Both the position numbers and the translations under genes were made by a program. A DNA stretch of 35,826 nt from Sphingobacteriales bacterium. Its GTDB lineage: Bacteria > Bacteroidota > Bacteroidia > Chitinophagales > Chitinophagaceae. The stretch spans positions 1 to 35,826 of the forward strand of contig JAHEEX010000010.1 of the NCBI GenBank assembly GCA_024640465.1. The letters are read 5' to 3'. Positions 1 to 35,826 of this stretch are shown here, piece after piece (position 1 is the stretch's first letter; each line of letters begins with the position of its first letter). The notes under the pieces were generated by a model, which did no database searches, had not been told where the DNA came from, and worked only from the letters and a program-made list of their open reading frames with translations.

Positions 1-387
1 GAAGGAAGGGATCTTACCATTGTCTCTTATGGTTCAACCCTAAGGATAATTGAAGAAGCTGCCCAAACACTTGAGCAATTAAATATAAGTGTAGAAATAG
101 TTGACGTGCAAACCCTGCTGCCCTTTGATATTAATCACCTTATTCTGGAGTCACTTAAGAAAACCAATCGTATTCTCTTTGTTGACGAAGATGTTCCCGG
201 TGGGGCTGCTGCTTATATGTTCAACAAAGTAATGGAAGAGCAAGGTGGATATAAATGGCTGGATGTAGCCCCGAGGACACTAACGGCAAAGGACCACCGC
301 CCGGGTTATGGCAGTGATGGGGACTATTTCGGTAAACCCAATATGGAAGATATTGTGGAGGTTGTTGTTGAAATGATGAAAGAGTGA
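1..387 (+). CDS. 2-oxoacid dehydrogenase E1, beta-type C-terminal end (partial)
   Basis: The reading frame is open from the first base and ends at a TGA at 385-387, so only the last 128 residues are present. They match the C-terminal transketolase domain of E1 beta subunits of pyruvate or branched-chain 2-oxoacid dehydrogenases. Visible signs are ISVEIVDVQTLLPFD near residues 30-44, the VDEDVPGGAAA stretch near 61-71, and the closing HRPGYGSDGDYFGKPN segment. In the family this domain helps form the E1 heterotetramer and contacts the E2 core. In many Bacteroidota the alpha and beta parts are fused in one protein of about 650 residues, and the wording of this tail resembles that form. The window does not show whether this copy is fused. 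The exact 2-oxoacid substrate cannot be told from the tail. Confidence 0.85.
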   Translation, partial: EGRDLTIVSYGSTLRIIEEAAQTLEQLNISVEIVDVQTLLPFDINHLILESLKKTNRILFVDEDVPGGAAAYMFNKVMEEQGGYKWLDVAPRTLTAKDHRPGYGSDGDYFGKPNMEDIVEVVVEMMKE

Positions 388-405
388 TTCTTTGTTCCTT
401 TGCGG

Positions 406-813
406 TTAAATTAAGAATCTGTCCTGCACATTCTCTGTTGGAAGGTAACATAAAGCACTTTTTCCAAACCATCTGTATCGGTTTCGGGCTATTACATTGT
501 AAACGGCATCTCTGATGAAACGGGGGATTATAATAAACACATAAAGTATTTTCCAAACTCCGCCCAAATGAAGTAAAACCCTTAGCGCTCCGGTTGAATG
601 TGTATAGATTTTTTCTCCTTCGAGTAATATAAAAGAATTGAGGCTTGATTCCGGAAGGCCAAAACGGGACAGTGTTCTTTGCCCAAACTCACCCTGAAGA
701 GATGCAAATTTAAACCTGCTTTGTTTATCCCTTTTTAAAATGAATTGTACTGTTCCGTTGCAGAGATTACAAACCCCATCAAAAAGAATAACTAAAGGAA
801 TATTTTTTTCCAT
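406..813 (-). CDS. DCC-family thiol-disulfide oxidoreductase-like protein (DUF393)
   Basis: A 135-residue protein starting at an ATG, with DGVCNLCNG near residues 12-20. This gives the Asp and two Cys (C15, C18) that name the DCC family (DUF393), and it is followed by the usual FKFASLQGE segment. Family members have a predicted thioredoxin-like fold and are assumed to act in thiol redox chemistry, but no substrate is known. The length is typical. The gene is convergent with the E1 gene, with only 18 bases between the two stop codons. It lies downstream of the YebC-type gene on the same strand, separated from it by the hairpin-rich stretch at 909-1027, so it may be transcribed separately. Confidence 0.8.
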   Translation of the reverse strand: MEKNIPLVILFDGVCNLCNGTVQFILKRDKQSRFKFASLQGEFGQRTLSRFGLPESSLNSFILLEGEKIYTHSTGALRVLLHLGGVWKILYVFIIIPRFIRDAVYNVIARNRYRWFGKSALCYLPTENVQDRFLI

Positions 814-908
814 TTTTTTCCGTGATTACTCACAGCAATTAAATTACATTCTTCCTGATCTTCTTTCACATATGTTTACAAATTGAAAGCAAGGTTTTTG
901 GGGGAGCC

Positions 909-932
909 ATGGTTCGTGTACGCACGAACCAT
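909..932. repeat. perfect hairpin 1 of an intergenic hairpin cluster
   Basis: Arms of 10 bases (ATGGTTCGTG and its exact reverse complement) enclose a 4-base loop TACG. No T-run follows on either side, so it does not look like an intrinsic terminator. It shares the core TTCGTG-N4-CACGAA with the hairpin at 947-984. Paired hairpins of this sort resemble REP-like intergenic elements; whether it is repeated elsewhere in the genome cannot be seen here. Confidence 0.7.
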
Positions 933-946
933 CATCGTATAAATTT

Positions 947-984
947 CGTTATCCCGTTTCGTGAAGACACGAATCGGGATAACG
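947..984. repeat. long hairpin 2 of the same cluster
   Basis: Two 17-base arms (947-963 and 968-984) pair with a single T/T mismatch around the loop AAGA. The outer part reads CGTTATCCCG against CGGGATAACG, and the inner part is TTCGTG against CACGAA, the same core as hairpin 1. The arms are too long and regular for chance and lack a terminator T-run. Confidence 0.75.
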
Positions 985-987
985 TGA

Positions 988-1027
988 GAGAAATACCAAA
1001 CTTCAAAAGTTTGCGGTAAAGTTTCTC
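988..1027. repeat. imperfect hairpin 3, directly after the yebC-like stop
   Basis: The arms GAGAAATACCAAACTT (988-1003) and AAGTTT-GC-GGTA-AAG-TTTCTC (1007-1027) pair over a CAA loop with two internal bulges. It begins five bases after the stop codon of the YebC-type gene when read on the minus strand. It may protect that transcript's 3' end or end it weakly, but there is no T-run. It could equally be the outer member of a three-hairpin mobile repeat. Confidence 0.55.
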
Positions 1028-1032
1028 CGGTG

Positions 1033-1755
1033 CTATTTTAGATTATAAAACACTTTCTGCACATCTTCATCCTGCTCCAGTTTATCAACAAGTTTTAAAA
1101 CATCCTGTGATTGTTCTTCATTAAGTTCAACAAGCGTAGTGGGTATCCATTCAAGTTCTGCACTGATGGGTACGATATTCCTTTCTTCCAGCGCTTTTTG
1201 CATATGTCCAAAATCACTAAATCCGCATCGAATAACCAAAACTTCTTCTCCGTTTTCTCCTGTACCTTCTCCCATTTCTTCCAGTCCGGCATCGATCAGT
1301 TCAAGTTCAAGTTCTTCGGGGTTCAGCCCTTCAGGTTTCATTTTAAAACTGCCCATTTTCTTAAATTGGAAGCTTACACTTCCGCTGTTTCCCAGGGCGC
1401 CATTCCCTTTGTTAAAATGGGATTTTACATTCGCAACAGTTCTTACATGATTATCCGTGGCTGTTTCTACCAGTACAGCCACACCATGCGGAGCATAGCC
1501 CTCATATAATATTTCTTCGATATTTTCCATCTCCTTGCCCTGGGCGCGTTTAATAGCCGCTTCCACCCGGTCCTTTGGCATATTTACGCTTTTGGCATTT
1601 TGCATACACCTGCGCAAAGCCGGATTAGTGGCGGGATCGGGGCCTCCTGCTTTTACTGCAATGGCAATTTCTTTTCCAATTCGGGAGAATTGCTTGGCCA
1701 TTTTGTCCCAACGGGCAAACATGGTGGACTTCCTTACTTCAAATATGCGACCCAT
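1033..1755 (-). CDS. YebC/PmpR (TACO1) family protein
   Basis: A 240-residue protein of normal family length. The opening [22 protein letters not shown] and the following [22 protein letters not shown] and [14 protein letters not shown] segments are diagnostic of the YebC/TACO1 family. The central [20 protein letters not shown] segment belongs to its second domain. Family members were described as DNA-binding transcriptional regulators (PmpR) and, more recently, as factors that help ribosomes with difficult peptide sequences (TACO1 and YebC work), so the role is best left as gene-expression factor. The 4-residue insert FEVR near the N-terminus is common in Bacteroidota copies. It appears to be a single-gene unit with a TACCTTTG box upstream at 1797-1804. 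Confidence 0.93.
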
Positions 1756-1796
1756 AATTAAACTGGTAGTTTTTTGGAAATTTTTGTTCAGGGTTG

Positions 1797-1804
1797 CAAA
1801 GGTA
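1797..1804 (-). promoter_or_regulatory. candidate Bacteroidota -7 box before the yebC-like gene
   Basis: Read on the minus strand this is TACCTTTG, a perfect match to the TAnnTTTG consensus, 41 bases before the start codon. The matching TTTG upstream box is not present at 20 bases; the position is occupied by the A/T-rich end of the neighbouring terminator. Confidence 0.45.
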
Positions 1805-1817
1805 ATATAGTCAGGGT

Positions 1818-1850
1818 AAAAAAAAAGCCCCGGGTTTTTTTCCGGGGCTT
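1818..1850 (-). terminator. intrinsic terminator of the amino acid permease gene
   Basis: AAGCCCCGG and CCGGGGCTT pair (1825-1833 with 1842-1850) around an 8-base loop. On the minus strand the stem is followed by nine T residues. It lies 16 bases past the permease stop codon. Confidence 0.9.
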
Positions 1851-1866
1851 GATACTGAATAATTAT

Positions 1867-3396
1867 TTATTGGAAATCCGTTGCTTTAGGAAGAATCTCA
1901 CCGGGAGAATGAAGTTTACTCCTTTTCCGGCTATATCCAAAGTAAACAACCAGTCCGATTATCATCCACAAAAAGGCAAATTGCAGGGTCCGGGAATCAA
2001 TGGCTACGATCATTCCAAGGCAGATTACTGCCCCCAATATCGGAACCAGGGGAACCAATGGGGTTTTGAAAGGGCGCTCCATTTTAGGGCTTTTTCTCCT
2101 CAAAATCCATACACCCAGGCTCACCAGAACAAAGGCAAAGAGGGTTCCGAAGCTTGTTAGATCACCAGCCACATGGCCAGGAACAAAAGCTGCAAAGAGG
2201 CCTACAAAAACAAAAAGTATCCAGTTTGCTTTATACGGGGTCTTATATTTTGGGTGTAACTCGCCAAAAGCTTTAGGGATCAACCCATCATTACTCATGG
2301 TATAAAAAATACGGCTTTGTCCCATCAGCATTACAAGAATTACAGAGGAAAAACCGGCAAGTATCGCTACCGTTACAGCAGTGGCTAACCAGCCATAACC
2401 TGTCATATATTGCGAAATGGCATAGGCAACAGAAGCTTCACGGCCTTTTTCCGGATCTACAAATTCAGACCAGTTAGCAACGCCGGTGAGTACATGTCCA
2501 AAGAGAATATATAAGATAGTACAAACAACCAGCGAGCCCAGAATTCCGATGGGCATGTCCCGCTTGGGATTTTTTGCTTCCTGGGCCGCTGTACTTACCG
2601 CATCAAAACCTATAAAGGCAAAGAACACAATGGCCGCTCCGCCAAGGATTCCTCCCCAGCCATGTTTGAAAAATCCATCATAACTAAACAGAACTTTACC
2701 GGCAGAATCTGTGACGGGTTTTGTTCCTTCAGGTATAAAATATGGGGTATGGTTTTCAGGTTTGATAAACTGCCAGCCAATGGCGATAAAAAGTATAACA
2801 ATGGCCACTTTTACAAATACAATAATGGCATTTACAAAGGCAGACTCCTGAGTTCCTTTGATGAGCAATAATGTAAGTGCCAAAAGAATAATCAATGCCG
2901 GGGCATTAATGATTCCCTGGTGCGCAATGCCTGCTGAATCTGTAAAGCTCTCAAAAGGCGAGTGGCTCCATTCATAAGGGATACTGCCTCCCAACAGCTT
3001 ATTCAGGTATTCGCTCCAGGCAATGGAAACAGTTGCGGCACCTAATGCATATTCCATAATGAGGGCCCAGCCAATAATCCAGGCTATCAGCTCACCCATG
3101 GTAACATAACTGTAAGCATAGGCACTGCCCGCAATGGGAATCATTGCCGCGAACTCAGCATAACAAAGGCCGGCAAATGCACAACCAACTGCTGCTATGA
3201 TAAAAGAAATGGTAACGCCGGGACCAGCAGCCTGGCCAGCAGCGGCTGCTGTTCTGACAAATAAACCCGCGCCAATAATGGCGCCAATTCCGAGTGCGAT
3301 GAGGTTTCCCGCACCTAATGTTCGTTTTAAACCTTTTCCATCGCCTTGTGCCTGGGCCAACATGCCCTCAAGATCTTTTTTTCTGAATAAGCTCAT
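1867..3396 (-). CDS. APC-family amino acid permease
   Basis: A multi-pass inner-membrane amino acid transporter of the APC superfamily, closest in character to cationic amino acid transporters (CAT/YfnA type). The consensus GIGAIIGAGLF of helix 1 is near residues 36-46, followed by about 12 hydrophobic segments and the FFAFIGFDAVSTAAQEAKNP stretch typical of this subgroup. I chose the ATG at 3396 (MSLFRKKDLEGML, 509 residues). The longer frame to 3459 adds 21 residues with no transporter character, while the chosen start matches the usual cytosolic N-terminus. The gene is divergent from the symporter gene at 3573 and closed by the terminator at 1818-1850. The substrate amino acid cannot be read from the sequence. 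Confidence 0.9.
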   Translation of the reverse strand: MSLFRKKDLEGMLAQAQGDGKGLKRTLGAGNLIALGIGAIIGAGLFVRTAAAAGQAAGPGVTISFIIAAVGCAFAGLCYAEFAAMIPIAGSAYAYSYVTMGELIAWIIGWALIMEYALGAATVSIAWSEYLNKLLGGSIPYEWSHSPFESFTDSAGIAHQGIINAPALIILLALTLLLIKGTQESAFVNAIIVFVKVAIVILFIAIGWQFIKPENHTPYFIPEGTKPVTDSAGKVLFSYDGFFKHGWGGILGGAAIVFFAFIGFDAVSTAAQEAKNPKRDMPIGILGSLVVCTILYILFGHVLTGVANWSEFVDPEKGREASVAYAISQYMTGYGWLATAVTVAILAGFSSVILVMLMGQSRIFYTMSNDGLIPKAFGELHPKYKTPYKANWILFVFVGLFAAFVPGHVAGDLTSFGTLFAFVLVSLGVWILRRKSPKMERPFKTPLVPLVPILGAVICLGMIVAIDSRTLQFAFLWMIIGLVVYFGYSRKRSKLHSPGEILPKATDFQ

Positions 3397-3572
3397 ATAG
3401 TTGTTAGTGTTCTGGTAAACAATAAAATTCGAATTTGGAAAGATAAAGATTTCTTTCATTCCTGTTTCTAAAAGATTTTTCTGTTTCTTGCTTGCTGGTT
3501 TTCAGGCTATTTAGCTTAGCGGTAGTAAGTATAAAGCATTTAATATTATATTGCGAGACCAAGAGGACAAAT

Positions 3573-4844
3573 ATGAAGAAAAACGGTAGCAGGCTTACAG
3601 TGTATATTTTTCTGGCTATGATTGTTGGTATCATTATAGGTTACCTTGTTCATGTCAATGCCTCGGCGGAATTCATAAAGAAGTTTTCGGTCAATGCCAA
3701 GCTCCTTACCAGTATTTTTCTCAGGCTGGTTCAAATGATCATTGCCCCTTTGGTTTTTTCTACCCTTGTAGTAGGAATAGCAAAGCTGGGCGATCTTAAA
3801 ACGGTTGGCAGGATAGGCGGAAAGGCCATGCTATGGTTTATAACAGCATCACTTCTTTCATTACTTATAGGTCTGTTTTGGGTAAACCTGCTTCAGCCGG
3901 GTGTTGGTTTTACAGTTGGGAACGAAGATACAGCAGCGGCCGCTGACGTGATCAGTAAAACCAAATCTTTTTCCATTGTAGATTTTGTGAACCATGTTTT
4001 CCCAAGAAGCATTTTTGAAGCGATGGCCACAAATGAAATTCTTCAGATAGTTATATTTTCTATATTTTTTGGCGTGGCAGCAGCGGCCATTGGCGAAAAA
4101 GCAAAGCCACTGATAAAGGCCCTTGAAACATTTTCACACATCATCCTTAAAATGGTTGGTTATGTCATGAATTTTGCCCCACTGGGTGTTTTTGGAGCCA
4201 TTGCGGCTGTTGTGGCAACCTATGGAGTGGAAAGCATTGTAGTTGTGTATCTGAAATATTTTGGGGCATTTTTATTGGGGATATTTTCACTTTGGTTATT
4301 GATGTTCCTGGTTGGGTACCTGATACTCGGTAAAAGGCTTTTTGAACTGATAAAAAGGATCCTGAACCCATTGGCAATTGCTTTCAGTACCACCAGCAGC
4401 GAAGCCGTATTCCCTAAACTGGTGGAAGAACTTGAAGGATTTGGATGCAAGAATAAAATCGTTTCTTTTATACTGCCACTCGGGTATAGTTTTAACCTTG
4501 ACGGTAGTATGATGTATATGACCTTTGCCAGTATTTTTATTGCACAGGTATATGGCGTGCCGCTTAGCCTGGGGACTCAATTGACCATGCTGCTGGTTCT
4601 TATGCTTACCAGTAAAGGCATTGCCGGTGTTCCCCGTGCATCACTGGTGGTAGTTACTGCCACCTGTGCGATGTTTAATATACCACCTGAGGGAATAGCA
4701 CTGATCCTTCCTATTGATCATTTTTGCGATATGTTCAGGTCTATGACCAATGTGATCGGGAATGCTCTTGCAACAACCGCTGTGAGTAAATGGGAAAATG
4801 AATTAACTAACCCTGTTGATATTGAAACTACATACGAAGTTTAA
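3573..4844 (+). CDS. dicarboxylate/amino acid:cation symporter (DAACS family)
   Basis: A 423-residue inner-membrane symporter of the GltP/DctA (glutamate or C4-dicarboxylate with Na+ or H+) family. Signature elements seen are the serine-rich hairpin FSTTSSEAV near 271-279, LPLGYSFNLDGS near 301-312, TSKGIAGVP near 346-354 and DHFCDMFRSMTNVIGN near 382-397, which carry the substrate- and ion-binding residues. I chose the ATG at 3573. The longer frame from 3492 adds 27 residues without family similarity, and AAGAGGAC just before 3573 is weakly Shine-Dalgarno-like. Spacing to the DedA gene is 35 bases, so the two may be cotranscribed. Glutamate versus dicarboxylate preference is not decided here. 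Confidence 0.92.
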   Translation: MKKNGSRLTVYIFLAMIVGIIIGYLVHVNASAEFIKKFSVNAKLLTSIFLRLVQMIIAPLVFSTLVVGIAKLGDLKTVGRIGGKAMLWFITASLLSLLIGLFWVNLLQPGVGFTVGNEDTAAAADVISKTKSFSIVDFVNHVFPRSIFEAMATNEILQIVIFSIFFGVAAAAIGEKAKPLIKALETFSHIILKMVGYVMNFAPLGVFGAIAAVVATYGVESIVVVYLKYFGAFLLGIFSLWLLMFLVGYLILGKRLFELIKRILNPLAIAFSTTSSEAVFPKLVEELEGFGCKNKIVSFILPLGYSFNLDGSMMYMTFASIFIAQVYGVPLSLGTQLTMLLVLMLTSKGIAGVPRASLVVVTATCAMFNIPPEGIALILPIDHFCDMFRSMTNVIGNALATTAVSKWENELTNPVDIETTYEV

Positions 4845-4879
4845 GATTGGAATGATGCGGATTAAAAACCTTTTGAAAC

Positions 4880-5581
4880 ATGTTTGAATTATTGCAGTTT
4901 AACTGGACAGATTTATTGAATCCTGAATTTTATATTCAGAATGGTGGTCTATGGCTTTTTCTTTTTATTGTTTTTGCGGAAACAGGCCTTTTTGCCGGTT
5001 TCTTCCTGCCCGGAGATTCATTACTTTTTGTGGCAGGTATATACAGTAATGAACTCGCCCGCGAGATTTTAGATCTAAATAGTGATTTCCTTAATCTTTT
5101 ATTGATTACAACACTGGTTGTTATTGCAGGTGTAACGGGCAACTTGATAGGTTATTGGTTCGGGTCTAAATCCGGTCCTTATCTGTTTAAAAGGGAAGAC
5201 ACTTTCTTTTTTAAAAAGAAACATCTATTTGCCGCTAAGGACTTTTATGATAAGCATGGCGCTGGTGCAGTGGTGTTTGCCCGCTTCCTGCCATTCATCC
5301 GTACGTTTGCACCAATCATTGCAGGTATTGTGGGAATGGATAAGAAAAAGTTTATGTTCTATAATATTGTTGGTTGCGTTGCCTGGGCCATTTCGATGTT
5401 ATCTGCCGGCCATTACCTGTATATGTTCTTTTTAAAGAGATTTAATTTTGATATAAAAGAACACCTGGAAGCCATCGTTATCCTCATTATCGTTGTAACT
5501 ACAGCCCCTGTTCTCATTAAGGTCTTTACAGGTAACAAAAAGAATAAAACAGAAAACCACCAAAGCCCACCCAATTCCTGA
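4880..5581 (+). CDS. DedA-family membrane protein
   Basis: A 233-residue polytopic inner-membrane protein of the DedA (VTT/SNARE-associated) family. The FAETGLFAGFFLPGDSLLF motif near residues 32-50 and the ARFLPFIRTFAPIIAGIVGM motif near 134-153 carry the conserved acidic and arginine residues of the family. DedA proteins are linked to proton-motive-force homeostasis, and some members to flipping undecaprenyl phosphate or other lipids. Which applies here cannot be told. The C-terminus is a short basic tail rich in Lys and Asn. It sits between the symporter and the MFS gene, with only 5 bases to the latter, suggesting one transcript. Confidence 0.93.
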   Translation: MFELLQFNWTDLLNPEFYIQNGGLWLFLFIVFAETGLFAGFFLPGDSLLFVAGIYSNELAREILDLNSDFLNLLLITTLVVIAGVTGNLIGYWFGSKSGPYLFKREDTFFFKKKHLFAAKDFYDKHGAGAVVFARFLPFIRTFAPIIAGIVGMDKKKFMFYNIVGCVAWAISMLSAGHYLYMFFLKRFNFDIKEHLEAIVILIIVVTTAPVLIKVFTGNKKNKTENHQSPPNS

Positions 5582-5586
5582 ACGGT

Positions 5587-6834
5587 ATGCAACATAAAAA
5601 GCAAGCTGTTTTCAATATTGCCGTCATCGTAGCTGCACTCGGATATTTTGTAGATATCTATGACCTGTTGTTATTTACCATTGTACGGGAACCCAGTCTT
5701 AAAGGGTTGAATGTTCCCGATGGAGGGATGATTGCAGCAAGTACCAAAATCATAAACTGGCAAATGATCGGCTTGCTCATCGGAGGCATCATCTGGGGAA
5801 TAATGGGCGATAAAAAAGGAAGGCTGAGTGTTTTATTTGGATCAATCATGCTCTATTCTGTGGCAAATTTTGCAACCGGCTTTGTACAAACGGTAGACCA
5901 ATACGCCCTGGCCCGTTTTATTGCCGGAGTTGGTCTTGCAGGGGAACTGGGTGCCGGGATCACTTTAGTAAGTGAACTGCTTCCCAAGAATAAAAGAGGT
6001 ATTGGTACTTCACTTGTGGCAGGTATTGGTTTGTTCGGGGCTGTTTTCGCATATTTCATTTATAAGGTTTCGGGCGACTGGCGCCTTTGTTATAAGATTG
6101 GAGGAGGGTTGGGGATTATACTTTTATTGCTGCGCATAAGCGTATCCGAAAGTGGCATGTTTAATACACTTAAGGAAAAAAATATTTCCCGGGGTAATAT
6201 TCTCATGTTCTTTAATAATGCAAAAAGGTTCAGGAAATATTTGCTGGCAATCCTTATTGGCCTGCCCACATGGTTTGTGATTGGCATACTTGTAAATTTC
6301 AGCAACCGTTTTGCAACAGCCCTGTATGGCACTAATAACATTGATTCAGGAAAATCCATTATGTATGCTTATGCAGCCATTGCCATCGGCGATATAATGA
6401 TCGGACTGGTGAGTCAGTATTTTCAAAGCAGAAAGAAAGCCTTATACCTGTATTATGCACTCACTATAGTATCAGGCATATTTTATTTCAGTCCATGGAA
6501 CAATTCTGATGCCTCCATGTATGCAGCCTGTACCGCGCTTGGTTTCAGCACAGGCTTCTGGGCAATATTTGTTACAATGGGAGCGGAACAGTTTGGAACA
6601 AACCTGAGGGCTACTGCTGCAACTACGATACCCAATATGGTACGGGGATCACTTCCTTTAATTAACCTCACTTTTGTTGGGCTCTTTCAGGAAACCTTTA
6701 AATGGGGGATGGTTCAAAGTGCCATGGTTACAGGTGTGATCGTAATGACTATTACCCTTGTTGCTGCATGGTTTACAGAAGAAACATTTCATAAAGACCT
6801 CAATTATATTGAAACCGAGGAAATGTTTCCCTGA
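5587..6834 (+). CDS. MFS transporter
   Basis: A 415-residue major facilitator with about 12 hydrophobic segments. The loop motif GIMGDKKGR near residues 71-79 is the conserved MFS signature between helices 2 and 3. Acidic residues in helix 1 (VDIYD, D23 and D26) and a second RxxA-type helix at ARFIAGVGLAGELGAGI resemble the metabolite:H+ symporter branch. Substrate is unknown. It begins 5 bases after the DedA stop and is followed 33 bases later by the family 9 glycosyltransferase gene, so a run of same-strand genes from 3573 to 7851 is possible. Confidence 0.88.
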   Translation: MQHKKQAVFNIAVIVAALGYFVDIYDLLLFTIVREPSLKGLNVPDGGMIAASTKIINWQMIGLLIGGIIWGIMGDKKGRLSVLFGSIMLYSVANFATGFVQTVDQYALARFIAGVGLAGELGAGITLVSELLPKNKRGIGTSLVAGIGLFGAVFAYFIYKVSGDWRLCYKIGGGLGIILLLLRISVSESGMFNTLKEKNISRGNILMFFNNAKRFRKYLLAILIGLPTWFVIGILVNFSNRFATALYGTNNIDSGKSIMYAYAAIAIGDIMIGLVSQYFQSRKKALYLYYALTIVSGIFYFSPWNNSDASMYAACTALGFSTGFWAIFVTMGAEQFGTNLRATAATTIPNMVRGSLPLINLTFVGLFQETFKWGMVQSAMVTGVIVMTITLVAAWFTEETFHKDLNYIETEEMFP

Positions 6835-6867
6835 TGTATCTTTCAAAATAGTAGCATAATACAAAGT

Positions 6868-7851
6868 ATGAAATTCCTGGTCATACGTTTTTCATCCATA
6901 GGGGATATTGTACTCACAACACCAGTTGTCCGTTGCCTTAAAAAGCAGGTGCCGGGCACTGTCATACACTACCTTACTAAAAAAGGTTTTGGTTCAATCC
7001 TTGAAACCAATCCATATATTGATCAGCTACATTTCCTGGATGATGATATGGAAGGTTTGCTCAATAAATTAAAAGATGAAAACTTTGATGTTATAATTGA
7101 CCTGCATAATAATATGCGAACATTGAGGGTGAAACAGGCACTGAAGAAAAAATCCTTTTCATTTGAAAAGCTGAATGTTCAGAAATGGCTGATGACAAAC
7201 CTCAAATGGAACTTCCTTCCTAACATACACATTGTTGAAAGATACCTTGAAACTGTTTCTTCTTTTGGGGTTGTAAATGACGGGGCAGGATTGGATTATT
7301 TTATTCCCGCAGATCAGTTATCTGTTTATACTCAATTGCCGTTATTATTCCAACAGGGTTTTCTTGGTATGGTAACCGGCGCCGCACATGCAACTAAAAG
7401 GATACCTCTTGATAAGCTTAAAGAGATTTGTAATTCATTAGACTTGCCGATCGTTTTATTGGGTGGGAAAGAAGACCAAAAAACAGGTTCGATTTTATCA
7501 GGTTTGAATCCGGAAAGGATTTTTAATGGCTGTGGTATTTTTACAATAAATGAATCAGCCAGCCTGGTTAAGCAGGCCCGGGTTATACTAACTCCGGATA
7601 CCGGGTTAATGCATATTGCTGCAGCTTTTCAGAAACCGATCGTTGCGGTCTGGGGAAATACAATTCCTCAATTTGGCATGTATCCTTATTCCGGTCATTT
7701 TTCTGCGCCATATATAAATATGGAAGTACCTGGTCTTTCATGCCGACCTTGCTCCAAGATCGGCTATGATTCCTGCCCCAAAAAACATTTCAGGTGTATG
7801 GAGGATCAGGATGTTGCGGCAATAGTCAAAAATATCAGGTCATTCTGGTGA
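6868..7851 (+). CDS. glycosyltransferase family 9 (heptosyltransferase-like)
   Basis: A 327-residue soluble GT-B enzyme of the GT9 family, which adds ADP-heptose to the inner core of lipopolysaccharide in known members. The N-terminal RFSSIGDIVLTTPVVRCLK (7-25) is the acceptor-domain signature. The LTPDTGLMHIAAAFQKP region near 241-257 and the following AVWGNT form the nucleotide-sugar site. An ADP-heptose role fits with hldD, present in the same window at 17650, although the two are not adjacent. The C-terminus contains a Cys-rich stretch, LSCRPCSKIGYDSCPKKHFRC, of the kind often seen in GT9 proteins. The last 17 bases overlap the convergent gene that ends at 7835. Confidence 0.9.
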   Translation: MKFLVIRFSSIGDIVLTTPVVRCLKKQVPGTVIHYLTKKGFGSILETNPYIDQLHFLDDDMEGLLNKLKDENFDVIIDLHNNMRTLRVKQALKKKSFSFEKLNVQKWLMTNLKWNFLPNIHIVERYLETVSSFGVVNDGAGLDYFIPADQLSVYTQLPLLFQQGFLGMVTGAAHATKRIPLDKLKEICNSLDLPIVLLGGKEDQKTGSILSGLNPERIFNGCGIFTINESASLVKQARVILTPDTGLMHIAAAFQKPIVAVWGNTIPQFGMYPYSGHFSAPYINMEVPGLSCRPCSKIGYDSCPKKHFRCMEDQDVAAIVKNIRSFW

Positions 7852-8158
7852 CTTTAAGATACAAGCCTGAAATACTCATATACCGATGTATGGAAATTAC
7901 TCCATAATAGTCCATCGCCATCAGAATGGAAAACAGGATAATCACAAGGACAAGGATGATCTCAATGAGACTCCTGTCTTTATGGTTCATCCTGGAACGG
8001 GTTATAGTCCAGGCAGTTAATATCATGATAACGCCCATTGTGGCAATCGAAAAACCTTCCGTCAATGAAGGCTGCGTCGTAAATACACTAAGGAAAACAC
8101 CGGTAAGTGTAAGTAGTATGCCGGTAATCTTCAACGGTGAGTCGAGATGCTTGGTCAT
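7835..8158 (-). CDS. small hypothetical membrane protein
   Basis: A 107-residue protein from an ATG, with three probable membrane helices: near 10-27 (ITGILLTLTGVFLSVF), 34-52 (GFSIATMGVIMILTAWTI) and 66-82 (IILVLVIILFSILMAMD). A charged loop SRMNHKDRS lies between helices 2 and 3. I do not recognise a family. The stop codon region overlaps the 3' end of the convergent glycosyltransferase gene by 17 bases. Its membrane-protein character in a complete ATG-to-stop frame, outside any other gene, supports it being real. Confidence 0.6.
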   Translation of the reverse strand: MTKHLDSPLKITGILLTLTGVFLSVFTTQPSLTEGFSIATMGVIMILTAWTITRSRMNHKDRSLIEIILVLVIILFSILMAMDYYGVISIHRYMSISGLYLKVTRMT

Positions 8159-8206
8159 GGGGATACGGATTATACCAATATAACGACCCGTATATACGAA
8201 TAGTAT

Positions 8207-8241
8207 AAAAAATAGCCTGCAGGCAAGGCTTGCAGGCTATT
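8207..8241 (-). terminator. intrinsic terminator of mdh
   Basis: AATAGCCTGCA (8211-8221) and TGCAGGCTATT (8231-8241) form a perfect 11-base-pair stem with a 9-base loop. On the minus strand it is followed by six T residues. It lies 20 bases past the mdh stop codon. Confidence 0.9.
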
Positions 8242-8261
8242 GTATCTTTGGAAATTTTTAG

Positions 8262-9191
8262 TTATAAAGTTTTGAGTACTTCGTTCATTGAACGAACTGC
8301 CTCGGCACTTTTGGAGAACATGGCCTGTTCTTCATTATCCAGCTTAATATCAATAATTTTTTCCCAGCCTTTTCTGCCAATTGTTACAGGCACACCCAGG
8401 CAAATATCTTTTTGTCCATATTCACCATCAAGTGATACGCAACAGGTAAAGAGTTTCTTCTCATCACGGAGGATGCTTTTTACCAAAGCAGCACCGGCAG
8501 CTCCGGGTGCATACCAAGCAGAAGTTCCTATCAGTTTGGTAAGGGTTGCTCCCCCAACCATGGTATCTGCAACTATTTGTTTTTGCTGGTCTACACTGAG
8601 TAACTGGGTAACGGGAACACTGTTCCATGTAGCCATTCTGATCAGGGGTATCATCGTAGTGTCACCATGACCGCCAATAACAACAGCGTTAAGGTCTGCA
8701 GGACTGCAGCCAAGGTGCTGGCTTAATTGGTATTTAAACCTGCTGCTGTCTAATGTTCCGCCCATACCAATGATCCTGTGCTTGGGTAATCCTGTTGATT
8801 GTAAAGCCAGGTAGGTCATGGTATCCATCGGATTACTGATAACGATAATTATCGTATCCGGGGAATATTTGAGGATATTTTCACATACACCTTTCACAAT
8901 ACCAGCATTGGTGCCAATAAGCTCTTCACGGGTCATTCCAGGTTTGCGGGGTATCCCTGAAGTTATTACAACAACATCACTGCCAGCGGTTTTAGCATAA
9001 TCAGCGGTACTTCCGGTGATGCGCGTATCAAAACCAAGGAGGGCTGCAGTTTGCATCATATCCTGGGCTTTTCCTTCGGCAAGCCCTTCTTTAATATCCA
9101 GCAATACCAGTTCCTGGCAAAGGGCTGCACGGGCGATATTATCGGCACAGGTTGCGCCAACGGCACCTGCACCTACAACAGTAACTTTCAT
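8262..9191 (-). CDS. mdh: malate dehydrogenase
   Basis: A 309-residue NAD-dependent malate dehydrogenase of the lactate-dehydrogenase-like type 3 group. It interconverts malate and oxaloacetate in the cytosolic TCA cycle. The dinucleotide loop GAGAVG is at 7-12, with D32 ending the second strand, which favours NAD over NADP. The active-site loop carries R82 and R88 (PRKPGMTREE). Arg rather than Gln in this loop separates malate from lactate dehydrogenase. N120, D148 and the catalytic H175 (GGHGDTTMIP) are in place. The gene stands alone between a strong promoter candidate at 9304-9335 and a terminator at 8207-8241. Confidence 0.96.
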   Translation of the reverse strand: MKVTVVGAGAVGATCADNIARAALCQELVLLDIKEGLAEGKAQDMMQTAALLGFDTRITGSTADYAKTAGSDVVVITSGIPRKPGMTREELIGTNAGIVKGVCENILKYSPDTIIIVISNPMDTMTYLALQSTGLPKHRIIGMGGTLDSSRFKYQLSQHLGCSPADLNAVVIGGHGDTTMIPLIRMATWNSVPVTQLLSVDQQKQIVADTMVGGATLTKLIGTSAWYAPGAAGAALVKSILRDEKKLFTCCVSLDGEYGQKDICLGVPVTIGRKGWEKIIDIKLDNEEQAMFSKSAEAVRSMNEVLKTL

Positions 9192-9303
9192 GTGTAGACG
9201 AAATTTTGGTTATGGAAAAATGTTGAAATCATGATTCGAACTAAGCCGGGAAAGCTTGGGCATAGCAATTATGCATGCAAATACAGGTTTTTTCCGGTCG
9301 TTG

Positions 9304-9335
9304 CAAAGGTAACAGAAGGGCTATGTAATGACAAA
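9304..9335 (-). promoter_or_regulatory. Bacteroidota-type promoter for mdh
   Basis: On the minus strand TTTG (9332-9335) is followed after exactly 20 bases by TACCTTTG (9304-9311). Both boxes match the Bacteroidota -33/-7 consensus. The expected start of transcription leaves a leader of about 105 bases before the mdh ATG. Confidence 0.75.
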
Positions 9336-9378
9336 AATATTAAGGCAACTATATTATTTATCCGGGCCAAAAACGGGC

Positions 9379-9876
9379 TTACAACTTTAGTGCTTCAAGG
9401 ATCTTATCGATTTTAGCACCGCCTTCATATACCCTGACCAGTTTGTGCTGTTTGTCGTAAATAGCCAGGAATGGTATGGCTTTGGCCATGTAATAAGGGC
9501 CAAAAAAGTAAAGCATATCTCGACCCATATAAATATTGGAAAATTCAGCAATCTTATATTCCTTATAGAAACGCTGCATTTTTTCCATTGGCTGATAGGT
9601 AGCCATTACAATTTGCAGTTCAGAAAGTTGCTTTTTATTCGCCTGGATTATTTTCATTTGTTGCTGGCAATGCTCACAGTCTGGACTGAAAAGCATGATC
9701 ATAACCGGTTTGCCGGATTTAAGGTTTTTCTGGGTAGTCCAGGTCAGGCTGTCTGCTTGCAAAATCCGGAATTCCGGGAGCACCGGTTTCTTCAGGTAAG
9801 GCGGTTGTTCCGTGTTTTGCGCAAACAGGGAACTGTTAAATAGACAGATGATCAGCAAAACGAGTAGATTTTTCAT
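9379..9876 (-). CDS. exported thioredoxin-fold protein with CEHC motif
   Basis: A 165-residue protein with a signal peptide (MKNLLVLLIICLFNSSLFAQ, probable cleavage near 19-20). The mature part has a thioredoxin fold: the motif SPDCEHCQQQ places the redox pair at C67 and C70, and AIPFLAIYD near residue 134 supplies the cis-proline. It is therefore a probable periplasmic thiol-disulfide protein, distantly like TlpA/ResA. Glu-His between the cysteines differs from the Gly-Pro of thioredoxin and the Pro-His of DsbA, and the redox direction cannot be predicted. It is a single gene with EF-P divergent upstream and mdh downstream on the same strand. Confidence 0.8.
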   Translation of the reverse strand: MKNLLVLLIICLFNSSLFAQNTEQPPYLKKPVLPEFRILQADSLTWTTQKNLKSGKPVMIMLFSPDCEHCQQQMKIIQANKKQLSELQIVMATYQPMEKMQRFYKEYKIAEFSNIYMGRDMLYFFGPYYMAKAIPFLAIYDKQHKLVRVYEGGAKIDKILEALKL

Positions 9877-9962
9877 ACAGGTATTTGATGAATAAAATTA
9901 AGCAGAAACAAACAGAACCTAAAAATCAATATGACAGAAACTTTGGTTCTTTCCAACCTGAA

Positions 9963-9993
9963 TTGGCTACAAGTTGATTTTGCCTTAATTTTG
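9963..9993 (+). promoter_or_regulatory. candidate promoter for efp
   Basis: TTG (9963-9965) is followed after 20 bases by TAATTTTG (9986-9993), fitting the Bacteroidota TTTG-N20-TAnnTTTG pattern with one mismatch in the first box (ATTG). It leaves a leader of about 50 bases before the efp ATG at 10050. Confidence 0.6.
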
Positions 9994-10049
9994 CCGCCTC
10001 TAACCGGGCCCAAAAGGGTTTTGATTTTTAAATCTGTAAATTAATTGAA

Positions 10050-10616
10050 ATGGCAAATACATCAGATATCAGCCGTGGATTGATCATTAAACTTGATGGA
10101 AGTTTATATACGGTCATTGAATTCGGGGAAAATAAAACGGCCCGTGCTGCTGCAAAAGTTTGGGCAAAGCTTAAAGGCGTTGATAATGCCAGGACCATTG
10201 AAAAAACCTGGAATTCCGGGGATACCATTTTCCCGGTAAGGGTTGAGCGGAAAGATTACCAGTTTCTCTATAAGGATGATACCGGTTATAATTTCATGGA
10301 TAATGAAACATTTGAACAACTGGTCGTAAATGAAAATATGGTGGATGCTCCCCAGTTCCTGAAAGAAGGCCAGGAAGTTTCTGTTTTGATCAATACAGAA
10401 ACTGAACTGCCTATGAGTGTTGAACTCCCCGATAAAATTGTAACAAGGATCACCTATTCCGAACCTGGCTTAAGAGGTGATACTGCAACCCGCACTTTGA
10501 AGCAGGCAACCGTTGAAACCGGTGCCACGGTAATGGTTCCCCTCTTTGTAAACGAAGGGGACGTTATACGTGTAAATACCAAAACAGGAGATTATATGGA
10601 AAGGGTCAAAGAATAG
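10050..10616 (+). CDS. efp: translation elongation factor P, arginine-tip variant
   Basis: A 188-residue EF-P of normal length with three beta-barrel domains. It relieves ribosome stalling at proline runs. Family marks are YNFMDNETFEQ in the middle and GLRGDTATRTLKQATVETGATVMVPLFVNEGD near the C-terminus. The N-terminal loop that reaches the peptidyl-transferase centre reads FGENKTARAAAKVWAKL (25-41). Counting back from the conserved KL, R32 falls where E. coli has modified K34 and Pseudomonas has rhamnosylated R32. The usual PGKG tip is absent, and the stretch from F25 to L41 is two residues longer than in E. coli. Single gene with promoter at 9963-9993 and terminator at 10635-10672. Confidence 0.95.
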   Translation: MANTSDISRGLIIKLDGSLYTVIEFGENKTARAAAKVWAKLKGVDNARTIEKTWNSGDTIFPVRVERKDYQFLYKDDTGYNFMDNETFEQLVVNENMVDAPQFLKEGQEVSVLINTETELPMSVELPDKIVTRITYSEPGLRGDTATRTLKQATVETGATVMVPLFVNEGDVIRVNTKTGDYMERVKE

Positions 10617-10634
10617 ATTATCCTGAATTTTATT

Positions 10635-10672
10635 AAAAATGGGTAAAAAAATGGTTTTTTTACCCATTTTTT
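10635..10672 (+). terminator. intrinsic terminator of efp
   Basis: AAAAATGGGTAAAAAA and its reverse complement pair around a 5-base loop, ending in a run of six T residues. It starts 19 bases past the efp stop codon. Confidence 0.85.
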
Positions 10673-10774
10673 ATTCATTTTGCCCCAAAATTGACAATTT
10701 TTATAATGGGAAAGATTCCTATCTTAGTTTATCATTTATAACCTGAACCTTTAGCCAAACTTAAAACCCAGTCC

Positions 10775-11254
10775 ATGGATTTCAAACAAATACAGGATCT
10801 GATCAAATTGATCAACAAGTCCAATATCGGCGAAATTAAAGTCGAACAGGGAGATTTCAAGATAACCATCAGGCAAAAAGAAGACAAGTATATATCGGTT
10901 GCACCTTCGCAGGCACCAATGCAAATGATGCCTTCCATGCCAGCTCAGCAACAGTTGGCAGCTGCACCTTCAGCTCCTGCAGAAAAAGCTGCTCCATCTG
11001 TAAAAGAAGAAAACCTGGTTACCATCAAAAGCCCAATGATTGGTACTTTCTACAGAAAGCCTTCTCCTGATAAACCATTGTTTGTGGAGGTGGGTGATGA
11101 TATACAGGTAGGTAAAGTGGTTTGTATCATCGAAGCCATGAAATTATTTAATGAAATTGAAAGCGAAGTATCTGGTAAAGTGGTTAAAATATTGGTGGAA
11201 GACGCCACACCTGTGGAGTACGATCAACCGCTCTTTCTGGTTGATCCATCCTGA
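10775..11254 (+). CDS. accB: acetyl-CoA carboxylase biotin carboxyl carrier protein
   Basis: A 159-residue biotin carrier that shuttles carboxyl groups between biotin carboxylase and the carboxyltransferase in fatty-acid synthesis. The N-terminal region (1-40) is followed by a flexible Ala/Pro/Met/Gln-rich linker (about 42-75). The biotinyl domain carries the biotin site EAMKL with K123, and KSPMIGTFYRKPSPDKP (85-101) is its usual first half. It starts at an ATG and is followed after 74 bases by accC, the usual accBC pair. Confidence 0.96.
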   Translation: MDFKQIQDLIKLINKSNIGEIKVEQGDFKITIRQKEDKYISVAPSQAPMQMMPSMPAQQQLAAAPSAPAEKAAPSVKEENLVTIKSPMIGTFYRKPSPDKPLFVEVGDDIQVGKVVCIIEAMKLFNEIESEVSGKVVKILVEDATPVEYDQPLFLVDPS

Positions 11255-11328
11255 TAATCCGTATCAAAGCATGCATTGGCTGGCCTGGTAAGGCTGGTAA
11301 AGTTTCGGCTTCACTTTAATGTAATCAC

Positions 11329-12687
11329 ATGACAAAAGATTCAAAAATAAATTTTAAAAAAATACTGATTGCCAACAGGGGGGAAATTGCGTTACGTGTG
11401 ATCAGAACCTGCAGGGAAATGGGTATTAAAACAGTTGCGGTTTATTCCACGGCAGATAAGGATAGCCTGCATGTGAAATTTGCTGATGAAGCGGTATGTA
11501 TTGGCAAGCCATCCAGCAGTGATTCCTATCTTAATATTCCCCATCTTATGGCTGCAGCTGAAATTACCAATGCTGATGCCATTCATCCCGGTTATGGCTT
11601 CCTGGCGGAGAATGCTAAGTTTGCAGAAATTTGTAATGAATCTGAGATCAAATTCATTGGCCCAACGCCTGATCAAATCAGGGCAATGGGAGATAAAATA
11701 ACGGCCAAGGAAACCATGATAAAAGCCGGCGTTCCGGTTGTTCCAGGCAGTGGCGGATTATTGGAAAGTGTTGATCAGGCAAAGGGACTTGCTAAAGAAA
11801 TCGGCTACCCGGTAATCCTTAAAGCAACTGCAGGCGGCGGCGGAAAAGGAATGCGTATTGTTTGGGAAGAATCCGATATCGAAAAAGCTTATGATAGCGC
11901 AAAAATAGAGGCAGGTGCTTCGTTCAAAAATGATGGTATCTACATGGAGAAGTTCGTGGAAGATCCGAGGCATATTGAAATCCAGATCGCAGGCGACCGT
12001 TATGGCACCGTTTGTCATTTGAGTGAAAGGGATTGTTCCATACAACGCCGTCACCAGAAACTGGTGGAAGAATCCCCGTCTCCGTTTATGACAGATGAAC
12101 TTCGGGAAAAAATGGGTGCTGCGGCTGTTAAAGCTGCTGCAGCCATTAATTATGAAAGTGTGGGGACAATTGAATTCCTGGTTGACAAACACCGGAATTT
12201 TTATTTCATGGAGATGAATACAAGGATTCAAGTGGAACATTGTGTCACGGAGGAAGTAACCAATTTTGATCTCATCAAAGAACAAATAAAAATTGCTGCA
12301 GGAGATCCGATTTCCGGCATGAATTATTATCCATCCATGCATGCCATAGAATGCAGGATAAATGCGGAAGATCCTTATCATGATTTCCGGCCCAGCCCGG
12401 GTAAGATAAGTGTATTGCACCAGCCAGGCGGACATGGCATCCGGGTTGATTCACACGTTTATGCAGGGTATGTTATTCCGCCATATTATGATTCCATGAT
12501 TGCCAAGATTATAGCGGTTGCGCGTACCCGGGAGGAAGCCATCAATACCATGAGCAGGGCGCTTAGTGAATATGTGATAGAAGGAGTGAAAACAACCATT
12601 CCATTTCATCAGCAACTTATGCGCAATGAAGATTTCCGTAAGGGGAATTTCACCACCAAATTCATGGATACTTTTAAAATGGTATAA
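11329..12687 (+). CDS. accC: acetyl-CoA carboxylase, biotin carboxylase subunit
   Basis: A 452-residue ATP-grasp enzyme that carboxylates the biotin of AccB using bicarbonate and ATP. The N-terminal [20 protein letters not shown] (11-30), the glycine-rich ATP loop GGGGKGM (169-175), the [16 protein letters not shown] segment (233-248) and the catalytic [11 protein letters not shown] (294-304) are all present. The residue after this last motif is Cys305 rather than the more usual Pro, which I believe is common in Bacteroidota copies. It is downstream of accB and upstream of a shared terminator at 12782-12806. Confidence 0.97.
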
Positions 12688-12781
12688 CCTAATGTATTCA
12701 TAGCTACTTTGCGGTTAAGGGCTGTTAATAATCTTCATTTTTTTCCGCATCTGTTACAATCTTTAATATCATTATAAAAAT

Positions 12782-12806
12782 ATACCCCGCCTTTTGAGCG
12801 GGGTAT
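12782..12806. terminator. bidirectional terminator between accC and glnN
   Basis: ATACCCCGC and GCGGGGTAT form a perfect 9-base-pair stem with a 7-base loop. T-rich tails follow on both strands (TTTTC on plus, ATATTTTTAT on minus), so it can end both convergent transcripts. Confidence 0.88.
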
Positions 12807-12852
12807 TTTCTTAACCGATTGTTATGGGTTATTTGGGTGTCTGTTTGCCAGA

Positions 12853-15045
12853 TTAACGGAGGAATAACAGTTCACGATATTTTGGAAGTTCCCATTCAGA
12901 ATCATCCACCAAAAGCTCAAGTTTATCTACGTGGTAGCGGATTTCATCAAAATAAGGTTTTACTTTATCACAATATGCTATCGCTTTTTCCCTGGTATCA
13001 GTCAAAGCATTTGCTTTCTTACGCGCTTCGGTCATTTCGAATGCAAGGGCCTGAACCTTATTGATATGTTCTGATATCTCTTCAAGGATATTGAGTTGCG
13101 CCTTGTAAGATTTTTCAGGAACACCAATGTCTTTAAGCCCTTTAATATTATTAATCAGCATATTCTGGTAACGGATTGATGCTGGTAAAATATGGTTGCC
13201 GGCAAGGTCACCAATAACACGACCTTCAATCTGTACGATCTTCAGGTATTTCTCCAGTTCTATTTCGTGACGGGCTTCGAGCTCAGAATGTGTGTAAACA
13301 TTATGTTTCTCAAACAGTTTCTTGGCTTTATCTGAAACCAATGGATCAAGTGCGATAGGTGTTGTTTTCAGGTTAGGGAGGCCTCTTTTTGCAGCCTCTT
13401 TTGTCCACTCTTCACTGTAGCCATCACCTTCAAACAATACTTTTTTACTTTCCTTTATATATGTTTTGATCACCTGCATGATGGCAACTTCTTTTTTGTC
13501 GCCTTTTTCAATCAGGGCATCCACTTCCTTTTTGAAATTAGCCAGTGTTTCAGCCATGATGGTGTTCAGGATCAGCATGCCGTTTGCACAGTTGGCAGAA
13601 GAACCTACTGCACGGAATTCAAATTTATTTCCAGTGAAAGCAAATGGTGATGTCCTGTTACGGTCTGTATTATCCAGTAATAATTCCGGTATGCTCTTAT
13701 GGATGTCGAGTTTGAGCATTACTTCATCCTGTTCATCAAATTTGTCACTTACGCGCGTTTCAATTTCTTCCAGTACTTTATTGAGATAATGGCCAATGTA
13801 AGCAGAGATGATAGCAGGAGGAGCTTCGTTGGCACCCAAACGGTGATCATTACCCGCAGAAGCAATGGAAGCACGGAGCAGGTCTGCATGATCATGAACA
13901 GCTTTGATCGTATTAACGAAGAAAGCCAGGAACATCAGGTTTGTTTTAGGTGTTTTGCCCGGAGCCAGGAGGTTGACGCCTGTATCGGTACCCATACTCC
14001 AGTTATTATGCTTACCACTTCCGTTTATGCCGGCAAATGGTTTCTCGTGCAATAAAACCTTAAGTTTATGCCTTTTGGCCACACGGCTCATAACGTCCAT
14101 GAGCAGGGTATTGTGATCAACAGCCAGGTTTAGTTCCTCGAAGATAGGCGCGCACTCAAACTGGGCAGGGGCAACTTCATTATGTCTTGTACGGAGTGGA
14201 ATACCAAGTCGGTATGCTTCATATTCAAAATCACGCATGTAGGCATAAACACGCTCAGGAATGGAACCAAAATAATGGTCTTCCAACTGCTGGCCTTTTG
14301 CAGGCGTATGGCCAAAAACGGTGCGACCAGTCATTACCAGGTCGGGACGGGCATTTGCCAGTCCTTCATCAACCACAAAATATTCCTGTTCCCATCCAAG
14401 ATTGACGTGAACTTTGGTAACATTTCGGTCGAAATAATGACATACTTCCACCGCACTTTTATTGAGGGCTTCGATTGATTTGATCAATGGGGCTTTATAG
14501 TCAAGGGACTCACCTGTATAAGAAACAAAGATGGTTGGAATACACAACGTCATTCCCTGACCGATGTGCATGATAAAGGCAGGAGATGTTGGATCCCAGG
14601 CGGTATATCCGCGGGCTTCAAAAGTTGCCCTTAATCCGCCACTGGGAAAAGAAGACGCATCTGGTTCCTGTTGTACAAGCGCATCGCCTTCAAACTGGTC
14701 TAATGGTGTACCATCACCTTTTAAAGTAAAGAATGAATCATGCTTTTCTGCTGAAGTACCGGTCAATGGCTGAAACCAGTGAGTATAGTGGGTTACACCT
14801 TTTTTTTCTGCCCATTGGCGCATGCCGGCAGCAATTTGGTTTGCTACATGACGATCAATTTTTTGTCCGGTTTTGATGGAACCCAACAAGCTTTTATAAG
14901 CATCATCGCTTAGAAAATCACGGGCTGTTTTTAAAGTGAAAACATTTTCCCCGAAAATGGACGTGATCTTTGCTGATCCCTCAACATTTACTTCGTGGTT
15001 ACCCGAAGTTAAATTGTCAATTGCTTTGAAACGAAGTGACTGCAT
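12853..15045 (-). CDS. glnN: glutamine synthetase type III
   Basis: A 730-residue glutamine synthetase of the long GSIII type, which makes glutamine from glutamate, ammonia and ATP. GSIII is typical of Bacteroidota and some cyanobacteria. Active-site motifs seen are GWEQEYF (217-223), HNEVAPAQFE (288-297), DHNTLLMDVM (310-319) and GINGSGKHNNWS (339-350). The N-terminal FGENVFTLKTARDFLS and the extended C-terminal helical region after about 550 distinguish it from the 450-residue type I enzyme. The gene is alone, divergent from purL across a 325-base A/T-rich gap and closed by the shared terminator at 12782-12806. Confidence 0.97.
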   Translation of the reverse strand: MQSLRFKAIDNLTSGNHEVNVEGSAKITSIFGENVFTLKTARDFLSDDAYKSLLGSIKTGQKIDRHVANQIAAGMRQWAEKKGVTHYTHWFQPLTGTSAEKHDSFFTLKGDGTPLDQFEGDALVQQEPDASSFPSGGLRATFEARGYTAWDPTSPAFIMHIGQGMTLCIPTIFVSYTGESLDYKAPLIKSIEALNKSAVEVCHYFDRNVTKVHVNLGWEQEYFVVDEGLANARPDLVMTGRTVFGHTPAKGQQLEDHYFGSIPERVYAYMRDFEYEAYRLGIPLRTRHNEVAPAQFECAPIFEELNLAVDHNTLLMDVMSRVAKRHKLKVLLHEKPFAGINGSGKHNNWSMGTDTGVNLLAPGKTPKTNLMFLAFFVNTIKAVHDHADLLRASIASAGNDHRLGANEAPPAIISAYIGHYLNKVLEEIETRVSDKFDEQDEVMLKLDIHKSIPELLLDNTDRNRTSPFAFTGNKFEFRAVGSSANCANGMLILNTIMAETLANFKKEVDALIEKGDKKEVAIMQVIKTYIKESKKVLFEGDGYSEEWTKEAAKRGLPNLKTTPIALDPLVSDKAKKLFEKHNVYTHSELEARHEIELEKYLKIVQIEGRVIGDLAGNHILPASIRYQNMLINNIKGLKDIGVPEKSYKAQLNILEEISEHINKVQALAFEMTEARKKANALTDTREKAIAYCDKVKPYFDEIRYHVDKLELLVDDSEWELPKYRELLFLR

Positions 15046-15370
15046 GTTTTAGTAATTTTTAGGAATGGCAAAAGTGCAGCATTTCAATAAAAAAAAGCAT
15101 TTTTCGACAAAATAAATATCCACTTTCTATGAAATGTCAATTATTTGTTTAAAAATTTCTTTGATTTCATTAAAATGACGGCAAAACTGAATAAAATATA
15201 AACATTATAAAATATATTAATGTGAAATGGTACTTGGATGTGATTTATTTAATTATTGATATGATACATCAAACCTTTAATTATAAAATTTTTATCCCGG
15301 ATCATGTAAAACGCTGATTGTCTTTTTCTACTTACGTCACAGAACTTTACCTTTGAGCCTTCAACATATT
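15046..15370. other. divergent regulatory gap between glnN and purL
   Basis: This 325-base stretch is strongly A/T-rich and holds no convincing open frame. It must contain the promoters of both divergent genes. On the plus strand I see the -7 box at 15348-15355. On the minus strand near glnN only a one-mismatch box (CACTTTTG) stands about 20-30 bases before the start. No RNA gene or clear operator is visible. Confidence 0.5.
15348..15355 (+). promoter_or_regulatory. candidate -7 box before purL
   Basis: TACCTTTG, a perfect TAnnTTTG match, ends 15 bases before the chosen purL ATG, so the mRNA leader would be very short. The nearest upstream TTG (15318-15320) is at 27 bases, further than the usual 20. 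Confidence 0.45.
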
Positions 15371-17593
15371 ATGGAAACAACAGTAACAACCGCCCGGCAG
15401 CTTGGTCTTACCGAAGAAGAATTTTACAGTATAGAGAAAGTTTTAAATAGGAATCCCAATTTTGCAGAATTGGCTGCATATTCAGTAATGTGGAGCGAAC
15501 ACTGCAGTTATAAAAATTCCATCAGCTGGCTGAAGACATTGCCCCGTGAAGGAGGTAAGCTCCTGATCAAGGCTGGTGAAGAAAACGCCGGCCTCGCAGA
15601 TATTGGTGACGGCCTGGGTGTTGTTTTTAAAATTGAATCGCATAACCATCCTTCTGCCATTGAACCATTTCAAGGTGCGGCAACTGGAGTAGGCGGGATT
15701 CACCGTGATATTTTTACAATGGGTGCGAGACCAATTGCGGCTTTAAATTCATTACGTTTTGGGAACCTGTCAGATCAGAAAACGCAGCATCTCGTAAGTG
15801 GTGTAGTACATGGGATTGGCCATTATGGCAACTGCTTTGGTGTTCCCACAGTTGGCGGTGAAGTTTATTTTGAATCATGCTATCATACAAATCCGCTGGT
15901 AAATGCGATGAGTGTTGGTGTAGTTGAAGCAGGTGGAACAGTTAGTGCAACCGCAGAAGGGAAGGGCAATCCTGTATTTATTGTTGGGTCTGCAACAGGA
16001 AAAGACGGCATTGGAGGTGCTTCATTTGCCTCTGCTGATATCACTGCAGAAAGTGCACAGGATCTTCCTTCAGTTCAGGTAGGTGATCCTTTCCAGGAAA
16101 AGAAATTATTGGAAGCCTGCCTTGAAGTTATTCCTACAGGAGCTTTGATTGGTATGCAGGATATGGGTGCAGCCGGAATCATTTGTTCAACTGCGGAAAC
16201 CAGTGCAAAAGGTGGCGTTGGCATGCGCATCAATTTGGATAAAGTACCTAAGCGACAGAAAAATATGAAAGCCTGGGAACTCCTGCTGAGTGAAAGCCAG
16301 GAAAGGATGCTCATGATCGTTAAAAAAGGACGGGAAGCAGAAGTTCAATCTGTGTTTGATAAATGGGACCTCCCTTGCTCTGAGATTGGGGAAGTTACAG
16401 ATGACGGTATGTTGCGTTTTTATATGGACGATAAACTGGAGGCAGAATTACCTGCAGAAAGCCTGGTATTAGGTGGCGGTGCACCAGTTTATAAGAGAGA
16501 TTATAAAGAACCAGCCTATTTCGAAAAGATCAAAGGCTTTAACCCGGAAAAGATAGTAGTCCCTGCCGATATGCGCCGTGTTGCCGAAGAAATAATCAGT
16601 CAACCAAATATCGCCAATAAGCGATGGATCTATCGCCAATACGACAGTATGGTTGGTACCGCAAATGTATCAACCAATGCACCAAGTGATGCGGCCATAG
16701 TTTGGGTAAAGGGAACAACGAAAGGCCTGGCAATGACCACAGATTGTAATAGCCGTTATGTTTATGCCGATCCTTTCAAAGGTTGTATGATTGCCGTAAG
16801 CGAAGCTGCCCGAAATATTGTGTGCAGTGGCGGAACACCTTTAGGGGTAACCAATTGTCTCAACTTTGGCAATCCTTATGATCCGGAAGTCTATTACCAG
16901 TTTGTATATGCCATTAAAGGAATGGGCGAAGCCTGTAAAAAATTCAATACTCCTGTTACAGGGGGGAATGTAAGTTTTTATAACCAAAATCCTGACGGTG
17001 CTGTTTATCCAACCCCTACCATTGGGATGGTAGGTTTGCTGGAAGATATTAAGAATAAAATGACCCTTGATTTTAAATCACCCGGCGACCGTATTTACCT
17101 GCTGGGGGAAGTAACAGACGATCTTGGATCCTCAGAATACCTCCATAAAATATGCGGAGTGGAATTTTCACCGGCCCCTCATTTTGACCTTGATGCCGAA
17201 TTTCGGTTACAGGAAGTAGTTAGTTCACTTATTGGTGGTAAAAAGATAAATGCAGCCCATGACATTAGTGAGGGCGGATTATTTATCACGTTATTTGAAA
17301 GTGCCTCAGTTAATAATCTGGGATTTAATGTCTCCAGCAATGGGGTAACTGTAAGGAAAGATGCTTTCTGGTTTGGGGAATCCCAGAGCAGGGTAGTGGT
17401 ATCTGTTGCAGAAGCTGATAGTAATGATCTTGAAGCGAGTTTACAAAAAACCGGTTTACCTTTTATTTGTATAGGTGAGGTTACAAATGGAGACCTTCAT
17501 GTTGATGGTAAAGAATGGGGAAATATTTCGAACTGGCGGGAGAGATATGATACCGTGATTGAAAAATATATGAATGCCTATCATGCAGAGTAA
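15371..17593 (+). CDS. purL: phosphoribosylformylglycinamidine synthase, PurL subunit
   Basis: A 740-residue small-type PurL, the ATP-dependent synthase subunit of purine biosynthesis that converts FGAR to FGAM with ammonia from a separate PurQ and with PurS. SEHCSYK (42-48) and HNHPS (91-95), followed by EPFQGAATGVGGIHRD, are family hallmarks. The length (about 740) marks the Bacillus-type subunit, not the 1,300-residue fused enzyme. I chose the ATG at 15371 over the in-frame TTG at 15353, because the latter overlaps the -7 box. PurQ and PurS are not in this window. The hldD gene follows 56 bases later with no terminator between. Confidence 0.95.
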   Translation: METTVTTARQLGLTEEEFYSIEKVLNRNPNFAELAAYSVMWSEHCSYKNSISWLKTLPREGGKLLIKAGEENAGLADIGDGLGVVFKIESHNHPSAIEPFQGAATGVGGIHRDIFTMGARPIAALNSLRFGNLSDQKTQHLVSGVVHGIGHYGNCFGVPTVGGEVYFESCYHTNPLVNAMSVGVVEAGGTVSATAEGKGNPVFIVGSATGKDGIGGASFASADITAESAQDLPSVQVGDPFQEKKLLEACLEVIPTGALIGMQDMGAAGIICSTAETSAKGGVGMRINLDKVPKRQKNMKAWELLLSESQERMLMIVKKGREAEVQSVFDKWDLPCSEIGEVTDDGMLRFYMDDKLEAELPAESLVLGGGAPVYKRDYKEPAYFEKIKGFNPEKIVVPADMRRVAEEIISQPNIANKRWIYRQYDSMVGTANVSTNAPSDAAIVWVKGTTKGLAMTTDCNSRYVYADPFKGCMIAVSEAARNIVCSGGTPLGVTNCLNFGNPYDPEVYYQFVYAIKGMGEACKKFNTPVTGGNVSFYNQNPDGAVYPTPTIGMVGLLEDIKNKMTLDFKSPGDRIYLLGEVTDDLGSSEYLHKICGVEFSPAPHFDLDAEFRLQEVVSSLIGGKKINAAHDISEGGLFITLFESASVNNLGFNVSSNGVTVRKDAFWFGESQSRVVVSVAEADSNDLEASLQKTGLPFICIGEVTNGDLHVDGKEWGNISNWRERYDTVIEKYMNAYHAE

Positions 17594-17649
17594 GAATTGA
17601 ATTTATTACAGAATATCCACTTTACTATTTGATCTCTGATAATCCATAC

Positions 17650-18624
17650 ATGAAGAAATATATTGTTGTTACCGGTGCTGCAGGCTTTATTGGCAGTTGC
17701 ATGGTAGGGTACCTGAACCAGCAAGGAGAACATAACCTCATCCTGGTAGATGAATTTGCCCGCCTGGATAAAGTTCCAAACCTGGAGGGAAAGAAATATA
17801 CACATAAGATTGAAAGGGATTTGTTTTTTGACTGGCTAAAGGTTGAAACACCTTCCGTGAGTTTTGTATATCATTTAGGCGCCAGAACAGATACAACTGA
17901 ATTCGACTATGCTGTTCATGAAAAGCTGAATGTACAATATTCGAAAAGCATATGGGGGTATTGTACCGAAAATAATATTCCCCTGGTCTATGCATCTTCT
18001 GCCGCAACTTATGGCAGTGGAAGCCTGGGATATAACGATGATCACTCAATTGTTGATAAACTGGAACCATTAAATCCTTATGGGGTATCCAAAAATGAGT
18101 TTGATAAGTGGGCATTGCTGCAGGATACACATCCGCCACATTGGTATGGGTTAAAATTTTTTAATGTGTATGGCCCCAATGAATATCATAAAGGCCGCAT
18201 GGCCAGCGTTATATTTCATTCATTCAACCAGATAAGGGATAAGGGGTATGTGCAGTTGTTTAAATCTCATCGTCCCGATTTTGAAGATGGACAGCAATTA
18301 AGGGATTTTATTTATGTGAAGGATGTGATAAAAGTCTGCCACTGGTTTTCTTTGAATTTACCAGCTTCAGGTTTGTATAACCTGGGTACAGGTAAGGCAC
18401 GTAGTTTTGAAGACCTGGTAAAAGCTACTTATGCCGGATTAGATCGAAAGCCTGATATCAGGTTTATTGATATGCCGGAAGATATACGCGATAAATACCA
18501 GTACTTCACAGAGGCTAATATGCATAAGCTGGTAAGTGCTGGTTATAAGGATGGATTTACCAGCCTGGAGAATGGGGTAGGGGATTATGTGCGGAATTAT
18601 TTAACACTGAATAAATACTATTAG
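17650..18624 (+). CDS. hldD: ADP-glyceromanno-heptose 6-epimerase
   Basis: A 324-residue short-chain-dehydrogenase-type epimerase that converts ADP-D-glycero- to ADP-L-glycero-D-manno-heptose for lipopolysaccharide cores. The Rossmann motif GAAGFIGS is at 9-16, HLGARTDTTE near 75-84, ASSAATYG near 115-122, and the catalytic Y144-x3-K148 in NPYGVSK. The FFNVYGPNEYHKGRMASV stretch is characteristic of HldD. I chose the ATG at 17650; an in-frame TTG lies seven codons upstream. The GT9 protein at 6868 is a plausible user of its product. The lasso-peptide genes begin 54 bases after its stop, without a visible terminator. Confidence 0.94.
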   Translation: MKKYIVVTGAAGFIGSCMVGYLNQQGEHNLILVDEFARLDKVPNLEGKKYTHKIERDLFFDWLKVETPSVSFVYHLGARTDTTEFDYAVHEKLNVQYSKSIWGYCTENNIPLVYASSAATYGSGSLGYNDDHSIVDKLEPLNPYGVSKNEFDKWALLQDTHPPHWYGLKFFNVYGPNEYHKGRMASVIFHSFNQIRDKGYVQLFKSHRPDFEDGQQLRDFIYVKDVIKVCHWFSLNLPASGLYNLGTGKARSFEDLVKATYAGLDRKPDIRFIDMPEDIRDKYQYFTEANMHKLVSAGYKDGFTSLENGVGDYVRNYLTLNKYY

Positions 18625-18678
18625 TAATTGAAATAGGATAAAAAAGTTACAGTAAACTCATTTAAATTGGATCAGCAT

Positions 18679-18963
18679 ATGGCGCTTTCTTTAGACACCA
18701 TAATATCAAGGAATGAAACTAATTTTTTATCCAATCCCGTTGGTGATGAGATTATCATTTTAAATATGGAAACCGGCGATTATCTCGGGCTGAATGATGT
18801 TGGTTCTGCAATATGGGACCATCTAAAAACCCCACAAACAATTAAGGCGCTAATCGAAAAATTGATGACCGAATTTGAAGTGGATAATCAAACATGTTCA
18901 CTTCAGACAATGGAATACCTGGAGAAAATAAGTACACTAGGATTATTGCAGGTAGCCGTTTAA
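18679..18963 (+). CDS. PqqD-like leader-binding protein, lasso B1
   Basis: A 94-residue PqqD-family protein. IIILNMETGDYLGLNDVGSAIWDHLKTPQT (about 24-53) is the winged-helix RiPP recognition element signature. In lasso-peptide systems the B1 protein holds the precursor leader and presents it to the B2 peptidase. I chose the ATG at 18679; the in-frame TTG at 18667 would add four residues. The B2 gene begins 9 bases after the stop, as expected for a split B1/B2 pair. PqqD homologues also serve other RiPP pathways, but the neighbours make the lasso assignment strong. Confidence 0.9.
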   Translation: MALSLDTIISRNETNFLSNPVGDEIIILNMETGDYLGLNDVGSAIWDHLKTPQTIKALIEKLMTEFEVDNQTCSLQTMEYLEKISTLGLLQVAV

Positions 18964-18972
18964 TTTTCCGGA

Positions 18973-19416
18973 ATGACTTTGCATAAAAAACTACAATCAT
19001 TTACGAATACAAGCAGGGAGTTTAAATTCCTTTTTTTAAAGACAGTCATATTATCCGCTTTTGTTAAATTCAGCCTGGTTTTCTTACCCTTCAAAAAGGT
19101 ATTGAACTGGCAGGGTAAATCAAATATTGAGTCAACGGATAAACCCGATGATGCTTCTCTTCCTTTCCGGAAATCCTTGCAGTCGGCCATTCAACTTTGT
19201 GATAAGTATACTTTTTGGAAAACTGAATGTTACACCCAGGCACTGACCGCTAAAATTCTGCTTAATAATAAACGAATTCCGGCTACAGTATATATTGGAT
19301 TTAAAAAAGATGAAAAAGGAAATTATGAAGGCCATGCCTGGCTAAGGTCCTACGACAGGATAATTACCGGTGGGGAGAAGATGGAAAATTACATTGTACA
19401 TTCATTTTATTCATGA
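18973..19416 (+). CDS. lasso peptide leader peptidase B2 (transglutaminase-like)
   Basis: A 147-residue protein of the lasso B2 family, a cysteine protease with a transglutaminase-like fold that removes the leader from the precursor. The triad is visible: C86 in TECYTQALTAKILL, H121 in GHAWL, and D128 in SYDRIITG. The first 45 residues are basic and hydrophobic (FLFLKTVILSAFVKFSLVFLPF), as in other B2 proteins, where this stretch precedes the catalytic part. It follows B1 by 9 bases and is followed after 32 bases by a glycosyltransferase. Confidence 0.92.
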   Translation: MTLHKKLQSFTNTSREFKFLFLKTVILSAFVKFSLVFLPFKKVLNWQGKSNIESTDKPDDASLPFRKSLQSAIQLCDKYTFWKTECYTQALTAKILLNNKRIPATVYIGFKKDEKGNYEGHAWLRSYDRIITGGEKMENYIVHSFYS

Positions 19417-19448
19417 TACCCGGAATAGGATAATATAAAAAACATAAT

Positions 19449-20579
19449 ATGGGTATTTGCCTGAACATGATTGTGAAAAACGAATCGAAGAACCTAAGCA
19501 GGTTATTTAATTCAATTCATAGTTATGTAGATTATTTTATTATTTCCGATACAGGATCCAGTGATGATACAATCGAACTTATTTATGCATTGGGTAGCCA
19601 ATTCAACATTAAGGGAAAAGTAGTGAAACATGACTGGCGGGATTTTGCTCATAACAGGCAATTTGCATTAGAATTAGCAGTTGATGCCAGGTTAAATGGT
19701 GAGCATGACTGTAATTGGCTGTTGATCATTGATGCTGACGAAGAATTGATTGTAGCAGATAAGGATTGGGCAAATAAACTTGAGCCAGGGGTATCTTATA
19801 CAACATATAAGAATCTTGGTGGGCTGACTTACAAGCATTTGTTTTTAGTGTGGATTGAAGGACAAAAGTGGAACTGGATCGGTAAAGTGCATAATTACCT
19901 GGTGAATGAAAACAAATCTTATCTAAAAAAGCATATCAGCAATGTATATATTAAAGCTTATCAGTCGGAAGGCTCAAATACAGCACGGTTTAAAGATAAC
20001 AGTGAAAAGGGTTTATATTACCTGAATGAATTATTAGAAGAACTTGGCACAAGCGAAATATCATCCAAAAATGCAACCAGGTTTTTTCAGTTGGCTTATA
20101 CTTACAGGGATATAAATGACATGGAGTCTGCGATTGCTATAATGGATAGATTAGTTAAATCTGATAGCGTTTCTCCAGGTTTGAAATATATCTCACTTAT
20201 TTTCATGGCGAAATTTCAAATTCGACTAGATCATGAGAATCCCTTAATTAAGCAACACTTGCATCAGGCTATGGAGCTTTTACCAGAACGAAAGGAGGCG
20301 TATTATTATCTTGCAATGTTGGATAAATTTAAAAGAAAGCTAAAAGAATCAAGGGAGATGCTGGAAAAAGCAAATACGCTTCCTGCCTTGGATGAGGCAT
20401 ACAATATTATAGAGGATGATGTTTCATTATGGAAAATTAAATATGAACTTGCATTTATTTGTTTTCAGCTTCAAGATAAAGTATCTGCAGTAAAATATAT
20501 TGATGAATTAATGATGACGGAAAATGTTCCTGATATCGAGCGAAATTTTTTAATTGCCCTCAAGCAAAAAATAATGTAA
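19449..20579 (+). CDS. GT2 glycosyltransferase with TPR-like C-terminal half
   Basis: A 376-residue protein. The first 200 residues are a family 2 glycosyltransferase: ICLNMIVKNESKNLSRLF (3-20), SDTGSSDDT (33-41) for the nucleotide and DADEE (95-99) as the metal-binding acidic motif. From about 200 on, the sequence is helical with TPR-like spacing, for example FQLAYTYRDINDMESAIAIMDRL and AYYYLAMLDKFKRKLKESREMLEKA. Such GT2-TPR proteins act in glycan assembly or protein glycosylation; no substrate is known for this one. Its position between the B2 and cyclase genes, on the same strand with short gaps, suggests a role in the lasso pathway. It could still be a glycan gene captured by the operon. 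Confidence 0.85.
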   Translation: MGICLNMIVKNESKNLSRLFNSIHSYVDYFIISDTGSSDDTIELIYALGSQFNIKGKVVKHDWRDFAHNRQFALELAVDARLNGEHDCNWLLIIDADEELIVADKDWANKLEPGVSYTTYKNLGGLTYKHLFLVWIEGQKWNWIGKVHNYLVNENKSYLKKHISNVYIKAYQSEGSNTARFKDNSEKGLYYLNELLEELGTSEISSKNATRFFQLAYTYRDINDMESAIAIMDRLVKSDSVSPGLKYISLIFMAKFQIRLDHENPLIKQHLHQAMELLPERKEAYYYLAMLDKFKRKLKESREMLEKANTLPALDEAYNIIEDDVSLWKIKYELAFICFQLQDKVSAVKYIDELMMTENVPDIERNFLIALKQKIM

Positions 20580-20653
20580 AAATTCAACACAGGTTTGTTG
20601 ATTAATTGTTCTGTTTATGATGAATAATTCTTTAAAAAATTTGTAGATTATCA

Positions 20654-22570
20654 ATGAGTACAATATTCGGAATATTCCAGACAAACTCTGAACCGATCGC
20701 ACAGTCTGAGGTCGATCGGATGAGCTTTGTTATGAATCATTGGAATGCCGATAGGATAGGTATTTATTTGGATAATGAGGCTATGCTGGGTAATCTTACA
20801 TTAAAGAATACACCAGAATCCCTCAACGAAATACAACCTTATGAAACTGAAGAATACACAATAACTGCTGATGTCAGGCTGGACAACAGGACAGAAATAT
20901 TTAAGCTTCTAAGTGAATTCAGAATTGTTTCTGCATCTTCCCCTGATCCCGAATTGATTTTATTCCTTTACTTGAAATTTGGGGAGCGTTGTACCGATTA
21001 CCTTATTGGTGATTTTGCCTTTGCAATCTGGGATAAATTAAATCGTCAATTATTTTGTGCAAGGGACCAGATGGGGATCAAACCTTTTTTTTATTACCAC
21101 CGCAACAACCTTTTCGCATTTGCATCGGAAAAGAAAGGCTTACTGGCTCTTTCAGGGGTAGACAAATCTGTGAACGAAGATTTTGTGTACAAACTTCTTG
21201 CAGATATTGACCCACAGCCATCAGAAAATTTCCATCGGCACATAAACTATTTATTTCCGGCACACCAGCTCAGGGTCAATAAGAATGAGATAGTTAAAAG
21301 AGAATATTGGAAGCTGGAAATTCCCCCAATAATAAAATGCTCAAATCAGGATGATTATATTGAGGGATTTAGGGAGCAATTATTTAAATCAGTTAATTCC
21401 AGGTTAAGGACAAGCTATCCAATTTCTGTTGAATTGAGTGGTGGTCTGGATTCATCCGGAATCTTGGGAATGGCCACTATGCTTATTAATGATAGGGACC
21501 GTTTATATACTTTTTCAAATGTCTTAGAGAAAAATGAAAAGGGTGTAAAAGATTACCCGGATGATGAAGAATCTATTGATGATGTTTTAAGTTTCAATCA
21601 AATCAAAAACAGTGTTAAAGTTGGCAGCAGTGAGTGGAAGTATTTGACTGAGCCGCATAAACTTGAGCTATTTGTGCAAAGTGGCATAGGCATGTCCAAT
21701 TCAATTTGGCAGGAACCTATCAGAAGAAAGATGCAAGATGCCGGGTGCAGGGTCACTCTTTCCGGGTTTGTTGGCGACGAAGCGGTTTCAAACAGGGCAA
21801 GACATTATCATTATGGTTTCCTTGAAGAAAAAGCATATTGGGACTTTCTTAAAATTTCATTTCAGAAAAAACAATATTCGCTTCCATTTAATTCCCTTGT
21901 ACGAGGCCTGATTCCATCTCAATGGCAACATTTTTTCAGCCGGGATAAATATGTATCATACCCCAGAAACAGCTATTTACTGGATAAGGAAATCGAAACC
22001 CGGCTCCTGAAAAGTGATATTATAGAATCGCCAAAACCTACCAGGAGTTTTAAACAATTAATAGTCAGGAACCTTAATCGTGTAAGGTATTCATCCAGAA
22101 TTCTTCATGAGGGATCCTACGGGATTACGCATCGGCTTGAACCGAGATATCCATTTGCAGATATCAGATTGCTGTCATATTACCTTTCATTGCCAACCTC
22201 GGTTCTTGGTCATCCAACAATTAACCGTTATTTGTACCGGCGGGCCATGCAAGGTATAATTCCGGAAAAAGTCAGGTGGCATGATGATAAAACCAGGGCT
22301 GCAGGAATTTTTCTTTTAAAAGAAAACCGGGAATCCGCCAAAGAGCTAAAGGACTGGATATCAGAGCGGTCTAAAAATATTTCAACAGAAAGCCTGCTAC
22401 AAAAAATAGATTTCAATAAAATCATTGCCGGTCTCGACAAGGAAAATCCATTAAACTATGCCAATAATCAATTTAATCCGGTAAGATCTTTCCGGGCAGA
22501 ACTGATTATATATTATTTTTCTATTGCCTCAAACCGTGAAAAAATGCTGATTGAGCCTTTTATTGCTTAA
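20654..22570 (+). CDS. lasso peptide cyclase C (asparagine synthetase-like)
   Basis: A 638-residue asparagine-synthetase-B homologue. In lasso pathways this enzyme adenylates the side chain of an Asp or Glu and forms the isopeptide ring to the N-terminus. The N-terminal half keeps the glutaminase-fold marks RLDNR (75-79), GDFAFAIWD (119-127) and CARDQMGIKPFFY (135-147). The catalytic Cys2 of true asparagine synthetases is Ser (MSTIFG), so no glutamine hydrolysis is expected. The ATP-pyrophosphatase loop SGGLDSS is at 262-268 and is intact. The C-terminal YPFADIRLLSYYLSLP segment is typical. The precursor gene follows 255 bases downstream. Confidence 0.9.
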   Translation: MSTIFGIFQTNSEPIAQSEVDRMSFVMNHWNADRIGIYLDNEAMLGNLTLKNTPESLNEIQPYETEEYTITADVRLDNRTEIFKLLSEFRIVSASSPDPELILFLYLKFGERCTDYLIGDFAFAIWDKLNRQLFCARDQMGIKPFFYYHRNNLFAFASEKKGLLALSGVDKSVNEDFVYKLLADIDPQPSENFHRHINYLFPAHQLRVNKNEIVKREYWKLEIPPIIKCSNQDDYIEGFREQLFKSVNSRLRTSYPISVELSGGLDSSGILGMATMLINDRDRLYTFSNVLEKNEKGVKDYPDDEESIDDVLSFNQIKNSVKVGSSEWKYLTEPHKLELFVQSGIGMSNSIWQEPIRRKMQDAGCRVTLSGFVGDEAVSNRARHYHYGFLEEKAYWDFLKISFQKKQYSLPFNSLVRGLIPSQWQHFFSRDKYVSYPRNSYLLDKEIETRLLKSDIIESPKPTRSFKQLIVRNLNRVRYSSRILHEGSYGITHRLEPRYPFADIRLLSYYLSLPTSVLGHPTINRYLYRRAMQGIIPEKVRWHDDKTRAAGIFLLKENRESAKELKDWISERSKNISTESLLQKIDFNKIIAGLDKENPLNYANNQFNPVRSFRAELIIYYFSIASNREKMLIEPFIA

Positions 22571-22710
22571 AAAAAGTCATTATAATGTCTTATTTTATTT
22601 GAGTTTCAGCATTTATTGCACCTTATAAATAATAATTGCAGGCAGAAGGCGTTTCTATTATCAGTAACCTCTAAACTATATTATTTTCGAGCAGGATAGA
22701 AGGAGGAGGT

Positions 22711-22740
22711 CAACATATTGTTATATATTTATATATGTTG
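22711..22740. repeat. A/T-rich inverted repeat upstream of the precursor gene
   Basis: CAACATAT (22711-22718) and ATATGTTG (22733-22740) are exact reverse complements, 14 bases apart. It may be an operator or a weak 3' hairpin for the cyclase transcript. The region is so A/T-rich that chance remains possible. Confidence 0.35.
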
Positions 22741-22796
22741 TATCAAATATTTTAGATCATTAATGAGAAAAGTATAAAATTTCTTATAATTTTGAT

Positions 22797-22804
22797 TAGA
22801 TTTG
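22797..22804 (+). promoter_or_regulatory. candidate -7 box for the lasso precursor gene
   Basis: TAGATTTG fits TAnnTTTG and ends 21 bases before the precursor ATG. No TTTG box stands 20 bases upstream, so this is a partial match. A separate promoter would let the precursor be made in excess of the enzymes. Confidence 0.4.
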
Positions 22805-22825
22805 CAAATTATTAAACGTAGTTCA

Positions 22826-23005
22826 ATGGAAAATCTTAGGTCAGCTCAATTAGGAATATCAAATGAAGCCAAATCTTCGGTGGAAGCTGAGAATAAAAAA
22901 ATTTGGAGTAAGCCTAATGTTACAGAAATCTCTAAATTTTCAATCTTAGCCGGTCCATCTACTGGTAAAGATGAAACTGGGTTTCCTTCCTATTTGCCAA
23001 GTTAG
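22826..23005 (+). CDS. lasso peptide precursor A
   Basis: A 59-residue peptide. The leader (about 1-41) contains W27-S-K-P30-N-V32, matching the aromatic-xx-Pro-x-aliphatic pattern that B1 proteins recognise. The core is AGPSTGKDETGFPSYLPS if cut before A42, or the same without Ala if cut before G43. The ring would link the N-terminus to E50 (position 9 or 8) or to D49 (position 8 or 7). The AGPxT opening and the terminal Ser resemble paeninodin. The usual Thr two residues before the cut is absent (Ile or Leu instead). I chose the ATG at 22826; an in-frame TTG at 22802 lies in the -7 box. A terminator follows at 23103-23135. Confidence 0.85.
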   Translation: MENLRSAQLGISNEAKSSVEAENKKIWSKPNVTEISKFSILAGPSTGKDETGFPSYLPS

Positions 23006-23102
23006 TTTTTAACCTGGTAAACCGTAAAGTACTTTTTTTACAATAAGAAATAATTTGCCTTTAGTTTATTAGTGCGGGTATATTTTATTGAAAACGAATT
23101 TT

Positions 23103-23135
23103 AAAGCCGTCTGACATATACTCAGAGGGCTTTTT
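23103..23135. terminator. terminator between the precursor and kinase genes
   Basis: AAAGCC-G-TCTGA pairs with TCAGA-G-GGCTTT over a 7-base loop with one mismatch, followed on the plus strand by a T-run (23131-23135). The minus strand also has a T-rich tail, so it can serve both the precursor and the convergent kinase gene. Confidence 0.85.
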
Positions 23136-23217
23136 ACTTTTATGTGAGATTAAGAACTTTTTTGTGCCTGATGGCTTATTTAACTTTCCGGATTTAAATA
23201 ATTAAGGCAGGTTTTGA

Positions 23218-24138
23218 TCATAGCGGGAAAAGGCCTTCTGTAAAATCTGTAAATTTTTCAATTGTACTGCTGTCTTTTGGTCTGCCCAGCACCATTATTT
23301 CTGCACGGAGGATAAGCCCGCTAATTATTTCCATATGTAATTTTTGCAGGTTGTTTTCCATGATAAACTGGCTGCGATAAGTATTTTTTCCAACCAATTC
23401 AAATGCTTCTAATCCGGAGATCTTTCTGGCAGTATAATCGGATGATTCAAGGTTGGGGTTGAGGATGAATATTTTTTTTATCGGATAGGCATTTGTAACA
23501 AAACTTTCATGAAAAAAATGGCCATACTTGTCTGCCTTTGGCCTTAGTTTATGCTTCTTTTCAAATTGATCGTCGTCAAGGGCATTGATTGTGTCATCCC
23601 AGAGTTTCATCATTGGATATGATGCCATGGCATAAACAGATTTATCCTCTTTATGGATAGGTTGTAAAACGCAAATGTCATCTGAAAAAATAGGATAGCC
23701 TCTTTTGCTTAGTTCTGCTGCTATACTTGATTTACCCGCACCGGATTCTCCCATGAATAGGATAATTTCGTTTTCATAGATAATAGCTGATGAATGAAGT
23801 AGTATTTGGTTTCTTTGTACAAGAAGTGCCGCCATTGCATTACTTAGTAAAAATAACCTGATAGTACTTTGAGCACTGTTATTATAGGGTTCAACCAGGA
23901 TAGATTTTCCCTGCGATGATAAATACCTTGCTACTTCGGGAATATCCAGGTAAAACCTGGATTTTATACCGGGATATGTTTTTTCTGTAGAAGTTTTCTC
24001 AGGAATATCATCGGCGGTAATTTGTCCAAAAGTAATGGTTATGTCTTCCTCGTTGAAATTTGCAGGCATAAGTTCAGGAAACTCCATATCCGAAAGGATT
24101 TTCAGACCAAAGCCGGTATATTTAAATTGCTTATTCAT
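23218..24138 (-). CDS. HPr kinase-like protein, probable lasso peptide kinase
   Basis: A 306-residue homologue of the HPr kinase C-terminal domain. LLHSSAIIY precedes the P-loop GESGAGKSS (130-138), and FSDDICVL follows near 151-158, standing for the acidic metal-binding strand of HPr kinases. Members found in lasso clusters (PadeK of paeninodin and relatives) phosphorylate the C-terminal serine of the precursor. The precursor here ends in Ser, which fits. I chose the ATG at 24138; an in-frame TTG at 24156 adds six residues. It is the only gene of the cluster on the minus strand, convergent with the precursor and divergent from the exporter. An HprK role in carbon control is unlikely, as the N-terminal HPrK domain is replaced by unrelated sequence. 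Confidence 0.85.
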   Translation of the reverse strand: MNKQFKYTGFGLKILSDMEFPELMPANFNEEDITITFGQITADDIPEKTSTEKTYPGIKSRFYLDIPEVARYLSSQGKSILVEPYNNSAQSTIRLFLLSNAMAALLVQRNQILLHSSAIIYENEIILFMGESGAGKSSIAAELSKRGYPIFSDDICVLQPIHKEDKSVYAMASYPMMKLWDDTINALDDDQFEKKHKLRPKADKYGHFFHESFVTNAYPIKKIFILNPNLESSDYTARKISGLEAFELVGKNTYRSQFIMENNLQKLHMEIISGLILRAEIMVLGRPKDSSTIEKFTDFTEGLFPL

Positions 24139-24269
24139 TTTTTTTATAGCTGGCAAAACTTCCTGAAAAAAAGAAAAAAACTATCTTAGAAGATGTGTGC
24201 GTTTGGTGAATGATTGAATTTCTGTTGATTGTGTAAAATTGTGCTTTATATTGCAATATTATTAAATAG

Positions 24270-26042
24270 ATGAAAAACAAAATACTTTCCCTTTCGAATA
24301 ATCTCAGATTTGTTTTTCAGATTACCTATAGTATTGACCGAAAGCTATTTTTCCTAAATATTATTTTCTTCATATTACTGGCTATTCTGCCTATTGTGTC
24401 ACTTTGGATGTTAAAGTTACTGGTTGATAACATCATTAAGTCTGGCAATATTCAGGATCCAAAAGTGATGATCTTCGTTGGGCTTTTCATTGTAGTTCAA
24501 ATTCTATTCTCTTTTATACAGCAATGGTCTGCTTACTATCTGCAAAAACAACAATATCTTTTAAGCGAACATATATCTTTGAAAGTTTTATCTAAAGCCG
24601 CTGAAATTGATTATGCATTTTATGAAGATCCGGAATTTTATGATTCACTACATTTAACCCAGAACAAATCCGCTTATTTACCAGCACAGATCATAAGTAC
24701 TTTGCAAACCCTGGTCCAGCAGTTATTCATGTTTATTGCACTTGCACTTTTTCTCTTCTCTATTCACTGGAGCATCCCGCTGATCCTGCTTTTTTTAAGT
24801 CTGCCGATGGCATTTTCGAAGATGCTCTTTGGCCGGAAACAATTTGAATTGGAAAAGAGTATCGTTCCTGCACAACGAAAAGGATTTGAATTGTATAATT
24901 ATATAACTACAAACCATTATGCGAAAGAGTTGAGGATTTTTGATTTTGGGAGTTATTTTACAGAATTATATCGCAAAGTTCAGGAAGAGATTTTTGTACA
25001 AAGGAACAAACTTCAATATATTTTTCTTCAGAAGAATATGTTTGTTACATTCTTTGAAGTGGTTTGTATTACCCTGTTTTACCTGGTACTGATTCAAAGA
25101 AGTATTTCCGGGGCAATTACAATTGGGTCTTTGATAGTCTATTTCCAGGCTTTTCAACGCTTGCAGTCTTCTGTTTCCGGGATTTTTAATTCGGTTGTAT
25201 CATTATTTCAGAACCAGTTATACCTGCAGGAAATCATTAAATACTTTGCTTTGCCAATAAGCAGACAGGTTGGTACGGAATCAAATGGAACTTTGATGAG
25301 TCCTCCTGAAACAATTGAAGTACGTAAACTGTCATTCTGCTATCCGGGTACCACTAAGGAAGTGCTCAAGGACATCAATATGACTTTCACGAAAGGTAAA
25401 TTTGTTGCCATAGTGGGAGAAAATGGATCTGGTAAATCAACACTGCTAAAATTACTTTGCGGTCTTTACGGTTCAACATTAGGAGAACTATATTTTAATG
25501 GAATCCCATCAAATGAACTTCCCGGCTCTTATTTTTCAAAATATATTTCTGTTGTTTTCCAGGACTTCGGGAAATATTATATGACCGTGGAAGACAATAT
25601 AGCCATTGGGCAAACGTATAAAGATCCACAAAAAATTGAACTTGCATTGAGAGAAGCAACCGGGGAAAAAATGGTTCAATCACTTCAAGCCGGCATTGGG
25701 ACTACACTCGGCAGATCACATAAATTAGGTGAAGAATTAAGTGGTGGTCAGTGGCAAAAAATTGCTATTGCAAGGGCATTGTATAAGGATGCAAACGTTT
25801 TGATACTGGATGAGCCTACAAGTGCCATTGACCCAATTGCAGAATTTGAATTTTTCCAGAATCTGCGCAATAATATAAAAGACAGGATCATCATATTGAT
25901 TACACACCGATTATATAACCTCAAATTAACGGATTATATATACGTAATGGAAGATACAAAGGTGATTGAATCAGGAAGTTTTAATCAGCTTATACAAAAA
26001 GAGGGTTATTTCAGTCGCTACTATAATGCGCAAACGATATGA
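24270..26042 (+). CDS. ABC transporter, lasso peptide exporter D
   Basis: A 590-residue half-transporter with an N-terminal six-helix membrane domain (about 1-320) and a C-terminal ATPase. Walker A GENGSGKST is at 383-391, the Q-loop glutamine at 431, the signature LSGGQ at 490-494, Walker B VLILDEP at 510-516 and the switch His at 546. All catalytic residues are intact. Such exporters (D proteins) pump the mature lasso peptide out of the cell and give self-immunity. No C39 peptidase domain is present, consistent with leader removal by B2. The stop codon overlaps the next gene's start (ATGA), so the two are translationally coupled. Confidence 0.92.
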   Translation: MKNKILSLSNNLRFVFQITYSIDRKLFFLNIIFFILLAILPIVSLWMLKLLVDNIIKSGNIQDPKVMIFVGLFIVVQILFSFIQQWSAYYLQKQQYLLSEHISLKVLSKAAEIDYAFYEDPEFYDSLHLTQNKSAYLPAQIISTLQTLVQQLFMFIALALFLFSIHWSIPLILLFLSLPMAFSKMLFGRKQFELEKSIVPAQRKGFELYNYITTNHYAKELRIFDFGSYFTELYRKVQEEIFVQRNKLQYIFLQKNMFVTFFEVVCITLFYLVLIQRSISGAITIGSLIVYFQAFQRLQSSVSGIFNSVVSLFQNQLYLQEIIKYFALPISRQVGTESNGTLMSPPETIEVRKLSFCYPGTTKEVLKDINMTFTKGKFVAIVGENGSGKSTLLKLLCGLYGSTLGELYFNGIPSNELPGSYFSKYISVVFQDFGKYYMTVEDNIAIGQTYKDPQKIELALREATGEKMVQSLQAGIGTTLGRSHKLGEELSGGQWQKIAIARALYKDANVLILDEPTSAIDPIAEFEFFQNLRNNIKDRIIILITHRLYNLKLTDYIYVMEDTKVIESGSFNQLIQKEGYFSRYYNAQTI

Positions 26043-27226
26043 GGGATATACAAGGGATATCAAATGATTATGGTCCGGAAATTGCTTTGACGGTTTTATT
26101 GCTTCGAATAAAAATGGGAAAGTCGCCCGAAGAAGATGCTGCTGCTTTTTTATTGAATAATAAACTGAACCTGTCTGCTTTTCTGACTTTACTGGAAGCC
26201 CATCAGATTGAAAGTATATTATTTAGTACAACGCCTTTAAAAAATTTATTCCCCGGGGAGCCCGATATTATAAAGTTCAAAGAAAAAATAAGCCTCAGGT
26301 CAAAAGTAAATTTGATCATTTTAGATGAACTGGTAGCCCTTCAAAAAATATTTCATGAGCATCGTTGTGAAGTGTTATTTTATAAGGGGGTTGTCCTGAG
26401 TAAATTGTTATTCGGTGATTTCACAACCAGGACAACATCAGATATTGATATCTTGATTAACGCCCGGGACTTTGTTTCCATAAGAAATTTGTTACTTGTT
26501 GCTGGTTTTGAAGAAATGTACTTTTATCCTGATAGGTTTCCTGATTATTACCTGAAAGTAAACCGGGAATCTCTATTCCGGAAAAAATGCATTGCCGGGA
26601 CTTATATATATGTAGAAATTCAGTGGGCACCATTGCCAGCGTTCTATGGACTCCCATTTAATAATAATTATTTTTTTACCAGTGTGGTTTCAGAAAGACT
26701 CCTGCAAGAAGATATTAATATGCCGGGGTTGAATGAGCATATGCTTATACTGTTTATTCATCACGGCATCTCAGATCTCTGGAGAAATTTGAAGCACGTT
26801 TTTGACATTGCATTATTGGCTGATAAATATCAGGATACCATCGATTGGAGAAAAATCGAGCAATATATTGCCGATCAAAAATTTGTGCGGATTTCAATTG
26901 TCGGAAGGAATTTATGCAGAAGCTTGTTTGGGGTGGAAATACCCATTTTCAGTGCAAAGGAGAACGCACAAAAAGAAACTGAATCATGTTTGCATTCTTT
27001 GCTTTCTTTTCCATTACTCACTAAAAAGAAAAAAACATTAGTAAATCTTAAACGGCAATTAATGTTAAGTGATGGATTTTATGAGCGTGTGAAATTGTGT
27101 AGAGGATACCTGGAGGCATACATTAAGCCAAGTATGATTGATCTGAAAAATCAGCAATTCCCTCCCTTTTTATTTCCTCTATATTATATTACAAAACGAT
27201 TCAGGTTTTTATATGGCCGGAAATAA
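26039..27226 (+). CDS. nucleotidyltransferase family protein (PF14907-like)
   Basis: A 395-residue protein of the uncharacterised nucleotidyltransferase group. FYKGVVLSKLLFGDFTTRTTSDIDILI (114-140) contains the family's KG pair and the catalytic DID (135-137), and LNEHMLILFIHHGISDLWRNLKHVFDIALL is the usual second half. Genes of this family sit in several lasso clusters that also carry a kinase. From memory, in the pseudomycoidin system the homologue decorates the phosphate with hexose. It overlaps the exporter gene by four bases (ATGA), which argues strongly for a shared pathway. A role in modifying the phosphorylated peptide is inferred, not shown. Confidence 0.82.
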   Translation: MRDIQGISNDYGPEIALTVLLLRIKMGKSPEEDAAAFLLNNKLNLSAFLTLLEAHQIESILFSTTPLKNLFPGEPDIIKFKEKISLRSKVNLIILDELVALQKIFHEHRCEVLFYKGVVLSKLLFGDFTTRTTSDIDILINARDFVSIRNLLLVAGFEEMYFYPDRFPDYYLKVNRESLFRKKCIAGTYIYVEIQWAPLPAFYGLPFNNNYFFTSVVSERLLQEDINMPGLNEHMLILFIHHGISDLWRNLKHVFDIALLADKYQDTIDWRKIEQYIADQKFVRISIVGRNLCRSLFGVEIPIFSAKENAQKETESCLHSLLSFPLLTKKKKTLVNLKRQLMLSDGFYERVKLCRGYLEAYIKPSMIDLKNQQFPPFLFPLYYITKRFRFLYGRK

Positions 27227-27296
27227 AAATAGGGTTCAAAATTTCAATTATTTCGGTTTGTCGTATAGTTTAAAAATAGGGTAATTTTTAAAAATT

Positions 27297-28004
27297 ATGC
27301 AGTCTGACGGATTTACTCATGTTCCCTTAGTTTATAAAAACCTGGATATTTACCAGATCCGTAATAGTATACTTAATGCTATTAAAGAGGTTTCTCCTTT
27401 ATTAAATGGGCGATTGCTGGATGTAGGATGTGGAAAAATGCCCTATAAAAAATATTTAATTGAAAATACCCGTATTGAAGCATATACCGGTTTGGATCTG
27501 GAAGATGCCCTTCCTTATCAACCAGGTACCAGGCCAGACATTTTTTGGGATGGTCAGACTATTCCGCTACTCGATGCTTCATACGACTGTGCCATTGCAA
27601 CTGAAGTTTTGGAACATTGTCCTGAGCCCGTTAAAACACTGACAGAAATACACAGGGTTATTAAGCCAGGAGGCGTTTTTTTCTTCACAGTTCCTTTTTT
27701 ATGGAACCTGCATGAAGTTCCGAATGATGAATATCGTTATACTCCTTTTGCCCTGGATAGAATGTTAAAAAAAAGCGGGTTTACCAATATTGAAATATAT
27801 GCTACAGGAGGTTGGCATAGTTCATTGGCACAAATGCTTGGTCTTTGGGTTAGAAGATCGCCGATTTCTCCGGTTAAAAGGAAATTGTTTTCCATATTTC
27901 TGAAACCATTGATCAGATTCCTGATAAAGAAAGATGTATTTAAGAAAAATATTTTTAAAGAAGGTGAAATGATAACAGGAATTTATGGGTGGGCAAAAAA
28001 ATAA
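27297..28004 (+). CDS. class I SAM-dependent methyltransferase
   Basis: A 235-residue methyltransferase. The SAM-binding loop LLDVGCGKMPYKKYL is at 40-54, followed by GLDLED and the DCAIATEVLEHCPEP motif IV region, then IKPGGVFFFTVPF. The sequence resembles methyltransferases of surface-polysaccharide clusters, in which EVPNDEYRYTPFALDRML is common. It is not like the known lasso carboxyl O-methyltransferases that I can recall. It starts 70 bases after the nucleotidyltransferase gene and overlaps the next glycosyltransferase gene by 20 bases. The substrate could be the lasso peptide, its sugar, or an unrelated glycan. Confidence 0.85.
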   Translation: MQSDGFTHVPLVYKNLDIYQIRNSILNAIKEVSPLLNGRLLDVGCGKMPYKKYLIENTRIEAYTGLDLEDALPYQPGTRPDIFWDGQTIPLLDASYDCAIATEVLEHCPEPVKTLTEIHRVIKPGGVFFFTVPFLWNLHEVPNDEYRYTPFALDRMLKKSGFTNIEIYATGGWHSSLAQMLGLWVRRSPISPVKRKLFSIFLKPLIRFLIKKDVFKKNIFKEGEMITGIYGWAKK

Positions 28005-29088
28005 CAAAATTGCCATAGTTACTCCTTACCTGGATGCATACTCGGAAACATTTATCCAGGCACAGATTGATTTACTAAAGCCAAAGCTGGTATTGCATAC
28101 CGGAAGGCTTCCAACCATGGCGGGTGATGTTGAATTAATGGGAAAATTTAAAAAGCGTTTTAATAAGCTCGGTAAAGCGTTTTTTAAAAAAGAATTTTTT
28201 TCGCTGGAAAAACGTATAGCTGAAGTATTGACAGAAAATAATATCGGGATAATTTTAGCTCAATATGGGCCAACTGGTGTGGCTATGTTGCCTATTTGCA
28301 AAAAACTTACTTTACCACTTGTTGTGCATTTTCATGGTTTAGATGCCAGCCGGTTTGATATCCTGGAAAAGTATGCTGCATCCTATAGGGAAATGTTCAA
28401 TTTTGTCAAAGCAGTCATTGTTGTTTCTAATAGTATGGCCGACAGAATATTGCAACTGGGATGTCCTCCTGAAAAAATCAAATTGAACCATTATGGGGTG
28501 AATGATTTGTTTTTTAAATCTGTACCAACATATGATTCAGAAAGGTTTATTGCCGTTGGGCGATTTGTTGAAAAAAAGGGCCCGGACCTTACCATCCGGG
28601 CATTTTCAAAAGTTGTTGATCTTTATCCCCATGCAAAATTGATTATGATAGGGAATGGGCCATTGCTCGAAATGTGTAAACAACTTACGCGTGACCTTTC
28701 AATGGAAAAAAATATTTTTTTCCCAGGAGTAGTTAAGCATGATTTAATAGGAGGTTTTATGGAAAAATCACTTGCTTTTGTACAGCATTCTATTATTGCA
28801 GCAAATGGAGATAGCGAGGGTACACCCGTTGCCATTTTGGAAGCATCAGCTGCTGCTTTGCCGGTAATTTCTACTTTTCACGCAGGCATTCCTGATGTGG
28901 TTATTGATGGGATAACCGGATTCCTGGTAAAAGAAAAGGATATTGATGCTATGTCTTTTGCGATGCTGCAATTACTCGCAGATAAACCCCTGGCTTCAAG
29001 AATGGGCAAAGCCGGGAGGGAGAGGATGGAGTCCGGATTTTCTATGGAACGGTATAGCACTGTACTTAAAAATATACTGGAAGCATAA
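27985..29088 (+). CDS. GT4-type glycosyltransferase
   Basis: A 367-residue GT-B glycosyltransferase of family 4. YSETFIQAQ near the N-terminus, VVHFHGLDA near 111-119, GRFVEKKGPDL near 191-201 and the nucleotide-sugar motif GDSEGTPVAILEASA near 274-288, with its paired glutamates, support the call. It overlaps the methyltransferase gene by 20 bases, so the two are translationally coupled. It is the last gene before the terminator at 29114-29142 and so closes the cluster transcript. Donor and acceptor are unknown. A second glycosyltransferase in the same run is at 19449. Confidence 0.88.
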   Translation: MGGQKNNKIAIVTPYLDAYSETFIQAQIDLLKPKLVLHTGRLPTMAGDVELMGKFKKRFNKLGKAFFKKEFFSLEKRIAEVLTENNIGIILAQYGPTGVAMLPICKKLTLPLVVHFHGLDASRFDILEKYAASYREMFNFVKAVIVVSNSMADRILQLGCPPEKIKLNHYGVNDLFFKSVPTYDSERFIAVGRFVEKKGPDLTIRAFSKVVDLYPHAKLIMIGNGPLLEMCKQLTRDLSMEKNIFFPGVVKHDLIGGFMEKSLAFVQHSIIAANGDSEGTPVAILEASAAALPVISTFHAGIPDVVIDGITGFLVKEKDIDAMSFAMLQLLADKPLASRMGKAGRERMESGFSMERYSTVLKNILEA

Positions 29089-29113
29089 TTTAAGTAAATT
29101 GCATTTGCTTGTT

Positions 29114-29142
29114 AGCCGCAAGATTTATGCTTGTGGCTTTTT
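29114..29142 (+). terminator. terminator at the end of the lasso/glycosylation run
   Basis: AGCCGCAAG pairs with CTTGTGGCT (one G-T pair) around a 7-base loop, followed by five T residues. It lies 25 bases past the GT4 stop codon and marks the cluster's right edge before proC. Confidence 0.82.
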
Positions 29143-29163
29143 GCATGATCAAATGGAACTGAA

Positions 29164-29961
29164 ATGAATAAAAAAATTGCCATCATCGGCGGCGGAAATT
29201 TAGGAAAAGCAATTGCGGAAGGACTGGTTAAAAGTGGTTTTACTTTACCTGGGCATATTATGGTAACCAAAAGGAATATTGAACCTATCCGTTACCTTGA
29301 AGAAAAAGAGATCTTAATCGGGAACGATAATATAGAGGCCGTGAAGTATGCTGATTTGATCATCCTGGCTGTTAAACCTTTTCAGGTGCATGATGTGCTC
29401 AGGACGCTACAAGAAAGTCTCGATGCAAAGCGTCATTTGCTTTGTTCTGTTGTTACAGGAGTTTCCATTGATTCGATACAGGATATTGTTGGTAAGGATT
29501 TTCCGGTTGTCAGGGCTATGCCCAATACAGCCATTGCCATTCAGGAAAGTATGACCTGTATATGTCTCCGAAATACAGATGCTACACAACAATCATATGT
29601 GGAGGACCTTTTTAATCAATTAGGAAGGGTTGTTGCGATCGATGAAAAGCTAATGGACGCTGCTACGGTTTTAGGAGCTTGCGGAATTGCATATGCATTA
29701 CGCTTCATACGTGCCAATATTCAGGGTGGAATTGAAATCGGATTTGATGCTGCAACGGCAACTTTGATTGCTGCGCAAACAGTTAAAGGCGCTTCTGAGT
29801 TACTCATTCAAACCGGAAGGCATCCCGAACAGGAAATTGATAAAGTAACCACGCCTAAAGGGTGCACTATTGCCGGATTAAATGAGATGGAGCACCAGGG
29901 TTTTAGTTCATCCCTGATAAAAGGTATCGCTGCCAGTTTCGAAAAGATCAGTAAGGATTGA
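29164..29961 (+). CDS. proC: pyrroline-5-carboxylate reductase
   Basis: A 265-residue NAD(P)H-dependent enzyme that makes proline from pyrroline-5-carboxylate. The Rossmann motif GGGNLGKAIAEGL is at 8-20. VRAMPNTAIAIQESMT in the middle and VTTPKGCTIAGLNEMEHQGF near the C-terminus are the family signature, with KGCT instead of the common GGTT. Length is normal. It starts 22 bases after the terminator ending the previous unit, so it is probably a separate transcript. It ends 28 bases before the convergent T9SS gene. Confidence 0.94.
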   Translation: MNKKIAIIGGGNLGKAIAEGLVKSGFTLPGHIMVTKRNIEPIRYLEEKEILIGNDNIEAVKYADLIILAVKPFQVHDVLRTLQESLDAKRHLLCSVVTGVSIDSIQDIVGKDFPVVRAMPNTAIAIQESMTCICLRNTDATQQSYVEDLFNQLGRVVAIDEKLMDAATVLGACGIAYALRFIRANIQGGIEIGFDAATATLIAAQTVKGASELLIQTGRHPEQEIDKVTTPKGCTIAGLNEMEHQGFSSSLIKGIAASFEKISKD

Positions 29962-29989
29962 TACAATTGACACAGTTTGATCAATACAT

Positions 29990-31138
29990 TTATTTACAGA
30001 TAATTTTATGTGAAGTTTTATCACCATTTGATGTTGTAAGTTGTATCAGGTAAATGCCCTTATGCCAGTCTTTTGCATCAATCTTGAATGAAGATGCATT
30101 TGGTTTGAATTGGTTTATCAATTTTCCTTCTATAGTAAACAGATTTGCCGAAATAATTTTTGTGTCTTTGGCAACAATTGAAATAAGCAATTGATCAGCA
30201 ACCGGATTTGGGAAAACGGATATTTTACTGGGTTTATCACCATAAAAATATATCATCAGTACTTTTGAAAACTGTGTTTTGCCATCAGTTTCTTTTGACA
30301 ATAATCGGTAATAATTTTTCCCTTCTATTGGGTTGTTATCTGTAAAACTGTAATTCTTTACTTGCACATCGGATGTTTCGGCTGAGACAATTCCAGCCTT
30401 TTCCCATTTTTTGCCATCAGCGGATCGCTCTATCTGATATGCTAAAACCCTTTCTTCTGTTCCTGTTTTCCATTTAAGGGAAATAGTTTGCTGTATTTGC
30501 TGGCCGGTAAAGTCAAGTAATTGGAAGGGGAGTAGAATGTCGCAACGGGCAAAAAGATCTATTACCACATAATCACTCAATGCAGTGGAAATAACCACAA
30601 TGCTGTCTACAGGACCAGTGAAAAAGGCTCTCATGGCCGACTGATTCAATGCCGTGGTAGTAGCGGCACCATTTATAATATTACCACTGGTAATAAATGC
30701 CCCGTTCTGTGGATCTACAAAATTTGCCGGCACTGCAACACCATTCAGAAAACCTATTACCCGTTGATGTTCTGTATTGAATCCATCCCCCCGGATATCT
30801 CGTACCCTGAGATGTATATAGTTTGCATCGAGTGGGGTTTGTAATTTGAAAGAGGTATAAGTTCCTGTTGCAAAACTGGCCCCACGGAATGTCAAGAGAG
30901 ATTCGTAACTAAATCCACCGTATGTGTCAGAATTAATGCCATAACCTGGTCTTCCAGATGCGAAAGTTCCCTGAGATTTAACCTGTACATGTACAGTTCC
31001 TAAAATCAAACCAGTTGCAGTCAAGGTTCCGGGAGCCGGCAATCCACCAACCCAGGATGTATTACCAATACATTGTCCCTGAACTTTTAAAGTCAGGAAC
31101 AAAATCGTGGTGAGCAGGATAGAAAAAAGGTATCTCAA
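29990..31138 (-). CDS. secreted protein with T9SS C-terminal sorting domain
   Basis: A 382-residue protein with a signal peptide (FSILLTTILFLTLKVQGQ). The C-terminal ~75 residues form a type IX secretion sorting tail: VFPNPVADQLLISI, NLFTIEGKLINQF and WHKGIYLIQLTTSNGDKTSHKIICK. The middle holds a beta-rich region of unknown function and, near 205-285, a stretch (LKWKTGTEERVLAYQIERSADGKKW) like those often preceding such tails. It is expected on the surface or outside the cell. The start is a TTG at 31138: no ATG occurs in frame after the TAA stop upstream. The TTG lies inside a perfect TACCTTTG box. Function beyond secretion is not recognisable. Confidence 0.82.
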   Translation of the reverse strand: MRYLFSILLTTILFLTLKVQGQCIGNTSWVGGLPAPGTLTATGLILGTVHVQVKSQGTFASGRPGYGINSDTYGGFSYESLLTFRGASFATGTYTSFKLQTPLDANYIHLRVRDIRGDGFNTEHQRVIGFLNGVAVPANFVDPQNGAFITSGNIINGAATTTALNQSAMRAFFTGPVDSIVVISTALSDYVVIDLFARCDILLPFQLLDFTGQQIQQTISLKWKTGTEERVLAYQIERSADGKKWEKAGIVSAETSDVQVKNYSFTDNNPIEGKNYYRLLSKETDGKTQFSKVLMIYFYGDKPSKISVFPNPVADQLLISIVAKDTKIISANLFTIEGKLINQFKPNASSFKIDAKDWHKGIYLIQLTTSNGDKTSHKIICK

Positions 31139-31143
31139 AGGTA
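31136..31143 (-). promoter_or_regulatory. TACCTTTG box overlapping the T9SS gene start
   Basis: On the minus strand this reads TACCTTTG and its last three bases are the TTG start codon. Either it is a fortuitous match or the annotated start is not the real one. No matching TTTG box is 20 bases upstream. Confidence 0.25.
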
Positions 31144-31257
31144 TAGGTTGATTAACCTTATCATAACGTACTTAAACATATAAAAATTGCTATATTATTC
31201 ATATTAAATTGAATATCAATATGATGTAAAAAATAATGTTAAGTCAGAATTCAACCG

Positions 31258-31287
31258 GGCCAGGCTTCTTAAACCCTGCCTTTTTTT
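31258..31287 (+). terminator. possible terminator or attenuator upstream of pyrG
   Basis: GG(C)CAGG pairs with CCTGCC with one bulged base, and seven T residues follow. The stem is short. No plus-strand gene lies directly upstream, so it would end an antisense, small or leader transcript. Confidence 0.4.
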
Positions 31288-31329
31288 CCACAGTCTTTCT
31301 ACAATTTTTTACAGCCCGTTAATTTGGCG

Positions 31330-31337
31330 TATGTTTG
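31330..31337 (+). promoter_or_regulatory. candidate -7 box for pyrG
   Basis: TATGTTTG, a perfect TAnnTTTG match. The position 20 bases upstream holds only T residues (TTTT), a partial match to TTTG. It implies a pyrG leader of about 145 bases. Confidence 0.5.
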
Positions 31338-31484
31338 CACGACCCCCGGGAATTTTCTCCTGTATCTTTCCTTCAGGTCGATATTTTTAGTTTTTTCGGC
31401 AATCAATTGAAGTTACTGGTATTAATGTTGAACCCTTTTTTAGGGTGTTGCACTTATTTGATCAAGGCTCATTCAATAATATAA

Positions 31485-33137
<1,653 letters not shown>

Positions 33138-33140
33138 AGG

Positions 33141-33168
33141 AGTCGCCAGTCGCCAGTCACCAGTCACC
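33141..33168. repeat. heptamer array 1, four units of AGTCRCC
   Basis: Four uninterrupted 7-base units: AGTCGCC twice, then AGTCACC twice. It starts 4 bases after the pyrG stop codon. Confidence 0.9.
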
Positions 33169-33192
33169 AAAACAGCCAAAGGCAGTAAATCC

Positions 33193-33234
33193 GGTTGACA
33201 GTTGACGGTATACAGTTGACGGTTTTCAGTTGAC
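33193..33234. repeat. heptamer array 2, six units around AGTTGAC
   Basis: Six units in register: GGTTGAC, AGTTGAC, GGTATAC, AGTTGAC, GGTTTTC, AGTTGAC. The even units are identical and the odd ones have drifted, giving a 14-base alternation. Confidence 0.85.
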
Positions 33235-33260
33235 TAATAATATGTATTGGTTGTTTCAAA

Positions 33261-33281
33261 CGACTAATGACTAACGACTAA
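33261..33281. repeat. heptamer array 3, three units of YGACTAA
   Basis: CGACTAA, TGACTAA, CGACTAA. On the minus strand this is AGTC-containing like array 1. It contains the stop codon of the DUF4407 gene. Confidence 0.8.
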
Positions 33282-34477
33282 TTCTCCTGTTTACTCAGGA
33301 TTCCTTTTTTGATCTTTTCCCAGGTGCTATCAAAAGTTTCCCGATGGTCATCTTTAAATCTTTTTGACAGATCCCTGATCTTATCCTGCCTGTCTTCCTT
33401 GCTAAGGGTAAAGAAATCCCTGATTACCTGGCTGTCGTTTTCGGTAGCCAGTGAGTTATATATTTTTTTTAATTCTTTCTCCCGATTTATATTATCATAA
33501 GCCATCTCTTTTTCCATTTCCTCCCTTAAAGCAAGTTTTTCTTCATATGCGCCTGAGGGTAAAAGAGATTTTACAATTACAGGCATCAGTTCGATAAGCA
33601 TCAGGATTACTACAATCAAATAATATCTAAAGCGTAAAGTGTTGTTTGCTTTTAGTAAGTTATTCAATCCTTCCATTCTGGTTAGAAATCCTGTATTAAG
33701 TAATTTTGCAAAGGCTTCTTCTTCCTTTTGTACTGCAGATTCCAGATTGCCCAGTGCCCTTTGTATGGAATCCAACCGGGGCTGGCTTTGCGTTATGGTG
33801 ATTTTTTTTTCAGTATCCAGTTGTTCGTAAGCATTTTTTTTGGCAAGGGCAATCTTCTCTATACCAACCTTGCCGGAACCACCCGTGCCGTCTGCTTCTT
33901 TCAGATAATTATCCAGGGCTTCGTTTACCGCAGACTGTTGGATAGAAAGCTGATGTTCTATGTCTTGTTTTGCCTTTAATAATTCTTTTTTTCTTTGCCC
34001 GTATAAAGAGTCAAGTTCGCTTCGCTTTTGTGCTTTACGGGTTTCATTATCGAGGGATATCTGCACTTTTATTTCCTTATCGAATAAAAAAAGTATCGCG
34101 GGCTGGGCCATGAATAATCCGATGGTGAGGGCCAGTAATCCACGGAAAAGGAAAGGGGTCAGCCGATTACGATTCTTCCGGTTTATCCCTTTTATTAAAG
34201 CCCTGTCTATACATAAAACGATAAAACCCATGAATATACCCAAGGGGATAAATATCCATGGATTATCTATTGCTGTCGAAAAAAAATAAGTCCAGGCGCC
34301 TGTGGCAAATAGCCATGTAGTTAATACGATGTAGCCGATGATCGAATATCGGTTTCTGTCAATAACACAGTCTGTGATAATCTCTTTCTCAGCCGTAGAC
34401 AGCCACCATAAAAAATGTGTGAAAGGGCCATGTTCATAAGGTTCCCTTTGGGAAACCGATAAGGGGTTTGTTGCCAT
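33278..34477 (-). CDS. DUF4407 membrane protein
   Basis: A 399-residue protein of the DUF4407 family. The N-terminal part has FLWWLSTAEKEIITDCVIDRNRYSIIGYIVLTTW and FIVLCIDRALIKG, typical of the family. Four membrane helices are likely (near 47-66, 73-90, 112-132 and 281-300). Between about 140 and 270 a long charged helical stretch rich in Lys, Glu and Gln looks like a coiled coil, probably on one side of the membrane. Function is unknown. The stop codon lies inside heptamer array 3. The gene stands alone, convergent with pyrG and divergent from yidC. Confidence 0.85.
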   Translation of the reverse strand: MATNPLSVSQREPYEHGPFTHFLWWLSTAEKEIITDCVIDRNRYSIIGYIVLTTWLFATGAWTYFFSTAIDNPWIFIPLGIFMGFIVLCIDRALIKGINRKNRNRLTPFLFRGLLALTIGLFMAQPAILFLFDKEIKVQISLDNETRKAQKRSELDSLYGQRKKELLKAKQDIEHQLSIQQSAVNEALDNYLKEADGTGGSGKVGIEKIALAKKNAYEQLDTEKKITITQSQPRLDSIQRALGNLESAVQKEEEAFAKLLNTGFLTRMEGLNNLLKANNTLRFRYYLIVVILMLIELMPVIVKSLLPSGAYEEKLALREEMEKEMAYDNINREKELKKIYNSLATENDSQVIRDFFTLSKEDRQDKIRDLSKRFKDDHRETFDSTWEKIKKGILSKQEN

Positions 34478-34629
34478 GTTATAGTCTGTTTAATGCCGTT
34501 TCAACAGACAGGAATCGGGAAAGTCAGACAGGTTGATGTGAATCGTAAAACTAAGAGGAATAACGACATGTTCCGGGGTAAAGTATTGAAATTCTGTTAA
34601 AACATCCCCAATATCGGTTTTGGCAAATC

Positions 34630-34663
34630 ATTGCCCCAAAGTCCGTATCCTTTGTTACCTTTG
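34630..34663 (+). promoter_or_regulatory. candidate promoter for yidC
   Basis: ATTG (34630-34633) and the perfect -7 box TACCTTTG (34656-34663) are 22 bases apart, close to the Bacteroidota consensus. The box ends 17 bases before the yidC ATG. Confidence 0.5.
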
Positions 34664-34680
34664 CCGCTCAATTTTCAGAT

Positions 34681-35826
34681 ATGAAACTGGATAAAAATTC
34701 GGTTATTGGTTTTGTGTTACTGGCCTTATTATTTTTCGGCTACTTTTATTTTACCCGTCAGGGCCAGATCGAACTGGAGAAAAAGCAAAAACAAGTTCAG
34801 GATTCACTTGCCCGGCTTGCTCCGCCAAAAGATACAACTGTAAATATTGCAAACTTATCTCAACCGGATTCCCTAAAAATTCCTGGTGTAATTGCAGGAC
34901 AATTTAACCAGAATGGCGTTGGTAAGGAAGAACTGAAAACCATTGAAACAGAACTTCTGAAAATCACTTTCACCAACAAAGGTGCCCAGCCTAAACTGGT
35001 TGAATTGAAAAAGTATCCTTCTGTTGATAGTATGCCGGTCAAACTTGTTTCAACAGGATTCGACCGGATTTCATATATACTGAATACTGGTACCAATACT
35101 ACAGCAAACAGTTCAGACCTGTTTTATACCGGTGGTGAAATTACCAGGAATGGAGATGGAAGCCAGACCATTACCTATTTGTTATCTGATTCTTCCGGTA
35201 AATCCATTTCACATAAGTTTACGGTTAAGCCGCAGGATTACATGATCGACTGGGTGGTTGATCTTATCGGTGCTGATAAACTGTTTTCCCAAAACAGTTT
35301 AAACCTGCTTTGGCAGGTAGAAGCAAAGCAGCATGAAATGGATATTCAGAGTGAAAAAAGGGAAACACAGATTGGCCTCATGCAAAAAGGCGGATTTGAT
35401 TATTTCACGATGGGTACGGGGATCAATAAAAAATTTGAAGAAGGGGTGAACTGGATAGGTTTGAAACAGAAATTTTTCATTTCCACCCTCATTGCAAAAA
35501 ATGGTTTTTCTTACGCCGATATCAGCTGTAATGTGCCGCATGACTCTACCGGAATTGTTGCCTCTTCTATTGCAAACTTAAAAGCAACTTTTCCTTCTGG
35601 GACTAATGCAACAGTTCCTTTCCAGATATATTATGGACCTAATGATTATAAGATATTAAAGGGCTATAAAATGGACCTGGAAGATATGGTGAATCTCGGC
35701 CAGGGATTTTATGCTTTTGTGAAGTATATCAACCGTTGGATCGTTTTACCGGTATTTAACTTTTTTGATAAAATGATCGGCAGTTACGGCCTTGTAATTG
35801 CGTTGCTTACCATCTTTATCAGGTTA
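34681..35826 (+). CDS. yidC: membrane protein insertase YidC (N-terminal part)
   Basis: The frame from the ATG at 34681 is open to the end of the window (382 codons), so the gene is cut by the edge. It has a first transmembrane helix (NSVIGFVLLALLFFGYFYF, 6-24), a short coiled linker (ELEKKQKQVQDSLARL), then a large periplasmic beta-domain typical of Gram-negative YidC. The end (YGLVIALLTIFIRL) enters the conserved insertase core. YidC inserts inner-membrane proteins alone or with SecYEG. Only the first half can be checked here; the conserved arginine of the groove, expected in this core, is the likely R just before the edge. Confidence 0.93.
   Translation, partial: MKLDKNSVIGFVLLALLFFGYFYFTRQGQIELEKKQKQVQDSLARLAPPKDTTVNIANLSQPDSLKIPGVIAGQFNQNGVGKEELKTIETELLKITFTNKGAQPKLVELKKYPSVDSMPVKLVSTGFDRISYILNTGTNTTANSSDLFYTGGEITRNGDGSQTITYLLSDSSGKSISHKFTVKPQDYMIDWVVDLIGADKLFSQNSLNLLWQVEAKQHEMDIQSEKRETQIGLMQKGGFDYFTMGTGINKKFEEGVNWIGLKQKFFISTLIAKNGFSYADISCNVPHDSTGIVASSIANLKATFPSGTNATVPFQIYYGPNDYKILKGYKMDLEDMVNLGQGFYAFVKYINRWIVLPVFNFFDKMIGSYGLVIALLTIFIRL

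Follow-up and report, generated by a model that had tools for sequence, protein, structure and literature searches.

Known lasso peptide systems with kinase and nucleotidyltransferase genes

Lasso peptide gene clusters that combine a kinase with a nucleotidyltransferase have been published for Bacillus (pseudomycoidin, PMC9266682) and Bradymonas (bsf, PMC10368454). The bsf cluster of Bradymonas sediminis contains the same set of genes as the locus described here (A, B1, B2, C, D, K, and N); likewise, its leader end has Ile in place of Thr, and the kinase motif H-G-G-G-K-S-D-D is also present in our K. It differs in that no glycosyltransferase is listed for it, Ser3 is the kinase target in a peptide with a C-terminal Asp, and the host belongs to another phylum. 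The pseudomycoidin cluster of Bacillus pseudomycoides shares the kinase and nucleotidyltransferase (psmK/psmN), and its product carries a phosphate and a hexose on the C-terminal Ser, but the host is a member of Bacillota and the passages available mention no GT2. In PMC7533575, which names Bacteroidota as a phylum underexplored for lasso peptides, a lasso cluster of Butyrivibrio fibrisolvens is reported to combine an HPr kinase and a nucleotidyltransferase with a gene called 'glycosyltransferase family 2'; this host also belongs to Bacillota, and the last gene corresponds to GT2 by description. A glycosylated lasso peptide is known as well, at least from the title of a 2025 paper on iterative glycosylation cited in reference lists. 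Lasso clusters with a kinase and a nucleotidyltransferase are already known, and they are common in the Chitinophagaceae family to which the present locus belongs. Among the matches listed from the open-licence literature, as far as their excerpts go, the system described here was not found in print, which is weak evidence of absence. The kinase, the nucleotidyltransferase, and a SunS-like glycosyltransferase form a defined and conserved set for Bacteroidota lasso peptides that are probably sugar-modified.

Gene content and genomic site of the cluster

The window, i.e., the whole stretch of 35,826 nucleotides analyzed here, was examined by sequence inspection and Pfam/NCBIfam profile search, by which all ten genes of the block at 18679-29088 (B1, B2, GT2, C, A, K, D, N, MT, and GT4) were located. 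K is the sole minus-strand member as listed, the other listed genes being on the plus strand. The minimal lasso set proposed in the preliminary description (B1, B2, C, A, and D) is complete, with B2 recognized above a curated lasso-specific cut-off, B1, C, and D by Pfam, and A by its homologues; the leader-recognition protein, B2, the cyclase, and a precursor thus occur together. B1 (18679-18963) is a PqqD-like leader-recognition (RRE) protein (PF05402, 55.5 bits, over the curated cut-off; lasso-specific NF033536, 68.2 bits, below the cut-off of 80), and B2 (18973-19416) is a leader peptidase (PF13471, 61.4 bits; NF033537, 71.9 bits, cut-off 33) containing both Cys86 and His121. The asparagine-synthetase-like macrolactam cyclase C (20654-22570) has an SGGLDSSG motif at 262 and scores 88.8 bits against PF00733, over its cut-off, and 352.7 bits against the lasso-specific NF033535, below the cut-off of 525. 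The ABC exporter D (24270-26042; PF00005, 107.8 bits, over cut-off) overlaps N by 4 bases and MT overlaps GT4 by 20 bases, exactly as had been described.

K (23218-24156) is an HPrK-like peptide kinase that scores below the family cut-off (PF07475, 27.2 bits, cut-off 33.3) and contains His121, GESGAGKSS, and DD, in agreement with the H, GxxGxGKS, and DD motifs expected of the paeninodin/pseudomycoidin type of phosphorylated lasso cluster. Kinase-bearing lasso clusters had been described as best known from Firmicutes, which is a fair statement for much of the literature but fails in this family, where a kinase homologue accompanies B2 in 21 of 24 annotated lasso loci. N (26039-27226) is a PF14907 nucleotidyltransferase (106 bits, cut-off 31.2) and was detected in all seven lasso-bearing relatives; psmN and bsfN are members of the same PF14907 family.

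The block is flanked by hldD on the left (17656-18624), which is 66-79% identical in 11 other genus genomes matching at E 1e-80, and by proC on the right (29164-29961). The preliminary description had framed the block in this way and had added a terminator; a terminator-like plus-strand stem-loop does exist in the GT4-proC interval (29114-29138), yet the terminator scan of the window as a whole yielded no more than expected by chance (8 found vs 9.7 expected). A search of 41 genomes of the genus, which is represented mostly by metagenome assemblies, and an examination of the 13 relatives whose proC is closely related revealed lasso genes in the hldD-proC gap of seven relatives (two of them complete on a single contig), each of the seven having a B1 homologue after hldD, whereas in five genus genomes hldD directly adjoins proC. 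That seven further genomes have lasso genes in this same gap places the block beyond chance, and the seven filled and five empty sites demonstrate that it is a genuine, site-specific lasso cluster. The order B1-B2-(GT2)-C-A, whose absence in relatives would have spoken against the original proposal, is conserved. D is present at this site in one relative (G406), absent in four, in which K adjoins N, and not visible in two. The coexistence of filled and empty sites makes function and transfer directly testable.

A conserved glycosyltransferase and a methyltransferase-glycosyltransferase pair probably added late

GT2 (19449-20579; PF00535, 26.3 bits, cut-off 23.3) has a GT-A glycosyltransferase domain followed by a C-terminal TPR domain. 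It lies after B2 in six of the seven relatives, the seventh having a contig break at that spot, and is also found in a rearranged lasso cluster of Mucilaginibacter. In its predicted structure, which has the GT-A plus TPR arrangement, the top matches are SunS and ThuS (PDB 7msn, 7msp, and 7msk; E 7e-17 to 1e-14), the next glycosyltransferase following at 3e-6, and in a profile comparison SunS matches GT2 across both domains (E 3e-7, 33 bits). SunS and ThuS are glycocin S-glycosyltransferases, from which GT2 differs in its low identity (17-19%), in having HN in place of the HE pair of SunS, and in the Cys-free precursors at its site; superposition gives an rmsd of 15-16 Å for whole chains and 4.7-4.9 Å for a shorter SunS construct. 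As few GT2-TPR structures have been solved, the likeness to SunS may reflect the general build of such proteins. Numerous GT2-TPR proteins from loci without lasso genes match the window GT2 at 35-128 bits, compared with the 33 bits that SunS attains even by profile.

Lasso genes were present in eight of 79 GT2 loci, the eight being the top-scoring group, and these eight proteins together with one orphan form a clade with support of 100/100; six of the eight loci come from the very genus relatives compared above and are hence not independent of the result for the hldD-proC site. One of the eight, L162, has neither B1 nor B2 and counts as lasso-linked only through its cyclase and a precursor picked by hand, and the orphan, L159, is located between ilv genes without any lasso gene. 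The HE pair of SunS is replaced by HN in eight of the nine distinct clade members, and HE was observed in 73 of the 76 other readable rows (seven more were gapped). The lasso-tracking clade and the SunS/ThuS-like predicted fold imply that GT2 belongs to the cluster, so that on comparative sequence grounds it is a genuine member and its earlier assignment to the tailoring set holds. It is quite unlikely that GT2 is a surface-glycan enzyme merely travelling with lasso genes: the orphan and the GT2-TPR relatives outside the clade, whose loci contain no lasso genes, would fit such an origin, but the position after B2 is occupied in all six relatives in which it is visible, and both the Mucilaginibacter cluster and the well-supported clade, lasso-linked in eight of nine members, argue against it.

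The class I SAM methyltransferase MT (27297-28004; PF08241, 55 bits, over cut-off) and the glycosyltransferase GT4 (27985-29088; PF00534, 117.9 bits, over cut-off) had been counted among the tailoring genes as well, so that all ten genes might constitute one pathway in which the two were recruited to methylate and further glycosylate the peptide. This is unlikely, albeit the most credible of the alternatives. The common strand, the 70-base gap after N without a terminator-like element, the MT/GT4 overlap, and the terminator-like element between GT4 and proC are all compatible with it, and L162, a locus of Flavobacteriia with GT2 and a cyclase, has a GT28-type glycosyltransferase (by Pfam) beside its candidate precursor and a small methyltransferase (read from its N-terminus, with no Pfam hit), although neither was flagged as a homologue of MT or GT4. 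On the other hand, none of the six relatives in which the N-proC junction is visible has MT or GT4 there, and homologues of both (50-59% identical to MT and 42-46% to GT4) form an adjacent pair in five other genomes, in loci judged by eye from translations to be of glycan type, with none of B1, B2, K, and N in the stretches read. A comparison placing these genes in a separate glycan locus had been named in the preliminary description as a refuting observation, and the pairs found in glycan-type loci are of that kind. Their membership in the conserved set was rejected on these grounds, and the two genes are probably late additions from a cell-surface sugar locus. Such a division of the tailoring genes suggests which neighbours may be omitted when the pathway is rebuilt. 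A non-lasso product, such as a linear polyphosphorylated peptide (LPP), is very improbable: an RRE/B1 protein, HprK, an NTP transferase, and an MsbA-like exporter are common to LPP clusters, but LPPs lack a macrolactam cyclase according to PMC13381572, and B2 and C are present both here and in relatives.

Precursor and proposed biosynthesis

The 59-aa precursor A (22826-23005; leader WSKPNVTEISKFSIL(A), core (A)GPSTGKDETGFPSYLPS) matches no family in Pfam or NCBIfam. Five relatives have a homologue at the corresponding position, and a precursor profile detects the six site precursors at E 2e-30 to 5e-18, five of the six being rows used to build it. In all six, the GP..G..E residues are evenly placed at a constant spacing and the leader follows W..P....IS; the WSKP of A fits the W/YxxP leader pattern, and the Glu of its core is residue 8 when counted from Gly and residue 9 when counted from Ala, within the expected acidic positions 7-9. 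The usual Thr(-2) of lasso leaders is absent from A, being Ile if the core begins with Ala1 or Leu if it begins with Gly1; Ile/Val(-2) is a known exception (PMC10368454). Two ring sizes are considered, because the leader IL lies at a varying distance from Glu (8-10 with the Mucilaginibacter candidate counted in) and the GP-to-Glu spacing is always 8 among the six site precursors. An 8-residue ring (Gly1-Glu8) has roughly an even chance, and a 9-residue ring (Ala1-Glu9) a slightly smaller one.

A ends in ...YLPS, in keeping with the C-terminal Ser of the paeninodin/pseudomycoidin type, and is the only one of the six site precursors with a C-terminal Ser, the other five having Ser in the penultimate position. 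Among 21 other kinase-bearing loci of the family, 17 had a plausible precursor hand-picked from regular-expression hits, of which 15 end in Ser and two in Thr. No Cys was found in the leader or core of the six site precursors; a disulfide-bearing precursor is hence lacking, and a glycocin was rejected as the product of the site. Since the precursors contain no Cys, the sugar would be expected to be O-linked. The predicted product is the core (A)GPSTGKDETGFPSYLPS closed to Glu, with Ser/Thr phosphorylated and glycosylated. Its calculated monoisotopic mass after loss of water is 1720.79 Da for a core beginning with Gly1 and 1791.83 Da for one beginning with Ala1, to which a phosphate would add 79.97, a hexose 162.05, and a HexNAc 203.08.

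A phosphorylating and glycosylating lasso cluster of the pseudomycoidin/bsf type between hldD and proC, with MT and GT4 as late additions, is the reading that we consider likely, and we infer its catalytic steps as follows. B1 would bind the WxxP leader and K would phosphorylate a Ser/Thr of the precursor, most likely the C-terminal Ser17 and next Ser3, after which B2 would cut the leader and C would close the ring of 8 or 9 residues. N may then extend the phosphate with a nucleotidyl or sugar moiety, GT2, whose predicted build is that of SunS/ThuS, may glycosylate the peptide at a Ser/Thr, and D would export the product. MT and GT4, a pair of the surface-polysaccharide kind presumably inserted in the N-proC interval, may play no part in modifying the peptide. 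With regard to expression, the sigma-70 promoter scan was uninformative (53 found vs 50.6 expected). An element resembling the Bacteroidota -7 pattern precedes A (22797-22805; 17 matches in the window vs 11 expected) and led nowhere.

A more speculative and doubtful possibility is that the GT2 clade represents a new kind of peptide glycosyltransferase that transfers its sugar onto the phosphate added by K to the lasso precursor, which would yield a sugar-phosphate-peptide, the change from HE to HN then being the loss of a base for which a phosphate acceptor has no need; that HE acts as a base in SunS is itself our conjecture. If so, the hldD-proC gap would be a genus-wide slot in which diverging lasso clusters of such chemistry are swapped.

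The hldD-proC site and its occupant

Ten genes were confirmed in the hldD-proC interval of the window, as the preliminary description had claimed, encoding a PqqD-like RRE protein (B1), a leader peptidase (B2), a glycosyltransferase with a C-terminal TPR domain (GT2), a macrolactam cyclase (C), the precursor (A), an HPrK-like kinase (K), an ABC exporter (D), a nucleotidyltransferase (N), a methyltransferase (MT) and a second glycosyltransferase (GT4); its overlaps of 4 bases (D with N) and 20 bases (MT with GT4) were exact. Curated Pfam cut-offs were passed by B1, B2, GT2, C, D, N, MT and GT4, both Cys86 and His121 are present in B2, and C contains SGGLDSSG. K (23218-24156, on the strand opposite to all other block genes) fell below the cut-off for PF07475 (27.2 of 33.3 bits) and has the motif reported for lasso kinases in PMC10368454 (His121, GESGAGKSS from 136, and DD). 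No family match was obtained for A (22826-23005).

The genus (41 genomes, own included) was searched for both flanking genes, and proC was found in 28 genomes (E 1e-40) and hldD in 12 (E 1e-80). The site was examined in every one of the 13 relatives with a proC identity of 71% or more, the other 14 proC genomes (47-51%) lying outside this set, and was interpreted by phmmer and tblastn. B1 stands immediately 3' of hldD in seven relatives (G406, G399, G397, G412, G413, G422 and G403), and five (G203, G416, G286, G421 and G405, the last with hldD split over two reading frames) have an hldD-proC gap of 3-98 bases without any lasso gene; in G394, purL is followed by proC without hldD. Because seven sites are filled and five empty, the lasso block fills a defined gap, which in close relatives stands empty, and this filled/empty site is real and testable.

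Among the filled relatives, the cluster is complete on one contig in G406 and G399; the others are cut, or their order was assembled from separate contigs. B1 and N occur in all seven, B2, GT2 and C in six each (a contig break spans B2 into C in G413, and the contig of G422 ends within GT2, so that C is not visible), and K in five, G412 and G422 being interrupted by contig breaks. G406 has D, which is not visible in two relatives and is absent in G399, G397, G413 and G403, where K adjoins N. The junction of N with proC lies on one contig in six relatives, always with a spacing of at most about 100 bases. Between the window and G406, purL, hldD and proC are 78-83% identical and the genes from B1 to N 40-63%, the cluster genes being far more diverged than their flanks; fast divergence and repeated replacement via the flanks would both suffice to produce this difference.

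As in the window, where it is the sole opposite-strand gene of the block, K is reversed in all five relatives in which it is visible. In G403 (L134:3762-5234), a shortened B2 continues into GT2 as a single 490-aa frame, and record L157 looks the same; the two genes are separate in the relative G422. This frame may be a natural fusion or decay, or an assembly fault.

A rare GT2 clade linked to lasso clusters

When an alignment of five GT2 sequences was searched against PDB sequences, designed TPR proteins and the GmaR catalytic domain scored better than the glycocin glycosyltransferase SunS, which was matched over residues 6-307, covering both domains (E 3e-7), and the related enzyme ThuS reached only 0.056. 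For an AlphaFold2 model built on a five-sequence alignment (mean pLDDT 85.5), the top six PDB hits were all chains of SunS or ThuS (E 7e-17 to 1e-14); among glycosyltransferases, TarS came next (3e-6). TM-scores were 0.5-0.6 at 17-19% identity, with an rmsd of 4.7-4.9 Å for a shorter SunS construct and 15-16 Å over whole chains, which argues that the domains match and their relative placing does not. The model thus points to a common build and not to close kinship.

A scan of genome contigs kept 79 GT2 loci, around which lasso genes were sought with B1, B2, C, K and N profiles built from family loci; at least one of these genes was found in eight. Six are genus relatives already counted (L155, L157, L158, L160, L161 and L164), and the two independent loci are L156 (Mucilaginibacter, with B1, B2, C, K, D and N) and L162 (Flavobacteriia, cyclase only). 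L159 (Flavobacteriales) scores within the lasso-linked group, its surroundings containing ilv genes only. In a tree of 81 rows (L164 was left out as too short), L159 and eight lasso-linked sequences (window, G406, G399, G397, L155, L156, L157 and L162) form one clade with support of 100/100; the pairing of the window with Mucilaginibacter (88/92) is under the stricter mark. Asn follows the conserved His in eight of the nine members, and Glu does so in Mucilaginibacter; outside the clade, 73 of 76 readable rows have Glu at this position, as SunS does. The clade is real and testable. It is also rare: the best match besides the window reached 122 bits in the family sample (394 genomes, the seven relatives not included), and only two besides the window exceeded 300 bits in the class sample (395 genomes; next 141), their coordinates identifying them as the genes of L156 and L159.

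The lasso cluster of L156 is rearranged and comprises GT2, K, D, B1, B2, C and the start of N, together with sulfotransferase-domain and formyltransferase-domain proteins, and it is possible that its tailoring set is still larger. L162:2880-7948 contains GT2, a candidate precursor (4042-4173, minus strand), a GT28-type glycosyltransferase, the cyclase and a small protein of 182 aa that resembles methyltransferases and has no Pfam match; neither B1 nor B2 was found in this stretch.

The MT-GT4 pair and the precursor peptide

GT4 has no close homologue in the genus (best 34%), and the best MT match there is 43%. Among 294 family genomes (own included), GT4 homologues occurred in 17 (E 1e-40) and MT homologues in 21 (E 1e-35), adjacent and in the same order in five (G181, G134, G276, G065 and G035). 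Judged by eye from translated starts over 15-20 kb each, these five look like polysaccharide loci, encoding transport ATPases, aminotransferases, acyltransferases and numerous glycosyltransferases, and B1, B2, K and N had no match there; asparagine-synthetase-like genes in G276 and G065 weakly match C (44-69 bits), as the transport ATPases do D. Two further loci with MT and no GT4 at E 1e-40 (G253 and G208) look alike by eye. Since the pair recurs in such loci, it appears to be at home in glycan loci and was probably inserted into the window cluster. The preliminary description is upheld for the lasso cluster itself, and its inclusion of MT and GT4 in the tailoring set is probably mistaken, as neither was found in any of the seven filled relatives.

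Precursor homologues were seen in the slot after C in five filled relatives, and the precursors of the site share a leader pattern, W..P....IS[KR]..IL, and a core pattern, GP[STN]xG..E. A Gly1-Glu8 ring is suggested by the constant distance of eight from Gly to Glu. Counted from the leader IL, the window has Ala1-Glu9 and G406 Gly1-Glu9, a reading that resembles the core of paeninodin; a nine-ring with Thr(-2) would suit the Flavobacteriia candidate (L162:4042-4173), and the four remaining cores would give ten. An eight-ring has about an even chance of being correct, and a nine-ring is a serious candidate at slightly under even chance. The C-terminal residue of the window peptide is Ser, the published target of lasso kinases, and the other five precursors have Ser last but one; the target of BsfK is instead Ser3 (PMC10368454), and position 3 (Gly1 count) is Ser or Thr in five of the six precursors. 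Elsewhere, two precursor-like frames adjoining a cyclase (L048:9405-9569 and 9815-9979) are identical over their last 45 residues and represent a duplicated precursor.

Lasso clusters in the family and in the literature

Of 394 family genomes, own included, 25 had a match to NF033537, and 24 loci from 23 other genomes were annotated, the weak matches G276:C19 and G053:C3 being left out. One of the annotated loci, L052, lacks a visible cyclase and is unlikely to be a lasso locus. K homologues are present in 21 of the 24, so kinase-bearing lasso clusters are ordinary in the family, and N homologues in 16; GT2, MT and GT4 were the best match of no frame. Six annotated genomes belong to the same genus and carry a distinct lasso cluster at another location, lacking GT2.

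The pairing of kinase and nucleotidyltransferase is already known, from pseudomycoidin (PMC9266682) and bsf of Bradymonas sediminis (PMC10368454). Butyrivibrio clusters with an HPr kinase, a nucleotidyltransferase and a family 2 glycosyltransferase are described in PMC7533575, so the combination of K, N and GT2 is not wholly new, the likeness being one of gene description. Glycosylation of Ser in a lasso peptide had reportedly been described by 2025. Neither a Bacteroidota lasso cluster with a SunS-like glycosyltransferase nor the hldD-proC site for lasso clusters was found in the open-licence literature searched.

Beside other lasso clusters of the family lies a very large protein, which has a peptidase C25 domain at L031:612-5675; frames of 1684-1694 aa in L030, L032, L033, L034, L047, L050 and L051 were recognised as its counterparts by size only.
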